Of a stretch of 64,000 nt of DNA, positions 1-64,000 are shown one piece after another; positions within the stretch are counted from its first letter, which is position 1; each line of letters starts with the position of its first letter. Origin of the DNA: Torulaspora globosa. Its lineage: Eukaryota > Ascomycota > Saccharomycetes > Saccharomycetales > Saccharomycetaceae. The stretch is from NCBI RefSeq assembly GCF_014133895.1, contig NC_050727.1:930001-994000 (forward strand). The letters are read 5' to 3'. A program made the position numbers and the translations under genes. The notes below the pieces were generated by a model that had not been told where the DNA came from, made no database searches, and was given only the letters and a program-made list of their open reading frames with translations.

Positions 1-195
1 TTTGGAGAAGTACTAAAGCGTGCTGTTAGCGGTATGCTGCCCAAGAATAAGCTGCGTAAACCTAGGTTGGAGAGATTGAAGGTGTTTGATGGAGCGGACC
101 ACCCGTACAAGCAGAACATTACTGCGTTTGCATACGAGCAACCATACGTGCAAGCTAAGTTGGACAAGGTGAGGGTTGATGGGAAGTCTGAATGA
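1..195 (+). CDS. MRPL23: Mitochondrial ribosomal protein uL13m, 3' end only
   Basis: The window opens inside this gene. Frame 1 gives 64 residues and a TGA stop, including the stretch [21 protein letters not shown], which is the typical C-terminal part of the L13 family (large subunit of the mitochondrial ribosome). The 5' part lies outside the window. The next gene, RPB2, is convergent, the same arrangement as YOR150W/YOR151C in S. cerevisiae, which supports the assignment. The 240 bp between the two stops hold no further feature that I can see. Confidence 0.88.
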
Positions 196-435
196 TGGTT
201 GGAGACTGTTTATCTTGTGTATAGTAACGATTCCCTGGGATTCAAAAACCTTTGAAAAGTCTATATATTACATGTATTTATGAGGGACCTTCAGAATCTT
301 CCGCTGAATCTCACGAAAGCAATCTGAATATGGACAAGATCGACGCTGCGAGATAGATGGAAAGATTCGATCAAAGGTTCAAAAGTCATTATCATTCATG
401 GATTATTTTATCTTGAGTTTCGTCCTTCACTTGCT

Positions 436-3400
436 TTAAAAATCTTTTGATCTATCAGTGTACAAACGAGGAGTGATGTTCATGGCCATTAGCTCCTGGA
501 AGAGCAGTTTCGCCGCGTAAGGAATTTGAATTTGATAGATGTCGATCTTGTTGTCACAGCCCCTACACTCAAACTGATTATGGTTCAATTTGGCGATGAC
601 ACTCATTAACCCACAAATGCCGCAGATATGTACCCTAAATGCGTCTGAAGCCTCCATTAGTCTTTCCTTCAAGAAGGCTGCAGCACCATGCGCTATCATA
701 CAGTCACGTTCCATTTCGCCGAATCTCAAACCACCGTCTCTGGATCTACCTTCCACTGGCTGTCTCGTCAAGACTTGCATTGGTCCACGAGCTCTTGCGT
801 GGATCTTGTCATCGACCATATGTCTCAGACGTTGGTAATACGTTGGTCCGAAGAAAATTTGAGCCATTAGTTTCTTACCGGTGTGACCATTATACATGAC
901 CTCAAAGCCACGAGATTGGTAACCGTGCTCGCGCAGAAGCTTTGATATACCTTCCACTGTGATATCTGTGAATGGTGATGCATCACCTTCATTACCAGAC
1001 AGTGCTGCGACCTTACTCAGCAAACACTCGATCAAGTGCGCAACTGTCATACGAGAAGGAATAGCGTGAGGGTTGATGATCAAATCAGGGACAATGCCTT
1101 CTGCGGTGAAGGGCATGTCCTCCCTTCCGTAAGTGATACCAATAGTACCTTTCTGACCATGACGCGATGCGAACTTATCACCAATTTGAGGAATTTTAGT
1201 GGTTCTGACACGTACTTTGACGAACTTAAGACCATCTTGATTGGTTGTAATCAAAACTTGATCAACAATACCATTTTCAGTACTTCTCAAAGGTGTCGAA
1301 GCATCACGCTTCGAATGATATGCAGTTCTCTGACCCAATTCTTCTTCATCGGGGGAGATAGGAGTGGTCTTACCGATGATGATGTCTTCACCGGACACTC
1401 TGACACCGGGCGCTATTAACCCATCGTCATCCAACTTGTCATAAGTACCGTGCTTCATTCTTAAGGTGTTGGTACGTTGTGGCTTCTCAAAGGTCTCCGT
1501 AATGGACATACCGTACTTCTTCTCCTGGTCCATGTAAGATCGGAAGAAGAGAGATCTGAAGAGGCCGCGATCGATGGATGATTGGTTCATGATCATGGAA
1601 TCTTCTTGATTATAACCAGAATAGCATGCGATGGCTACAATAGCATTTTGACCGGCCGGTAATTCTCTGAACTTCAGGTATTCCATAGCACGAGTTGTCC
1701 CTAGAGGCTTTTGTGGATAATATAAAATGTTCGCCATCGTATCCATACGAACATTATAATTGGTCAAGAAGACACCCATGGCTTGCTTACCCATAGCAGA
1801 TTGATAGGTATTACGTGGGGATTGATTATGATCAGGGAAAGGAATAATTGACGCTGCAACACCAAGGATCATTGAAGGATGGATCTCACAATGTGTGAAT
1901 GTCGTCGCATGTTGAGTAGCTCTAATACGTCTAGCCAAATCGTCGTCTTCATCGAACTCTGGAGTCTCTTGAACAGGCTCTAAATCCTCGGGTTGCATAG
2001 AGATCAAGATTGTCTCCTCTTCTTCAGCATCAATGTACTCAACTAAGCCTTCGTTGATTAATGATGACCAAGTGTATTCCTCTGAATCTTCGAAACCACC
2101 CTCGATATCTTGATATTCAGTCGCCATTAACTTCGCGATATGGCCCTTCCTAACCTTTAGCTCCTTCTGACCAAGGGCTTCATCGTCCTCCACAATGAAT
2201 AGAGGTCTATACACTCTACCAGCATCGGTAAAAATCTTCAGCTCTTTTTCACGGATATCTCTGACCATTGAGACTTCTGGATTGATATCACCTTTCCGCC
2301 TCAAGGTCCGCAGAGTCTCCATTAATCTTGCTGGGTTTCTGTGAACACCATGCCAAACACCATTCACGAAAACTCTGGTAGCGTCTGGAGATTGATGAGG
2401 AACATAATCCTCTAACGGCTCCATACCCCATTCACTTAAAAAGGTGATGATTGGCATTGGATCTGTACCGACCGAGATGCAGGACATCAAAGATAAGTTC
2501 TTGACTAAGCCACAAGCTTGACCTTCCGGTGTCTCAGCGGGACAGACCAACCCCCAGTGAGTATTATGTAGTTGACGAGGTTTTGCTAGTTTCCCATCCC
2601 TACCAATAGGGGTATTTGTTCTTCTTAAGTGAGAAAGAGTCGATGAGTAAGTATAACGATTCAACACTTGAGAGACACCTGCTCTAGAAGACATCGCCTT
2701 CTTTTGTTCACCCCAGTTACCTGTTGCTAAAGCATACTTCAAACCCGACGTTATTGTCTTTGCGTTGATAGCTAACTTCATATTGAAGTCCTTAGCTTCT
2801 TCGACGGTTCTTTGCATGTAACGGAAAATATCCTTCGTCAGTTTCCTGAAAAGAGTCTTGAAAAGTTGGGCTAACAATGGACCAGCCAGATCCAATCTTT
2901 TCTTACCGAAGTGGTCACGATCATCTTGATCCTTACGATCTAATGCACAAAGCAATAAACGATTGATCATATAACCGAGGAAGAAGGCCTTCCTACTTTC
3001 GAAACCTTCCAATTGAGTGATATGCGGTAGAAACTCCTTCTGTAATATATCTCTTGCGTATTGGATTCTCTTTTCCTTCTTAATGCCTAAGGCTGTACCA
3101 CGACGGCCAATGAAATCCAGTGCAGTTTCACGATCCTGAATAACGAAACCATCTTCAACACACGGCTTCAACATTTCCAGCATCTGCCAATCATTGACAT
3201 CGTAGCAGATGTGCTCGAGAATTTCACCATCGGGTATAATGCCCAAAGCCCTAAAGATGATAACAATGGGAATGTCTTGTTTGATGTACGGAAGTGTCGC
3301 CTTGATGGTGCGTGCCGAACTTCCTTCACGACCGTAGAGCTTAACTTGCAAAGTACTGATGAATCTGGAGCCCTTCTCGAGCGCCGATCTGATCTCTGCG

Positions 3401-4104
3401 ACATGTGAAATAGGTGAAGGCGCCGCCTTTTTGAAAACTTGCACAATGTTACCTGCCGAACGCTCTTGGGCGATTAAAACTTTTTCAGAACCGTTGATAA
3501 TGAAATAACCACCCATATCAAAGGGACATTCTTTAAGCTTGTACAGGTCGGATTCAGTGGCGTCGCTCAGGTAACAATTTTTGGACCTCAGCATGATGGG
3601 TAAACGACCGATAAATACTTTGCCGCTTTCGTTATCATCCTCTGATTCCTCGGCAATCAGTTCATACTTCAATTCTCTTCCAGGGATATCCACAGCTTCG
3701 TGTGTTCTCTTCTTAACGTCAACGAACAACCCGGACGAATAAGTCAAGTTACGCAGACGTGCTTCCTGAGGATACAACGCGTGAGTGACACCGTCAGACT
3801 CATTAACCATCGGTTTTGTCACGTAAATCTTCCCGAAACTGATTTCATATTTTCTACTGATGTTATCAGACTCTGTAGTATGCTGTGCCAACTGTTCTAG
3901 GATCAAAGTCGAATCTTCCGAGATGATATCCTGCAAAGTGTAATCCACAAACTGATTGAAGGAGTCCAACTGCTGCGAAACCAAACCTTTCTCCCGAAAG
4001 AATGCAGATATTACTGCCCAGGAGTCCTCAGCGGTGATCGGCGAGTTTTCATCTTCGTACCCGTAGGGATCTTCGTTGTAGTAATCTTCGTCTCCAGCGG
4101 ACAT
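436..4104 (-). CDS. RPB2: RNA polymerase II second-largest subunit Rpb2
   Basis: This 1222-residue protein is almost collinear with S. cerevisiae Rpb2 (1224 aa). It forms one side of the Pol II active centre and cleft in the nucleus. Visible family features include the acidic N-terminus followed by [23 protein letters not shown], the hybrid-binding region with [13 protein letters not shown], and a C-terminal CxxC...CxxC zinc site (CGICGLM, then CRGCDNK). The frame is open upstream to 4155 but only through a non-ATG start. The ATG at 4104 gives the expected [15 protein letters not shown] start. It diverges from MRP20 across a 290 bp shared promoter. Confidence 0.98.
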
Positions 4105-4239
4105 GGTCTTTATTGTTCCGTATCCTATCTCACTCACAAGCTCCCACTGCTCCAATTCAAACCCCCACCACTCTCAAGGATCCTACTCGCTACACAAACC
4201 CTATCTTTAAGTGGCCATCAGAGCCTTCTTCTCTTAGCA

Positions 4240-4248
4240 TTTGCCACC
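4240..4248 (-). promoter_or_regulatory. PACE (Rpn4-type) element between RPB2 and MRP20
   Basis: The top strand reads TTTGCCACC, the exact reverse complement of the proteasome-associated control element GGTGGCAAA bound by Rpn4. It lies about 136 bp upstream of the RPB2 start and 147 bp upstream of the MRP20 start. A second identical copy lies before the true proteasome gene PUP1 at 25605-25613. A 9-mer can occur by chance, so function here is an inference. Confidence 0.45.
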
Positions 4249-4281
4249 TTTGATAAAAAATTTCAAATCACTTCACACGTT

Positions 4282-4294
4282 GTCACTATATACG
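4282..4294 (+). promoter_or_regulatory. Abf1-type site in RPB2-MRP20 divergent promoter
   Basis: GTCACTATATACG fits the Abf1 consensus RTCRYnnnnnACG at every fixed position. Abf1 is a general regulatory factor often found in divergent promoters and in front of mitochondrial ribosomal protein genes. The position, between the two starts, is appropriate. Confidence 0.45.
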
Positions 4295-4394
4295 TCAAGT
4301 TTCAAGACAATCAAATCTTACTACTCTTCAAAGTTGAACTCTGACTCTCAGACCTTGGCCTCAGCAGACAGTGGTCCCGACGTCTGTGGCAGCC

Positions 4395-5108
4395 ATGACG
4401 CGTGTTATTGCGAATAAGACCTCCCCCATACTGAGTCGAGCCGCTGGTCTTGTCGGAATCAGACCGCTCGCTACCGTGGTAGAGCCCAAAGAGAGGGTGA
4501 GCGATACAATCCTAAAGTGGTCCAGGGATGCCATCGAGCGCGGAGATGCTCATTTCAAAGTCGGTGGAACCAAGCTATATTTCCCCAAGGCCCGCGTGAT
4601 CCTTCTAAGACCCAATGCGAAGCACACCCCGTATCAAGCCAAATTCATCGTTCCCAAATCCTTCAACAAGCTGGACCTGAGAGACTACCTGTTCCATGTC
4701 TACGGCCTGCGTGCCATGAACATTACCACGCAGCTCCTCCACGGCAAATACACTAGGGCAACGCCGTCCTTGCCCAGATACAGGGCTCCGCAAATCAAGA
4801 AAATGACCATTGATATGGCCGAGCCCTTTGTCTGGCCCGAAGAACCCTCGAAGAAGGACAATGCCATGTGGGACGAGACTATGACTGAAAACGTCAAACT
4901 TTACCGAGAAGACGCCTTCCGTCTGGGCTCCGACAGTTTTAAACCCTCCAAGGCGTTCGGCGGAGCCGTCGGACCGTTCCAGCCTGTTGCCCAGCCGTTC
5001 ATCCCCAAGCAACTACGTCGTGAGATGGAGAACACAAGACACGCCACTCGCAACAAACTCAAGCGCTACGACCAACTTTCTCAACTCGACAAATACGTGA
5101 ACCTGTAA
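4395..5108 (+). CDS. MRP20: Mitochondrial ribosomal protein uL23m
   Basis: A 237-residue protein of the L23 family, part of the mitochondrial large subunit near the exit tunnel. The N-terminus ([29 protein letters not shown]) is basic, hydroxylated and poor in acids, as expected for a mitochondrial presequence. The core carries [47 protein letters not shown], the L23 fold region. The open frame starts earlier only at a GTG (4371), so the first ATG is used. It equals YDR405W, which sits beside PDR15 in S. cerevisiae. Here it lies between RPB2 and ATG40, which are chromosome XV genes there. Confidence 0.93.
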
Positions 5109-5169
5109 ATAGATACGTTTTCTTACCAGAACTGCGCGCGCGCTACTAAACATTAAAAAAATATCATCA

Positions 5170-5853
5170 CTACTGTCCTTTCTTGGTATCCTCGAGGAAA
5201 TCCTCCAGCAGGTCGTAACCCTCTGCGTATTTAGAGCTCCCGGGACTCGAGCTTTTACAAGAGGCACGACCACTACCACTACGATCAGCGACATGTCGCA
5301 TCCTGGCCTTCCAGTGCCGCCCAGCAACCTGGGCAAACGCTACTAACCACTGCTGCAAAGCATCGAACGAGCTCTCCAGCAGTCGCGTCCGCGCCACGGG
5401 CAATCTGTTCGCCAACGACACGCAAAACTGCGTAAACTGCCCAAACACAAATAGCCGCGCGGTGTTGTTTTCGTCATAAGCGCCCGCATAGTTAAACCAT
5501 TGCCACCAAGAGACGTTCGAATCACTAAGCTTATTGAACAGAAACATGAACCGAGTGTCCTGACTCTGCGCAAACCGCGTAAAGTCTCGCAACAGCTCGG
5601 CTGTGACGGCAGTGGCAGCCGCCAACAGCGCCAGCCCTGCCAGCGGCACGGTGGCGAGCACCGCCCGGCTCAAGCTCGCCGGCACCGCTCCGAACAGAAT
5701 CGCATACAGACACCAATACTTGAGTTGCAAAACGAGGGTGTCCACCGCGGACGCAGAAGCGCCACTGCTCCTACAAACCATGGTTAGAGTCTCCACGGTC
5801 ACCAGCAGCGGGACTATCACGGAGATTAGATACATCAGCGAGCTCACTATCAT
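5170..5853 (-). CDS. ATG40: ER-phagy receptor Atg40
   Basis: A 227-residue membrane protein with a hydrophobic N-terminal half resembling a reticulon-like hairpin region, then a soluble tail. The C-terminus YDLLEDFLEDTKKGQ contains an Atg8-family interacting motif (YDLL, near residue 213) followed by acidic residues, as in S. cerevisiae Atg40 (YDFM near its end). The known role is linking ER sheets and tubules to the phagophore during selective autophagy. Sequence is weakly conserved, so synteny matters: the gene lies between RPB2 and the PDR5 homologue, as YOR152C does. The start at 5853 is the first ATG. A longer frame to 5865 begins with GTG. Confidence 0.82.
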   Translation of the reverse strand: MIVSSLMYLISVIVPLLVTVETLTMVCRSSGASASAVDTLVLQLKYWCLYAILFGAVPASLSRAVLATVPLAGLALLAAATAVTAELLRDFTRFAQSQDTRFMFLFNKLSDSNVSWWQWFNYAGAYDENNTARLFVFGQFTQFCVSLANRLPVARTRLLESSFDALQQWLVAFAQVAGRHWKARMRHVADRSGSGRASCKSSSPGSSKYAEGYDLLEDFLEDTKKGQ

Positions 5854-5971
5854 TATCAGCAACACTCTAGAAGCCCTTGGAACCTGCTCTGACTAGCTCA
5901 TCTCATCGTTGTTCGCTGCTTTACTGGACTGCCATTGTAGATATTGTCGCCCCTTGTGGAACCCCGAAGAG

Positions 5972-5978
5972 CGGGTAA
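5972..5978 (+). promoter_or_regulatory. Reb1-type site, ATG40-PDR5 promoter
   Basis: CGGGTAA, the Reb1 core (TTACCCG on the other strand), lies in the 353 bp divergent promoter between ATG40 and the PDR5 homologue. Reb1 cores recur in several divergent promoters of this window, consistent with a nucleosome-clearing role. Confidence 0.4.
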
Positions 5979-5991
5979 CGACCCCGATGGT

Positions 5992-5999
5992 TCCACGGA
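5992..5999 (+). promoter_or_regulatory. Pleiotropic drug response element (PDRE), copy 1
   Basis: TCCACGGA is a known PDRE variant (reverse complement TCCGTGGA) bound by the Pdr1/Pdr3 zinc-cluster activators. It lies about 210 bp before the pump gene start. A near-match, ACCGCGGA, follows at 6003-6010 and may be a weaker third site. Confidence 0.7.
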
Positions 6000-6042
6000 G
6001 GAACCGCGGAATGAACACAGCCTGGTGACGCAGATTAAGCAA

Positions 6043-6050
6043 TCCGCGGA
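6043..6050 (+). promoter_or_regulatory. Pleiotropic drug response element (PDRE), copy 2
   Basis: TCCGCGGA is the palindromic PDRE recognised by Pdr1/Pdr3. It lies 157 bp upstream of the pump start codon and about 78 bp upstream of the TATA box. With copy 1 it predicts induction of this pump by the pleiotropic drug resistance regulon. Confidence 0.8.
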
Positions 6051-6127
6051 AGCAGGGTGCGCCTTTGTTATGGATCTGCAAATGAGCAGAGTGTTTTCTA
6101 TAACCATCATAGACCCGGTGGGTGGTC

Positions 6128-6135
6128 TATATAAA
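6128..6135 (+). promoter_or_regulatory. TATA box of the PDR5-like gene
   Basis: TATATAAA lies 72 bp before the ATG and downstream of the PDREs, a standard spacing for an inducible TATA-type promoter. Confidence 0.6.
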
Positions 6136-6206
6136 GACTATCGCAAATGGTGGGATTGTTGCTGACGATGAGATCCGAATCACCAGTTTAGACAGCATCC
6201 GCAACG

Positions 6207-9200
6207 ATGGGTTTACCTGAAGAGCCGCAGGACAACTCGTCCGGGTCTTCCGATGTGCCCGTTTACAACGGTTTTGACGTCAAGGCACAGGAAAAGGTGC
6301 GGCAGCTGGCTAGAACGTTGACCGAACAGAGTGCGAGTGGGTCTATTGGTGCTGGTGGTCATACTGCAGATGATGGAGCCGTCGTTGAGCGGGGAGACGC
6401 ACAATCTTTGTTCTCAGTGCGCTCCCGGGCGGGTGTGAACCCTGTGTTTGACGGCGAGAGCGATGCACAATACGATGCTAGATTGGATCCTAAGTCTGAT
6501 GAGTTTGTAAGTGCCCAGTGGATCAAGAATATGTCGCGGTTGTCGCATGAGGACCCCGATTATTTCAAGCCTTATTCGTTGGATTGTTGTTGGCGTGACC
6601 TCTCGGCATCGGGAGCGTCCGCTGACGTGGCGTATCAAAGCACCTTCGTGAATGCTCCAAAGAAATACCTGGGGCAGGCATACAGAGCCATTACTCCTGC
6701 TAAGGAGGTTAATAGGTTTGAGATCTTGAAGCCCATGGATGGGCTGCTCAATCCGGGCGAATTGTTGGTCGTGCTTGGTAGACCGGGTTCCGGTTGCACA
6801 ACGCTGTTGAAATCGATTTCTTCCAATACTCACGGGTTCAAGATCTCGAAGGAGTCCCACGTCTCCTACAAGGGAATCTCGCCACGGGATATCAACAAGC
6901 ATTTCAGAGGCGAAGTAGTTTACAATGCAGAGGCAGATATCCATTTGCCTCATTTGACCGTGTACCAGACGTTACTCACGGTGGCTCGTTTAAAGACGCC
7001 AGCGAACCGTGTGAAAGGCGTGTCCCGTGAAGCTTGGGCCCACCACATGACCGAGGTTGCCATGGCTACCTACGGTCTATCTCATACCAGAAACACTAAA
7101 GTTGGTAACGATATCGTTAGAGGTGTCTCAGGTGGTGAGAGAAAGCGTGTCTCGATCGCTGAAGTGGCCATCTGTGGTTCCAAGTTCCAATGTTGGGATA
7201 ACGCTACTAGAGGTTTGGACTCGGCAACGGCTTTGGAGTTTGTTCGTGCTTTGAAAACACAAGCGGATATCGCTAATACTGCCGCTGCTGTGGCCATCTA
7301 CCAGTGCTCTCAGGATGCTTATGATCTTTTCGATAAAGTCTGTGTGCTGGATGGTGGCTATCAAATATATTTCGGTCCTGCAAAGGACGCAAAACGTTAT
7401 TTCCAAGAAATGGGTTACGTTTGCCCAGATAGACAAACTACGGCGGATTTCTTGACTGCAGTGACAAGTCCTGCCGAGAGAATCGTTAATGAGGAATTTA
7501 TCAAGAAAGGAATCAGAGTTCCACAAACGCCTAAGGAAATGTCTGATTATTGGAGAAATTCTTCAGAGTACCGCAAACTGATTGCGCAGATTGATGCCAA
7601 GATGGCTGAGAATGACGAGGAAGAACGTGTTCGTATTAAGGAATCCCACATTGCAAGTCAGTCGAAGAGAGCTCGTGCGTCGTCTCCTTACATGGTAAGT
7701 TATATGATGCAGGTTAAATACCTGCTGATCAGAAACGTGTGGAGAATACGAAACAGTTCAGCGATTGCATTATTTCAAGTGATCGGTAATTCGGTAATGG
7801 CACTGATTCTTGGTTCCATGTTTTACCAGGTTATGAAAGGTGACTCAACAGCAACTTTCTATTTCCGTGGTTCTGCCATGTTCTTTGGTCTCCTGTTTAA
7901 TGCTTTCTCGTCTCTATTGGAAATTTTCTCTCTTTACGAGGCTAGACCTATCACTGAAAAGCATAGAACTTATTCATTATATCATCCAAGTGCAGACGCA
8001 TTTGCTTCAGTGCTTTCTGAAATCCCAACCAAATTGATGACCGCCGTCTGTTTCAACATCATCTTTTATTTCATGGTTAACTTTAGAAGGAATGCTGGCA
8101 GATTTTTCTTTTATTTCTTAATTAACATCGTGGCCACTTTTACAATGTCCCATTTGTTCAGATGCGTTGGCTCCTTGACCAAGACTTTATCCGCCGCCAT
8201 GGTTCCCGCCGCTATGTTATTGCTGGCTTTAGCAATCTTTACTGGTTTCGCAGTTCCAGAAACAAAGATGTTGGGTTGGTCTAAATGGATTTGGTATATT
8301 AATCCGCTGTCTTATCTTTTTGAATCTCTAATGGTGAATGAGTTCCATGGCAGAGAGTTTCCCTGCGCGCAATTCGTTCCCTCTGGACCAGCCTACCAAA
8401 ATATTACTGGCACAGAAAGGGTCTGTTCGGCCGTTGGATCCATCCCAGGAGCGTCTAGTGTTCTCGGTGATGATTTCCTAAAGACTAGTTATAACTATTA
8501 CAACAAACACAAATGGCGTGGATTCGGTGTAGGTATGGCCTATGCTATTTTCTTCTTTGCGGTCTATCTCTTCCTCGCTGAAGTTAATCAGGGAGCCAAG
8601 CAAAATGGTGAAATTCTGGTCTTTCCACTCTCTGTTGTTCGCAGATTGAAGAAGCAGAAGAAATTGAGTCAACCCAACTCTGGAGGTGATATCGAAAAGG
8701 GAAGTGGGATCGCTTCTACTGTCACTGATCGTAAGTTATTACAGGACTCTTCAGAGTCTCTTACTTCTTCAGAGGATGACGTTGGTTTGAGCAAATCGGA
8801 TGCGATCTTCCACTGGAGAGATCTTTGTTACGAAGTTCAAATCAAGAAAGAAACTAGAAGAATTCTGAATAACGTGGATGGTTGGGTCAAACCAGGTACT
8901 CTTACTGCTTTGATGGGTGCATCTGGTGCAGGTAAGACTACTCTGTTAGACTGTTTGGCCGAGAGGACTACTATGGGTGTGATCACCGGTAATATTTTTG
9001 TTAATGGCAATCTACGTGATGAGTCTTTTCCAAGATCCATCGGTTACTGTCAACAACAAGATTTACATCTAACGACTGCCACCGTCAGAGAATCTTTGAA
9101 ATTTTCCGCCTACCTACGTCAACCTGCGAGCGTTCCTACCGAGGAGAAGGACAGGTACGTAGAAGAGGTTATCAAGGTCTTGGAGATGGAAACTTACGCT

Positions 9201-10766
9201 GACGCCGTTGTCGGCGTTGCCGGTGAGGGTCTGAACGTTGAGCAGAGAAAGAGATTAACTATTGGGGTAGAGTTGGTCGCTAAACCTGCTCTTTTGGTGT
9301 TCTTAGATGAGCCCACTTCTGGTTTGGACTCTCAAACTGCTTGGTCTATCTGTCAATTGATGAAGAAGCTGGCTAATCACGGCCAAGCCATTTTGTGTAC
9401 AATTCATCAACCTTCAGCTATGTTGATGCAAGAATTTGATCGCTTGCTCTTTTTGAAACGTGGCGGTGAGACAGTCTATTTTGGCGAATTGGGTGATGGA
9501 TGTCACACCATGATCGACTACTTCGAGCGCAATGGAGCTCACAAGTGCCCACCCGATGCAAATCCCGCGGAGTGGATGCTGGAAGTCGTCGGTGCAGCTC
9601 CCGGCAGTCACGCCAATCAAGATTACCATCAAGTTTGGAGAAGCTCTGATGAGTACAAAGCCGTCAGACAAGAACTGGATCAAATGGAAAGAGAACTTCC
9701 AAACAAGACGACTTCTTTGATGGATGATTCCGAAAAGCATAAATCGTATGCAACACCTCTATTTTACCAGATAAAATTAGTTTGCCTCCGTTTATTCCAA
9801 CAGTATTACAGATCTCCTGGGTACTTATGGGCTAAGTTTGCATTGACGATCTTCGACAATCTTTTCATTGGTTTCACTTTTTTCAAAGCGGACAGATCTC
9901 TTCAGGGTTTGCAGAATCAAATGTTGTCCATCTTCATGTTCACCGTTCTCTTCAACAATCTTCTGCAACAATATCTGCCTTTATTCGTTCAACAAAGGAA
10001 TTTGTACGAGGCCAGGGAGCGCTCGTCTAGGGTTTTCTCATGGAAAGCATTCATTGTGTCTCAAATAGTGGTAGAAGTTCCTTGGAATATCCTCGCCGGT
10101 ACTTTAGCATATCTAATCTACTACTATGCTGTCGGGTTCTATTCCAACGCCTCTGCCGCTGGCCAATTGCATGAAAGAGGTGCCCTATTTTGGCTGTTTT
10201 CGATTGGTTTCTACGTTTACATTGGATCCATGGGTGTACTGTGTATCTCTTTCATGGAGCTCGCAGAAACTGCAGCAAACTTGGCATCACTGTTGTTCAC
10301 GATGTGCTTATCCTTCTGTGGTGTCATGGTGACGAAAGATGTTATTCCTCGTTTCTGGATTTTCATGTACAGATGCAATCCATTGACTTACTTGATTGAA
10401 GCCTTTTTGGCTCTGGGTATCGCCAATGTGAATGTCACATGCTCTGATTACGAACTAATCAAATTTACACCTGTTCCTGGACAGACTTGCGGTGAATATA
10501 TGGCACCGTACATCCAAAAGGCAGGTACTGGCTATTTGCAAGACCCTAATGCGACCGACGTATGCCAATTTTGTCAATTCTCTTACACTAATGATTTCTT
10601 AGCGACTCTCGGGTGCAAGTACAGTCACAGATGGAGGAACTATGGTATTTTCATATCGTTCATTGTGTTCAACTACGTTGCCGCCGTCTTCTTTTATTGG
10701 TTAGCAAGAGAGCCAAAATCGAAAGGCAAGATCTGCAAGAAGAAGGAAGAAAAATCGAAAAAATGA
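6207..10766 (+). CDS. PDR5: PDR-type ABC multidrug exporter (PDR5/PDR15/PDR10 group)
   Basis: A 1519-residue full-size ABCG transporter of the plasma membrane, which exports azoles and many hydrophobic drugs. The order is NBD-TMD-NBD-TMD. NBD1 has the degenerate Walker A GRPGSGCTT (residues 191-199, Cys for Lys), the canonical signature VSGGERKR (from 307) and a Walker B with Asn in place of Glu (CWDNATRGLD). NBD2 has canonical Walker A GASGAGKTT (from 904) and Walker B LVFLDEPTSGLD, but the degenerate signature LNVEQRKR. This asymmetric pattern, with one competent composite site, is typical of Pdr5. Two six-helix membrane blocks follow the NBDs. A single copy stands where S. cerevisiae has PDR5 and PDR15 on duplicated segments, so it is probably the pre-duplication orthologue of both. 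Confidence 0.96.
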   Translation: MGLPEEPQDNSSGSSDVPVYNGFDVKAQEKVRQLARTLTEQSASGSIGAGGHTADDGAVVERGDAQSLFSVRSRAGVNPVFDGESDAQYDARLDPKSDEFVSAQWIKNMSRLSHEDPDYFKPYSLDCCWRDLSASGASADVAYQSTFVNAPKKYLGQAYRAITPAKEVNRFEILKPMDGLLNPGELLVVLGRPGSGCTTLLKSISSNTHGFKISKESHVSYKGISPRDINKHFRGEVVYNAEADIHLPHLTVYQTLLTVARLKTPANRVKGVSREAWAHHMTEVAMATYGLSHTRNTKVGNDIVRGVSGGERKRVSIAEVAICGSKFQCWDNATRGLDSATALEFVRALKTQADIANTAAAVAIYQCSQDAYDLFDKVCVLDGGYQIYFGPAKDAKRYFQEMGYVCPDRQTTADFLTAVTSPAERIVNEEFIKKGIRVPQTPKEMSDYWRNSSEYRKLIAQIDAKMAENDEEERVRIKESHIASQSKRARASSPYMVSYMMQVKYLLIRNVWRIRNSSAIALFQVIGNSVMALILGSMFYQVMKGDSTATFYFRGSAMFFGLLFNAFSSLLEIFSLYEARPITEKHRTYSLYHPSADAFASVLSEIPTKLMTAVCFNIIFYFMVNFRRNAGRFFFYFLINIVATFTMSHLFRCVGSLTKTLSAAMVPAAMLLLALAIFTGFAVPETKMLGWSKWIWYINPLSYLFESLMVNEFHGREFPCAQFVPSGPAYQNITGTERVCSAVGSIPGASSVLGDDFLKTSYNYYNKHKWRGFGVGMAYAIFFFAVYLFLAEVNQGAKQNGEILVFPLSVVRRLKKQKKLSQPNSGGDIEKGSGIASTVTDRKLLQDSSESLTSSEDDVGLSKSDAIFHWRDLCYEVQIKKETRRILNNVDGWVKPGTLTALMGASGAGKTTLLDCLAERTTMGVITGNIFVNGNLRDESFPRSIGYCQQQDLHLTTATVRESLKFSAYLRQPASVPTEEKDRYVEEVIKVLEMETYADAVVGVAGEGLNVEQRKRLTIGVELVAKPALLVFLDEPTSGLDSQTAWSICQLMKKLANHGQAILCTIHQPSAMLMQEFDRLLFLKRGGETVYFGELGDGCHTMIDYFERNGAHKCPPDANPAEWMLEVVGAAPGSHANQDYHQVWRSSDEYKAVRQELDQMERELPNKTTSLMDDSEKHKSYATPLFYQIKLVCLRLFQQYYRSPGYLWAKFALTIFDNLFIGFTFFKADRSLQGLQNQMLSIFMFTVLFNNLLQQYLPLFVQQRNLYEARERSSRVFSWKAFIVSQIVVEVPWNILAGTLAYLIYYYAVGFYSNASAAGQLHERGALFWLFSIGFYVYIGSMGVLCISFMELAETAANLASLLFTMCLSFCGVMVTKDVIPRFWIFMYRCNPLTYLIEAFLALGIANVNVTCSDYELIKFTPVPGQTCGEYMAPYIQKAGTGYLQDPNATDVCQFCQFSYTNDFLATLGCKYSHRWRNYGIFISFIVFNYVAAVFFYWLAREPKSKGKICKKKEEKSKK

Positions 10767-11141
10767 TCAGCCTTTTAAATTTCAATACCCCTGTAAATTA
10801 CTTCCTCAACTGTTAATTTCTTTATTGTCTATTTACTATTTATACAGACAAATAATTAGCCTTCTTTTTGAAATATTCGGTAACTTCCGATTACTCTGAT
10901 AAGAGTCTGTGTAGGTTGGTAAACAGCTTCGACACGCCCTACGTTGATGTGGGGAAGGACAAAGGCGGCGTCGGCCTCTGCAGTGCGTCGCTGGTGGTTC
11001 TTTGACATCTGAAATATTTAAAGTTGGCCAAACTCAAAGGCTAAGCTGGCTAAGTGAATGAAAATTCATGCTCAAAACACCTTTGCTTAAACGTCAATCA
11101 TTTTAACAAAAGTAAACTTATTTAGTCATAATAAAACTCAT

Positions 11142-11285
11142 TTACAAAGTGCTGGTGGTTCTGAAGTCTTCCAAGGCAACGGCAATTCTCTTGGACATGG
11201 TCTTTTCGCCCTCTCTGACCCAGACTCTTGGGTCAAAGTACTTCTTGTTTGGGCTGTCTTCTCCCGAGGGATTTCCTCCCACGAA
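11142..11285 (-). pseudogene. FBA1: 3' tail fragment of fructose-bisphosphate aldolase gene FBA1
   Basis: The bottom strand encodes about 45 residues ending NPSGEDSPNKKYFDPRVW then VREGEKTMSKRIAVALEDFRTTSTL and a stop, which is the C-terminal end of yeast class II aldolase Fba1 (KKYFDPRVWVREGEKTM is diagnostic). Upstream the homology ends abruptly and the frame soon meets a stop (11334-11336). No other part of FBA1 (normally about 359 aa) is in the window. WHO homing elements are known to target FBA1 and to leave displaced FBA1 3' ends beside WHO genes, and this tail lies directly downstream of a WHO-like relic on the same strand. Confidence 0.85.
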
Positions 11286-11355
11286 ACACTCAGGTCGATA
11301 CTGATCAGATGCTCTTGTGAAACGAAGCAATGACTATTTATCAGGTATAATGTAG

Positions 11356-11462
11356 AGCTTTGAAGATGATCCGTCGAACAACTTCCCTTTTGTCACGGAT
11401 GAGCAGATTGTATGTGGAACTGATTGGCTTGAATCAAAAACGGATTTCAAAAACACTTCTCC
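11356..11462 (+). pseudogene. Inverted second fragment of a WHO/HO-like gene
   Basis: On the top strand one frame reads SFEDDPSNNFPFVTDEQIVC then GTDWLESKTDFKNTSP and a stop. The WHO-like relic on the other strand contains SFEDDP, FVTDDQIVC and LES in the same order, with about 40 more residues between the first two. At DNA level 11356-11373 is an exact inverted match (18 of 18) to 11922-11939, and 11388-11416 matches 11783-11811 in inverted orientation at 27 of 29 bases. It is therefore a separate, internally deleted copy of the Hint C-terminal block, facing the opposite way. Confidence 0.7.
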
Positions 11463-12543
11463 CTAGGGATTTCCCTCTTGCAACGGAGTACTTCCACATC
11501 GCTCACATTGGCGAGTAACGATCTTTGCAACTTGCCTTTTCTTGCATCTGGGCTTTTTTCCCTTTTGAACTCTGAGCCTGAAGACCCAGTTGCAGAGATC
11601 GTTACTACAACGCATATGAGTGCGCGAATAACGTGTCGAACAAGCGAGGCATATCCTGTCTAGAACATACCCCAACCAGGGAACCTTGCACCACTTTGGT
11701 GTCGTTTCTGTACGGCATGATAGGCACCTCCTTCTGAAATACGGTCTTGATTCAAGTCTTTCCGTACTCAATTCGGCACTTGCACATACAATCTGATCAT
11801 CGGTGACAAAAGTCCGGTTCGAGGTACCTGACAGTACCAGTCCTATGACAGCATCTTTACAACCTTCGATAATATTAAATCTCAACGTGCCAAAATTCAA
11901 TGTGCCATCGTCTTGTTCTTCCGGATCATCTTCAAAGCTCCAAGACTGGTATCTCTATCGATATAGGTGTAAAATCATCTTAGAGGAGCCAGTCGTCTTT
12001 TGTTAACGTACCGTAAATCATCTGCCTCACATTGCCAGTTGAAGTATCTTCCCTCGCTCCGCAACACCATTGGCTTTACGTGGTCCATAATCTTCGACGT
12101 CTCGGTTGTCAGAGGGAATCGTCTGCATTTTCCTTGATGATCTTGATAATTCGACCATCCGCTGTTTGATGATCAGCCAGCTGAGACACGGAAACCTCCC
12201 TACCTCTACGCCCACTCTTGGCTATCTTGATCCTCTGCTTTGTCTTCAAGACCAGTTGCTGTCTCTTGGAGCATGTCACTTCGATTATGCCATAAGGTTT
12301 CCCCACCGAGGGATCTTTCAGGTGTGCGCGGTGATTGGTCTTTTGTTGAACTGTGACCAAATCATGGTCACCTTTTAACACAGCCTCGACTTTTGCCGCA
12401 CCTCCATGAGATGTAAGCACTTCATCGCCAACTTTGATGACTTCAATTGGCACGGTCTTCCAGTTGGCTAGGAAAATCTTTGTACCTGGTACCAAACCAC
12501 CAATGAATTCTGGATCACCGTTCATTAGTCTGCATTGCTTCAT
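11463..12543 (-). pseudogene. Decayed WHO (HO/VDE-like) homing element gene lacking its endonuclease core
   Basis: The ATG at 12543 opens a 144-codon frame (to 12109) resembling the Hint N-half of VMA1-intein and HO: GTKIFLANWKTVPIEVIKVGDEVLT, then VQQKTNHRAH and DGRIIKIIKE. The block B TxxH region reads VTCSKRQQL, so the usual His is replaced by Gln. After a frameshift near 12115 the reading passes through 12027-12110. A second shift gives SEGRYFNWQCEADDLRY at 12058-11978, matching the YFNFDIEVRDL (HO) and YFEWTIEARDL (VDE) region. The next homology, in a frame open from 11954 to 11463, is the Hint C-half (FVTDDQIVC) and then a cysteine-rich tail with several CxxC pairs, one GATA-like (CLSCRTETTPKW, CLAC). 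The whole LAGLIDADG part, some 260 residues in HO, is missing. It is not functional as written. Confidence 0.85.
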
Positions 12544-12581
12544 TTAACCATGACTGGCCGAATGAGACGAAATCAGTCGCT

Positions 12582-12589
12582 CTTTTATA
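12582..12589 (-). promoter_or_regulatory. TATA box remnant of the WHO-like gene
   Basis: On the bottom strand TATAAAAG lies about 40 bp before the relic's ATG. It suggests that the element brought or kept its own promoter. Between it and the degenerate FBA1 tail at about 12986 I see no other recognisable feature. Confidence 0.35.
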
Positions 12590-12985
12590 CACTACAGGGA
12601 TGGCGCAATGTAGTGGTACGCTGTTTCAAAATCAAACAATGCCATAAGGTCGTGAGGGAAAGATTGTCAGGCCATTTTGCCCCGTCATTATTTCTGTTAT
12701 TCTAAGTTATCGATAATGATGAAACATCCGACTATCTCTCACTTTGATGGAAGAACCGAGAGAGACAAATAAGCCTCGATCGTTTTGCAGCATCTGATGC
12801 GGAAGCGACCTATCACTGTGCTCGCCAAGGCGTTTGGGTTTCATCGTTTTATTATTGAATTTGGATCGTTGCCAAGACAAAGCTAAGGCACCCATGACTC
12901 TTTACCCGAACATGCTCAACTGACAAGCTTTAAAGCTTGCATTTCAATCACTTGTCACTTCATTGACAGTTTGCTTAAGCTACTC

Positions 12986-13066
12986 ATTTGTCATAAAACC
13001 CACTTAAAAAGTGTTGGCAAACCTTTCCGGAAACCTGGATTTGACCGAAGGACGTACAATCCAACG
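12986..13066 (-). pseudogene. FBA1: Degenerate second FBA1 3' end with 3' flank
   Basis: The 3' flank and stop region (12986-13020 as written on the top strand) align with the same region of the clear FBA1 tail: both share GTCAT, AAAAC, and AAAGTG followed by TTGG or CTGG, in the same order with a 3-base gap. In frame with the stop at 13004-13006 the bottom strand reads RWIVRPSVKSRFPERFANTF, weakly like the end of Fba1 (VWVRE...FRTTNTL) with a deletion. If right, the WHO relic is bracketed by two FBA1 tails. Further up to ISN1 (13067-13460) I recognise nothing. Confidence 0.35.
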
Positions 13067-13325
13067 CTTGTGGAAGGATGTCTATAGTCAGATGATGCCG
13101 GTAATGGCCAATTGATTAATCCCAGGCTGCTATATCGCTATAGAGAGCTAGCTAACGAGCCAATGGCCTCGGCAGCATCTCGCCCAGCTTTGTGACCCGC
13201 GAGGTAGACATGGTACAAGGGCAGTGATGAACTCGTTCACGCATTCCGCTTCTCATTTAACGCGTAGCGATGTATTCGCGCCTGTATTCATCACTAAATC
13301 CGTTGTATTTGCCATATGTATTCGG

Positions 13326-13342
13326 CCCCCGTACTGGGGGGG
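13326..13342. other. G/C hairpin next to a T run
   Basis: Five C, the pentamer GTACT, then seven G form a short inverted repeat, followed directly by TTTT. It lies about 120 bp from the ISN1 stop in otherwise unremarkable sequence. Its role is unknown. It could form a stable hairpin in a read-through RNA in either direction. Confidence 0.35.
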
Positions 13343-13460
13343 TTTTACAATCAGTGGAGTTGTCAATTCGCTAGCATGCTGTTACCGACTGCTACATATT
13401 GTGGGTCCGACACCAAGACTGTGAAGTTTGAGGTTAGTACGGTCCGTAGACAGTAAAAAA

Positions 13461-14792
13461 TTACGAAAACCCAAGGCGAGAAAGAAAAAACACTGTTTCC
13501 GCGGGGGATGCGATCCATAGCGTGCAACCCGCCAATCTGGCCTTGAAGTCATTTGCAGACCCCACAGGCGCAAACTGGTCTCCCACATGCAAAGTTTGAC
13601 TGGGCCTGATAGGATCTTCAGGGCTGTAATAGTTCTGCAACACACGCAATCCTAGATCTTTGCCACCAATGTCGCACCAAACATCACTACCACCATCAAA
13701 ACAACTAAATTTAATGCGTCTGGCCGGCGGGAAGGTTTCAAGGGTAGCCTGCAAAGTGAGAACGACTTCCTCAAGCTGCTCTCTCTCAAGCTTTACGTGA
13801 ACTCGCCTTTGCGCAACCGGATCATATCTTTCACCAGGCACGATGCCAACTGCCCTTTTCTTCCTCACGAGCGCTGTCTCTTCCGGGAGGTGCAATCTGT
13901 CCTTGAGACTGCGGAGCGTCTTTTCAGCGAAATCAAGTGTTTGATCCACATCTGACTGATCCCACTCCGTCATGTGGGAAAGGATCCACTCGTCTTGCTC
14001 AATTGTTCTGAAGCCAAATTTATTATCCTCGTTCTCATAATAACGGAACAGATAATTCGACTCGCCTCCCATAACTGTCAGGTTGTGTTTCTGTTCCAAC
14101 GATAAACTTGAAGAGTCGTGAACCGCAACAATGAGGCCCTCCAGTCTGCGCTCATACTGCGATGGTTCATCGTAACCAGCCGCGGTGACAATCCCAACGC
14201 GGATGTCGTTCTGCAGCAACTTAACAATGTAAGGGATGACAGGGTTTGTGTAGTCAAGCGACCCACCGTCATCATACAGAGTGACATCCCCATCAAAAGT
14301 GACCAGCTTCAATTGGTTATAATGGTATTTTTTTCTCTTATCGGCGAAATAGAAGAGCTGTGCCGTATTCAATATCCTTCTAACATCGTTAAAGCTCGGA
14401 GCCACCATTCTACGCTCAGATATTCCCCTCTGGGAGTCTTCCCACAGGAACGCCTTTTCGAGGGGAAGCTCTGTAAAGAAACTACCGATGCTTGGAACCA
14501 GCTGGTTCAACCGGGACTTGCCTATCAAATCGTACTTTACCTCACTGTCGTCGTTTTCCTCCAGCTGACCATTTCTAGAGTCAAAATCGATCTTGTTCGA
14601 GACCAGGCCCTCAATATCCTTGAATATTTCCGCATACTGCGACCTCACCCTCTGTGTGGTCGTCAAATCGTCCACATCGTGCGAAACTGCATGCAGCACG
14701 AACGGCGTCGCTAGCAATCCCTTGATCCACTCCACAAACTCATCCTTGCGGTGACTTTTCAAATGGTACTCAACCCTATACCTCGAAGACAT
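13461..14792 (-). CDS. ISN1: IMP-specific 5'-nucleotidase
   Basis: A 443-residue cytosolic enzyme that dephosphorylates IMP to inosine. The N-terminus MSSRYRVEYHLKSHRKDEFVEWIKGLL is nearly the same as S. cerevisiae Isn1 (450 aa) and fixes the start at 14792. The longer frame to 14876 uses a non-ATG codon. A haloacid-dehalogenase-type motif LVTFDGDVTLYDDGG provides the DxD nucleophile, and later motifs (GVVTAAGYDE; HVGDQF) fit the family. It corresponds to YOR155C. In S. cerevisiae SLP1 lies between PDR5 and ISN1. Here the WHO relic occupies that interval. Confidence 0.95.
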   Translation of the reverse strand: MSSRYRVEYHLKSHRKDEFVEWIKGLLATPFVLHAVSHDVDDLTTTQRVRSQYAEIFKDIEGLVSNKIDFDSRNGQLEENDDSEVKYDLIGKSRLNQLVPSIGSFFTELPLEKAFLWEDSQRGISERRMVAPSFNDVRRILNTAQLFYFADKRKKYHYNQLKLVTFDGDVTLYDDGGSLDYTNPVIPYIVKLLQNDIRVGIVTAAGYDEPSQYERRLEGLIVAVHDSSSLSLEQKHNLTVMGGESNYLFRYYENEDNKFGFRTIEQDEWILSHMTEWDQSDVDQTLDFAEKTLRSLKDRLHLPEETALVRKKRAVGIVPGERYDPVAQRRVHVKLEREQLEEVVLTLQATLETFPPARRIKFSCFDGGSDVWCDIGGKDLGLRVLQNYYSPEDPIRPSQTLHVGDQFAPVGSANDFKARLAGCTLWIASPAETVFFLSRLGFS

Positions 14793-15362
14793 GCTCGCTG
14801 GTCCAAAAGAACAGCTAACGGTGGTCTCTGACCAAACGTGGGGCCCATTATCAATATATACAGCCAGTGCTGTCAACTGCTCCTATAAAGAACGTCGTTA
14901 CCCGCCCTCCTGGTATCCCATGGCAACCACTTCCATGCCAGCCATTCTTCTCATTAACGTCCTGTCCCAATCCAGCTGCTCTCTGCCCCCGACATCTGGA
15001 CTTGTCTTCTCTTCGGCTCCCACGGCTAAATCTTCGAGAACTCTTTTCTTGCAAACCCGGTTGTATCGGCTTCCAGCATGATATCGGCTCCAAACCACTC
15101 CGGCGGACCTGCAACTCTCGAGGAAGGCTCAACTACATCAGCTTGACCCTTCTAGGTGCTCGAAAACCAGTTAAAAGGCCTCCTTTTATATGGTTAAGTG
15201 CTGTTCAGCCCTGCGTGGTGGTGCAATAAGGGTGTTGTTGCATCGCAAAAACCAAGCAAATATCAACACTACAAACAAGCCAACAATTTTAGTATAAAAG
15301 ACACATATAAGGAGCATTGGTCCCGCATTGGCGTTTGCAAAATCATCAGAGAGATCAGAGAG
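14793..15362. promoter_or_regulatory. Divergent promoter of ISN1 and PNS1 (570 bp)
   Basis: No gene is supported here. Open frames on both strands begin only at non-ATG codons and resemble nothing. A perfect Reb1 core (TTACCCG) lies at 14898-14904, and a TATAAAA box at 15293-15299 lies 64 bp before the PNS1 ATG. Confidence 0.5.
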
Positions 15363-16979
15363 ATGAGTGAGCAGTTCCAACCACCAAGTAGGCCACCTCC
15401 GAGTCATAGCAGCGGCGAGGCAGGTGGGGATGTTGAGCGTCAGAACAATTACTACTATGGGCAGCAGCCAGAAGGTGAAAATAATCAGCAGTATCAGTTC
15501 AGGCAGGACAAGTATTATAACTTGAATGCCCCTGGGGAAGGAGCTCCTATTGGCAGTTTTGAACAGGCATTCCCGACAGATGACAAGCCTAAGTGGAACG
15601 ATTGGCCTTTTACAATTTTCTTCTTGCTGTGTGTCGGAGGGTTTATTGTAATTGCAGGTATTACTTTAAGGGCTTGGGCTCAGACGTACTCGCAAACCGG
15701 GTCTGGGATTTACACGGCCAATAATACGGGGACTTTGAATACGAACTCTGCGATCTTGCTTGTGTTTGCGGGAGTGGTTGCTATCGTCTTCTCTGTTGTG
15801 GGGATTGTTTTGTGCCGCATGTTCCCAAAGTTCTTCATTTACTGTGGAATGACTGTTAACATCCTAGCAGGTCTAGGCACCGCTGTCATGTACCTGGCTC
15901 TGAGATACTGGTCTGCCGGGATTGTGTTCTTGGTGTTCACGTTGATGACGGCTTGGTTCTACTGGTGTATGAGATATAGAATCCCGTTCAGCGTTGCGGT
16001 CCTCAAGACAGTCATCGATGCCATGAAAAAATGTCCCCAGACGCTATTGATCTCCTTCCTCGGTACGTTGGTCGGTGGAGCTTTCGCAATGCTGTTTTCA
16101 GCTGTGATCGTGGCAACCTATATCAAGTACGATCCAAAGAGCTCGAACGGGGGTTGTGATGTCAGTGGAGGCGGCTGCTCGAACTCTAAGAAGATCGGCC
16201 TACTCGTTCTCGTCTTCTTCTGCGGTTACTACATCAGTGAAGTGATAAGGAATGTCATTCATTGCACAGTCTCAGGTGTTTATGGTAGCTGGTACTATAT
16301 GTCGAAATCGGATCAAGGAATGCCCAGATGGCCTGCGTTCGGTTCCTTCAAGAGGGCTATAACCTATTGCTTCGGATCCATCTGCTTTGGTTCTCTGCTT
16401 GTCTCAATAATCGAGACTCTGAGGCAGCTCATCACGCTCGCCAGACAAAGCGTCGCGGCTAGTGGGGGCGGATTCATGGCTCAGATAGGATTGATCTTCA
16501 TCGACTGGATTGTTGGCTTCCTTAGATGGTTGGCATCATACTTTAACCATTACGCCTACTGTTTCGTCGCCTTATATGGTCGCCCGTATTTGAAATCTGC
16601 AAAGGAGACTTGGTACATGCTAAGAGAGAAGGGTATGGATGCTTTGATAAATGATAACTTAATCGGCGTGGCACTGGGATTGTACACGCTATTCGCTAGT
16701 TACATGGCAGCTCTTTTAGCTTTCCTTTACTTGAGATTTACAAGGCCTGCTTATAATTTCTCAGGTAGCTTCAATGCTACTCTAATCGCTTTCTCCTTTG
16801 TTATTGCTTTGCAAATCTGCAACATTGCGAACGAAACCATAAGATCAGGTACTGCCACGCTTTTTGTCGCCCTCAGTAACGATCCTGAAGTGTTCCAGGC
16901 GTCTTATCCTGAAAGATTCGATGAGATTTTCAGGGCATACCCTGACGTTTTGAAGAAACTAAGCCACCAGGACGTCTAA
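15363..16979 (+). CDS. PNS1: Choline transporter-like protein Pns1
   Basis: A 538-residue multipass membrane protein of the CTL/SLC44 family (S. cerevisiae Pns1 539 aa). Pns1 lies at the plasma membrane; a transport role is not firmly established. The N-terminus is proline-rich and soluble, followed by YNLNAPGEGAPIGSFEQAFPTDDKPKWNDWPFTIFF and about ten hydrophobic segments. The C-terminal part holds the conserved CTL signature around GRPYLKSAKETWYMLREKGMDALINDNL. The start at 15363 (MSEQFQPPSRPPP) matches the family. An upstream extension of the frame to 15198 has no ATG. Confidence 0.95.
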   Translation: MSEQFQPPSRPPPSHSSGEAGGDVERQNNYYYGQQPEGENNQQYQFRQDKYYNLNAPGEGAPIGSFEQAFPTDDKPKWNDWPFTIFFLLCVGGFIVIAGITLRAWAQTYSQTGSGIYTANNTGTLNTNSAILLVFAGVVAIVFSVVGIVLCRMFPKFFIYCGMTVNILAGLGTAVMYLALRYWSAGIVFLVFTLMTAWFYWCMRYRIPFSVAVLKTVIDAMKKCPQTLLISFLGTLVGGAFAMLFSAVIVATYIKYDPKSSNGGCDVSGGGCSNSKKIGLLVLVFFCGYYISEVIRNVIHCTVSGVYGSWYYMSKSDQGMPRWPAFGSFKRAITYCFGSICFGSLLVSIIETLRQLITLARQSVAASGGGFMAQIGLIFIDWIVGFLRWLASYFNHYAYCFVALYGRPYLKSAKETWYMLREKGMDALINDNLIGVALGLYTLFASYMAALLAFLYLRFTRPAYNFSGSFNATLIAFSFVIALQICNIANETIRSGTATLFVALSNDPEVFQASYPERFDEIFRAYPDVLKKLSHQDV

Positions 16980-17160
16980 GGATGACGACGTCAACCAAGA
17001 ACTATGAAATAGAGTTATCATTTACCACAGCTGGCAAATGCGGTAAATTATACTAACATTTCCTTAAATCAAGATATTTTTTTATAATTACCGACCTAAC
17101 GGTGTAAATCTAATGGTGTGGAGCTTTCTGCACACCTATGCAATTTCTATAAATGATTTT

Positions 17161-20061
17161 TCAATAACACCTCGGGCTGACATTTTTCCTCAGGTACCAC
17201 GCAACAAACGTCTTGATCCCTTCCCTCACCTTGCGGTAGTCTCTTTGACTTAATCCATTGGTGACTGCCGCAGCTAATTTCTCCTTCTCTTTAAGTGTGA
17301 CAGAGTTTAACTGCTCAACGGCCTGCAAGACCCACTGTGCGCAAACCGTTGGATCGTTGTTATTCGCTTCGAATGCTAAACGGAAACATTTGACTATGCA
17401 ACTTACGGCATCTGAATGAGTTGAAGACTCGAAATTTGTGACAAGCCCAATAAAAAGCGCATTTATCAGTAGTGAGCCTCTTGAGATGATAATTGCTTTG
17501 GATATTTGTTCCCGCCATTCATCTGGTACTAGTGTTATTGCTGCTGTGGAGATGGGTGGTGTTTTGAATCCCCAAGAAATAATGTCATCCAAGCAACGCA
17601 AAACTAGAATGTATGCGTCATAATTATCGAGTTTTGTGATACACTTTAATGCAATATCGGTAGTGCCCTCTAGTAGTACACTTGTCAGAATGAACTCCTT
17701 TGGATAAAACATAATCAAATCCGAAATCATGGAGAAAAAATCCATAATCGATTCATACTCATCATTCAGACGTGCGTCTTCGATTTTGTTGAAGTTGACC
17801 ATGAAAGTATCACTTTGGGATACGGCGAATTGCCAGACCGCATCCCTGAGTTGAGGCGGCACAGGTAATGCTTCGTCATCCCCATAGACAACAATAATCG
17901 AACCAGAGCACCAGAGATACGATCCGATCCCTGTGGTTGCGTAACCTTGAGCTAGAAATGCTGCCACTGATTCCAAAATTGGCTCACAAAACAAGTGAAA
18001 CTTTTCGAAAAGTCTTCTCAAAAGCTTCGTGGCTCTCTCAACTATTACGGTATCTGACATTGCGCCAAAGTCTACCAGTAAACTCCTCAACATATGCCAA
18101 ATAAACTCAATCTGTGTCACCAAAGGTTCCTGGCCCTGTTGAGGGTATTCATTGCGCGGCTTAAGCTCCTCGAATATTGCATAAACAAGGTCAATCTTGT
18201 CCGCAATCTGAGCGCTAAACACGGCCGGTTCAGCCTTCCACTTAGGAATGAGGTCGTTGATTTCTGCGGAACTGTGATCCAATGATTTTTGAAGCACAGA
18301 CGAGATTCTCCCGGCTGTTTGCTTGTTTATCACGGCGCTTAGGCCTTGACAAAGCTCGAACTGGGATTCAATATCCAAGATATTCTCGACCTGGAAGTAG
18401 AAATCAAAAAGCTGATCGATATATTCACTAAGAAGGCTAGAGCAATCGGTGCAAAAGTACATCAAAGCATGGGAAGACGCTGTGACGATCTCAGCACTAT
18501 TTTGCTCTTGAACCTGACGGAATCCATCAAACAGATAATCTAATTGCATTTTAAGCATTTCTGGATGTTTGCTTGTCCATTCGGTGTATCTTCCAAGCAC
18601 TAAAGTAGAGGCGTACCTGATTTTTGGATGCTCTGGCAGATTGCATAGGATCTGGAAGATCTGTGGCAGTTGCTTGTTTTCAGAAAGAGAAATCTCCTGT
18701 GCCATTGTCCTTAGGGAGAACAGAGGGGCCTCTAACTCTTGCCAGGACCCATTGTTGCTCACTGCTGTCATGATTCTGGTCAATGGCTGATGCAATGCTC
18801 GTGAAGTGCCCACGACTGCCGCACAATCTTTGAGCACGCTTCCCATATGATATCTAAATTCCTTAAACTTATCTTCATCTTCGCCAGACGTGAACTGATT
18901 TTGGGGATACTGTAAATGTTTAATGATACCACCAATTAAACTCTCGAATATGGGCACATACTGCTCCTTTGATCGTTGATATCTTGGCAAAACCAGATTT
19001 TGCTTCAGACTGAACCAAAATGGGAAGGTGTAAGAGGCGACATCCAGATCATCGTTTTTGCACGTCAACATCAGTAATGCTGTCACGATTGGCTTATAGA
19101 TTTGCGGCGATTTTGAAATAAAAACGCTCCATGCCTCGCCTGCCTCGACAAACAGACGCGTGAGGCCCTCCATAGTTTCGTATTCTTGTTCCTCACCATT
19201 CGTTGCTTCCAGAAGATTCGGCAGCAGATTTGCCTGTAGTTTCATAAGCTGCTCATAAAGAGCCAAGACTAACTGCTCATTAGGAGCATCTCTGCTTTCC
19301 CTCAGCACAACCGTCAGACAGTCGACGGCTGCATCGAATACCTCTGGAGAATCCGCAGGACCGCGCAGCAGGGACTCGAAAATTATCGATATGAGTGGTT
19401 CCACCGAAAGCAATTGGTCGACTGGAAACTCGAAACACCACGAAGCCAAACAACGCATGACCTGCTCCAGTGAGATATCGGCGTCGTCCCGCCGCTGGCT
19501 CTTCAGAATCTCCACGCAGGAGATCAGAAATTTCAACACATCTTCGGCAATCGTACTGATCAGCTCATGCGTTCTCGAGTTAAATTCGTCCTCAGTCAAG
19601 GGAGTTGACCCAATATCCAGCGTTTCTTCGGGCAAAATTCTCAGGAAGCAAAGCAGCTTGGACGGATACGGATTAAGACAGTTGATAATTTCCACAACCG
19701 GGTCTTTCCATTGGATATACTGAATGGCCAAACGAGCCAGCGCCACGCTCAACTGCGTTACCACCAGTTTCTGGCTGTGTAACACCACCAGATGCATCAG
19801 AGTGTCTTTAAATTGCAGCAAATTGCCTTCCAGCTGCGACAAATCATAACTGACTTTATTCCGCAACGTTTGGGCAGCAAAAATGTGCAATTCCAAGAAC
19901 GAACGATCAACGTTAGTCAGGATATCATGACATATCTTCCAAGCACCGACCGATTTTTGGAACTCTTCTAAGAATTGTAGCGCTTCGTTCTTTTTGGCCT
20001 GCTCAGCATTCGAAGAGACACATTGAAGAGCTTTCTGAACATCCGCCACCTGCAACGACAT
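17161..20061 (-). CDS. MTR10: Karyopherin-beta Mtr10 (nuclear import receptor)
   Basis: A 966-residue importin-beta-type protein built of HEAT-like helical repeats (S. cerevisiae Mtr10 972 aa). It imports the mRNA-binding protein Npl3 and takes part in tRNA retrograde transport. Diagnostic stretches include NIFAAQTLRNKV-like HIFAAQTLRNKVSYDLSQLEGNL, CFLRILPEETLDIGS and LDDIISWGFKTPPIS. The ATG at 20061 gives MSLQVADVQKALQC; one preceding codon is GTG. The gene is convergent with PNS1 (182 bp apart) and divergent from SME1, as for YOR160W. Confidence 0.96.
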   Translation of the reverse strand: MSLQVADVQKALQCVSSNAEQAKKNEALQFLEEFQKSVGAWKICHDILTNVDRSFLELHIFAAQTLRNKVSYDLSQLEGNLLQFKDTLMHLVVLHSQKLVVTQLSVALARLAIQYIQWKDPVVEIINCLNPYPSKLLCFLRILPEETLDIGSTPLTEDEFNSRTHELISTIAEDVLKFLISCVEILKSQRRDDADISLEQVMRCLASWCFEFPVDQLLSVEPLISIIFESLLRGPADSPEVFDAAVDCLTVVLRESRDAPNEQLVLALYEQLMKLQANLLPNLLEATNGEEQEYETMEGLTRLFVEAGEAWSVFISKSPQIYKPIVTALLMLTCKNDDLDVASYTFPFWFSLKQNLVLPRYQRSKEQYVPIFESLIGGIIKHLQYPQNQFTSGEDEDKFKEFRYHMGSVLKDCAAVVGTSRALHQPLTRIMTAVSNNGSWQELEAPLFSLRTMAQEISLSENKQLPQIFQILCNLPEHPKIRYASTLVLGRYTEWTSKHPEMLKMQLDYLFDGFRQVQEQNSAEIVTASSHALMYFCTDCSSLLSEYIDQLFDFYFQVENILDIESQFELCQGLSAVINKQTAGRISSVLQKSLDHSSAEINDLIPKWKAEPAVFSAQIADKIDLVYAIFEELKPRNEYPQQGQEPLVTQIEFIWHMLRSLLVDFGAMSDTVIVERATKLLRRLFEKFHLFCEPILESVAAFLAQGYATTGIGSYLWCSGSIIVVYGDDEALPVPPQLRDAVWQFAVSQSDTFMVNFNKIEDARLNDEYESIMDFFSMISDLIMFYPKEFILTSVLLEGTTDIALKCITKLDNYDAYILVLRCLDDIISWGFKTPPISTAAITLVPDEWREQISKAIIISRGSLLINALFIGLVTNFESSTHSDAVSCIVKCFRLAFEANNNDPTVCAQWVLQAVEQLNSVTLKEKEKLAAAVTNGLSQRDYRKVREGIKTFVAWYLRKNVSPRCY

Positions 20062-20255
20062 CACAGTCTAGCCTTTCTTCACGCTTGGGTCGATTTGTCA
20101 GTTTAGTTAAGAGCTTAGTTGAAACTTTTTCCTATATAGTGGGAAAAATTGGTCCACTATGGGCCAACTCATCGATAAAACAAAGTCACTTTAAAGAGGG
20201 CTCAAGCTCTCTAGCGACCTCGTATCGCGATCGTAGAACCTTGAAAGTCAGAGCT

Positions 20256-20516
20256 ATGGTTCCGCCGATAAATTGCATCTTCGGATACCTCCAACAGCAG
20301 ACGGTTGTGACGATTTGGCTCTATGAACAGGTGGGCATACGGATGAGAGGTAAGATAAGTGGCTTTGATGAGTTCATGAACATAGTGATTGAAGATGCGG
20401 TGGAAATACCGGTGAATGTGAAGAACGGAATCGAAGAGGTAGACAAGAGCAAGAAATTGGGAAAAATCCTCCTCAAGGGCGATAACATAACGCTCATTAC
20501 TCCGGTTGACGAATGA
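20256..20516 (+). CDS. SME1: Spliceosomal Sm protein E
   Basis: An 86-residue Sm-fold protein of the heptameric ring on U1, U2, U4 and U5 snRNAs. MVPPINCIFGYLQQQTVVTIWLYEQVGIRMRGKISGFDEFMNIVIEDAVEIPVN and KKLGKILLKGDNITLI cover Sm1 and Sm2. S. cerevisiae Sme1 has about eight more residues before MVPPIN. Here the frame is open upstream (to 20085), but the only in-frame upstream start codon is not ATG, so the ATG at 20256 is chosen. No GTATGT or TACTAAC pair supports an intron. It is the orthologue of YOR159C, divergent from MTR10. Confidence 0.9.
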   Translation: MVPPINCIFGYLQQQTVVTIWLYEQVGIRMRGKISGFDEFMNIVIEDAVEIPVNVKNGIEEVDKSKKLGKILLKGDNITLITPVDE

Positions 20517-20569
20517 ACGGTTTAGTATATTTACACGAAATATAGTTATAACTTTATGGTCGGATCGTT

Positions 20570-21490
20570 TCAAGCCTGAAGGATGGTGTCGACGTCGCTC
20601 TTCTTCTGGGCTATTATCTGTGAGCTTTTCAGATCGACTTGGTCTGCAAAGCTCTTCATTTCGCCGCTTAGAAACTCTTTCACAGGTGGCAGGCCGACGT
20701 GCTCGCCGGCTCCCAGCGTGCCGAACAGCGCGTCGCCGATGCTGCTCTCGTTTCTGGACCTTATTCTGGAGGCTCCCATGCTTAGTCTTGTTCTGAGTAC
20801 GTCAGAGCCTTCGTTGGCAAAGGCTTCGTCGATCTTCTTCAGTAGCTGCGCTTCGGTGACGATGAATTCATCCGAAACGTGGTACAGGTGTAGCAAGTCC
20901 TCCAGCTTCCGCTCCTTGGCCCTGAATTCCATCACTTCCCTGTTATACTTGCGCTTCATCCTGTGAAGTTTCTTCTCCTCAGGGGTTCGTTGTCTCATCA
21001 ACGGGCCCTCCAGTATGCCCTCCAACGTTGGAATGGTTAAATCCGACGATTTGCTCTGATTCAACAGTGATATCTCCGCTTTTCTCTCCTGTTCCAGCGC
21101 TTCTTTCTTCTCTTCCATCAGTTTGCCCAGCGCTATCAATCTGGCTTCCTCTTGGCGGAACGCTTCCGACAGGTACTGTCTTCTCAACTCTGCCTTTCGC
21201 AATTTCGTCTGTTGCTGTGGTGTCACACTAGCTTTAATGCCTGATGGTGCTGCTGCAGTCTTCTGAATCAGTTCTTCAACGTCCAAAAACTTCACACGAC
21301 TGGGCTCCCTGTGAGAATTTTTTGGGTGGGCAACTCCCTCCGCGTAGCCTACTCCCTTAGGTCCTTTTGGCTTTGGAGCATTGACTTTCGCAACAATGGT
21401 CTCTTGTTTAGTGGTAGGATTTTTCAGTATGGATCTAGTCACCGGTAGGACACCGCTCTTGAACCCGTGCTTTGCCAGACCTTTACCCAT
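20570..21490 (-). CDS. PET123: Mitochondrial small-subunit ribosomal protein Pet123 (mS26)
   Basis: A 306-residue protein of the mitochondrial small ribosomal subunit (S. cerevisiae 318 aa). The start MGKGLAKHGFKSGVLPVTRSILKNPTTKQ matches Pet123 and sets the ATG at 21490, although the frame is open to 21631. A long charged coiled-coil-like middle (KAELRRQYLSEAFRQEEARL) and LYHVSDEFIVTEAQLLKKIDEAF are family hallmarks. It is convergent with SME1 with only 53 bp between the stops. Confidence 0.93.
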   Translation of the reverse strand: MGKGLAKHGFKSGVLPVTRSILKNPTTKQETIVAKVNAPKPKGPKGVGYAEGVAHPKNSHREPSRVKFLDVEELIQKTAAAPSGIKASVTPQQQTKLRKAELRRQYLSEAFRQEEARLIALGKLMEEKKEALEQERKAEISLLNQSKSSDLTIPTLEGILEGPLMRQRTPEEKKLHRMKRKYNREVMEFRAKERKLEDLLHLYHVSDEFIVTEAQLLKKIDEAFANEGSDVLRTRLSMGASRIRSRNESSIGDALFGTLGAGEHVGLPPVKEFLSGEMKSFADQVDLKSSQIIAQKKSDVDTILQA

Positions 21491-21659
21491 TGAAAGCACA
21501 CGAAGAATAGATCGAAATTCAGCCAATTGAGCCTCCCAGCTGCTTGATTGGATCAATCTCTCACAGTTAGTTGTAGTCTTAGGCATTATATTGAAAAATT
21601 TGGCGAAAAGGTATACCGAATGCCAGATCACGTGCTCTAGATATTGACTAAGATAGAGA

Positions 21660-24600
21660 TCAGGTTACTAAGAGAGTTACCGGTTCTTGGTTGGATAGGC
21701 TCATGGGACGATCCTCGTTGGAGTTGGTTATGAGGGCACATATCTCGTAGGTTCCTGGCTCGATCGGTATGAGTTCCAATGCGAGCTTGGTCTCTTTAAC
21801 TGCCACGATGTGCCTGGTCAAGGTTCCGTTGTAGAGGATTCTTCGACTGCTACTTGGCAAAACCTTGGATGTGTGATGATCAAATATCATGAAGGAAAGC
21901 AGCAAGGGCTCGCTGGTTGCGTGTCTTGCAGCTGCTGGGGTAATTGTAACTCTTGCGTGCACAGATTGGTTTCTGGTGATGTTAGTTTTATCAAGTGCGA
22001 GGTCCACAAGGTAGGGCGATCGGTCCAGATAGAGGTTCTTCACCATTAGGTCGTCGAGCTTGTCCAGGAATTGTCGGAAATCCACTTCTCCAGTAATTGA
22101 AGAATCCTTGGCAAGGTGCCATCGGCATTGCAGGTGCGAGAGGATATGTTCCCTGCACCAGAACTTTTCTCTCATTTCCCGTTCCTGATCTTCGCTGAGG
22201 CCACTCTGAATGTATTGTCTGTTATTGAAGACTCTTGGAATGGGCCGGGCTCTGAACGGTACATGCTGGTGTTCAATTTTCTTGATCGGCACCACTACTC
22301 TGGTGGTATGCTCCGCTTCGATCAGGTGCTGGTGGCTGCGGAAATCCTGGAATGATAAGTCAAGACTCACGCCGTCGATCCAGGAGTTCCTTATGTCGAG
22401 CAAAAGCAGAACGTAGTCGCCAACTCGAAAATTTTGCTCGGAACGCCTTTTGTTCATCACGAACTCAACCCAATCCACCGTCTCCATCTCAGGTGCAAAC
22501 AGCTCATTTAGAGGAACGATTTCTATCCCAGGTACCTCTATGCTTCTTTTCAGAGACACCTCGTAGGGTAGGCACAATGTCTTCATGTACATGTAGGATT
22601 TTTTGCTTGCATGCATGCCGTAGTTCACTATTACATCGAACCCGTCAAATTGTAGTGGAACGGACGTAGCGTCTATCTCTATTTTAACCTTCGCAACCTC
22701 ATTTGGGGCCATTTTTGTAGGTGCTTCCAAAATTTTGATGCACGAGTTCTTGAGCCATTCCAGCTGCTTCTCAACACCATACAAGTCGTCATACGGCAGT
22801 TTTTTCCAGTAATCAGTCTTGAATGACTTTTCGATATTGGTCAAATGTGAAAATTGCAGATAATCAATGGAACAGCTTAGAGACTTGTTTCTGAAAACAA
22901 CGGAAACTATTTGCTTTGTGCCATGAAGCATCATCCAGGAATTGTCAGTGATGTTTTCTGTCCTCAAGACTTGAAGTTCTGGTTGTTGTGGCAATATCTT
23001 AATCTTGACGCGATTCCCAAGAGTCTGGTCTCCATCGAGCTTTTGATGGTCTGAAAAGCCGGTCTCCGATGGAACCATAGTAAAAGCTCTCGGTGGCAAT
23101 CCCATTACAGACATCTTTAGGGAGCTGATGCTCAGCAACTCGCTCCCTGTCGGAGCCTTGAAATTCACCGGTAGATTCACTAGCCTTGTCGATTCAGGTG
23201 ATACAAAAATAGGCGTCTTCAAAGTTATGTCATTTTGGTCCAGTTCTACATGCTTACCAGCTTCAGCGTCAAAATTCAGTTCCTTGATACTAATCTCAAA
23301 TTTAAATGGGTTTTGAACCATGCATGATACCATGGCTCTATCTCCAACTAGAAAAGTACCCTGAACAGAATTTGAATCTGATGTCTTCGAAGCTGCTTGT
23401 ACTGCCTTAAACGGGTTAAAGACCTGATGAGTGTCTAATTCAGTAACTTCACCGTCCTGCTTCTCAAAGGGCGCCATTTGCATTTCGACCGGGAACTCCG
23501 CTCCATCAACAGCTGAACCGGTATATTCCAATCGTGCAAACTTGATATCTCGCAAAAGATACGGATCCCAATATGAGTCAATGCAACCATCTGATATCAG
23601 TGGCTCAATATGATTGTTCAGCAGATTAACCTGCTCGGATTGTGTCAGAAGATGAGTGTATCTTCCAATGAGTAATAATGAGTAATGCGCAGATAGCTTT
23701 CTATCTTTAGCTCTGCTTGCTACTGCCAAACAGAGTTGTAAGCATCTCTTTTGTAAATTGAGCCACGAGATGTCCCCCTGCTCGTCTACCATAGCTTCCA
23801 AAGCTAAAGAACTTTTTATGCCGTACAGCTGGGCCATATTTTCCAGGTGTGCTCGATAATCCGGAGTCAGGAGTATGTCATCAGTATTCGACACGATTGC
23901 GACTAGAAGCAGTCGGAGCACAAAGGCTCTTTTCCTTTCAAATCCCAGCGAACGGTATACTTTCGCTAGATGCATGTATATATCACATTGGGACTCAACG
24001 TCCATTTCCTTCAGTTGTAGGTCAAAAAGTCTATTGGCAAAGAAATAGACCTCGTGGCTGGTAAATGCAGGCTCAAGAGTTGAGCAATCGAACTTTGCTG
24101 GCTGAGGCAATGTGCCGTCTATAATCAGTCGCAAGTCATCTGAAGATAACCCAGCGCTTGATCGACAGCATACCATGAAAGACAACGTCTTCAGGAGAAT
24201 CTCCGAATAAACCATTTGCGGTGCATAATCACTAGTATGCGATAAACTTAGTTCATAATAATACATTATCTTCTCAGAAATTGACTTGATAAGTTTCGGC
24301 AGATTGGCAGATTCGACATCAATAGCCGCTGCCGATGATAAAGAACTGGAGGATCCTCGAGGGGATCTCATTGGCGTGTGAGAGACACTATTTCTAGGCG
24401 AATCGGTTTCCGATATAGCGTTTGATGCTTGATGTGGACAAAGAACGTTGATGATGGAAGGTATTTGGAAGGAGATCTGTAGATAAGACAAGAGCAAAAA
24501 ACAGATAGCAATACCGTCAAGTGCAGATCCAAGCCACAAATGATCTCGTACTTTATGCAGCAGCGTGATTGCCTCGCCGAAGCTCGCGAGGGCATCAGTG

Positions 24601-25397
24601 TACCTTCCCGCCAGCAATTGAAAGTTGCCTAGAATCTTGAGCTGCCTACCCCTCGACCGATTCTGGGATCTATTCTCAGTTGTCGTTAGAGACTTGGCTA
24701 GTTTCAGCGACGCGGATCGTTTGATACCATTCGTTGCAATTTCAATCGATGACAATCTCTTGGAAGCATTCGCAGAAGTCGCGGTAGCGGCATTCAACGC
24801 TGCGATCTGTCTTGTCAGAGAGGTCTTCAACACAGCATTCCCGCCGATTGCCCCAGGCGAACGCAGTGTGACATGTTTGTAGGAAGAATAATAATGGTTC
24901 AATGCCAGCAGAAAATTCTTACCAATATCACATAGGGTTGTCTCTAGCTTGTCCTCGAGCTTTGGACCGCAGTGGAACACATTAGAGTTTTCTGTCGAGA
25001 TCGCGTCTTTCGATACTACGATCAAGTTGTGCGATATTACCGTAGGATACCGCTCCTTCAGCTTTGCCAAATCAGACTCAAGATCACCGTGTTCATTCAC
25101 CAGGCCAATCACCACAAAGATCTTCCTGAATGGCTCAAAATCATACAGAAACAGGTTCAAAGAGTCGTTGTATCCCGAACTGCTAAACGTGAAGAACAGT
25201 CTGCCGCTTGGAAACCCCTGAGGAGTGAACAAAGAGCTCTCTATCGGAGTGATATCCAGAAGTCTGATCTCGCTGAATCTCTGCAGCTTAGCCACTGCCC
25301 CAAGAAACTCTTCACGTCTCCATTTGCCGACTGGGACGACCAGAGTCCGGATCTTAGAAGGATCCACAAAGCTCGCACAGCCGACATGTAATTTCAT
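21660..25397 (-). CDS. TRS120: TRAPP II subunit Trs120
   Basis: A 1245-residue subunit of the TRAPPII complex, the exchange factor for Rab Ypt31/32 at the late Golgi (S. cerevisiae 1289 aa). The N-terminus has VDPSKIRTLVVPVGKWRREEF and LFLYDFEPFRKIFVVIGLVNEHGDL, the conserved Trs120/TRAPPC9 opening. Alpha-solenoid repeats fill the middle, and the C-terminal third is predicted beta-rich (Ig-like). The ATG at 25397 is preferred because the extra nine codons to 25424 are not seen in relatives. It corresponds to YDR407C, a chromosome IV gene inserted here between PET123 and PUP1, both chromosome XV genes in S. cerevisiae. Confidence 0.93.
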   Translation of the reverse strand: MKLHVGCASFVDPSKIRTLVVPVGKWRREEFLGAVAKLQRFSEIRLLDITPIESSLFTPQGFPSGRLFFTFSSSGYNDSLNLFLYDFEPFRKIFVVIGLVNEHGDLESDLAKLKERYPTVISHNLIVVSKDAISTENSNVFHCGPKLEDKLETTLCDIGKNFLLALNHYYSSYKHVTLRSPGAIGGNAVLKTSLTRQIAALNAATATSANASKRLSSIEIATNGIKRSASLKLAKSLTTTENRSQNRSRGRQLKILGNFQLLAGRYTDALASFGEAITLLHKVRDHLWLGSALDGIAICFLLLSYLQISFQIPSIINVLCPHQASNAISETDSPRNSVSHTPMRSPRGSSSSLSSAAAIDVESANLPKLIKSISEKIMYYYELSLSHTSDYAPQMVYSEILLKTLSFMVCCRSSAGLSSDDLRLIIDGTLPQPAKFDCSTLEPAFTSHEVYFFANRLFDLQLKEMDVESQCDIYMHLAKVYRSLGFERKRAFVLRLLLVAIVSNTDDILLTPDYRAHLENMAQLYGIKSSLALEAMVDEQGDISWLNLQKRCLQLCLAVASRAKDRKLSAHYSLLLIGRYTHLLTQSEQVNLLNNHIEPLISDGCIDSYWDPYLLRDIKFARLEYTGSAVDGAEFPVEMQMAPFEKQDGEVTELDTHQVFNPFKAVQAASKTSDSNSVQGTFLVGDRAMVSCMVQNPFKFEISIKELNFDAEAGKHVELDQNDITLKTPIFVSPESTRLVNLPVNFKAPTGSELLSISSLKMSVMGLPPRAFTMVPSETGFSDHQKLDGDQTLGNRVKIKILPQQPELQVLRTENITDNSWMMLHGTKQIVSVVFRNKSLSCSIDYLQFSHLTNIEKSFKTDYWKKLPYDDLYGVEKQLEWLKNSCIKILEAPTKMAPNEVAKVKIEIDATSVPLQFDGFDVIVNYGMHASKKSYMYMKTLCLPYEVSLKRSIEVPGIEIVPLNELFAPEMETVDWVEFVMNKRRSEQNFRVGDYVLLLLDIRNSWIDGVSLDLSFQDFRSHQHLIEAEHTTRVVVPIKKIEHQHVPFRARPIPRVFNNRQYIQSGLSEDQEREMREKFWCREHILSHLQCRWHLAKDSSITGEVDFRQFLDKLDDLMVKNLYLDRSPYLVDLALDKTNITRNQSVHARVTITPAAARHATSEPLLLSFMIFDHHTSKVLPSSSRRILYNGTLTRHIVAVKETKLALELIPIEPGTYEICALITNSNEDRPMSLSNQEPVTLLVT

Positions 25398-25604
25398 TCC
25401 AGCTTTCGCCCAGCGACTGACCACCTAGCAGCAAGTAGAGACAACCACTGTAGACCTTCCAAAGCGCTCAGATCAACTGCTCAGTGACCGAAAGTCCTCC
25501 AGCTTCAAGCTGAATCTCTTAGATATTTCATAGGCGTTAGCGAAGGTCACTATGTACGGAGCCCTCAGTATTAAGAAACTCCAAAGGATTCAAGACCATC
25601 AAAA

Positions 25605-25613
25605 TTTGCCACC
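25605..25613 (-). promoter_or_regulatory. PACE (Rpn4) element before PUP1
   Basis: TTTGCCACC on the top strand is the reverse complement of the PACE motif GGTGGCAAA. It lies 57 bp before the ATG of the proteasome gene PUP1, where Rpn4 control is expected. Confidence 0.75.
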
Positions 25614-25669
25614 TTTAAAGAGCATATCATAGAGAGGGACTGGTGCGAGTTGGCGGATCAATTGGTGAA

Positions 25670-26455
25670 ATGGCGGGTCTTTCATTCGATAACTACCAGA
25701 GAAACAACTTCCTAACATCGAAATCGTACTCCCAACCCAAGGCGACGTCGACTGGTACGACAATTGTTGGTGTGAAATTTAACAATGGAGTGGTAATTGC
25801 CGCAGATACAAGGTCTACTCAGGGTCCTATTGTGGCTGATAAGAACTGTGCCAAGTTGCATCGTATCGCTCCGCGTATATGGTGTGCTGGAGCTGGTACT
25901 GCGGCAGACACGGAGGCAGTGACTCAACTGATTGGATCTAATTTAGAGCTACATTCGCTTTACGTCAACAGGCAGCCCCGTGTGGTGTCTGCTATGCAAA
26001 TGCTGAAGCAGCATCTTTTCAAGTACCAGGGTCACATCGGGGCGTACCTGATTGTGGCCGGTGTGGACCCCACGGGCGCCCATCTGTTTTCTATTCATGC
26101 ACATGGCTCTACGGATGTTGGCTACTATCTGTCGCTGGGATCCGGTTCTTTGGCCGCGATGGCGGTCCTCGAGTCGAAGTGGAAACAAGACCTTACTAAG
26201 GAGGAGGCGATCAAGCTTGCGTCAGACGCTATTGAGGCCGGTATATGGAACGATCTGGGCTCTGGTTCTAACGTGGATGTCTGTGTGATGGAGATCGGCA
26301 AGGATGCAGAGTATCTGAGGAACCATCTGACTCCAAACGTCAGAGAACCAAAACAGCAAAGCTATAAATTCGCCAGGGGCACCACAGCAACGCTCAGGGA
26401 AAGCATTGTGAAGATCTGTGACATTGAAGAAGAAACGGTAGATATCGTGGGATAG
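25670..26455 (+). CDS. PUP1: 20S proteasome beta-2 subunit (trypsin-like)
   Basis: A 261-residue precursor, the same length as S. cerevisiae Pup1. The propeptide ends before Thr30 (KATSTG|TTIVGVKFNNG), which becomes the catalytic N-terminal nucleophile. Asp46 and Lys62 supply the rest of the Ntn-hydrolase triad (Thr1, Asp17, Lys33 of the mature chain). Later motifs SLGSGSLAAMAVLES and GIWNDLGSGSNVDVC are typical. A GTG nine codons upstream extends the frame but is not used. It is convergent with ADE8, 66 bp apart, and has a PACE element upstream. Confidence 0.98.
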   Translation: MAGLSFDNYQRNNFLTSKSYSQPKATSTGTTIVGVKFNNGVVIAADTRSTQGPIVADKNCAKLHRIAPRIWCAGAGTAADTEAVTQLIGSNLELHSLYVNRQPRVVSAMQMLKQHLFKYQGHIGAYLIVAGVDPTGAHLFSIHAHGSTDVGYYLSLGSGSLAAMAVLESKWKQDLTKEEAIKLASDAIEAGIWNDLGSGSNVDVCVMEIGKDAEYLRNHLTPNVREPKQQSYKFARGTTATLRESIVKICDIEEETVDIVG

Positions 26456-26521
26456 AATTGCGTACGTACTTAACTCTAGCATAACAGAATACTCGGTTCG
26501 AGAAAATCTAGGGCCCAGAGC

Positions 26522-27163
26522 CTACTTCTTCGACAAGGCAGCGGCGGTAGCCTCCACGATGGCAACGTGCTCAGCTTCGTGAACCCTTTTTTCGTACTCT
26601 TCCAGCGTCTCTTTTCCTGGGATGATCTCTAACTCCTTGATGAGCAATGGCTCGCCTCTATCCACCTCTTCAATCACATAATGAACCATACAGCCGGCCT
26701 TCAGTGGCTTGCCCTCGTCTTCGGCCTTCTTCCAGGCCATTTCGATGGCATGAGTGGTCCCGTCGAACGCCCCGGGTAGCGCTGGGTGTAGATTGATGAT
26801 TGGTACAGTATTGGTACGGGACAAAAACTCAGGACCCAGTATCAATAGCCAGCCGGCACATACCACCAGATCGGGTTCATCGGAGAGTACCAGCTCTGCC
26901 AAATCTTTTTCGAAACGGACCCTGGCTTCAGCACGCTTTTCTTTGTTATCCTGTGGGATATCTCTAGTGTATGGATACAGCGATTGAACCTTAGTAGGAA
27001 TATTCGCCGCAGCAGCTCTCGTTAGACCGTATGCCTTTTTACTCGACGATATGACCGACACTATCTCAGCATTGCCCAATTTACCCTCTGATTGCGCATC
27101 AATTAAAGCTTGCAAATTGGATCCAGATCCAGAAATCAGGACGGTTATTCTCGACTTGGTCAT
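26522..27163 (-). CDS. ADE8: Phosphoribosylglycinamide formyltransferase (GAR transformylase)
   Basis: A 213-residue enzyme (S. cerevisiae 214 aa) of de novo purine synthesis, transferring formyl from 10-formyltetrahydrofolate to GAR in the cytosol. It shows the phosphate-binding loop ITVLISGSGSNLQALIDA, the catalytic INLHPALPGAFDGTTHA (Asn and His) and HYVIEEVDRGEPLL (catalytic Asp). It is monofunctional, as in yeasts. It diverges from SIZ1 over 624 bp. Confidence 0.97.
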   Translation of the reverse strand: MTKSRITVLISGSGSNLQALIDAQSEGKLGNAEIVSVISSSKKAYGLTRAAAANIPTKVQSLYPYTRDIPQDNKEKRAEARVRFEKDLAELVLSDEPDLVVCAGWLLILGPEFLSRTNTVPIINLHPALPGAFDGTTHAIEMAWKKAEDEGKPLKAGCMVHYVIEEVDRGEPLLIKELEIIPGKETLEEYEKRVHEAEHVAIVEATAAALSKK

Positions 27164-27787
27164 AATTACACCTGAAACGCGATCAATGACTGCGTACTAG
27201 TTTTCCAATACATCTTTCAGTGCCCATTATCGGATTAAAAGGTAGAGCTCATCGCTCATTTTTTTTCGATTTTCCAGCGTCAGTAATTACAGGCGACAGA
27301 AAGAACCTGAAACCTAAGATCGAAATATTATAGCCATCAGCAAATGCTTGGGCTAGCTGACGAATCGACGATTAAGCCTTTATAATTTTTCAGCTTTAAG
27401 AGAGAAAATCTAGCCTAAAAAATGCCTACTTCAACCGTCTCGATAGCTATGCATTATCATTTTGAAGCTCAAAAAATGTAATTTTTTGCAGACAAACCTG
27501 AATTCAGAATCTGATGGACAGGAAGGCTCACTGGAGGCTAGAAATAATATGAAAGACCTTTTAAATGATGATTCTTTGAAGAGACCGAACTTCACCAAAT
27601 CCGGGTAATGGCCTGAATTTACCGAACTTTGCTGGAATCGGTTATTATGATGACATAGACTGTTATTTGGCAGCTGTTGCCATAGTAAAGCCTCCTGTAA
27701 GGGTTGCCGATCCGGTATTGCTGCTAGAAGAACTTAGCTATTCGTCAGGCAAACTTCCAGGTGCTTCCTCCGGTGCTAGAGACGAAG
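27164..27787. promoter_or_regulatory. Divergent promoter of ADE8 and SIZ1 (624 bp)
   Basis: This AT-rich interval holds no supported gene. A Reb1 core (CGGGTAA) lies at 27602-27608. Two short upstream open frames with ATG lie before SIZ1, starting near 27513 (12 codons) and 27550 (19 codons). They could lower SIZ1 translation if the transcript starts that far upstream, which cannot be told from sequence. Confidence 0.4.
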
Positions 27788-30187
27788 ATGACGCCTAATG
27801 CGGCAGCTGGGATGGGCAGAGGTTTACATCAAGAGATACAAGAGGTCACTGCACAGATGGAAATGCTGAAGGTTCCAGAACTTAAAGCTATCTGTCGGTC
27901 GATGTCTCAGCCGATTGCAGGACGAAAGGCGGATTTGCAAGACCGCATAAGAACCTTTTTGAAAGATTCATGCACTATAGGGAACTTAGATCCATGGAGA
28001 CCCAAAGCAGTGCGAATATTGATTGAAAAGTTGAAATTGGGAGAGACTCTACCCAAATATGAGGATCTTTGGAAAACGCTGAGGACGGGTGCGTATTATC
28101 ATCCAGTGGCTACGGGCCATCAGCCCGTGAGCTCTTTAGAGCAGCCGTCTAGGACGGCTGGAGCACCGTCTCAGGTGGGACATGGATACGCAGCATGGCC
28201 CAGCGAGGTAGCGAGATCAGAAGCTCCCAAAGCTGCAGCAGCTAAACGCCCATGTCTCTATTTCAAACCGACGCCATTCTACAAGTTGATCAAACTGATA
28301 CCAGAGACAGCTCAGAAGATCAATATTACTTCGGTTAGAGGCGCTTGCATCGCCAAATTTAAACTATCGAAGGCAGATTGGACGATGCTTGAATCTGATA
28401 AGAAGTATAGACTATATCTACTATGTGGAGCATACGGAAATGCTCCTTCCGCCGCTGGCGAGTACATTCAATTCCCGCATCCCAATGAGATAAGATTCAA
28501 CAATGTACAAGTAAAGGACAACGTACGAGGTTTGAAGAATAAACTTGGTACTGCGAAGCCAGCCGATTTGACCCCATATCTGAGGCCGTATCCACAACAG
28601 AACATACTGGAAGTTGTGTACGCGTTCACCAAGAACGAATACTGCATATATTGCTATATCGTGGAGGTGGTGACACCAGAGCATCTGCTCGAGGAAGTAC
28701 TTAAAAGGCCGAAAATAATAAAAGCGGCAACATTGAATTATATCAAGAAATGTTTGAGCGAAGAGGAGGACGATCTGATAACTACTTCGACAGTAATGAC
28801 TTTGCAATGTCCCGTTTCCTATACACGAATGCGATACCCGGTAAAATCTATCATGTGCAACCATTTGCAATGCTATGATGCTCTTTGGTATATATACTCA
28901 CAGTTGCAAGTTCCAACTTGGCAATGCCCCGTTTGTCAGATTGATATAAAATTGAGTGATTTGGCCATTTGTGAGTATGTCGATGAGATTTTAAAGAATT
29001 CTAATGAAGATGTCGAGCAGGTAGAACTGTCGACGGACGGCTCATGGAGGCCATTGGAGGAAGAGTCGAATAAACCAAAAGAATCATCAAAAGCAGCAGA
29101 CACAGTTGTAAAAAAGGAATTTAGCGAAGACAGTGACGAGAATGATGTGCCCTTGTCAAAGCTTGTGGGAAATAACTCGATGACGGGAACTCCTGCCAAC
29201 GAACCGGTAGTTATATCACTTGATAGTGATACTGAAGAGAATACGAATCATGAAACAGAACAAAATGCCAACAAAGCCACTGTACAAAATACACATAATA
29301 CCAACTCAATACCGTCTGGCGGTTGGTATATGGACCATGCACCCAGTATCTCTGGTCCCACTTTAGATCCCAGAGCACATGGAACTAATACACCAACGGT
29401 TCCTCGGCAGATGATGGAAGCGAATGAGAACAGTCTCTCATTTGTAAACCGCACCCAACAAATACCCAACATACTCGGAAAAACTCCACTCAATAATGGT
29501 GAGCTACATCAGGAGGCCTCTTTACCCGAACCTGCATCACCCACTCCCATTTCAAGCAATAGGGGACAGCAAACTCCTGCCCTCTCAGCAAGCGAGAGTC
29601 CTATGGGTCTCGAAGAATGCAATCCTCAGATATCTGGCGCGGATGAACTGGCTGCATCGCCGCCTAGTCTTCGACGACCATCCAACCCACAAACGACGTC
29701 GATACTAGGGCTGACCGGACAGGTAATGAGACCGCCAGAGATCCGAGGTTCCATACCGCCTTTGACGAATAATAATGGCGATTCGAGGCCTGCAAACGGG
29801 AGTCTGCACAATGGACTCGAATACAATAATCTCATTAACGGAAATGAAAATGCGGCTGAAGTTCCTCAACTTCCACCCTTGCCCTCACGGCCTCTCGCCT
29901 CTAACATAGGCAATGCAAGATTAGACAGTCCTGTGCAGGGGAGCGGTCCATTAGCAAGTCCGACCGGCGGCCCACTTCCTCCGGCGCACCCAAGAGGCAG
30001 AAGGCCCATCGTATCGCCATTCATACCGAAAAAACCGTATCTGAACCTTTTACCCCAGAAAAGACATATAGCAAACACCTCACCTCCTTCTCCCAACAGT
30101 TTTGGTGCTGAACCACACGCGCTGGGTACCTCAGCATCTGAAGGGTTGATGCGATCGGACGATGTCATAGACTTGACATCAGATTAG
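27788..30187 (+). CDS. SIZ1: PIAS-type SUMO E3 ligase
   Basis: A 799-residue ligase that passes SUMO (Smt3) from Ubc9 to targets such as septins and PCNA. In order: a SAP DNA-binding motif (about 24-58, LKVPELKAICRSMSQPIAGRKADLQDRI), a PINIT domain (about 150-300), an SP-RING (about 335-400, LQCPVSYTRMRYPVKSIMCNHLQCYDA and WQCPVCQ), then a low-complexity tail rich in Ser, Pro and Asn. Two SUMO-interacting motifs are visible: PVVISLDSDTEE and the extreme C-terminus DDVIDLTSD. The tail is shorter than in S. cerevisiae Siz1 (904 aa). A single copy serves for the pair SIZ1 (YDR409W) and NFI1 (YOR156C), so either name could apply. Confidence 0.92.
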   Translation: MTPNAAAGMGRGLHQEIQEVTAQMEMLKVPELKAICRSMSQPIAGRKADLQDRIRTFLKDSCTIGNLDPWRPKAVRILIEKLKLGETLPKYEDLWKTLRTGAYYHPVATGHQPVSSLEQPSRTAGAPSQVGHGYAAWPSEVARSEAPKAAAAKRPCLYFKPTPFYKLIKLIPETAQKINITSVRGACIAKFKLSKADWTMLESDKKYRLYLLCGAYGNAPSAAGEYIQFPHPNEIRFNNVQVKDNVRGLKNKLGTAKPADLTPYLRPYPQQNILEVVYAFTKNEYCIYCYIVEVVTPEHLLEEVLKRPKIIKAATLNYIKKCLSEEEDDLITTSTVMTLQCPVSYTRMRYPVKSIMCNHLQCYDALWYIYSQLQVPTWQCPVCQIDIKLSDLAICEYVDEILKNSNEDVEQVELSTDGSWRPLEEESNKPKESSKAADTVVKKEFSEDSDENDVPLSKLVGNNSMTGTPANEPVVISLDSDTEENTNHETEQNANKATVQNTHNTNSIPSGGWYMDHAPSISGPTLDPRAHGTNTPTVPRQMMEANENSLSFVNRTQQIPNILGKTPLNNGELHQEASLPEPASPTPISSNRGQQTPALSASESPMGLEECNPQISGADELAASPPSLRRPSNPQTTSILGLTGQVMRPPEIRGSIPPLTNNNGDSRPANGSLHNGLEYNNLINGNENAAEVPQLPPLPSRPLASNIGNARLDSPVQGSGPLASPTGGPLPPAHPRGRRPIVSPFIPKKPYLNLLPQKRHIANTSPPSPNSFGAEPHALGTSASEGLMRSDDVIDLTSD

Positions 30188-30237
30188 CCAATTATCCACA
30201 GCCCTACCCGGGTACATACATAGTAGTGATAAATAGG

Positions 30238-30972
30238 TTATTTAATGAAAGGGATTCGAACCGGAACGCCATTCCGGTAACGCACGTAGTCATTCCCAAA
30301 GAATTCGATCAGATACGACTCTTCCGACGCAATCCGAGCACTGAAGAACCTCCATAACACGATGGCAAACAGCACAAAGGAAACCGGGTTCAACAGCACC
30401 ATCTGAGTGCCCAGCGCCCACCAGAAGAACCCAAAATAACTTGGATGTCTCAGCCAGCGGTAGATACCATGCTTCACCAGAATATGATCTTCTCGTCTCT
30501 CCTTCTCCAGGACATGTGAGAATGAACTGCTTGCCGTAACCATGGCCCACGATCTGGCCGCCTGACCGCCTAAAATGAAGACGTATCCCAAAACAACCAC
30601 GACGGATGCCACACGAGAGTCTCTGCCGGTCTTGAAACCTGGCGCATAAACATACTCAATCAATGTCTCCAGTATAGCCAATGTGTGGCATGCAATATAT
30701 TCCACACCGTTGTTCAACAGAAAAGAGTCCACGTTGACCTTCGTCGGGTTATATCTCGCTGTGATATAGTACTCCAAGAAATGGAACAGACACAGAAACA
30801 CAATGTAAAGATGGAAATTCTTCAGTCTTACCAATGCCAATGACCCCAAAAAGATGCCCAGAACGACACCAAGCCCAAAAGCTGTCCTAGAAACTTCGTA
30901 CAACGGGTTCTTCCTTATATCTGCGTATCCGGTACTCGTCCCAGCCACCCGACGTCCATTTTGCTCAACCAT
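30238..30972 (-). CDS. STE14: Protein-S-isoprenylcysteine O-methyltransferase
   Basis: A 244-residue multipass ER membrane enzyme (S. cerevisiae 239 aa). It methylates the C-terminal prenylated cysteine of CaaX proteins such as Ras and a-factor. The conserved catalytic end is present: KHGIYRWLRHPSYFGFFWWALGTQ, then an EE pair (SEESYLIEFFGNDYVRYRNGVPVRIPFIK). The ATG at 30972 is used; the frame runs on to 31014 only through TTG. Synteny: SIZ1-STE14-DFM1 as in YDR409-411, with VPS71 and CAT2 set in between. Confidence 0.95.
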   Translation of the reverse strand: MVEQNGRRVAGTSTGYADIRKNPLYEVSRTAFGLGVVLGIFLGSLALVRLKNFHLYIVFLCLFHFLEYYITARYNPTKVNVDSFLLNNGVEYIACHTLAILETLIEYVYAPGFKTGRDSRVASVVVVLGYVFILGGQAARSWAMVTASSSFSHVLEKERREDHILVKHGIYRWLRHPSYFGFFWWALGTQMVLLNPVSFVLFAIVLWRFFSARIASEESYLIEFFGNDYVRYRNGVPVRIPFIK

Positions 30973-31089
30973 TGCGCCCTCCAGGTCTGCTACTGCAGTT
31001 TTCTCGATGGTCAAGGTGCTTTAAACTTCAGTGATTCCTTAAAGCGCAGCGCAGCGAAGAAAAAAATGATAGCGCCGCACGCTAAACGT

Positions 31090-31836
31090 TCAGCGATGAA
31101 CACATCTGGTCTCATTGTGTAAGTTGAAGCATCTTAGAGAGCATATCTTGCTTCCGCAGTGGATACAACTTGAAATGCTATCGTATCCGCCACACACGGA
31201 ACATGTAGTTATCACTGGAAGCACTTTGAAAAATTTCTTGTTGGTGACATTGTGGTAGATGATACTCTTGTTGACCTGATCCAGCGTCTCCAGGTAGCTT
31301 TGCAAGGATCTTTTCGACGACAGGGTCTTCTTCAACGCGACGATCCTGTTGGTGTTCTTCTTTTTGGGCACCGGAGGCTTTGTCGAACGATAGGTAAGAT
31401 GGATGTTCTTCGGAATCTCGATCTTGTTCTTGTGTCTTATGGAGGAGCCACCGCCGCCGGCGGTGTTGCTGGCGGCGTCGATTCTGTTTCTATTGATCCC
31501 GGTTATGGCGCCGAGTAGCGAGGGGACATCGACCAGGTCCTTCTGGTTCTCGGTGTCCAGCTCCATACATCGCTTCTTGGACTGGATGATCTGTTGCTGG
31601 GTGTACTTGTCGAGGATGGAGCCCTCGTTTGAAGCTGCCGTGTCTTCGGCATCCTGTCGCTGGGTGTATAGCTTGCTTTCAAGGTCGGCCAGCGAATAGT
31701 TCACACGCTTGGTCGAGCGGTAGGCACTAGATGTCTTGGTGACTTTGCTCCTGGCATGAGAGGCAACCTGGGAGTCTAGCGACGTATAGTAGACGTTCGG
31801 GTCATAAGTCTTCTTGTTGATTTCTTCCACCAGCAT
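31090..31836 (-). CDS. VPS71: SWR1 complex subunit Vps71/Swc6
   Basis: A 248-residue nuclear protein (S. cerevisiae 280 aa) of the SWR1 chromatin remodeller that installs histone H2A.Z. The C-terminal zf-HIT domain is intact: CSVCGGYDSISSCIHCGSKICSLRCFNLHNETRC. The N-terminus (LVEEINKKTYDPNVYYTSLD, RVNYSLADLESKLY) and the NTNRIVALKKTLSSKR block match Vps71. It corresponds to YML041C, next to CAT2 as in S. cerevisiae chromosome XIII, though there the pair is convergent and here it is tandem, so one gene was flipped in one lineage. Confidence 0.93.
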   Translation of the reverse strand: MLVEEINKKTYDPNVYYTSLDSQVASHARSKVTKTSSAYRSTKRVNYSLADLESKLYTQRQDAEDTAASNEGSILDKYTQQQIIQSKKRCMELDTENQKDLVDVPSLLGAITGINRNRIDAASNTAGGGGSSIRHKNKIEIPKNIHLTYRSTKPPVPKKKNTNRIVALKKTLSSKRSLQSYLETLDQVNKSIIYHNVTNKKFFKVLPVITTCSVCGGYDSISSCIHCGSKICSLRCFNLHNETRCVHR

Positions 31837-31944
31837 CGTTGTCCAACTGCCCCAGTGGTGGGTTTGTCTGACGGTTTTTCGTTATAAGTCGTTAAGCAGG
31901 CGTTATACGTTATCTAGAACTATAAAGCTCAAAGAGGCTGCGAG

Positions 31945-33918
31945 TCATAATTTGGCCTTGATATTCTCCTGAGCATCCAGTGCGTCGTGTAGCTCATCAG
32001 CAGCGAGTGTCAAATAGTAGTGCAGTTTGTCAACGCTGAGGCCGCTGGGCAGTGGTTTGTTTACTATGTTGATGTGTAACCAGTCGTCATTTAGCATGTA
32101 AGCCAGGCCGAACCCGTTGTCGTTGACTTGAGACCAGCCGTAGCCGTCGAAAAGCTCACTAGAGAGTTGAGAAGTGGATATTAGCCATGTCGAAGAGTAG
32201 TTGAACAACGGATTTGAGAAAAGCGGCGGCGTGGGATCGCCGGGCTTCAACATGTTTTTCATACCAAAGAAATGACGGTCAATGCCAAGACCTGCTGCAG
32301 CAGCCTTCAGGTAGTTGGAGTGGTACTTTGCAGATTCTCTCAAGAGCATTATCTTATCTTTGGGGGAGACGTCTGGGTCCTGCCAGCCCGTTACGAAGTT
32401 GTGGGACGCTTCAGAGACAGATCTACCGGTTTCGGTCCGTCCTTTGAAAAACATCCTGGTGGAGGCAGCTTCATAAGTTGGTAGCTGCTTGCCCAGATAT
32501 TTGTACACCGCAAGCTGCATCACCTGCTGGATGAACGCGTCTGGAGACATGCCATGCTTCTTGATTAATTTCTTTCCGAATCGGTTGTAGTGCCAGACGC
32601 GCAAATCGTGTTCCCCGATGACTTTTTCGAACGCTTGGCGAGCTGTATTGATCCATTGCTTCACGGGTGGGGTGACCAGGAATGGCAAGTGAGTGACAGT
32701 ACCGCGTTGCTCGGAAGGCTTACGAACAGCTTCAACGAAAGCGGATGGATTCAGTTTTGCCATTTCTTGCACCACGTAGTGGTTTAAGAAGCAGGTTGGG
32801 GTGCCATCCATCTTTGAATGTTCGTTAACGGAACCGGAAGAACCATTTTGCGTGACGACGAACTGTAACGATTTGTCGAAATATCTGTTATAACCATTAC
32901 CGTGCCAGGTGTTTCTAGACTTTTCCTCAAAGGTGACAGGATTGGCATCGTCCAATGCCACTATATAGGAAGCCCTGTGGATGGTCTCCAACGAGTGCTG
33001 AGAAAGCGGATTCTTGATCAGCTCCTGGTACGCTACTCGCCACTGATCACGGGGCAACGATGTCAAAAAGCCGATACCAGAATTTGTCTCGCATTGCAAA
33101 TGAGCGCTCTTGGCATTAACGATCGAGTAAAGCTGAGACCAAATCTCGTTTGGCGATAGAGGCTTATTGGTTTGCGGATCATGAGTCGTAACTTTGTAGA
33201 AATTGCCCTTGAAGGCCACGACGATGAAATTATTTTCGTAAATTGAGTAGAAGATGTTAGTGTCACGATTATCCTGTGGCGGCCCCGGCAACCTGCTTGT
33301 GTTGAACATGAGATGGAAACTGTTCATGCAAAAGGGGGTGCCCCTAATCACCTCGGGAGGCAGGGATTCATCTTTCAAAGCTTCAATAAAATTTGACACC
33401 GTCACAATGATAGCCGTCGCTTTCATCAAAGGATCCGACTCAATCGCCTTGTGGCTGATAGGCAACGGTTTGTGGCAGTAAAAATACGATACATAAGGTA
33501 TCACAGGATCGTTGTACTCCAAGTAAGATTGATTATCCCAAAACTCAGACATCCAATTCCTTCTCGTGGAAGCGAATTCCACCAATCTCTGCTGCAAAAC
33601 TGGGCCCATATGCTCAGCGAAATCCTTGCAAAGCATCTCTTGTCTGCTATACTCAGCGGGATCGCCGCAATACGGCTTGATTGTCTGCAAATACTTGTTC
33701 AACGTAGCACCAAGCTCAGGAACCACTAAGGAGGGCAATTTTGACTGCTGTGAAAACGTTGAACCCTTGTACCCGGGTCTCGCATTCTGGTACGACTTGT
33801 TATCCTTCAGAGCCCAGTAGTGCTCGCCATTCTGTGTCTCGAACGGAAACCTCTGTAAAACATGTGAGCTCATACTTCTTTCTAAAAACCTTGAAGATCG
33901 TCTCCAGCACACTTTCAT
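31945..33918 (-). CDS. CAT2: Carnitine O-acetyltransferase, mitochondrial and peroxisomal
   Basis: A 657-residue acetyltransferase (S. cerevisiae 670 aa) that moves acetyl groups between CoA and carnitine so that acetyl units can cross organelle membranes. The catalytic His lies in NEHSKMDGTPT, and TWLISTSQLSSELFDGYGWSQVNDNGFGLAY is the family's C-terminal signature. The protein ends in AKL, a peroxisomal type 1 signal. The first residues (MKVCWRRSSRFLERS) form a basic presequence. A second in-frame ATG at 33873 (Met16 of the longer form) would remove it. The codon before 33918 is GTG and is not taken as start. Confidence 0.96.
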   Translation of the reverse strand: MKVCWRRSSRFLERSMSSHVLQRFPFETQNGEHYWALKDNKSYQNARPGYKGSTFSQQSKLPSLVVPELGATLNKYLQTIKPYCGDPAEYSRQEMLCKDFAEHMGPVLQQRLVEFASTRRNWMSEFWDNQSYLEYNDPVIPYVSYFYCHKPLPISHKAIESDPLMKATAIIVTVSNFIEALKDESLPPEVIRGTPFCMNSFHLMFNTSRLPGPPQDNRDTNIFYSIYENNFIVVAFKGNFYKVTTHDPQTNKPLSPNEIWSQLYSIVNAKSAHLQCETNSGIGFLTSLPRDQWRVAYQELIKNPLSQHSLETIHRASYIVALDDANPVTFEEKSRNTWHGNGYNRYFDKSLQFVVTQNGSSGSVNEHSKMDGTPTCFLNHYVVQEMAKLNPSAFVEAVRKPSEQRGTVTHLPFLVTPPVKQWINTARQAFEKVIGEHDLRVWHYNRFGKKLIKKHGMSPDAFIQQVMQLAVYKYLGKQLPTYEAASTRMFFKGRTETGRSVSEASHNFVTGWQDPDVSPKDKIMLLRESAKYHSNYLKAAAAGLGIDRHFFGMKNMLKPGDPTPPLFSNPLFNYSSTWLISTSQLSSELFDGYGWSQVNDNGFGLAYMLNDDWLHINIVNKPLPSGLSVDKLHYYLTLAADELHDALDAQENIKAKL

Positions 33919-34053
33919 CACAAAAGGGGAAAACGCAAGAAGAGCTTCGCACTTGACCCGACTATCGACCGCGTCTGAAGTCAGCTACCAGACCATCATC
34001 ACCGGTATATATATGACAAGGATCGGTGTCCTAGTCACTCAGATCGCTATTAT

Positions 34054-34060
34054 TGAGTCA
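34054..34060. promoter_or_regulatory. TGAGTCA (Gcn4/AP-1 type) motif before CAT2
   Basis: A perfect pseudo-palindromic TGAGTCA, the core bound by Gcn4 and recognised weakly by Yap1, lies 136 bp upstream of the CAT2 ATG in a 234 bp promoter. A run TATATATA lies closer to the gene at about 34003-34010. A 7-mer may be fortuitous. Confidence 0.3.
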
Positions 34061-34152
34061 TGCACTAGTGCTCGGTGCAACGGATAATCTCCGGCGCGTC
34101 CCCGTAGGTTTTGGCAGCTCGTACACAGCGATGATAATACCGATTCGACGGA

Positions 34153-35085
34153 TTAGCTACCGAGTCGCTGACCGTTCCCAGGGAAGAACGCTGGTCGATG
34201 GTTGGTAGCTGTATTGGCGGCACGTTGGGTTGTGGATGACGAGGGCGATGCAGTGTAAGCGGACGTTGTGGCAGATGACGGACCTGGGGTATCCTTGAAG
34301 CCTAGTTTCTGACCGCCTCGAGGGCGACCGCTTGACTTGGCATTTCTCAGGTCCTGGGACTCTTGTAGTAGGCTTTTGATGAATTGTGGTGCTCCGAACT
34401 TGCCGTTGGGGAAAATACCGTAGTATTCGTTTGGCGAGCGGACGAGCCAGCCGTAGAACGGCCCCAGCGTACCCGTATCCAGGCACGCATAGAGATAGCC
34501 TGTCAGAAAGCCGACCAGACAGACGACGTAATCACGGTTCCCAAAGGCAAAGGCCATGAACAGCTGCAGTATGGGGTAGTATTTACCCCAGACGGGGAAC
34601 AGGCCGTAGAACAACACTTTCACGTTCGAGTTGTCCATGGACCAGGTGAAAGTGAGACACGATACGATGCCGCTTGTGAGAACCATCGATTCGCTAGCGC
34701 CGCAGAGCAGCGTCAGTGTCAACGAGATGGTCGTCACGCAGAAGACCAAGTAAAACAGGTAATCCAGCGGCTTCCTGCGCGACTCCAAGTCCGAAGAGCA
34801 CGAATAAATGGTGTAGAGCTCCAGCATGGCGGGTAGCGCTTCGAAGGGAAGAATCAAACATGAAGTGAACGGCCTCCAAACCTGCAAGTGGCCCGCCACC
34901 TCGTTGAACTGGTACAATAGCGCTCCAGTCTTCACAATCCGTAACCGGATTAGCAGCGTCATCACTACGGCGCTCGAGATCAGGTAGCGTGTCACGATCG
35001 GAATTCCAAACAAAACCTGCAGCGGGCTGTTGTCATTTCTTCCTCTACCCGAACTATTCCTTAACGTGTGGATATTGTCACTCAT
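34153..35085 (-). CDS. DFM1: Derlin-family ERAD protein Dfm1
   Basis: A 310-residue ER membrane pseudo-rhomboid (S. cerevisiae 341 aa) that retrotranslocates misfolded membrane proteins and recruits Cdc48. The derlin WR motif appears in LQVWRPFTSCL, and about six hydrophobic helices follow. The cytosolic tail is rich in Ser, Thr and Ala and ends with a clear SHP box for Cdc48 binding (FFPGNGQRLGS), with a weaker one before it (GGQKLGF). The ATG at 35085 is the first; the frame reaches 35100 with TTG. It corresponds to YDR411C and is divergent from RRP17. Confidence 0.92.
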   Translation of the reverse strand: MSDNIHTLRNSSGRGRNDNSPLQVLFGIPIVTRYLISSAVVMTLLIRLRIVKTGALLYQFNEVAGHLQVWRPFTSCLILPFEALPAMLELYTIYSCSSDLESRRKPLDYLFYLVFCVTTISLTLTLLCGASESMVLTSGIVSCLTFTWSMDNSNVKVLFYGLFPVWGKYYPILQLFMAFAFGNRDYVVCLVGFLTGYLYACLDTGTLGPFYGWLVRSPNEYYGIFPNGKFGAPQFIKSLLQESQDLRNAKSSGRPRGGQKLGFKDTPGPSSATTSAYTASPSSSTTQRAANTATNHRPAFFPGNGQRLGS

Positions 35086-35178
35086 TGGCTTCACGTTCAA
35101 TCGCTTGCCAGGGTTTACAGTGCTGATCTGGCTATGTTTATAGTGTGAGCTGCTCTCTTATATAGTTCTGACTACCCG

Positions 35179-35185
35179 TTACCCG
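35179..35185 (-). promoter_or_regulatory. Reb1-type site, DFM1-RRP17 promoter
   Basis: TTACCCG (Reb1 core) lies midway in the 231 bp divergent promoter. The bases just before it (TACCCG) give a half-repeat of the same motif. Confidence 0.45.
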
Positions 35186-35316
35186 CCTTGGACTTGGGCT
35201 ACTTAGCAGAGCTGAAAAATTAGATCAATGGCTCATCGCTATTGAAGCTCATCGCATTGGAATTTACGGTCGTTGTGAGCCTCGTAGGATCAATTGCGTG
35301 GAGGGTTTCGAGTAGA

Positions 35317-35991
35317 ATGTGTGCTGCTCGATCAAATAGACAGATATTGTCTCAGGGCAAAAATTATGCTGATAAGAAGCTGAAAAAATTCGGTACTGAT
35401 GAGGTATCGTTTGATAAAGATAGTCGGTTAGAGTATCTGACTGGGTTCCATAAACGTAAGTTGCAGAGACAGAAGAAAGCAAAAGAGTTTATTAAGGAGC
35501 AAGAGAGGTTGAACAAGATTGAAGAGCGAAAAAATATACGTGATGAAAGAAAGAGACAATTGGATGAAAGATTACGAAATTTCAAGCAAGGTTTGGAGTT
35601 GGGCAGTGAAGGAGATGATAGCGATGATGCTGAGGGGAAAGAAGAAGAGGAGGCTGAAGAGTGGAATGGGTTTGAATCTGATTGTGAAGAGGCCGCGGTG
35701 AAACCGATTTTGAAGACCGTTTACTCGGATAACTCTTCTGTGAGCGTAGAGACGTTGGAAGCCAACGATAATTTTGCATATTTGGCCAAGATCAACAACG
35801 TAGACTTGAATGAAAGCGATAAAGTGCTGAAACAAAGTATAGTGAGAGCCGGGAAATATGCCAAGTTCCTGGGTATGGCGGACAAGGACACCGAAAAGAC
35901 CAAACAGAAGAAGAAGAAATTCAGATATCTGACCAAGAGCGAAAGAAAGAGGAACCAGTACAAGGCAAATTCCAATAAGAGAAGGAGATGA
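35317..35991 (+). CDS. RRP17: rRNA-processing exonuclease Rrp17
   Basis: A 224-residue nucleolar protein (S. cerevisiae 235 aa) of the Nop25/Rrp17 family, a 5'-3' exonuclease in 5.8S and 25S rRNA maturation. The conserved opening SNRQILSQGKNYADKKLKKFGTDEVSFDKDSRLEYLTGFHKRKLQRQKKA is present, then a Lys/Glu-rich coiled coil, an acidic patch and a basic tail ending NKRRR. The first ATG in frame is 35317 (MCAARSNRQ); earlier codons of the frame include only TTG. A five-codon upstream frame starts at 35228. Confidence 0.92.
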   Translation: MCAARSNRQILSQGKNYADKKLKKFGTDEVSFDKDSRLEYLTGFHKRKLQRQKKAKEFIKEQERLNKIEERKNIRDERKRQLDERLRNFKQGLELGSEGDDSDDAEGKEEEEAEEWNGFESDCEEAAVKPILKTVYSDNSSVSVETLEANDNFAYLAKINNVDLNESDKVLKQSIVRAGKYAKFLGMADKDTEKTKQKKKKFRYLTKSERKRNQYKANSNKRRR

Positions 35992-35995
35992 ACGT

Positions 35996-37069
35996 TTATT
36001 TTTCGGTAGCTAAGTTTCTTATCGTTACATATTCGGATTCTAGTTTGAATATGACCCAGACTGATCTCCTGAGGATTTCCAAGTATTGCAACTCGCTTGC
36101 GAAAAGAATCGTATGGTCCGGTCTTTTTAGCGTCCAAATCCACCAGAACTTTATAGAAAAGTCAAAAAGAACACCCATGTAGTATACGAATTTAGGGAAT
36201 ATGACATTTTGGGAGGTCTTGTGATTCTTCCTTATCCGTCTCAGCGAATTGATCTTCCAATCCATCCTGACGTCCCACACAAGCGTGAAGCAGGAATTGA
36301 GGCATTGGAACCAATGGACCACGTTGGAGTTGTGTTTCTCAGGGTCCACTCTGCTATGCCAAACGCACACCATGATCGGTATGCTGGAGATATATTTCAA
36401 CGCGTTGACCAGCAGCGACTTATCCCTGCCGAGGTAGAATTCTCTAAAGCATTGCCATATTCTTATATTTAGCGGGAATAACGAGATCAATAAATCACAA
36501 TGGGTCCACAATACGTCCTTAGAGAGGAAAAGAGTGGTCAGGTATAGTGTAAAATCGATCAGGGGCTTAGTAAATGAGGTTAGCGTGTCCGACAGTAAGA
36601 TGTACACGTTCCTCATCGGTCTTGGACTCGTCTCAATCAGCAGTATTCTCTTGATGCAGTAATTAATGATTTGGCAATTGCGGCTTATTGAGCCGACGAT
36701 GATGACGAACTGTATCAGAGGCAACAGTAGGATCGCGAACTGAGCCAAGTTACTGCTTCGTTCAGTCGCTTCAGCCCAGCTCTGACACAACAGACCGATC
36801 AGCTGCAAGGGCACGATGATCCGCGATAATCTTACCGCAAATTGCCTGGAGAGCCTCTGCATCTGCGCATGCGACAACGGCAGGACCATCTCATTGGGCT
36901 TCCTGGACTGTATCACGGTTGAGACATCCAATTGGCACGACGACAGAAGTTTCAACATCCACTGCCACAACCAAATGGCGACCAAAAGCAAAACATTCAC
37001 TCGTTGAGATGCAAGTATATAAATCCCCCAACCGCTCTTTACGTCAGGGGGAATCTCTGCTCCCTCCAT
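35996..37069 (-). CDS. ERD1: Erd1, Golgi protein for retention and phosphate recycling (EXS domain)
   Basis: A 357-residue multipass membrane protein (S. cerevisiae 362 aa) needed for retention of ER proteins and glycosylation enzymes, and for Golgi phosphate recycling. The EXS-type features include FREFYLGRDKSLLVNALKYISSIPIMV, VWDVRMDWKINSL and LEILRRSVWVIFKLESEYV. The ATG at 37069 is used; the frame runs on to 37078 through TTG. Its stop lies only four bases from the stop of convergent RRP17, so the two transcripts must overlap in their 3' ends. Confidence 0.92.
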   Translation of the reverse strand: MEGAEIPPDVKSGWGIYILASQRVNVLLLVAIWLWQWMLKLLSSCQLDVSTVIQSRKPNEMVLPLSHAQMQRLSRQFAVRLSRIIVPLQLIGLLCQSWAEATERSSNLAQFAILLLPLIQFVIIVGSISRNCQIINYCIKRILLIETSPRPMRNVYILLSDTLTSFTKPLIDFTLYLTTLFLSKDVLWTHCDLLISLFPLNIRIWQCFREFYLGRDKSLLVNALKYISSIPIMVCVWHSRVDPEKHNSNVVHWFQCLNSCFTLVWDVRMDWKINSLRRIRKNHKTSQNVIFPKFVYYMGVLFDFSIKFWWIWTLKRPDHTILFASELQYLEILRRSVWVIFKLESEYVTIRNLATEK

Positions 37070-37899
37070 TGGCCCCAAAGTGCTTCTACTGAGCTGTAGT
37101 TAGTGTTATAAGCCGTCGCTCAGTTTTAATGTTCAGACAGGAATACGTCAACAACCAGAAAAAGCCCGATATAGGTGTTATGTGAGACCCTTCCTGATGC
37201 TTCAGTTCATATTGTATAATCTCGAGAGGCAGCCAGCAAGGCTGCTTCCAATCATGATTAGCATGAAATGTATATAATATAATCATCATAATTGTAAGAG
37301 AGAAAGGGTGCTTTAAAATCACATCATCAAGAAACCCAAAAATGCGCTGTTGGATAGAATCAATCTTCTCACCCTCATCCTACATGGCAAAGCCCATAAA
37401 CATGTTCACATAATGGTTTTTTAGATCAGAATTTTCAGTGTTTGGCTAATGTGTTGTGTTAATCAGTCATTTCAATTAAGATATAGTCGATCCGCTTGGG
37501 GCGACAACTTGTCATCATTCTAAAAACTTCGTGAGCATAACATGTCATTGGGGCCCGTTGAGCCACTGGGAGTCGCATGGCAGGATGAATAGCGAGAAAT
37601 AATTCTGTCCAACAAGAACTACTGTTCTTGAGGCATTCTTGTGTACTACACGACTAAGCCAAAGCTGGTGATTGCGATTAAACTCACAACTTATTTCGCC
37701 TTTAGACATAGATTCATCACAGATTGAAAATTTTGCTCTTTATATACAAATTTGCTGGTGATTTTTCACAATTTAAAGATTCCGGGTAACCTTGGGTTTT
37801 TTCAAAGAGGTCTTAAAAGATGGTAAACCAGAAGCTTCAAAAGCTGTAGTAGAGGCGATAAGTCGAGAATTGGACAGACTGGAGCGTTGTGGAACGCTG
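37070..37899. other. 830 bp intergenic region, ERD1-RML2
   Basis: This AT-rich interval separates two divergent genes. No open frame with an ATG resembles a gene, and no tRNA B box is visible. A Reb1 core (CGGGTAA) lies at 37783-37789, 111 bp upstream of RML2. It is an ancestral junction between genes now on S. cerevisiae chromosomes IV and V. Confidence 0.5.
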
Positions 37900-39066
37900 A
37901 TGTTGAAGTTTTTGACAAGGCGAGCAGTGTCTGCTGCTTTTTTGCGCCAAAATGCATCTTCCGGGATGGTTTTACATAGGTCTTTCTCAGCCGGAACAAG
38001 AGTATGGCAGAAGTTGGAGACCGGCAGCGCTAAGGAGGGATCAGGGTTTATTTCACCTCAGATATTGAAGATTGTTCCGGATACGACCGACATTGCGACG
38101 CTGGAGAAACAGGATGAATTGATCAAGAGACGTCGTAAGCTATCGAAGGAGATTACGCAAATGAAGAAATTGAAACCTGTGTCGCCGGGTTTGAGGTGGT
38201 ATAGATCGCCAATTTATCCGTATTTGTACAAAGGGAGACCGGTGAGGTCGTTGACGGTGGCCAAAAGGGGTAAAGGTGGTAGAAACCACTCCGGTAGGAT
38301 AACTGTGCGTCACAGAGGTGGTGGCCATAAAAGGCGTATCAGGTTAGTGGACTTTTCACGCACGGAAGCAGGTCAGCAAACAGTCCAGAGAATTGAGTAC
38401 GATCCCGGAAGAACGTCGCACATTGCGCTGTTGAAGAATAACAAGACGGGCAAGCTGTCGTATATCATTGCATGTGATGGGCTGAGAGCCGGCGACATTG
38501 TTGAGTCCTATAGACAGGGTATCCCACAGGATTTGTTGCGTGAAATGGGAGGTAAAGTAGACCCTGCGATTTTAAGCGTGAGGACGGCGCAAAGAGGCAA
38601 CTGTCTTCCGATTTCGATGATCCCCGTCGGTAGTATTGTTCATAACGTCGGTATCACGCCTGTGGGCCCAGGTAAATTTTGCCGTGCTGCTGGTACCTAT
38701 GCTCGTATCATCTCGAAGATACCAGAGAAGAGAAAGGCCGTTGTTCGTCTGCAAAGCGGTGAGCACCGTTACGTTTCCCTCGAAGCGTGTGCTACAATCG
38801 GTATAGTGTCAAATATAGACCATCAGAACAGATCTCTCGGTAAGGCCGGTAGATCCAGATGGCTCGGTATCAGACCAACCGTTAGAGGTGTGGCAATGAA
38901 CAAGTGCGACCATCCCCATGGTGGTGGCCGTGGTAAGTCTAAATCTAAAAAGCTATCGATGTCCCCATGGGGCCAGTTGGCCAAGGGTTTCAAGACCAGA
39001 CGGGGGAAGAATCAAAATAGGATGAAAGTAAGGGACAGACCAAGAGGTAAGGACACTAGACTGTGA
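37900..39066 (+). CDS. RML2: Mitochondrial ribosomal protein uL2m
   Basis: A 388-residue L2-family protein (S. cerevisiae Rml2 393 aa) of the peptidyl-transferase region of the mitochondrial ribosome. The start [17 protein letters not shown] is a mitochondrial presequence. The RNA-binding [31 protein letters not shown] and C-terminal [29 protein letters not shown] (with the catalytic-centre His of L2) are diagnostic. The frame is open upstream to 37792 only through non-ATG codons. Orthologue of YEL050C. Confidence 0.95.
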
Positions 39067-39116
39067 TGGGTCGTCGGTCTTGTCCAACGCATGTAAATAG
39101 GACTGTATAGCTACGT

Positions 39117-40247
39117 TTATTTTCCGAAATTCCAGTTTGATAATTCTATAACGGTTGCGAGGGAGATCTTGACATGTTCGCTAATATGACCGAAATCTAG
39201 TCGATCTAAAGTGTCCATGGTAGTGTGAATATACCGATTTGTCTTAGCATTCTCTGATTCCAAGATGAACGCCGACGGAAAACCATTTTTCGTAGCACTC
39301 GCATGATCACTACAGGCATATCCACATCTTGTTTCTCTATATGGGATCCTGACATAGGCATCGATGACTACTTTGAGGAAATCCACTAGCCGCTCATTGG
39401 CATCGTCGAGGACAAGACCAATATGCTCGTCGTTCTTATTGGCGACATATCCTGTCATATCTTGCTGTACCATTGCGACCACCTTTCTTCCCTGTTCCCG
39501 GTAGGATCCAAGCACATCCATCGATCCTAGAAGACCGCCTTCCTCTGCGGAATAGAAGTGGAACTCAACAGTATTCTTCGGTAAATGGCCATTCCGTAGG
39601 TGTTTCACGTACAATCTCAGGGCCTCCATGCTAGTGATTGTGCCGGACCCATCGTCGTCTGCACCTGGCGCCGGTATTAGAGAAGGAAATATCATGTTCA
39701 AAGAGTCCTGATGCGAACCAATAACTACGACATTATCGGCTGTCTCAATACCATGCACTCTGAAAATAATGGAGAACTGCTTCCACTTCACATGGTCGAA
39801 ATGTTCAATCTCGAATACATCGCTTCTCAATTCGCTAGTGAGATTGTGTAGCTTCGATGATAACCATTGAGCTGATTCATATCCACTTGCCGATTTGTAA
39901 TATCTGGTAAAGAAGCTGCAGAATTTGGCCAAATCATCACGCATGGCAACTTGATCAATTTCTGTAATTAGCTTGTTAACAATGCCCGCTTGTGAGGCCG
40001 TCTGCGGATAGTCATAGTCTGGAACCGGCGCTGCATTCTTGATCTTCTTACCCCATGGTAGATTTATGTGATCCGTAACATCGATAAATCCAACACCTCT
40101 TCTTTTCAGCGATAACTTTTCGGATTCCTTCACTTGGATTCTTTCATCCTGTCCAATCTCCAAAACTCTCAAGGGATCGTTGAACAGAATCGCATTGCTG
40201 ACTTGCAAAGTTAGTGAGAACGTTGCAACAAATCGGTACGCCTTCAT
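39117..40247 (-). CDS. Putative secreted or vacuolar M28 aminopeptidase (YDR415C type)
   Basis: A 376-residue zinc aminopeptidase of family M28, close in length to YDR415C (374 aa). The N-terminus MKAYRFVATFSLTLQVSNA is a signal peptide. Zinc and catalytic residues appear in order: VIGSHQDS (His), APGADDDGSGT (Asp), FYSAEEGGLLGS (catalytic Glu and ligand Glu), and later YIHTTMDTLDRLD (His). It resembles secreted leucyl aminopeptidases of filamentous fungi. The physiological substrate is not known to me. It sits between RML2 and VMA8, genes that are neighbours on S. cerevisiae chromosome V. Confidence 0.9.
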   Translation of the reverse strand: MKAYRFVATFSLTLQVSNAILFNDPLRVLEIGQDERIQVKESEKLSLKRRGVGFIDVTDHINLPWGKKIKNAAPVPDYDYPQTASQAGIVNKLITEIDQVAMRDDLAKFCSFFTRYYKSASGYESAQWLSSKLHNLTSELRSDVFEIEHFDHVKWKQFSIIFRVHGIETADNVVVIGSHQDSLNMIFPSLIPAPGADDDGSGTITSMEALRLYVKHLRNGHLPKNTVEFHFYSAEEGGLLGSMDVLGSYREQGRKVVAMVQQDMTGYVANKNDEHIGLVLDDANERLVDFLKVVIDAYVRIPYRETRCGYACSDHASATKNGFPSAFILESENAKTNRYIHTTMDTLDRLDFGHISEHVKISLATVIELSNWNFGK

Positions 40248-40373
40248 GCTGCGACATTGACCCTCTCAATTTCAGTTCTTCAGATGACGTTGCCAGTTGA
40301 TCCATTGAAAGTCCGCAAGCTTCGACAATGCCAAGAAAAATGATGTCTTTGATGCTTATGAAGTCTATACATT

Positions 40374-41192
40374 CTAGAAAATGACATCTTCCTCTTGCTC
40401 CTCTACCAGTGCTCCCGGCTCCGCACTCGTCCTGGCATCAGATTCGTCCTCCTCTGCCTCCTGGGCTACTGCGTCGCCTTCCGCACTGGTCTGCTGCTGC
40501 TCGGCCATCCTCGCCATTTTCGCTTGCTTCATCTCAGCATCCAACCGTGCTGTCTCCTGCTGTTTCTTTTCCTGCACCTTCTTCAACCTATAAAACTCTT
40601 CTCTGTCCAGTTCGTCCAACTCACTATTGATATAAGCGATCGTATTCTCTGTCCTAGGAATAATGACATGCTCGATGGCGTTGACTCTCCTATTCGTCAC
40701 TTTGATAACTTCATCCAGGATGATAAATGCAGTTTGTAGTGAAGCCAGCTCAATTAACGTCTCTACCGCCTTTGAATAGATCTCCTTTGCACGTTGCACC
40801 TGCTGACCGCCACGGCCCAACCCTGTCAGCTTGAAATCGTTGATGTCAGAGTCAATATATGATTCAAACTGGGGCAGATACACACCGCTAACGTTCTCCT
40901 GGCGTGCCTTGACCTTGAATCTGGCGTTAGATACGCTCTCCTGGACCTGATATCCGATATTCTCGCCAGTCGCATACGACACTTCGGCCAGCGAAAACGC
41001 TGCCGTCTGCATCACTCGTCCCATCTTCTGCTTGGCGTCGTCAATTCTCTTTGTAATATCACGAAATCTCTTAGTCAAAGCCTCAGATTTCCTCTTCAAC
41101 AGTGAATATCCTTGGTTCGCTCCCTTCAGCTTGGTTTTCATCAACCCCAGCGTCATACGCGTTGGAAACACCTGCTCTCTTGTGCCAGACAT
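40374..41192 (-). CDS. VMA8: V-ATPase V1 subunit D
   Basis: A 272-residue central-stalk subunit (S. cerevisiae 256 aa) that couples ATP hydrolysis to proton pumping at the vacuole. The N-terminus [46 protein letters not shown] is nearly invariant, followed by the second long helix [43 protein letters not shown]. The C-terminus is an Ala/Glu/Asp-rich tail ending DVIF as in S. cerevisiae, but longer. The ATG at 41192 replaces a longer frame start. Confidence 0.97.
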
Positions 41193-41353
41193 CGCTTCTT
41201 GCACTTATCAGCCCTATATCTAAGCAAACCGGTTCAAATCAGCCCTCAAGAAGAGCCAATGGGCCTGCTTCCTACTTCCAGTATGCTCTCTTGACTAGTT
41301 AACGTCTTTAAAGTGTATGGACCCCTGGTGCGCTTGCAGCCAAGCAGTCAAGA

Positions 41354-41360
41354 CGGGTAA
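41354..41360 (+). promoter_or_regulatory. Reb1-type site, VMA8-SYF1 promoter
   Basis: CGGGTAA lies in the 198 bp divergent promoter between VMA8 and SYF1, 31 bp before the proposed SYF1 ATG. This closeness may hint that a later in-frame ATG of SYF1 is the real start. Confidence 0.4.
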
Positions 41361-41390
41361 CCCCTCATCGATTTAAGCTGAGAAAGGTCG

Positions 41391-43904
41391 ATGAACAGGT
41401 TAAATTGCACTCAGATGCTATCTCAACACTTCAAGATCCCCGTTTGGTGCCAAATGGAGTGGCTTGATCAGTATATTGTCCGGGAAGACGACCTCGCTTA
41501 CGAGTATGAGCTGCAGAGGACTCCGCAAAGTGTGGTTACCTGGGGTCGGTATTTAGAAGACTGGAAGTCGCAGCCCAGGTCAGAGCGACCTTTGAAGCAC
41601 GTTATTTGGCTTTACGAGAGATTTTGTGCAGAATTCAATGATAGCATTGATGTTTGGAAAGAATATATTCGATGGTTAGCAGGAAAATGCGGAGAGGAGG
41701 TTCATTACAGGTTTGTAATAGACCTTTTCTTGAGATGCTTGCGTAACTTTAGCAAGGATTGTGATGAATTGTGTTTGATGTTTTTGGAGTTCGCCATCGA
41801 GCAAGCGGATTTAGAAGCCATTAGGATAGCCTTTGATATGTCGCTCGAGAGAGTACCGAGAGACTCGCACGGGCGCGTTTGGGATAAAATGCTGCGATTC
41901 ATAGACGAGAGGTTGGCGCCGTTGACTGAAGAAGACGAGTCCGTGTATGAAAACGAGGAGGAGGAGCTTAGCGTTCTTATTTATAAGTCACTTTTTGGTC
42001 CTTCTACCGCAGCGGAGGATGAAAGCAAGGTCGATCTTTGGTCGTCAAGCATTGTACGAAGATACTTGGAGGTATGTCCGCGCGATAAGCTGCCGGACGC
42101 TCTTGGTAGGTTGGCTCGTACTGGGGATTATGAGAGTCTATTTGCGTCATTCCACAAAGCCCTTAACAGCAATGACGGTTGTCTGCCCGATAAGACTCTG
42201 CCCAGAGAGACTAATCTCCAATATCTTAGGGCGCTGGATTGCCTGAATAAGGGTCCTAACTACGAAGCGTTCGCAACTGAGATGGCGAGAGTCTTCCCTG
42301 AAATGGAAATCAAGATGACGACAATGCTAGCAAAGTTCTATGTCAAAAACGGTGGGCATGAAAAAGTAGTTCAGTTATTGGAAGACTCTTTAGCAAAAGT
42401 TGCGACTGTTCAGGACTTTCATGTGCTTTATGAAACGTACCTTAACTATGAGAAATCGTATATTCAAACTGTTTTACAGGAATTGCAGACAAAAACAGAA
42501 CCAGTCTGCGAAAAGAAGTGGAAAGGCCAGTTAGACAACCATATGGATCGTCTGCAAAATCTCGTGGAGACCTATGAGCTCAGATTAAACGACCTTAAGA
42601 TCAGACAGAACCCAAATCTGGTGGCCAACTGGTCCGAGAGAGCCGCTTTGGTTCGAACAAACGTTGATAAGTGCAGTATCTACTCACAGGCAATTTTGAC
42701 AATAGATCCCTTCAAGGTGAACGTCCCCGGCTCCTTCGGTAAGCTGTGGTGCGACTACGCTAATCTATATTGGAAGGCAAGGGACTATGAGAGCGCTCGA
42801 GAAGTTTACGATCGAGGCCTACGGGTACCATATCCATACATCGAGGACCTCGAGAATATATGGAGCTCTTGGGTGGAGAATGAAATGGAAGAAGCCGGCC
42901 TGGAAGTTGCATTGAAACTGCTCGAAACCGCTTTACGAGTACCGGAGAACCCAGAATTGCTGCTTGCAGAATTCAACGAGGGTGATAGAAAGGTTCCTGC
43001 TCAAGGAGTAATTTTCAGTTCGTTAAAACTTTGGCAGCTCTACCTCGACTTCACAGAATCGTTATGTGCTCAAACATCGGAGGCCGTTGAAAAAATGGTC
43101 AACCTGTATGAGCAGGCAATAGCTTTGAAAGTGGCAACACCAAAGATGTTTGTCGATTACGCTCATTTTCTCCAAGATAGAGGCGAGAAACTAGCAAGTT
43201 TTCAAGTATATGAGCGTGCTATTGGGCTTTTCCCACCAGAAACGCAGTTTCAATTTTGGAATCTTTATCTGGCTGAGAGCACAGCTGAGGAGAATTTACT
43301 TGCAAAAGAGCATATCCGTGAAATTTTTGAACAAGCTTTGGAAATTTTGATACCAAGCGGGATAGACTGTAAGGCCATTTTCATTTTGTACAGTGACTTT
43401 GAAGAGCGATGTGGCTTGTCTAATAGGTGTGTCGAAATCCTACTGGAAGGCTGCAGGAAGACTGCAGATTTAGAGGATAAAGTAACATTATGGCAAATTT
43501 GCTTACTGAAAGTCAAAGAACTTCTAGGAAATGAAGAGTCCCGTAGATTTTACGAGGAATGCATTCAATCTCTGCCTAACTCGAAGGTAATTAAATTTGC
43601 CATCGAATTTGCAGATACAGAAGCGACGCTGGGAGAAATAGAGAGGGCAAGAGGAATTATGAAGTGCGCTGCGCAACTGTTACCTCCAGGGAGAAATGCA
43701 CTACTATGGGAAAGCTGGGACGAATTTGAAGTACGCTATGGGGACAGAGAAAGTTATAAAGAGATGCTTAAGCTCAAAAGGCGGCTGGAAAAGGAAATGC
43801 GGATAGAAACTGAAATCGAAAGCCAAATAGAGGGCAATATCGCATTTGTTGCTGCCTCAAAACCTAATGCCGTTAATCCAGAAGAAATAGAGTTGGATTT
43901 ATGA
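41391..43904 (+). CDS. SYF1: Splicing factor Syf1 (NineTeen complex, HAT repeats)
   Basis: An 837-residue protein (S. cerevisiae 859 aa) of the Prp19-associated NTC in the active spliceosome. It is an alpha-solenoid of HAT repeats with recurrent W...Y/F patterns (LWQLYLDFTESLC, MFVDYAHFLQDRGEKLASFQVYERAIGLFP, FWNLYLAEST, LWESWDEFEVRYGDRESYKEMLKLKRRLE). Homology to relatives begins about LAYEYELQRTP, so the start could also be Met9 (41415) or Met22 (41454). It corresponds to YDR416W. Confidence 0.93.
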   Translation: MNRLNCTQMLSQHFKIPVWCQMEWLDQYIVREDDLAYEYELQRTPQSVVTWGRYLEDWKSQPRSERPLKHVIWLYERFCAEFNDSIDVWKEYIRWLAGKCGEEVHYRFVIDLFLRCLRNFSKDCDELCLMFLEFAIEQADLEAIRIAFDMSLERVPRDSHGRVWDKMLRFIDERLAPLTEEDESVYENEEEELSVLIYKSLFGPSTAAEDESKVDLWSSSIVRRYLEVCPRDKLPDALGRLARTGDYESLFASFHKALNSNDGCLPDKTLPRETNLQYLRALDCLNKGPNYEAFATEMARVFPEMEIKMTTMLAKFYVKNGGHEKVVQLLEDSLAKVATVQDFHVLYETYLNYEKSYIQTVLQELQTKTEPVCEKKWKGQLDNHMDRLQNLVETYELRLNDLKIRQNPNLVANWSERAALVRTNVDKCSIYSQAILTIDPFKVNVPGSFGKLWCDYANLYWKARDYESAREVYDRGLRVPYPYIEDLENIWSSWVENEMEEAGLEVALKLLETALRVPENPELLLAEFNEGDRKVPAQGVIFSSLKLWQLYLDFTESLCAQTSEAVEKMVNLYEQAIALKVATPKMFVDYAHFLQDRGEKLASFQVYERAIGLFPPETQFQFWNLYLAESTAEENLLAKEHIREIFEQALEILIPSGIDCKAIFILYSDFEERCGLSNRCVEILLEGCRKTADLEDKVTLWQICLLKVKELLGNEESRRFYEECIQSLPNSKVIKFAIEFADTEATLGEIERARGIMKCAAQLLPPGRNALLWESWDEFEVRYGDRESYKEMLKLKRRLEKEMRIETEIESQIEGNIAFVAASKPNAVNPEEIELDL

Positions 43905-43943
43905 CTTGTGATCTGCGGTCGCTTACTCTCAAATATCTATGCT

Positions 43944-45482
43944 TCAACGTTCAACCCATTCTGCCGAACTCATTTGCGATAGTCTGCTCAATGCTCTGGC
44001 AAAGGCGAACCTTTCTTCGTCAAGCGCAAATATCTGAGATTTCTTCGCAATTTCTTTTGAGAATCCGTGTTGGCTGACGAGAGAGTCTTCCTCTTCCACT
44101 TTTTCAACGGCCGATTCGCTTTCCTTTAAATTGCTCTTCAATTCAAAATCATTCAAAAGGTCCTGAGGCTCCACGAACAACGACGTGAAATCTGCTGCAG
44201 CGGTTGTAGCCAGTTTTCCGCCAGTATCGTAAACGGCATCCAAGAACGTTATAAATCTTCTAACCTCATCTCGGACATAAATTGAAAGATACGGAATGTC
44301 AGTAACGATGAACGCCTTGAAATTGCTGGCCAACGATAGATAATCACCAGCAGCCAGAGGCTGCCCACATAACTGCTTAAAAGTGAACTGGGCAACGCAT
44401 AAAGGTGTGCACTTGGGAACAGCAAATCGGCGGCCCCATGTGGTCAATGTAAAATCGGTAAGAACTTCGTGCTCAGTTGAAGCCGTGTTCTCCGTTTGAG
44501 CGAAGTAAGTGTACCACTGATCAATGTGGTTGTCCCGCTTTCGGCGGCACTCCTTGGAATTGTATTTCAGCCCTTTCTCGGGATAGTAATACACAGTCAA
44601 TGATGGCCGTGGAATTTTACGGTAGTCTGTTGGAGAGTTCAAGAAGATGACTTCTGTCCTGTTCTTGATAAGCTCAATACATGGAATGAACGACTCCCTC
44701 TGCAGACCATTCACATAAAGCTCATCAGGATGCCTATTTGAAGTGGCGAATAATACTACGCCGTGATCCTTGGATAGTAAAGTTGTTAACAAACGTCTCA
44801 GTATCATGGCGTCTGCGACGTCCGTCACTTGGAATTCATCGAAACATAAGACTCTAGAACCACTTGCAATTTCCGCTGCTAGGAAGGGAATGGGATCTAT
44901 GTCTCTGCCCTTTGCAGCCCCGAGCTCGTCCAAATTCTGCTCCTTTATGATCTCATGCGACCTCTTGTGTACGTATTGCATAAATTGATGGAAGTGTATC
45001 CTCTTCTTGGAGAGATAATGAGGTATAGTCGAGTAGAACAGATCCATTAACATAGTTTTGCCACAACCAACATCCCCATAAAGATAAATTCCCTTTGGGA
45101 TGCCGGAAAAGTCATTCTCATTCTTTTGAACCCTGAAACCCATCAATCGGCCCAGGAAAGAGGACTTCCAGCCTACTTGGTCCAAAGCGTCAGGCGCTTG
45201 GATCTCCGGCGGGCTGTACTGCAACAATGAATCGTAAAGAGAACCTAGTGACCGGATAATTCCCCTTTGATATGGATCATCTCTCAGTTTCTTGATTTTA
45301 ACTAGCCTATCGTACTCTTCCAACGGTGTTGTGGCTCTGGCGCTCTTGGTTGGCAGCTCTGTCGCCAGATCATAGGGTTTGGAAGTGGAATGATTGCAAA
45401 TTGTAGTGCTACACAAGTATCTCGCAAATTTTCTATAATCATTTATCTGTAGGCCTCGTAACCGTAAGCTAACTATTCTCAT
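43944..45482 (-). CDS. AFG1: Mitochondrial AAA-type ATPase Afg1
   Basis: A 512-residue AFG1/LACE1-family ATPase (S. cerevisiae 509 aa) of mitochondria, involved in turnover of oxidised or surplus mitochondrially encoded respiratory subunits. The N-terminus [23 protein letters not shown] is basic and presequence-like. Walker A is [18 protein letters not shown] and Walker B is [16 protein letters not shown], followed by the sensor [20 protein letters not shown]. The frame runs two codons further through TTG. It corresponds to YEL052W and is divergent from MAK10. Confidence 0.95.
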
Positions 45483-46019
45483 AGCCAAACCATATAAACC
45501 TGTTATGTGAAATTTTTCTCGACACTGGGACCGTTCAAGCTCTCTACGGTCCTTACCTTTAGCTAGTCTGATAGATCCAAAGCCATTCAGATTCCTAGCT
45601 GCTGCCGGTAGCTCTTATATGCACTGTCTCCGAAGCTTCTCCGGTCGGGGTTGATTGCGTGACACCCGGCTTAGGAAGCGCGGAACGCGATTGGCTGGTC
45701 ATTCATGGTGAAGTGGGGCTAGTTGTCAGAAGTACATCAAAGTTCCCCAACTTCTAAAGTTTTTAGGTCTAATTATACAAAAGTGTTGATAATTTTTCTC
45801 GCTTATTAGGGCTTATTAGCAGTTTATACTTTTAACTAATAACATTCTTATGGTAACAGGCAACTTGATTTTAACCGCTGACACTTTTTCCAGAGCGTAA
45901 CGCGATTAGCCGGCAGTGGGCTGCAAAGACAAGAGGTAGCTAAGGATCGAAGGAAGACAGTGATAGTGATAGATATTGAACTGATCCAGTTCACGGAATA
46001 CTAGTTGCCTAGTTTTAAT
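45483..46019. promoter_or_regulatory. Divergent promoter of AFG1 and MAK10 (537 bp)
   Basis: No gene or RNA is recognisable here. The AFG1-proximal part is mixed in composition and includes an ATTGG (inverted CCAAT) at about 45690, a possible Hap2/3/4 core; the middle is AT-rich. These sites are too short to be firm. Confidence 0.35.
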
Positions 46020-48314
46020 ATGGAGTTGGAGCGGACGTTTGGGAATTTACACTTGTCTCGCAATTGCAGCACCAGAAATGATTTGCCTGATGAGAAGTCT
46101 TTGACTGATCTTGTCGACATTACTGAGCTATTCTTCGATTTGGGAAAAGATTTATCTCCGCAGACCATTATACAGGACCCAGGGTTTAATTCTTTTGAGG
46201 GAACTCACTCGCTGGAGGTCAACAATGCAAAACTGGATTCTTCGCTGATCAGTTTAACCAGTGAAGAAAAGCGATTCAGTTGCGATGTAGCGTGTGGTGA
46301 TACCGCTGTGGAGCGACTGACGTATGTTACGGCTATCTTGGATAGGCTTGCGAGGTTTCTTGTGTGCTGGCTGAATGAGTACCAAACGTTACCGACTACG
46401 GTACTAAGTTGCCGGTATGTGGAGTTCCTTCTAACAATCTCTTCCGAGCGAGAGGAATTGAGCTATTTGCGAACAGGAGATCGGTTATATGACCAGGTCC
46501 TCTGTGATGCAATCTACGGTATCTGTTATTTCGCCAAGTTTGTACAAAAGCTGCTAAAGGCTGGGGTGGTATTTGAAGAAGAGGACCTGAACTTCAACCA
46601 CATGGGTTTGGACTTCTTGAGCTATGTGGAAGATCGGGAACTAATTTTGGCGCGATTGCATCGCAGTATCGATTATGTTGAGTCTTTACAGAGCCAAGAA
46701 AGCGCCTTTTTACAGCATCTCTTGAAATTGATTTGCAGTCTGGTGTCCCTAGAAAGCCATTTGACGGCGTACTCGGCGGATACTACAGGATTGGATGATC
46801 TCATTGCAGAAGCGACATATCTGGAGCAGCAGCGCTCATCAGAATGTGATCCCCCGTCTGGTTGCTTCTCCATGGGCATTCAGAGAAGATTATCTAATCA
46901 GTTTCCTCCCAAGCACTTAGTGGTACCGACTTGGAACTATAGAGGGTTTGTGGTCATGGCCGAAGACATAAAGGCGGTCCTAATGGTTGACAAGGCCGCC
47001 AGTATGCTGGAAGCAGCACAACTTGCCAGTTTCTTCAATAAGTTAACTCAAAGGCATGTGGTTGCAAGAGCCTTATTCCCTCTCTTTTTCATCAGGGATG
47101 ATGAAAGAGTTCTAGGTAGATATTCTGCCTTTGATTGCATCAGTCTGCATTTGAAGGAATTTTGTGCCACAGCTACAGCTTCCACCACAGTACTTTCTCC
47201 TCAGATGAGGCCTGTCCTGCAAGAAGCTACGAACATAATTTTCGAATGGTACCAAAATATGGCTCAAAATACATCCCGGTACAGGCAAGGATACAACAGG
47301 CAACTGCTGTTATGGGATGCACTGCACGCACAAATGGAGAGCTGTGAGTATGACATCGCATCTCAGACCGCCGGTGACGAGCTTGCCACCACAACGGGTA
47401 TATTCATGGCGTGCTCCTCATGGGTATTCTTGATGAAGATTACCGCCATGATCGAATATGTGTTGAAAGGCTTTGATTTGGAAGTTTATAAACCATTCGA
47501 GGCCTTCGCCATGTTCTGGTATTCATATTACCTCTCATATCAACAGGAGTCGTGTTTGGAAAAGGTTCACGAAGTTATCGAAACGAAGATAAACTCTATC
47601 CACTCCTTGGGCAAAAAGATCAAGAAACAGAAAAACGCCCAAAAGAAGATTGAGCTGAAAGCCCAATACCGCCATCTTATGGACAATAATATGGAATCTT
47701 TGCGAACAAATAAGCGCTACGTGAGTTATCTGTTTATGCACAGCTCGATTGTAAAATCACTATCTTTGGCTCAGGTTCTTCAGTTTTCGATCCTCAAGTC
47801 TTTCGGTGTCATCGATAATAAAACATCTGCAAGCGGAATCTTTTCCAGCGATAGATTGTTACTGGAACTTAGACTCAAGCCCTTTTCTTCTATTGGTGTT
47901 CCCGAACTGTTGACTTACGAAGCCTTTGAATCCACTCTAAATGATTTCCTGATCACAGAGCCTATGTTTTCTTCTAAACTGGACAAAGCACTACAACGTA
48001 TCAGTAAAGAAGTCAGTAGTGCCCTCACCGCCATTGACACGATCAAGAAATGCATAAATGCAGGCGATAATAACGGCCTTCTCGTCACTGGTACTAGACT
48101 GGTCAAGGAGCAGGCCTTAAAATACTACGATCAATTGCAAGCTTCCGCAAAAGCAATCGAACTAAACAGCACCACCATTGCCGGTAAATTGGGTAGATCA
48201 AAATCTTCAAGCACAAGCGACAAGTTTAGTGTACGACTAAGTGTGCCCAAGGATGCTTCAAGATTCTTCCCTCTACTAGAACTGACCAAGACAAAGACCA
48301 AGCGAGCAAAGTGA
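46020..48314 (+). CDS. MAK10: NatC N-terminal acetyltransferase auxiliary subunit Mak10 (Naa35)
   Basis: A 764-residue protein (S. cerevisiae 733 aa), the large auxiliary subunit of the ribosome-associated NatC complex with Mak3 and Mak31. It acetylates Met-Leu, Met-Ile and Met-Phe N-termini. Conserved regions include VDITELFFDLGKDLSPQTIIQDPGFNSFEGTHSLEV near the start and YEAFESTLNDF near the C-terminal part. The ATG at 46020 is the first in frame. It corresponds to YEL053C, between AFG1 and RPL12 as on chromosome V. Confidence 0.94.
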   Translation: MELERTFGNLHLSRNCSTRNDLPDEKSLTDLVDITELFFDLGKDLSPQTIIQDPGFNSFEGTHSLEVNNAKLDSSLISLTSEEKRFSCDVACGDTAVERLTYVTAILDRLARFLVCWLNEYQTLPTTVLSCRYVEFLLTISSEREELSYLRTGDRLYDQVLCDAIYGICYFAKFVQKLLKAGVVFEEEDLNFNHMGLDFLSYVEDRELILARLHRSIDYVESLQSQESAFLQHLLKLICSLVSLESHLTAYSADTTGLDDLIAEATYLEQQRSSECDPPSGCFSMGIQRRLSNQFPPKHLVVPTWNYRGFVVMAEDIKAVLMVDKAASMLEAAQLASFFNKLTQRHVVARALFPLFFIRDDERVLGRYSAFDCISLHLKEFCATATASTTVLSPQMRPVLQEATNIIFEWYQNMAQNTSRYRQGYNRQLLLWDALHAQMESCEYDIASQTAGDELATTTGIFMACSSWVFLMKITAMIEYVLKGFDLEVYKPFEAFAMFWYSYYLSYQQESCLEKVHEVIETKINSIHSLGKKIKKQKNAQKKIELKAQYRHLMDNNMESLRTNKRYVSYLFMHSSIVKSLSLAQVLQFSILKSFGVIDNKTSASGIFSSDRLLLELRLKPFSSIGVPELLTYEAFESTLNDFLITEPMFSSKLDKALQRISKEVSSALTAIDTIKKCINAGDNNGLLVTGTRLVKEQALKYYDQLQASAKAIELNSTTIAGKLGRSKSSSTSDKFSVRLSVPKDASRFFPLLELTKTKTKRAK

Positions 48315-48431
48315 TATTGATCTGTTAAGTACATAAAGACAACCAATTGTATAAATAGCATGAGATTAGTTGATAGAAGATGATACACCGTTAAATAGCC
48401 GCCGAAATCGCTTTAGATCTTGACTGTTAGT

Positions 48432-48437
48432 CACGTG
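48432..48437. promoter_or_regulatory. Cbf1-type CACGTG motif
   Basis: TCACGTGA contains the E-box CACGTG with flanking bases favoured by Cbf1. It lies 30 bp before the first Rap1-like site in the RPL12 upstream region. Ancestral ribosomal protein promoters of several yeasts use Cbf1 or Tbf1 beside Rap1, so a role is possible. There is no AT-rich block and CDEIII after it, so it is not a centromere. Confidence 0.35.
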
Positions 48438-48465
48438 AAGCTGTCATTGATGTTTGACTGTACCA

Positions 48466-48478
48466 ACATCTGTACATC
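48466..48478 (+). promoter_or_regulatory. Rap1-like site 1, RPL12 promoter
   Basis: ACATCTGTACATC is close to the ribosomal-protein-type Rap1 site ACATCCGTACATT. It lies 489 bp or more before the RPL12 ATG. Confidence 0.5.
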
Positions 48479-48495
48479 CTCGGAAACTAAGGAAT

Positions 48496-48508
48496 GATGT
48501 GTGGGTTT
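48496..48508 (-). promoter_or_regulatory. Rap1-like site 2, RPL12 promoter
   Basis: On the bottom strand AAACCCACACATC fits the Rap1 core ACCCANACAT. It starts 30 bp after site 1. Paired Rap1 sites are the usual mark of ribosomal protein promoters. Confidence 0.55.
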
Positions 48509-48640
48509 ATGGCTCACATCAGAATCTACACTGGAGGCTCGATTCGACCGTACACTGGGCTACGGATAGGCGTTTGCAGCACCTTTGCTGTTTGCGTGGG
48601 CCCGCGGATTTGCTTTCTCTGCGTCTACCTTCCAGGAAAT

Positions 48641-48830
48641 CTCGCTACACAGACGCGCGGCCGCTCGGTACCACCAGCTAGGCGGAGCGCGTCGTCTGCT
48701 TGCGGCGCCAGCTAGGCCGGAATCCCATCGTGTCCTTCTAGCTCCAGGCGGGTCGTCTCCCTGTGGCGGCAGGGCGTTGCACAAGCTGCGCTGCCGAGCT
48801 GGCGGCCGCCTGCTTACACCGCTGGTAGCT
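48641..48830. other. GC-rich island between Rap1 sites and RPL12
   Basis: By direct count 48661-48780 holds 83 G or C in 120 bases (69%), far above its surroundings. A decamer CCAGCTAGGC occurs twice, at 48674-48683 and 48708-48717. No protein similarity is visible in any frame, and no GTATGT/TACTAAC pair suggests a leader intron. The stretch separates the Rap1-like sites from the RPL12 start, where a T-rich nucleosome-free region would be expected. Confidence 0.6.
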
Positions 48831-48966
48831 AGTCACCGAGATACCACTGTACTGGTGAAGAATTATAGAAGATGAAGGATTTGTGATACTGAAAGTTTAC
48901 CTTTGCAAGTAATCTTTGCCTCGAAGAAAGTCACAGTGCCCAAACACAGGTAAATTACACGACAAG

Positions 48967-49464
48967 ATGCCTCCAAAGTTTGATCCAAATGAAGTTAAGT
49001 ACTTGTACTTGAGAGCTGTCGGTGGTGAAATTGGTGCTTCCGCTGCTCTAGCTCCAAAGATTGGTCCTTTGGGTTTGTCCCCAAAGAAGGTCGGTGAAGA
49101 TATCGCCAAGGCCACCAAGGACTTCAAGGGTATCAAGGTTACTGTGCAACTAAAGATCCAGAACAGACAAGCTACTGCTTCTGTTGTTCCATCTGCTTCT
49201 TCTTTGGTGATCACTGCTTTGAAGGAGCCACCAAGAGACAGAAAGAAGGAGAAGAACGTCAAGCACAGCGGTAACATCGCATTGGATGAGATCATTGAGA
49301 TCGCCAAGCAAATGAAGGAGAAATCTTTCGGTAAGAACTTGGCTTCTGTTACTAAGGAAATCCTGGGTACTGCTCAATCCGTTGGCTGCCGTGTCGACTT
49401 CAAGAACCCACATGACATCATTGACGCCATCAACGCTGGTGAAATTGAAATTCCAGAAAACTAA
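48967..49464 (+). CDS. RPL12: Cytosolic large-subunit ribosomal protein uL11 (Rpl12)
   Basis: A 165-residue protein, exactly the length of S. cerevisiae Rpl12A/B, at the base of the ribosomal P stalk. [50 protein letters not shown] is nearly invariant. Codon use is strongly biased (AAG, GGT, GCT, ATC, TTG), as for highly expressed genes. Upstream codons in frame contain no ATG. One gene stands for YEL054C and YDR418W, placed between the MAK10 (chromosome V) and RAD30 (chromosome IV) equivalents, which shows that the window predates duplication. Confidence 0.98.
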
Positions 49465-50222
49465 GGTTGTTTCCCATTTCATTCGGTATAATATCCAAAC
49501 ATCATACTCACTTTCTGTATTTTTTAGTCTAGGGTTTTTTTATTGAAAAAAGCTTCACACTGTATCCCATTCGATTTGCAACCTTGGACGACTAACGCAT
49601 GCTTAATTTTACCAATGGTATTGCTACAAATTGGTGCTTGTTTTCCTATCTTGGCCGCAATCCACAGACACGTTTGACACACTCTGGGACCTAGTTTGAA
49701 TTGGTTATTTTCCTTCGGAAAGTTTACCTATAAACCTCGTACTTTGTCCCTATTTTATCATCAAACAAGATTATAACTTCATGACAATTACTCACCAAGA
49801 TCGACTGTTACTCCGTGTCTTTATTGGTCCATTTCAATGTCATACATCTCATCGTAACCTTCTTTTCTTCCATAACAGTTCTTGCTACCAAGAGTATGAG
49901 TACATGCTCGCTTCCATTGAATCGAATAGTATCATCAATGGATCGTCTTACGAGTAGGTTTAGACTCCGAGAGCCAGAAGTTGGGTCTTGAGTGTAGTTT
50001 GCCGGAGGCATTTCCAAGAAGTGTATTTTTCCAATTGATACTTTGTCCTACTAAATGTTAAATTCACGACTATTGAGCTCATAATTCTTGTATCTTAACT
50101 ATTTTGAAGAGCGATTACTACTACTTTAGGGTTAAAGATTATCTAACGTTGGTCTTAGCCATATGTTCATTCCTTCTATTGATGCATATTGAAACTTTTA
50201 CTCGAAAGGCTTAGAGTGTCCC
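49465..50222. other. 758 bp intergenic region, RPL12-RAD30
   Basis: No protein gene is supported. A T-rich stretch just after RPL12 (about 49523-49545) is a plausible 3'-end region. Several short inverted repeats occur, for example ACCAAT/ATTGGT at 49610-49634, so a small structured RNA is possible. The motif ACTTTGTCC occurs twice (about 49741 and 50041). I cannot assign a named RNA. Confidence 0.35.
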
Positions 50223-52121
50223 ATGTCCAAATACAAATGGAAGGACTTGACGAAACTGAAGTCACCTAGCATGGCTTATGACTCGCCGCTTTCAGTGCTG
50301 TGTCATATAGATGTAAACTGTTTTTATGCCCAGGTAGAGGCTATCCGTTGTGGTTATACGAAAGAGGACCCTGTTGTGTGTGTTCAGTGGAACTCCATAG
50401 TGGCTGTCTCATACGCTGCTCGAAAATACGGTATCAGCAGAATGATTACGATTCAAGAAGCTATGAAAAAGACTGATAAATTGATTCCCATTCACACTGC
50501 TGTTTTCAAGAAGGGCGAGGATTTCTGGCAGTATCATGATGGATGGGGACCTTGGAACCCTGACAAGGATAAAAGGCTGCCGTCTTCAGACTACAAGATA
50601 TCTCTAGATCCATACCGGAGAGAGAGCCGGAAGATCTTCAAGATCTTCACAGAGTATTGCGATTTGGCCGAGAAGGCGAGTGTGGATGAGGTATTCTTGG
50701 ATATCGCAAGACTTTGCTTACAGAGCTTAATGTGTAGCGAGCAGCTCATACCAGGGAAGGAAAATCCCGAGACAATTCAGCTCATGCAGGCGAAATTCAA
50801 AGACGAAAGTTACGACGGAAACCAGTTTTTGCCGGCTGTACCCGGAGAACTTAAAGAGTTACCATTTATTGGAGACGTGTATAATCCCGAAGACCTACCA
50901 TTAATCGAGGACTGGGATGATGTTCTCTTTGCCCTTGGATCGCGAATAGCACAAGAGCTTAGAGACGAAATTAAACAAACCCTTGGGTACACAACTTCCT
51001 GCGGGTTAGCAAGCACCAAGAATGTGTGTAAACTAGCGTCCAATTTCAAGAAGCCCGATGCACAGACTATAATCAAGAACAGCTGCGTGAATACCTTTCT
51101 GGATAACGGTAAATTCGAAATAACAACATTCTGGTCGCTAGGGGGAATACTGGGCAAGGAGCTCATCCAAATTCTGAAGTTGCCTCAGCAAGGTAGCAAC
51201 GGCTATGTAAGAGAAAATTGGCCCACAAGAGATAGTCTCAGAAAGTCGCTGAGTAGAGCGGTCAGAGAATCTCCGTCTACTTCGAGCACCATAATCGACG
51301 CATCAAGAACAAATGAAATCGCCGACAAGCTTTATGATTTGGTTCGGGGACAGTACCGGGTTGCGGTGACGCCGCAGACGATTGTAAAATCAATGATGTC
51401 GAATAAAAATATGACTGGTCAGGCATGCAGTGGTTTGGCTGATTGCTTTTCTTGGCTCGAAGTCTTCGCTGGCGAGCTAGCTGGAAGAGTTCACGAGCTC
51501 GAGCAAGAATACGATAAGATAATACGACCGCGAACTATTCACATTTTGGTTAGAGCGAAATCGGGCGACACGCATAGCAAATCAGGTCCATTTGTTCAGA
51601 ACGGTGCCAAGATAAGCAGTCAAGATCTTCTAAAAGCGGGAGCTAAGCTTGTGGCAGAGTTGGACGCTAAGTTCGCTCGAGGAAAGGAGCATTCATTCTA
51701 CCCGTTAATAAACATTAATATGTCTATTTCCAATCTGGATGTTGTTGACTGCAGGAAATCTGTGATCGACATGTTCGGCAACCAAGCAAGCGTTCAGGGT
51801 CGACAAAGAAAGGCAAATGTGGGGAATAATCAGTCAGCTTCGCTTGCCAATGAACCCTTCAAAGAAAATTGGTGCGATGAGTGTAATAAAACTTTCGAGA
51901 CGAGCCGGGAGTTTCAGGAGCATGCAGACTATCATATCGCTCTAGCCCTCTCTGAGAAAATGAACGGCACAAACGACTGCTCTAGGCGTCTAACCTTCGG
52001 CGAGAAACGGCTTTTGATGAGAAGAAACGCCCCGGAGCCACCAAGTAAGAGAAGATCCAAACCCAAGAGCAAGACCGCTGGGTCTTCGAGTGATATCTTC
52101 AAGTATTTCAAGAAAGAATGA
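50223..52121 (+). CDS. RAD30: DNA polymerase eta (translesion, Y family)
   Basis: A 632-residue polymerase, the same length as S. cerevisiae Rad30, which bypasses UV photoproducts. Catalytic acids fall at the same numbers: Asp30 and Glu39 (HIDVNCFYAQVEA) and Asp155-Glu156 (KASVDEVFLDI). Helix-hairpin, palm, finger and PAD regions follow, including GLASTKNVCKLAS. A UBZ-type zinc finger (about 550-572: Cys551, Cys554, His567, His571, with Asp569) binds ubiquitinated PCNA. The tail ends with a basic patch and a PIP-like SDIFKYF (624-630). It corresponds to YDR419W. Confidence 0.97.
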   Translation: MSKYKWKDLTKLKSPSMAYDSPLSVLCHIDVNCFYAQVEAIRCGYTKEDPVVCVQWNSIVAVSYAARKYGISRMITIQEAMKKTDKLIPIHTAVFKKGEDFWQYHDGWGPWNPDKDKRLPSSDYKISLDPYRRESRKIFKIFTEYCDLAEKASVDEVFLDIARLCLQSLMCSEQLIPGKENPETIQLMQAKFKDESYDGNQFLPAVPGELKELPFIGDVYNPEDLPLIEDWDDVLFALGSRIAQELRDEIKQTLGYTTSCGLASTKNVCKLASNFKKPDAQTIIKNSCVNTFLDNGKFEITTFWSLGGILGKELIQILKLPQQGSNGYVRENWPTRDSLRKSLSRAVRESPSTSSTIIDASRTNEIADKLYDLVRGQYRVAVTPQTIVKSMMSNKNMTGQACSGLADCFSWLEVFAGELAGRVHELEQEYDKIIRPRTIHILVRAKSGDTHSKSGPFVQNGAKISSQDLLKAGAKLVAELDAKFARGKEHSFYPLININMSISNLDVVDCRKSVIDMFGNQASVQGRQRKANVGNNQSASLANEPFKENWCDECNKTFETSREFQEHADYHIALALSEKMNGTNDCSRRLTFGEKRLLMRRNAPEPPSKRRSKPKSKTAGSSSDIFKYFKKE

Positions 52122-52482
52122 CTCAATTTTCGCAAATATTTTGAAGGGAAGATTATTAAAGTTTATTTCAATTGATGGCAGACCTCAACTTCGAGCCGTT
52201 CATATATTATATTTTAACTCACGTTTTATGAACTGCCCAAGTCACATATTTATGAGTTTATCAAGCTGAGATGGCCGGGCTAAATTACCAAGTTACTAAC
52301 AAAAGTAGGCGCCAAAAATACCTGCTAAGTGGCTGGTCAGTTATCCGATCTTATGTAATTGGGATCTGAGTAAACTAAAGCCCAAACGAAACATATAAAG
52401 GCACCCAGCACCCAGCAGAGTTGCGTTAGAATGCTGCTAGGACTTAAATAATGACGACGCTCCGTTGTATGCGATATTGACT
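52122..52482. other. 361 bp after RAD30 with TATA-like box
   Basis: AT-rich sequence. A TATAAAG lies at 52394-52400, and two very short upstream frames with ATG at 52431 and 52451 precede the small open frame at 52483. TACTAAC at 52294-52300 has no matching 5' splice site nearby. Confidence 0.3.
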
Positions 52483-52764
52483 ATGAGTTTATCCAGCTTC
52501 ATCAGCCCACCTAACTATTCGGCTTACCTCGAATGGTCATTCCAGCCCACGTTTAATACAACCTACGAACTATGGCTTCCATCTGACGACTATTCTCAAA
52601 TCACCATTGAAATGCGTACGGAAAACGAGACTTTTGTTGACCGAGCTACTTATCAAATCTTTGGGCCTTTAGCTGAGTTCTATGCCAATTTGGATGAGGA
52701 TCCTGAGCTGTCAAATACTTGGACCGCGTTCACAACGCAAACCTCTAGCCTTCATCGTGAATAA
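52483..52764 (+). CDS. Small hypothetical open frame (possibly the start of a decayed gene)
   Basis: Ninety-three codons from an ATG: MSLSSFISPPNYSAYLEWSF continuing to TTQTSSLHRE. I recognise no family. It has no signal peptide or membrane segment and is mildly acidic. A TATA-like box lies 83 bp upstream. Just before its end the +1 frame stays open and reads LAFIVNKVGVRITLVALLSTDYEE. Together with further protein-like scraps in all three top-strand frames up to 53780, this may mean the frame is the head of a frameshifted gene. Chance is not excluded for an open frame of this size. Confidence 0.25.
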   Translation: MSLSSFISPPNYSAYLEWSFQPTFNTTYELWLPSDDYSQITIEMRTENETFVDRATYQIFGPLAEFYANLDEDPELSNTWTAFTTQTSSLHRE

Positions 52765-54897
52765 AGTGGGCGTGCGGATCACATTAGTGGCACTCTTGAG
52801 CACAGACTATGAGGAATGATACGCGATATGGCTTCTGGCCGAAATGGCTTTTGGTCATGTTTAATTTATCTTCTAATCCACTAAAATAGAGGTAAGAGGG
52901 AGCTCTAGCCAGGGAGCGTTGTGCCATGACGTGACTGATCTAACCTAATGGTGTAGTGGCTAGGCATGAAAAACCCTCTTTTGCGACTAGTATAAATGCC
53001 AGGTCCAAATGGTTGGTGTCTCTCTCTTGTTGCTGACATTGGCAAAGTGTCATCGAGATATGCGAGAACAAATGGTAGATCATGGAAAGATGACCGCTAT
53101 ATCTCGAGAAGGCAGACGGTGCGTTGACTGACGGCATCACTCGGTACCAGATAGTGAAAACGGTTTTGGGCATATTTGCTTTTTGAACGGAATATAGTGA
53201 TAGCCAGAATGGGGACCAATTGTTGAGAAGGCAGCGGTGTTCTCTTTTCTGCACTGAATTTGAATCTCGGCAAGGGAATTTTGCTTTAATCTTACAACCT
53301 GCTTAGAACCCGGCAGTCCGCCGATAAGCGGTGTCAACCATCTTATTTTTCGACTAACACTATTGATGAGCTAGAGAGATTCTTGGACGGTTCACTATTC
53401 TCTTCTGGAGTAGACCGTGTATTATTCTCAGAATCTTTTCGTCTTCACTTGGAGACTGGTGGCATCCTCGACAGCTGCGTATCTGGTTTAGTCTCAATTT
53501 CACGGAGAATGTCCCTCCTGTCGAGAGCAGTGCTGGAAAGCCATTTCGCCCGTGTTTTGTTTGAAGATGTGGCGCTAGTAACGTACAGACGCTCTCCTCT
53601 ACTCGGTCCTGTGGTGGACAGCCATCTCCAACTTGAACCTGGGCAATGTACAACTGAAGCAGATTTCGATCACCAGCAGACCCGGCCTGATCGATATTTA
53701 TGGGTTCGTACCTTATGGCAGGAGCTCTACCTTCGCGAACTTTGGGATTGCGGGGCTCACCCGCCATTTAGACAGGTGTGATCATGAATTCTTCCCAAAT
53801 TTCCGGTTGTAATTCCCATATTAGTTTCTGCAGATCTGGCCCGAGCCCATAAAGATGCGTTCGAGATCCCTCAATCTAAGATTGAGAATAGCGACGGTTA
53901 ACTCTTTGAAGCTGGCATTGGAGCCTTCGAAACTCGACATTTTACAGCAGCCATTCACTTGGTCTAGTAAGTCGTGGATGGCGCTTTGGTGCAATGCTTC
54001 TGGTGAAGTTCCGCAAAATCTCTAGCAGTCGTACTCTAAGTGTGCCCACGAATAGTGGCGAAGTACTACTGGCTTCTTCGTCTTCCAGGAAATTGGCAAG
54101 ATGTTGAGGTCTTGTGAAATGCAACCGTTCAAGCGGTCACACATTTGCGGAGTAATATCATAACTATCAAAGGCCCTCTTCCTCCAACAGTCATTTGATG
54201 GCTATTGCGAGCGTCGTGGAATCCGGACATCCTAGTGGGTCCCTGTTCGACGGATGAACTTAAGCTAGGTCTGGAGCCGGTGTTGGGAGTCGTAACTATG
54301 CGCTACCAAGGGTAATAGTACGTTGGGCGTTTATTACTTAGCCTACAGTTCATCAGTCTATGGAATATTTGTCCTTCTCAGACCTCAACTCTAGCAGTAC
54401 CCAACTAGATCCTTTTCGTGCTCCATCTCGACTTCAAGTGGATCGCAACCAAATGGTTAGAACCCATATAACTGACCACATATATTAGCATGACAGTATG
54501 CTTAAATGACTGAGCTGGAATTGTCCGCAACCAAAAAAATAATCATGTAATAATACGTTCTGATATTAAGTGACTCGGTTCTAGTTTTTAGCTCAATTAA
54601 TCCTGGTTCTCTAGACCAGTTATTCAACTACTGAACTGTGTCAAGTCGGGACCTTTTAGACCAATGCTGACGATGTCGGTCCGATGGGCTAGATCTTCTA
54701 AGGCATTGCTCAGCCTCGAGCCTGGCCAGATCTGGTGTCTTATTTGGCGTCCATACTTCAACCGTGGTGTATTTCAACAGCTGTATGTTCATTTTAATAT
54801 GTTATAAATCATGTAAGAGAACGATTTGGACATACTAACGCTGATGCGGTGTTTCACATTAGTATCAGACATATCCACTAGCCACGATGAGGTGCAG
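52765..54897. other. Gene-poor stretch with possible decayed coding sequence
   Basis: No intact gene is recognisable. On the top strand 53290-53781 is open for 163 codons without an early ATG (DELERFLDGSLFSSGVDRVL onward). On the bottom strand 53360-53767 is open from an ATG for 135 codons (MAGEPRNPKVREGRAPAIRY). Between about 54180 and 53770 the bottom strand gives protein-like scraps in shifting frames (FTRPQHLANFLEDEE; DLLDQVNGCC; LQKLIWELQPEIWEEFMITP then stop). These could be one old pseudogene, but I know no homologue, and reading across frames can mislead. Confidence 0.3.
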
Positions 54898-55110
54898 TCT
54901 GAAACATGAGGAGACAGCTTAGGAAGAGCTAGCACCAAGAAGTGCGGAGATCACGACCTCAAGTCATCATGGAAGTCCCCATTCGAAAGGCATAAATAGG
55001 AGCCAATGGACCCTAGTTAGAGAGTAAGCGTTCATTGTATAGAATTAAGCTTGAATTAAAGAAGCCTATCAATGCGCGAATAATCCACCAATAATACGGA
55101 AAAGTATTTT
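54898..55110 (+). repeat. Possible retrotransposon LTR remnant upstream of a tRNA gene
   Basis: This stretch before tRNA-Ser has a promoter-like core (GCATAAATAGGAGCC near 54990) followed by a purine-rich leader (AGTTAGAGAGTAAGCG), a layout seen in yeast Ty LTRs. Ty elements commonly insert just upstream of tRNA genes. Clear TG...CA ends and a target duplication are not visible, so it is only a suggestion. Confidence 0.25.
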
Positions 55111-55130
55111 TTTAAAACTAACAGTTACTA

Positions 55131-55212
55131 GGCAACTTGGCCGAGTGGTTAAGGCGAAAGATTAGAAATCTTTTGGGCTCTGCCCGCGCAGGTTCGAGTC
55201 CTGCAGTTGTCG
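55131..55212 (+). tRNA. tRNA-Ser (anticodon AGA)
   Basis: An 82-base class II tRNA. The acceptor ends GGCAACT and AGTTGTC pair, the A box reads TGGCCGAGTGG, the anticodon stem AAAGA/TCTTT holds the loop TTAGAAA (AGA at 55164-55166), the long variable arm is TTGGGCTCTGCCCGCG, and the T arm B box is GGTTCGAGTCC. It has no intron. The sequence is almost the same as S. cerevisiae tRNA-Ser(AGA). A run of seven T at 55215-55221 is the Pol III terminator. Confidence 0.98.
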
Positions 55213-55555
55213 AATTTTTTTGCATTTTTACAACTTTCAGATCTAGATCCGAAACTACTATGGGAATGCTATTATCCTTGACAGTTTCAGAGATTAATGG
55301 CCGAGGTTAAGTGTAGAAGTTGACGAACCATCTCAACATCTTTTGACGATCTTCACTTAAAGGTTCTTTTTATAGTAAGGCGATCTCTATAGCTGTGCCG
55401 TATCTCGAAAAAATCGATGATCCCAGTACCTCACCGCCAGAAGAAGTCCTGCAATCAGCTCGCATACCATCATCGTGACTTAATCAGCCAGCAAAGTCGA
55501 GGACTGCTTCATATTGGCACGGGAAAGTTGTTCCAGGGTAGTTTAAGGCGTTTGC

Positions 55556-57622
55556 ATGTTGCAAAACTACCTGTTGACACAACTTCTACTTCTCATTCTA
55601 TTCCTTATATCTACGGCAAAAGGGCTGCCGTCTTCTGATGTTAACCGCTTTTCCAATGAAGAAACAACAGTCAATACTGTCACAGGTTCGAATGAAGCAA
55701 GTCTCTCAGGTACGACCGAAAACTACAGTTTACAGGGTCATGACCAGCAATCAACTCCTTTGGCAATTACGGGAGAACCAGTTAGTTCGAAAAGCTCCGA
55801 TACTCCAGTGTACCTAGTTTCTTCACCAACAATGTCATACACAGACACAACGCTGCCCGGCAGTATGGCAGAAAATCCGCACTCTCAAGAGGCCGCCAGC
55901 CAGTCTTTCAAAGTATCGTCAAAACAGGGCACTGCGACTCCTGATGTAACGTCTTCGCCGCCCGGAGACAGCATTACATCGAGCTCAGGCAAGCCTCCCA
56001 ATGTACCAACTACTGAATCTTCTCAGACGACTTCTAGGGCTAGTCCTTCTTTCGAGAGTAGAGAGCCTCCTTCATCGCAAAGCGATGACGGCTCTTCCCG
56101 TACCTCATCTCTGATTGCAATATCCACGGAGGCAAATTTTGTCTCTTCAGGCTTCATCTCCCGTGCAGATTCGACGAGGAGTCCGGAACCGACCCAATCT
56201 GCAGCGATGGCCTATTCAACTTCATCGACGGTTACAGTACAGACGTCTTCCGTTGTGGGTAGGGCAAGTGATCTTCTCTCACTTGGTAAATCGACGCCAA
56301 TTCCGACGACATCTCTTACTGAATCCGAAGCAGATGCATCATCTGAGACTGGTATGTTTCAAAGCCAGGTCGTTATAGAGGAGCTTTACGATTTTACAGA
56401 AACTGAGAGCGAGACGTCCAGCTCAACAGCTCAAGCTCCAGCGTTTTCATCTCTTGATGACTCATTAATTTCTACATCCACTCATGATACCCCCCTAGTC
56501 ACTTCTAGCATTCCATCCACTTCGAAGTCAACCACTCTTCCTTCACTGGCGGGCGACACAACTAGCGGCCAATTTTCGTACATACCTGAATCTTCCTCTA
56601 AGCAGAGTTCGATTATTGAGCCTTCGACCTCAACAAGTGACGAGCCAGTGTCAGGCAGCTTCTCTAAAATGACAATTGATCTTGTGGCATCGGAAATAAC
56701 TCCATGGGAGAGTTCCTCTGGTGCCACTTCAACAGTCCAAACTACTGAAGCTAGACAGCCAACAACCACATCCGTCATGGAACCAACAACAAGCAACCCT
56801 TTACAGCCGACTGAAGAAGGCAATCAGTATCGAACCGCAGGCTCGCCATCAAGTGATTTCGCGACAGCAGGCAGTCCCACACAGCAAACTGAGGAATTCA
56901 CTCTATACTCAAGTGTACCGGGGAGCGGAACTTCTAGCGATGAGAAACTATCGATCTTCCTGATAACAACAGACTCAGCAAGTGAACCTTACCGTGAAAC
57001 TACGTATTTTAGCGTTCCTCCAAGTTCAGAGCCCTCTTTCATAGCTACCGCGTCTTCGAATGAACTGCCAGTCCCATCTTCAGCAAGCTTAACAACAGAA
57101 AACGCTATATTTGCCACAACAGATATCACTAGCCAATCATCTGAAGATCATACCACTTTTCTGATTACCAAGGACTTACCTGATACAGCTTCTTCAGCTA
57201 CTAGCGACACATCAGCGACCATTAACCCCCAATTTGTCTCTTTGAGCGACACAAGCAGTGTACCTTCATCAATTATCATTGAGCAGACAGTTAACACCGC
57301 ATCATATCTTTCTTCGCCCACATTGAATTCTCCTACGATCACGAACTGGCCCGAAGCGACAAGCGTGGAATTAACCACAGAAGCAACTTCATCAGAATAT
57401 TTGGCATCCACAATTGAGATCCACTCATCGCCAGTTCCGAATACTGATCATCCTACAGGACTTTCAGATTACAGAACAGAGAGTACAATTACCTACAGCG
57501 AAAACTCTCAAGATTTTACGCTTTTAAGCTCAATAAGACAGACTGAGGCTTCTTTCATCTCAAATGATGGCGACACTTCATCGATGACCGTGGGAACAAC
57601 GACGGTTTCTCCTACCCCATAA
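55556..57622 (+). CDS. HKR1: HKR1-like signalling mucin, N-terminal part, ending at an in-frame TAA
   Basis: Six hundred eighty-eight residues: a signal peptide (MLQNYLLTQLLLLILFLISTAKG), then an almost continuous Ser/Thr-rich region (PTS domain) with few charges, as in the highly O-glycosylated extracellular mucin osmosensor Hkr1 of the HOG pathway. The part up to the TAA at 57620-57622 has no membrane anchor, so alone it would be secreted. The same frame stays open for 857 more codons and contains the rest of the protein (next entry). Position between RAD30 and ARO80 matches YDR420W. Individual residues are poorly conserved, as usual for mucins, and no exact tandem repeat is evident. Confidence 0.85.
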   Translation: MLQNYLLTQLLLLILFLISTAKGLPSSDVNRFSNEETTVNTVTGSNEASLSGTTENYSLQGHDQQSTPLAITGEPVSSKSSDTPVYLVSSPTMSYTDTTLPGSMAENPHSQEAASQSFKVSSKQGTATPDVTSSPPGDSITSSSGKPPNVPTTESSQTTSRASPSFESREPPSSQSDDGSSRTSSLIAISTEANFVSSGFISRADSTRSPEPTQSAAMAYSTSSTVTVQTSSVVGRASDLLSLGKSTPIPTTSLTESEADASSETGMFQSQVVIEELYDFTETESETSSSTAQAPAFSSLDDSLISTSTHDTPLVTSSIPSTSKSTTLPSLAGDTTSGQFSYIPESSSKQSSIIEPSTSTSDEPVSGSFSKMTIDLVASEITPWESSSGATSTVQTTEARQPTTTSVMEPTTSNPLQPTEEGNQYRTAGSPSSDFATAGSPTQQTEEFTLYSSVPGSGTSSDEKLSIFLITTDSASEPYRETTYFSVPPSSEPSFIATASSNELPVPSSASLTTENAIFATTDITSQSSEDHTTFLITKDLPDTASSATSDTSATINPQFVSLSDTSSVPSSIIIEQTVNTASYLSSPTLNSPTITNWPEATSVELTTEATSSEYLASTIEIHSSPVPNTDHPTGLSDYRTESTITYSENSQDFTLLSSIRQTEASFISNDGDTSSMTVGTTTVSPTP

Positions 57623-60196
57623 TTAACCGAAGTGAATAACCATTTCAGCTCCTTAGAGAGCTTAATGGAGTTGGATTCGCAAAGTACAGAACAGCCTAGT
57701 ACGTTTGCAGCTTTAACACTCTCATCGTTGACTTCCCTTGCGCTAACAGTGACGCCTGGTATCTCTTCACTTCAAAGCTTGCCAACTACCGATTTAACAA
57801 CAAAGCCGCAAGCATCAAGTTTGCACGATACTGGTAAAAGTGAGCCAATGAGCTTGATTCAAAGTACCATCCAACCAACCGCCTCAGCCTCTGGGATCGA
57901 ACAGGTGAATTCCTACCAAGTTTCTGAGCCACGATCAACTAGCAGCAGTGCCACTACGGACATTCAGGCGAGCGCACCAATTTCGATATCCGGTAGCTTT
58001 GGGCAGGAATCAAAAACGGTCGATTCATTCGACAGCCTGCAACCAACCCGCCTCATTCATTCAAGTGCGAAACTCAGCGCCACTCCTTCTACCGCTTCAA
58101 CCCAAGGAAGCCAAAACGGTGATTACAGTTTGACATCGACTAACGCCAGGTCAGAACCTTCAAGTGAAAGCGCAGTTTCGCCGGTCGGCTCCTCACAAGG
58201 CTCGGATGACTTGGCATATCCAAAATCTTCACAGGCAGCCACGGTCACGCAAAACTTGGGTATGACCACCGAGTCTATGGGTGCGTTGACTACAATTGCC
58301 GCCAGTAGCACCGCTTCTATGACCACAGGAACATGGTGGCTACCAAGCTCAATTGAAATTCAATCACAAACTTCAAATGCAGGCACCTCGTCGTTCAACC
58401 CCAGCGTTACCGCCATCCTACCTCATGTTATAGCGCCACAAAGCACTGTTATTCCTGCACCAGGTACGACGAAAATTACTATAGGGTTTGATCGAGAATT
58501 GAACTTCGAGTTTCTTGTTGATCATCCTCAGAGTTCAGCCCAGATTTTCGCTTTCCTACCGTCTGTCCTGGTCTATCCTTTCAGCGCAAATCAAATCAAG
58601 GACTTCAATGGATCTAAAAACAGAAATGGCAAATTCATAGCAACATGTGTCCAAAGCGGTACAACGACAGTTGCACCCGACTCTTATTCTTTCCAAGAAA
58701 TTGGGATTAACCTCAAACAAACCAACGAATATTCTTTTGTCAATGTGTCAGATGTGACAGTCATTGAAATCCAGCCAATGACTCTTAAACAGAGGAACTA
58801 TCTGCTGTCTATAGCAGTCGTGTATTTTCCAGACGATTTCGTGTCCGAACTCCAAAGCTATATCACCAATACGACTTCTGGTTTATATCACAACCCGAAT
58901 CCAACTCTCTACGCCCTTGCACAGCTGATTGATCCTTCAATACCGCTTACGGGGTTGGTGGATGGCTCAGCAGGCGGTTCCTCTCCAGTTTCCTCCCAGG
59001 ATCCACACAGCCATTCGCAACCAGATGCTTCCAAAGCTTCATCTAGCGATGGAGAATCGGGGAGCTTAGAGAGTACGGTGAATTCGCAAATCACTTTCGC
59101 CATAACGAAGAGGCTAGTAGCATATCTCATTTGCCTTGTCTTCGGCACGCTGCTATGGATTGTAGCGAGCCTTTTGATGCACAGGTATGTTCAAAATGTC
59201 AGGAACAGAGGCGCAAATATGCCCATTATCATCGAGGATTACGAAAAGCGAGAATATTTATCAGCTGATGTGACTAGCCTTCATTCTGCCATTAGCAGTG
59301 CACCAAACTGCAATGGCAATATCACTCAAAGAATCAACAAGGAAGCTGCTTCAGATCAACATTTGCCAGGAGATCTTGTAATAACAGGTGACAATACTGT
59401 TTACAGTGTTTCTCATGATTTGGAATATTATGTTGCTGAGGATGGCAGTTTCTATTATGCCGGCGCTTTGGACTCCACTACTGACGGAAATGAAAGTACT
59501 AAACATACTTCGCCCGATATGGAAGACATTGACGACTTTTTATACTCTGCCGAGCAGCAACGTTCAAGCCTGGCCATGAACGAAACTTCCTATGACATTG
59601 GAAGCCTTGAGATTGATGATGAGGGAAATTTCGTTGTATCTGACCCTAGTGAAGAGATCGAACCGATTGCACTCGAGACCGATAACTCAGAAACCGTCGA
59701 GTCCTATAACAATAGAAATCTCTACAAAATGACTGAGACTACGAACTCATACCAAAGCTCAAACGAAGCGGCTCAACCAACTGATACCCGGGAGGCCAGT
59801 GATCCTTCTTGGCCTATCCAACGTTTCGGCCACGGTTCTATAAGCAGAGCAGCTTATGGCACATATTCCACAGACAATAGTGACAATGTTGCTCAATACC
59901 TGCCTGGCGGCGATTCCATCGACGAATACCTGTATGATGGGCTGATCGATGACTTTTCCGCTAGCGGTCCCCTCGAAGTGCAGATTGATGAAATGGACGA
60001 TGATGTTATTGATATTCACGTAAACGACCTGGACGAGCTCGACGAAGAGATGTACAGAAGACTATCCAAATTAATGGAACACCAACAAAACAATGAGAGC
60101 GGAAATCTCCATATTTCGAATGTCATCGCGGCCAAAGCGCAAAGAAGTGAGATAAAGCCAAGAAGCAGTGGCAGACGCAATGACTTTCAATTTTAA
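57623..60196 (+). pseudogene. HKR1: HKR1-like mucin, C-terminal part with membrane anchor, same frame beyond the stop
   Basis: In the same frame as the preceding part, 857 codons follow the TAA without another stop. Ser/Thr-rich sequence continues to about 58480. A folded extracellular region comes next (IGFDRELNFEFLVDHPQSSAQIFAFLPSVL...), equivalent to the Hkr1-Msb2 homology domain. A single transmembrane helix (LVAYLICLVFGTLLWIVASLL, about 59110-59180) is followed by a basic stop-transfer (HRYVQNVRNRG) and an acidic cytosolic tail of about 335 residues. The first in-frame ATG here (57666) would lack a signal peptide. A one-base substitution, a sequencing error, readthrough or true gene loss are all possible. 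The intact downstream frame argues that any loss is very recent. Confidence 0.8.
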
Positions 60197-60410
60197 GAAG
60201 AAGCATAAGTCGCTTATTCTGCAGAACAATGAAACACCCATTGTTCGTTGTAAATTAACTTTTGCATAATTAGCATAGAAACATTTGATCTTTTGAGAGA
60301 TCATCACTGATGTCTGTAATGATGAACCTTTCTAAGAAGTGTCTTTTATAAGGCGTGTCGCATTAGGCCATCAAGCCATTAATCGCAATAACAAGAAAGC
60401 CATTGACTGA

Positions 60411-62993
60411 ATGAGCAGATCAGGCTCACAAAGGACCAGCAAGCAGAATAATTGGCGGAGAAGCTTTAAAGCCTGCTTAAACTGCCGGGCACGCAAGGTC
60501 AAATGTGACCTAGGGCCATTAGATGCCCCGAACGACCCTCCATGTAGGAGATGTAGAAGGGAGGGCAAAGTATGTGAATTCTCAGAGGCTAGTAAACGAA
60601 CCCTACGTGATAAGAGTATGAACCTTATCAATTCGGAGACTAATGATGACTCTGACGGCTGGCGAACAGCGATCGTTGGTATGATAAACGGTAATCGAGG
60701 AACTCCGAATAATGCACATAATATATCAAGCTCTGGTCTCAAATGGAAGTTCGATACCAATTCGATGCAGAGTGCTTTAGTGTTTCTGGCGAAAGCTGCC
60801 GGCTCAGTCGCGAAGCAGGATGATTCAATGACGCAATTGGATCGCCAAGCCATGTCGAGCGCTTCCAGCGGTGCTCAGCAGGGCAGCTTAATCTCTAACG
60901 TTTCTTTGAGCATTTCAGATGATAGTACTGCCGTTTCCCTGCAAGATATCGATACGTCAAGCGAGAGAGCTGCCCCACTCATCAAGAAGCTCAGTAGCGT
61001 GAGACCAAAGTCTTCAAGGAGGCTTACAGATATTCAGTACATTGGGCCTGGTAAACTTATAACTGAGGATGAAGCGGTGAAGCTAATTGAGGTCTTTTTT
61101 CTAACTATGCATCCATTCTTTCCTCATATCCCGCTTCAGTTGCATGATCCTAGAGAACTGGTTAGGTATCCGCTATTGTTATGTGCAATAATTACCATCT
61201 CGGCAAGATACCATGCGTTCCATGAAATAGGATTGAAAGATGACGATAGTCATCGCCGTCACATCAAGGTTCATGAGCAGCTGTGGGTTAACTGCCAAAA
61301 GCTCATATCCAAGACGATATGGGCCGAGGCTAGTACAAGGTCCATAGGTACTGTGCTTGCATTTCTTCTCTTCACTGAATGGAACCCCAGGGCCATTCAT
61401 TGGAATTGGCCTGACTACGCCAATCAAGGTGATGATGCACAGAATTCCAGGATGGAAGTGTCCGAGTGGTCGAACACGGAAGGTGATGGCGGACTCAGCG
61501 GCATGGCAGCGATCAGGCGCAGTGACAGGATGAACTGGATGCTTACTGGCACTGCGGTGCGGCTGGCCCAGGATATGGGTCTCTTGGAGATCAGCGGCAA
61601 GATATTTACCGCCGCACACATAGCGGAGACATACACAGCAATGAACGTTGGACAGCGGTCGACATTGTCCGAGTCCTTGAGTGAAATCAATTTTGATGCC
61701 TTGGAGGCCGACCGAAGCACCGAATCTGCGGAGCGTATTGGTGGAAACGAGAAGTTTTACTTAGAGCAGATCTTGCAGGATGACGAGAGCAAGGGCAGGT
61801 GGACTGGATTTCTTCATGATATCAAAGAAAGCTCATCGAACTGCGGGGCAGGACCTCTGAGTGACGTTGAGCTTGAATTTCTGAATGACGAGTACGTACT
61901 GTATTACGCTGCAAGCGATGATTCACGTCCCAGGAACTCTCCGGACACGCTGCCTTATCCTTTAAGATTTACTCAGGTTCAGAGAGCAAAGATCGAGCTC
62001 TTACGTATTATATCGATCGGCTACGAGTCGATATACTCAGGAAAGGACAGACAGCAGCTACTCCTGAATGATCCCAGACGCAACCTAGCACTGCTGCAGA
62101 TCATATCTCCGCTGATTGAAAGCTGGGGCAAGACCTACCAGGCGCTGCAAAAGCCAGCGGAAGGCTCGCTCGACGACAGCGGCAGCAACCCCTCCCACAG
62201 CAGAAGACAGTCTCTGTCGCTGGTGCAAACAATAGACGGAGAGAGCCTAATATGCGAGTACAACTACTGCCAACTCTACGTCTACTCCCTCGCGCTGCAG
62301 GTCGACGTGAGGGAAAGCCAGCTGAAACCCAACGACATCACCAGGTGTGCCAAATACGTAGAGCTGGCTTACAACGCCGCCAAGAAGCTGCTCGCGTCTG
62401 CTACAAGACTGCAACGGCTCCAGTTACTGAAATGCGTGCCCGTGAGATGGATCGTGAGGATCGTCAGATCGGTCGCCTTCATCGTGAAATGCTATCTGAC
62501 GCTCATGGGCAACACAGCCCTCAACGACCCGCTCACCTCCACGATCCTCAAGCTCACCGTTATCTCCCCGGAAGAACTCCTACAAACAATACAAACCGCG
62601 GCCATCATACTCAGGGAGGCCAGCCCCGACGAACTGCATCTCTGCACCCGCTATTCCACCATACTCATGTACCTGTGCTCCGAAATGCACAACAAAGAGC
62701 CGCAACCACCACGACCGGCCCGAGAAACCTCCAGACCTCAGCACACGCCGCAAGACACCACAACGGCCTTCCTAAACGACTGTCCGAACTCCCACCGCAC
62801 TCCCTCGCTCCCCGCGGAGGTACTCGACTGGTTCACCACCAGCGACGAAATTGGACTCGATTTCGTTGAGTCCTGGACCGAGATGATCGAACAGCGTTAC
62901 TTACAGAACAGCGAAGATGTCAAGGAACAGCTGCTAGACAGCTTCTACGATCAACTCTCCTCCAGCTCCCTGCACAGCCCCCACAAGCATTGA
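60411..62993 (+). CDS. ARO80: Zinc-cluster transcription activator Aro80
   Basis: An 860-residue Zn2Cys6 regulator (S. cerevisiae 950 aa) that activates aromatic amino acid catabolic genes such as ARO9 and ARO10. The binuclear cluster is complete: Cys22, Cys25, Cys32, Cys45, Cys48 and Cys55 in ACLNCRARKVKCD...PPCRRCRREGKVCEF, with basic residues before it. The fungal-specific middle homology region follows (FFLTMHPFFPHIPLQLHDPRELVRYPLLLCAIITISARYH; GTAVRLAQDMGLLE). The C-terminal end is rich in Arg, Pro and Thr, then acidic. It corresponds to YDR421W downstream of HKR1. Confidence 0.93.
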   Translation: MSRSGSQRTSKQNNWRRSFKACLNCRARKVKCDLGPLDAPNDPPCRRCRREGKVCEFSEASKRTLRDKSMNLINSETNDDSDGWRTAIVGMINGNRGTPNNAHNISSSGLKWKFDTNSMQSALVFLAKAAGSVAKQDDSMTQLDRQAMSSASSGAQQGSLISNVSLSISDDSTAVSLQDIDTSSERAAPLIKKLSSVRPKSSRRLTDIQYIGPGKLITEDEAVKLIEVFFLTMHPFFPHIPLQLHDPRELVRYPLLLCAIITISARYHAFHEIGLKDDDSHRRHIKVHEQLWVNCQKLISKTIWAEASTRSIGTVLAFLLFTEWNPRAIHWNWPDYANQGDDAQNSRMEVSEWSNTEGDGGLSGMAAIRRSDRMNWMLTGTAVRLAQDMGLLEISGKIFTAAHIAETYTAMNVGQRSTLSESLSEINFDALEADRSTESAERIGGNEKFYLEQILQDDESKGRWTGFLHDIKESSSNCGAGPLSDVELEFLNDEYVLYYAASDDSRPRNSPDTLPYPLRFTQVQRAKIELLRIISIGYESIYSGKDRQQLLLNDPRRNLALLQIISPLIESWGKTYQALQKPAEGSLDDSGSNPSHSRRQSLSLVQTIDGESLICEYNYCQLYVYSLALQVDVRESQLKPNDITRCAKYVELAYNAAKKLLASATRLQRLQLLKCVPVRWIVRIVRSVAFIVKCYLTLMGNTALNDPLTSTILKLTVISPEELLQTIQTAAIILREASPDELHLCTRYSTILMYLCSEMHNKEPQPPRPARETSRPQHTPQDTTTAFLNDCPNSHRTPSLPAEVLDWFTTSDEIGLDFVESWTEMIEQRYLQNSEDVKEQLLDSFYDQLSSSSLHSPHKH

Positions 62994-63644
62994 ACCCGAG
63001 CTCCCAATGCCCTATACATCGCCCTGCGTGTCCAAGAATGCTCAAATTTTTCACTCGTTGACGCACAACCTGCAATACGGCTATCGTTGCGCGAATTAAT
63101 CGCAAGCGGGATATCTTTGCAAGACTACGGCCCGTTATCCGCTATTGTGAGTTACATCACAATGACCAGGCAGCATGTGCCGGTCAATGGATCAATTGAT
63201 TGCTTGATTCCTCGTTATACTGAGTGTGCTGTAGAAAGCTGCGCACTAGAAGTTCGTCGATGGCCTGCCGAGGGCATCGCTTGGCACGGCGATTGACGTT
63301 GATGGACTTAGACCAGTTGATGGATTGGCGATGGGATTTAACTGAATTTATCTCGGCATTGGATGGTTGTTGATGCTGGTGGTGTCGGAATTTGAGTGGT
63401 TTCCTTGCAGATCACGGTATCATTGTTCTGTCGGTGTGTGAGGCAGGCGGATTCTTTTGTTGGGAGCTCGAAGAACGAGTGTAGTGTAGCATAGGAAGGC
63501 AATTCAGTGGATTTCCCCTTGCTGTGCGGTTTTTTACTCGTACCATCTTGCAAGAGATACTTTAGTGAGTTAGATACTCTTGCGAAGACCTATTTGACGT
63601 TTGGAAAAATTGCAAGTTGTCAAGAGCAGCCGGCGTACTGCAGC
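62994..63644. other. 651 bp intergenic region after ARO80
   Basis: I find no gene, tRNA or clear regulatory element here. Open frames on either strand are short and protein-unlike. The interval should contain the ARO80 3' end and the promoter of the next gene. Confidence 0.4.
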
Positions 63645-64000
63645 ATGCCTAGGTCGATCAGAGTCGGAGATTGTTTCGATAATGACGATAATGGGGTGTG
63701 GTCGTGGTATCTGAGTCACATTAGGAGCGGCGATTTTGAAGAGTTCAGCAGGAATGAGCTGAAGATCTCGCTGCTCAAAAGATTTCTGAACACGCATTTT
63801 GGACCGGCAAGCCGCGGGCAGTGCAAGCAGAATACGAAGATTCTGTTTGTGTCGATCCCCGACCAGGTTCACCGGGACCTCCCCCTGCTGGAGAATTTTT
63901 TGCGAGATTACTTCCATCTGGAGCATCTGGAGCATATCGAGATCACCAGGCTGACGCAATCGAGGGTGTACAACCATGAAAACCACTACGTTTTAATCGA
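63645..64000 (+). CDS. Unrecognised protein, 5' part only (runs off the window)
   Basis: From the ATG at 63645, 118 codons stay open to the window edge: [20 protein letters not shown], then [41 protein letters not shown] and ending [11 protein letters not shown]. The mix of hydrophobic beta-like strands (KILFVSIPD) and amphipathic helices looks like a genuine soluble protein. No motif or family is known to me. In S. cerevisiae SIP1 follows ARO80, but it is on the other strand and unlike this sequence. The frame is open upstream to about 63496 without an ATG. Confidence 0.6.

Follow-up and report, generated by a model that had tools for sequence, protein, structure and literature searches.

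The insert that splits ISN1 in Torulaspora globosa is an inert insertion of the WHO10 family that was probably assembled during the repair of a DNA break, and its sequence shows exchange with a live copy. It lies in the window, the whole 64-kb stretch analysed here (C1:930001-994000), and was compared with the complete set of genome contigs (9.28 Mb, 8 contigs, denoted by C and a number; positions without a contig are those of the window). The relic is an additional member, and a dead one, of an already known family of selfish yeast elements related to the mating-type switching gene.

Host gene and limits of the insert

The preliminary description had placed the element between PDR5 and ISN1, with limits at 10767..13460. 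Instead, the element was found inside ISN1, and its limits were corrected to ~10921-13490 by the following features.

10891..10920, minus strand: native ISN1 3' end (TNLHRLLSE, stop), severed from its gene by the insert (tblastn and motif search)
10921..13490, no strand: whole WHO10-derived insert, ~2570 bp, interrupting ISN1 after the codons for ...SPAETV and before those for TNLHRLLSE-stop; ends accurate to a few bases
13461..13490, minus strand: replacement ISN1 end (FFLSRLGFS, stop), encoded by the insert (homologue alignment)
13491..14792, minus strand: ISN1 body (IMP-specific 5'-nucleotidase; PF06437 over residues 1-435, homologue alignment)

The native ISN1 tail was recovered by tblastn in 3.2 kb with E values of 0.011 (P0058) and 0.52 (P0056), the short match by itself being modest. 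The motif NL[HN][RK]L[LI] occurs only once in the six frames of the 64-kb window, and the homologue P0062 ends identically to the tail recovered at 10920-10891. The position, strand, frame and stop of this tail all fit, indicating that the insert occupies ~10921-13490. With the native tail on the far side of the insert, a plain intergenic insertion between PDR5 and ISN1 was rejected. Duplicated 3' ends are reported for the hosts BXI1 and E1850 (PMC7282813); such a duplication was likewise rejected for ISN1, whose body has no native tail of its own. As read from the sequence, the PDR5 stop (10766) and the native ISN1 stop (10891) would have been separated by ~124 bp before the insertion, which split ISN1 nine codons ahead of the stop.

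The last 10 codons of the present ISN1 open reading frame (13490-13461, stop included) are insert sequence, and the nine residues that they encode are unlike the ends of all seven aligned homologues, the HG537 allele included. Torulaspora-like ISN1 homologues terminate in forms such as TNLHRLLSD, and HG537 ISN1, which in a protein-level comparison is 94-95% identical overall, keeps the normal end VNLNRLLTE. Since the Pfam domain is complete to residue 435, ISN1 with its changed C-terminus probably still works.

The dead WHO10 gene and its family

The coding sequence of the relic is distributed over the insert as follows.

12109..12543, minus strand: WHO10 N-terminal part with start codon and Hint N-half, a 144-aa open reading frame with a frameshift at its end (Pfam, structure, tblastn, trees)
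11978..12130, minus strand: continuation of the N part (~residues 141-192) in another frame (tblastn frames, lesions)
11936..11937, minus strand: junction of an internal deletion that removed the endonuclease domain, the same as in the relic at C2:650k (alignment)
11466..11936, minus strand: C-terminal part (residues 469-625), comprising the end of the Hint region and the zinc-finger domain (tblastn, trees)
11280..11452, plus strand: inverted, decayed WHO10 coding pieces separating the zinc fingers from the FBA1 tail (tblastn), with comparable pieces after WHO10 in the three intact copies

The minus strand thus carries residues 1-142, then 141-192 in a different frame, and then 469-625. The Hint N-half matches Pfam Hom_end_hint (PF05203) with an E value of 5.4e-20 and VMA1-derived/PI-SceI structures with a best E value of 6.1e-12. 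It begins at its own ATG, has no exteins, and shares its 5' region with intact WHO10. WHO10 codons ~193-468, which encode the LAGLIDADG endonuclease (PF05204) and are present in the intact relative at C2:709k, are missing, indicating a relic and no active element. Without the nuclease domain, the relic should not be able to cut DNA.

The C part is an open stretch of 157 codons. By tblastn (E 1.9e-94) it matches residues 469-625 of the intact WHO10 protein of C3 at 95% identity; that C3 protein is itself identical to HG536_0C01180. Three CxxC motifs were identified by eye in its translation, within the three to five of the C-terminal zinc-finger domain in WHO proteins. The listed 145-aa open reading frame of the C part gave no Pfam Hint match at E<=1, and the Hint C-half is identified solely by its homology to intact C3 WHO10. 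Accordingly, the HO-like zinc fingers and the Hint N-half on the minus strand, both noted previously, were borne out, and the proposed Hint C-half holds by homology and has no domain match of its own.

Each of the three intact WHO10 genes is also trailed by inverted scraps of its own coding sequence (L011:3778-3890, L012:3749-3871, L013:6136-6305), with arms of 33-52 nt that are 76-94% complementary, so that long hairpins could form in their transcripts. The genome also has a Piwi-domain (Argonaute-type) gene at C3:1115515-1116465, open over 1047 codons, and RNA interference might therefore act on WHO10 hairpins.

Hom_end_hint, used as a profile against the genome contigs, matched 14 places, among them the window relic, the VDE-bearing VMA1, HO, the three intact WHO10 genes and several relics. 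Among the proteins compared, three intact WHO10-like proteins belong to HG536 and two to HG537 (P0001-P0005). These counts equal those given for strains CBS764 and CBS2947 (PMC7282813), from which we infer that HG536 is CBS764. The N half is 80-85% identical to the three WHO10 proteins of this genome and 70-72% to the two of HG537, and the C half 69-95% and 68-70%, respectively. The next closest sequence is the unnamed protein P0006 (57% for N, 40% for C). Several Lachancea WHO proteins are 25-30% identical in the N half, no closer than HO, so that only the WHO10 matches decide the placement.

Trees were built from 27 of the 55 proteins together with HO and VDE of this genome, VDE being omitted from the C tree since it has no zinc finger. 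In both the N-half tree (30 sequences) and the C-half tree (29 sequences), the relic grouped with WHO10, and the split of relic plus WHO10 from all others had support of 97.6/95 (N) and 97.7/100 (C). Both halves of the relic therefore belong to the WHO10 clade. The WHO-type assignment of the preliminary description is upheld by the best matches of both halves, which are WHO10 proteins and not an ordinary VMA1 intein, and by the phylogeny of the halves, the two kinds of support that it had named.

The N-half match to VMA1-derived structures, and to the VMA1 and HO of this genome, might be taken to mean that the relic is what decay has left of a VMA1 intein (VDE) or of an HO copy, and not a WHO gene, a reading to which we give practically no credence. 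Identity is 28% to VDE (N) and 28% (N) and 20% (C) to HO, with 17-34% for other HO sequences, against the far higher values for WHO10; the zinc fingers, the FBA1 tail and the tree placement are all contrary as well. Both origins were rejected on the identities and trees. HO resembles the relic in its intein-like domain and C-terminal zinc fingers, but it is a separate, uninterrupted gene on C4, and the best similarity of the relic is to WHO10, not to HO orthologues. VDE shares the Hint fold but lies inside VMA1 and has no zinc fingers, whereas the relic carries zinc fingers and is not embedded in VMA1. In this genome, VMA1 with its VDE-type intein is an uninterrupted frame of 1084 codons (C3:1001696-1003060).

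FBA1 fragments, captured scraps and exchange between copies

Outside the WHO10 gene, the insert consists of FBA1-derived sequence and pieces of other origin.

11142..11276, minus strand: FBA1 3' tail, last 44 codons and stop (tblastn, alignment)
10991..11141, minus strand: FBA1 3' flanking sequence (alignment)
12880..13017, minus strand: diverged sequence upstream of WHO10, left over from an FBA1 stop and 3' flank (22/24 bp agree with the end of FBA1)
10943..10999, minus strand: captured 57-bp methyltransferase coding piece, 96% to C7:836776-836832
13021..13170, minus strand: 150 bp found elsewhere in the genome only beside the C2:650k relic
13206..13442, plus strand: patchwork from two sources, C1:60.3k and C1:372.5k

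The FBA1 tail is 88.6% identical over its 44 codons (E 1.3e-21), and with ~150 bp of 3' flank 86% identical over 300 columns; Pfam by itself gave only E 0.065. The similarity is thus far from chance, and the fragment lies downstream of the WHO10 gene, as FBA1 3' fragments do with WHO genes. The sole full-length FBA1 match in the genome is on another contig (C7:163198-164220), with WHO pieces directly downstream. The FBA1 tail and the lack of a complete FBA1 in the window are therefore as previously described, and the intact gene that was to be sought has been located. The FBA1-linked WHO10 pseudogene (L010:5640-7504) contains an inverted internal duplication. Positions 12898-13017 match the FBA1-tail region of the C2:1066k copy. 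The remnant at 12880..13017 is probably the second arm of the element.

From the PDR5 side, the insert reads methyltransferase scrap, FBA1 flank and tail, inverted WHO10 scraps, WHO10 and the probable FBA1 remnant, followed toward ISN1 by the 150 bp of C2:650k type, the C1:60.3k scrap and the GON7-start scrap. About 32 bp of the methyltransferase piece also occur in the C2:709k WHO10 insert. Positions 13206-13324 resemble the region upstream of the gene at C1:60.3k, presumably PXR1, in three pieces (81-88%), and 13366-13442 resemble the first codons of GON7 at C1:372.5k (80%).

Foreign scraps were also observed beside two of the three live WHO10 copies. The stretches flanking the C1:1517k copy match C2:647.6k, C2:465.7k, C2:79.9-80.3k and C2:708.4k, besides WHO10 copies. 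For the C3 copy, one side matches C2:123.0k and C2:168.9k, and the other C2:91.5k, C1:733.5k, C8:23.9k and several retroelement-like places at 77-81%, this sequence adjoining the C3 gene at L013:6639-7190. Two stretches beside the C2:709k copy matched nothing but themselves in the search. Small matches outside the element in L010, L011, L012, L013, L015 and L034 represent captured fragments or, in L010, distant WHO similarity (77-78%). Five of the nine scrap sources (C2:647.6k, C2:79.9-80.3k, C2:708.4k, C2:123.0k and C2:91.5k) lie <=~2 kb from another WHO10 copy, a raw count that leaves aside the retroelement-like sources and concerns C1:1517k and C3 stretches picked after the matches were seen. 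None of the sources of the window scraps (C7:836.8k, C1:60.3k and C1:372.5k) is near a known WHO10 copy, which, like the C2:709k result, counts against the origin proposed below.

The copies were compared with one another by exact runs (15 stretches), run tests (9 copies) and shared lesions (10 copies), selected by length or convenience; the pieces at C2:287k, C6 and C4 entered the exact-run comparison only, C2:124k stood outside the run tests, and the C2:80k and C8 pieces entered none of the three. Seven frameshifting gaps were found in the N part, each common to 2-3 of the 10 copies; a one-base gap in C2:1264k, C2:90k and C2:124k, noticed on visual inspection toward the end of that alignment, is absent from the scripted list and was left uncounted. 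One frameshift is common to the window relic, C2:650k and the FBA1-locus copy, and two further frameshifts and the endonuclease deletion are common to the window relic and C2:650k, so that the deletion and three frameshifts recur there. Two frameshifts are shared by C2:90k and C2:124k, one of these also by C2:1066k, and C2:650k shares one with C2:124k and one with C2:1264k. All four combinations were observed for 8 of 21 lesion pairs, fitting no single tree, and for none when the C2:650k copy was left out; one recombinant copy could thus explain the conflicts.

The host DNA around the window relic and around C2:650k shows no similarity. That the common lesions arose by local segmental duplication was rejected, because the WHO10 similarity of the window to nine other loci is confined to 10968-13170. 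The shared lesions imply that dead sequence was copied between loci, by relocation or conversion. Over 11937-12180 the window relic is identical to C2:650k at 237/243 bases (98%), with 81-98% in other bins; this restricted extent argues that it is not a recent copy of the whole C2:650k unit.

Two parts of the insert match the intact WHO10 locus of C3 without a single difference.

11142..11801, minus strand: Tract A, 660 bp identical to the C3 locus (all-versus-all exact runs, run test)
12419..12798, minus strand: Tract B, 380 bp identical to the C3 locus, covering the gene start and upstream region (exact runs, run test)

The tracts amount to 1.04 kb, whereas the longest of the other exact runs found in the 15 stretches is 102 bp, and between the tracts the relic differs from C3 by 10-15%. 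Tract A spans 118 polymorphic sites, a length reached in 0/1000 permutations (450 polymorphic columns, 9 copies), and Tract B 91 sites, reached in 0/10000 permutations with Tract A removed. The next best pair, the C7 FBA1 locus and C2:650k, spans 33 sites (34/1000 globally), and the remaining pairs were reached more often. Taken singly, exchanges other than that between the relic and C3 are thus weakly supported. A PHI-like test on 64 sites in 10 copies gave 0/1000. These results indicate a recent exchange of DNA between the relic and the live C3 copy, for which two identical tracts around a diverged middle would be unusual as the product of a single conversion.

The direction of the exchange bears on an alternative that we consider unlikely, in which the relic gave its ends to the C3 gene, so that a dead copy would have refreshed the zinc-finger and 5' regions of a live gene. 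Of the four tract edges compared by similarity to third copies, one fits C3 as donor, one fits the relic, and two do not discriminate. At 12798/12799 the third-copy similarity of the relic follows the baseline and that of C3 does not, as expected of a relic donor, but the opposite pattern was observed at 11801/11802. A relic donor would also require a dead copy whose coding sequence had stayed without frame lesions in both tracts; no such lesions occur there, which favours C3 as donor, as an argument only. Also rather improbable is the arrival of the insert whole and live as a recent C3 copy, with its middle then overwritten by conversion from a dead copy such as C2:650k. Such an arrival would account for the exactness of both tracts and the 98% identity over 11937-12180, but identity to C2:650k falls to 89% in the adjoining 11802-11935 and to 88% in 12181-12418, and the whole middle has no close match among the eight third copies compared. 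Moreover, the outer parts differ from C3 at 11077-11141 (61/65) and 12799-12912 (105/113), indicating that the relic unit is not a simple C3 copy. An assembly artefact, with C3 sequence mis-merged into the relic, is very improbable: the tracts are known from the assembly alone, but both tract edges run in register into diverged sequence on both sides, and PacBio and Illumina data are reported for CBS764 (PMC7282813).

Proposed origin and relation to known WHO10 systems

The origin that we favour, copying during break repair followed by exchange with C3, would begin with the breakage of ISN1, probably through the action in trans of a WHO10-type nuclease. The break would have been repaired by copying from at least one dispersed WHO10 locus, at least one such locus being already dead, and scraps of other genes would have been incorporated during the repair. 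Later ectopic gene conversion would have homogenised both ends with the live C3 copy. The relic persists and might give or receive sequence in recombination with live copies.

More tentatively, the T. globosa WHO10 copies, live and dead, could form one ectopic network of donors and recipients, in which any locus with WHO10 sequence can supply the patch for a new break. Copies without a nuclease would then travel as passengers of the live genes, and the live genes themselves would be shuffled, perhaps in the very zinc fingers presumed to aim them. Such a network, if true, would be a counterpart to the donor cassettes used in mating-type switching. It would also explain the integration of WHO10 in the absence of flanking homology, the mechanism at non-FBA1 sites being stated as not clear (PMC7282813). 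The ISN1 insert offers a precise host junction and a composite of identifiable pieces, and also shows deletion-bearing dead sequence at two unrelated loci and two exact tracts of dead-live exchange. In combination, this evidence makes a case, open to testing, that such insertions are built by break repair drawing on other WHO10 loci, dead ones among them, and it bears on how HO-like nucleases came to operate with donor cassettes.

ISN1 and PDR5 are not mentioned in the main text of PMC7282813, the supplement of which may list the relic. The available sections of that paper discuss gene conversion and chimeric evolution of FBA1, and contain neither an exact-identity exchange with a live copy, nor lesions common to loci, nor the words 'ectopic' and 'mosaic'; the cleavage assays described there concern WHO6. 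Literature searches brought up that eLife paper and its Insight (PMC7282806), and none of the other titles listed concerns WHO10 relics.

In the FBA1-linked WHO clusters of Torulaspora and Lachancea, an intein-like and zinc-finger gene likewise occurs with duplicated FBA1 3' ends, but the relic is not beside FBA1, and its FBA1 tail has 135 bp of coding sequence compared with the ~400-bp fragments described in T. delbrueckii. The preliminary description had remarked that no complete FBA1 lies in the window. The position away from FBA1 stands, and it is less odd than it seemed, because WHO10 has already been shown to leave FBA1 and to carry FBA1 fragments to other loci in T. globosa (PMC7282813). 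Five intact WHO10 genes also lie away from FBA1 (PMC7282813), so that adjacency to FBA1 does not define WHO10.

Among the closest known systems are these T. globosa WHO10 elements, from the same species and, by inference, the same strain (Coughlan et al. 2020; PMC7282813). They likewise consist of a WHO10 gene followed by an FBA1 3' fragment away from FBA1, contain scraps of other genes, and hit their hosts near the 3' end at BXI1 and E1850, as at ISN1 here. Unlike them, the relic is dead, has lost its endonuclease and has ISN1 as its host, and its insert of ~2570 bp is slightly below the 2.8-6.6 kb reported for WHO10 (PMC7282813).
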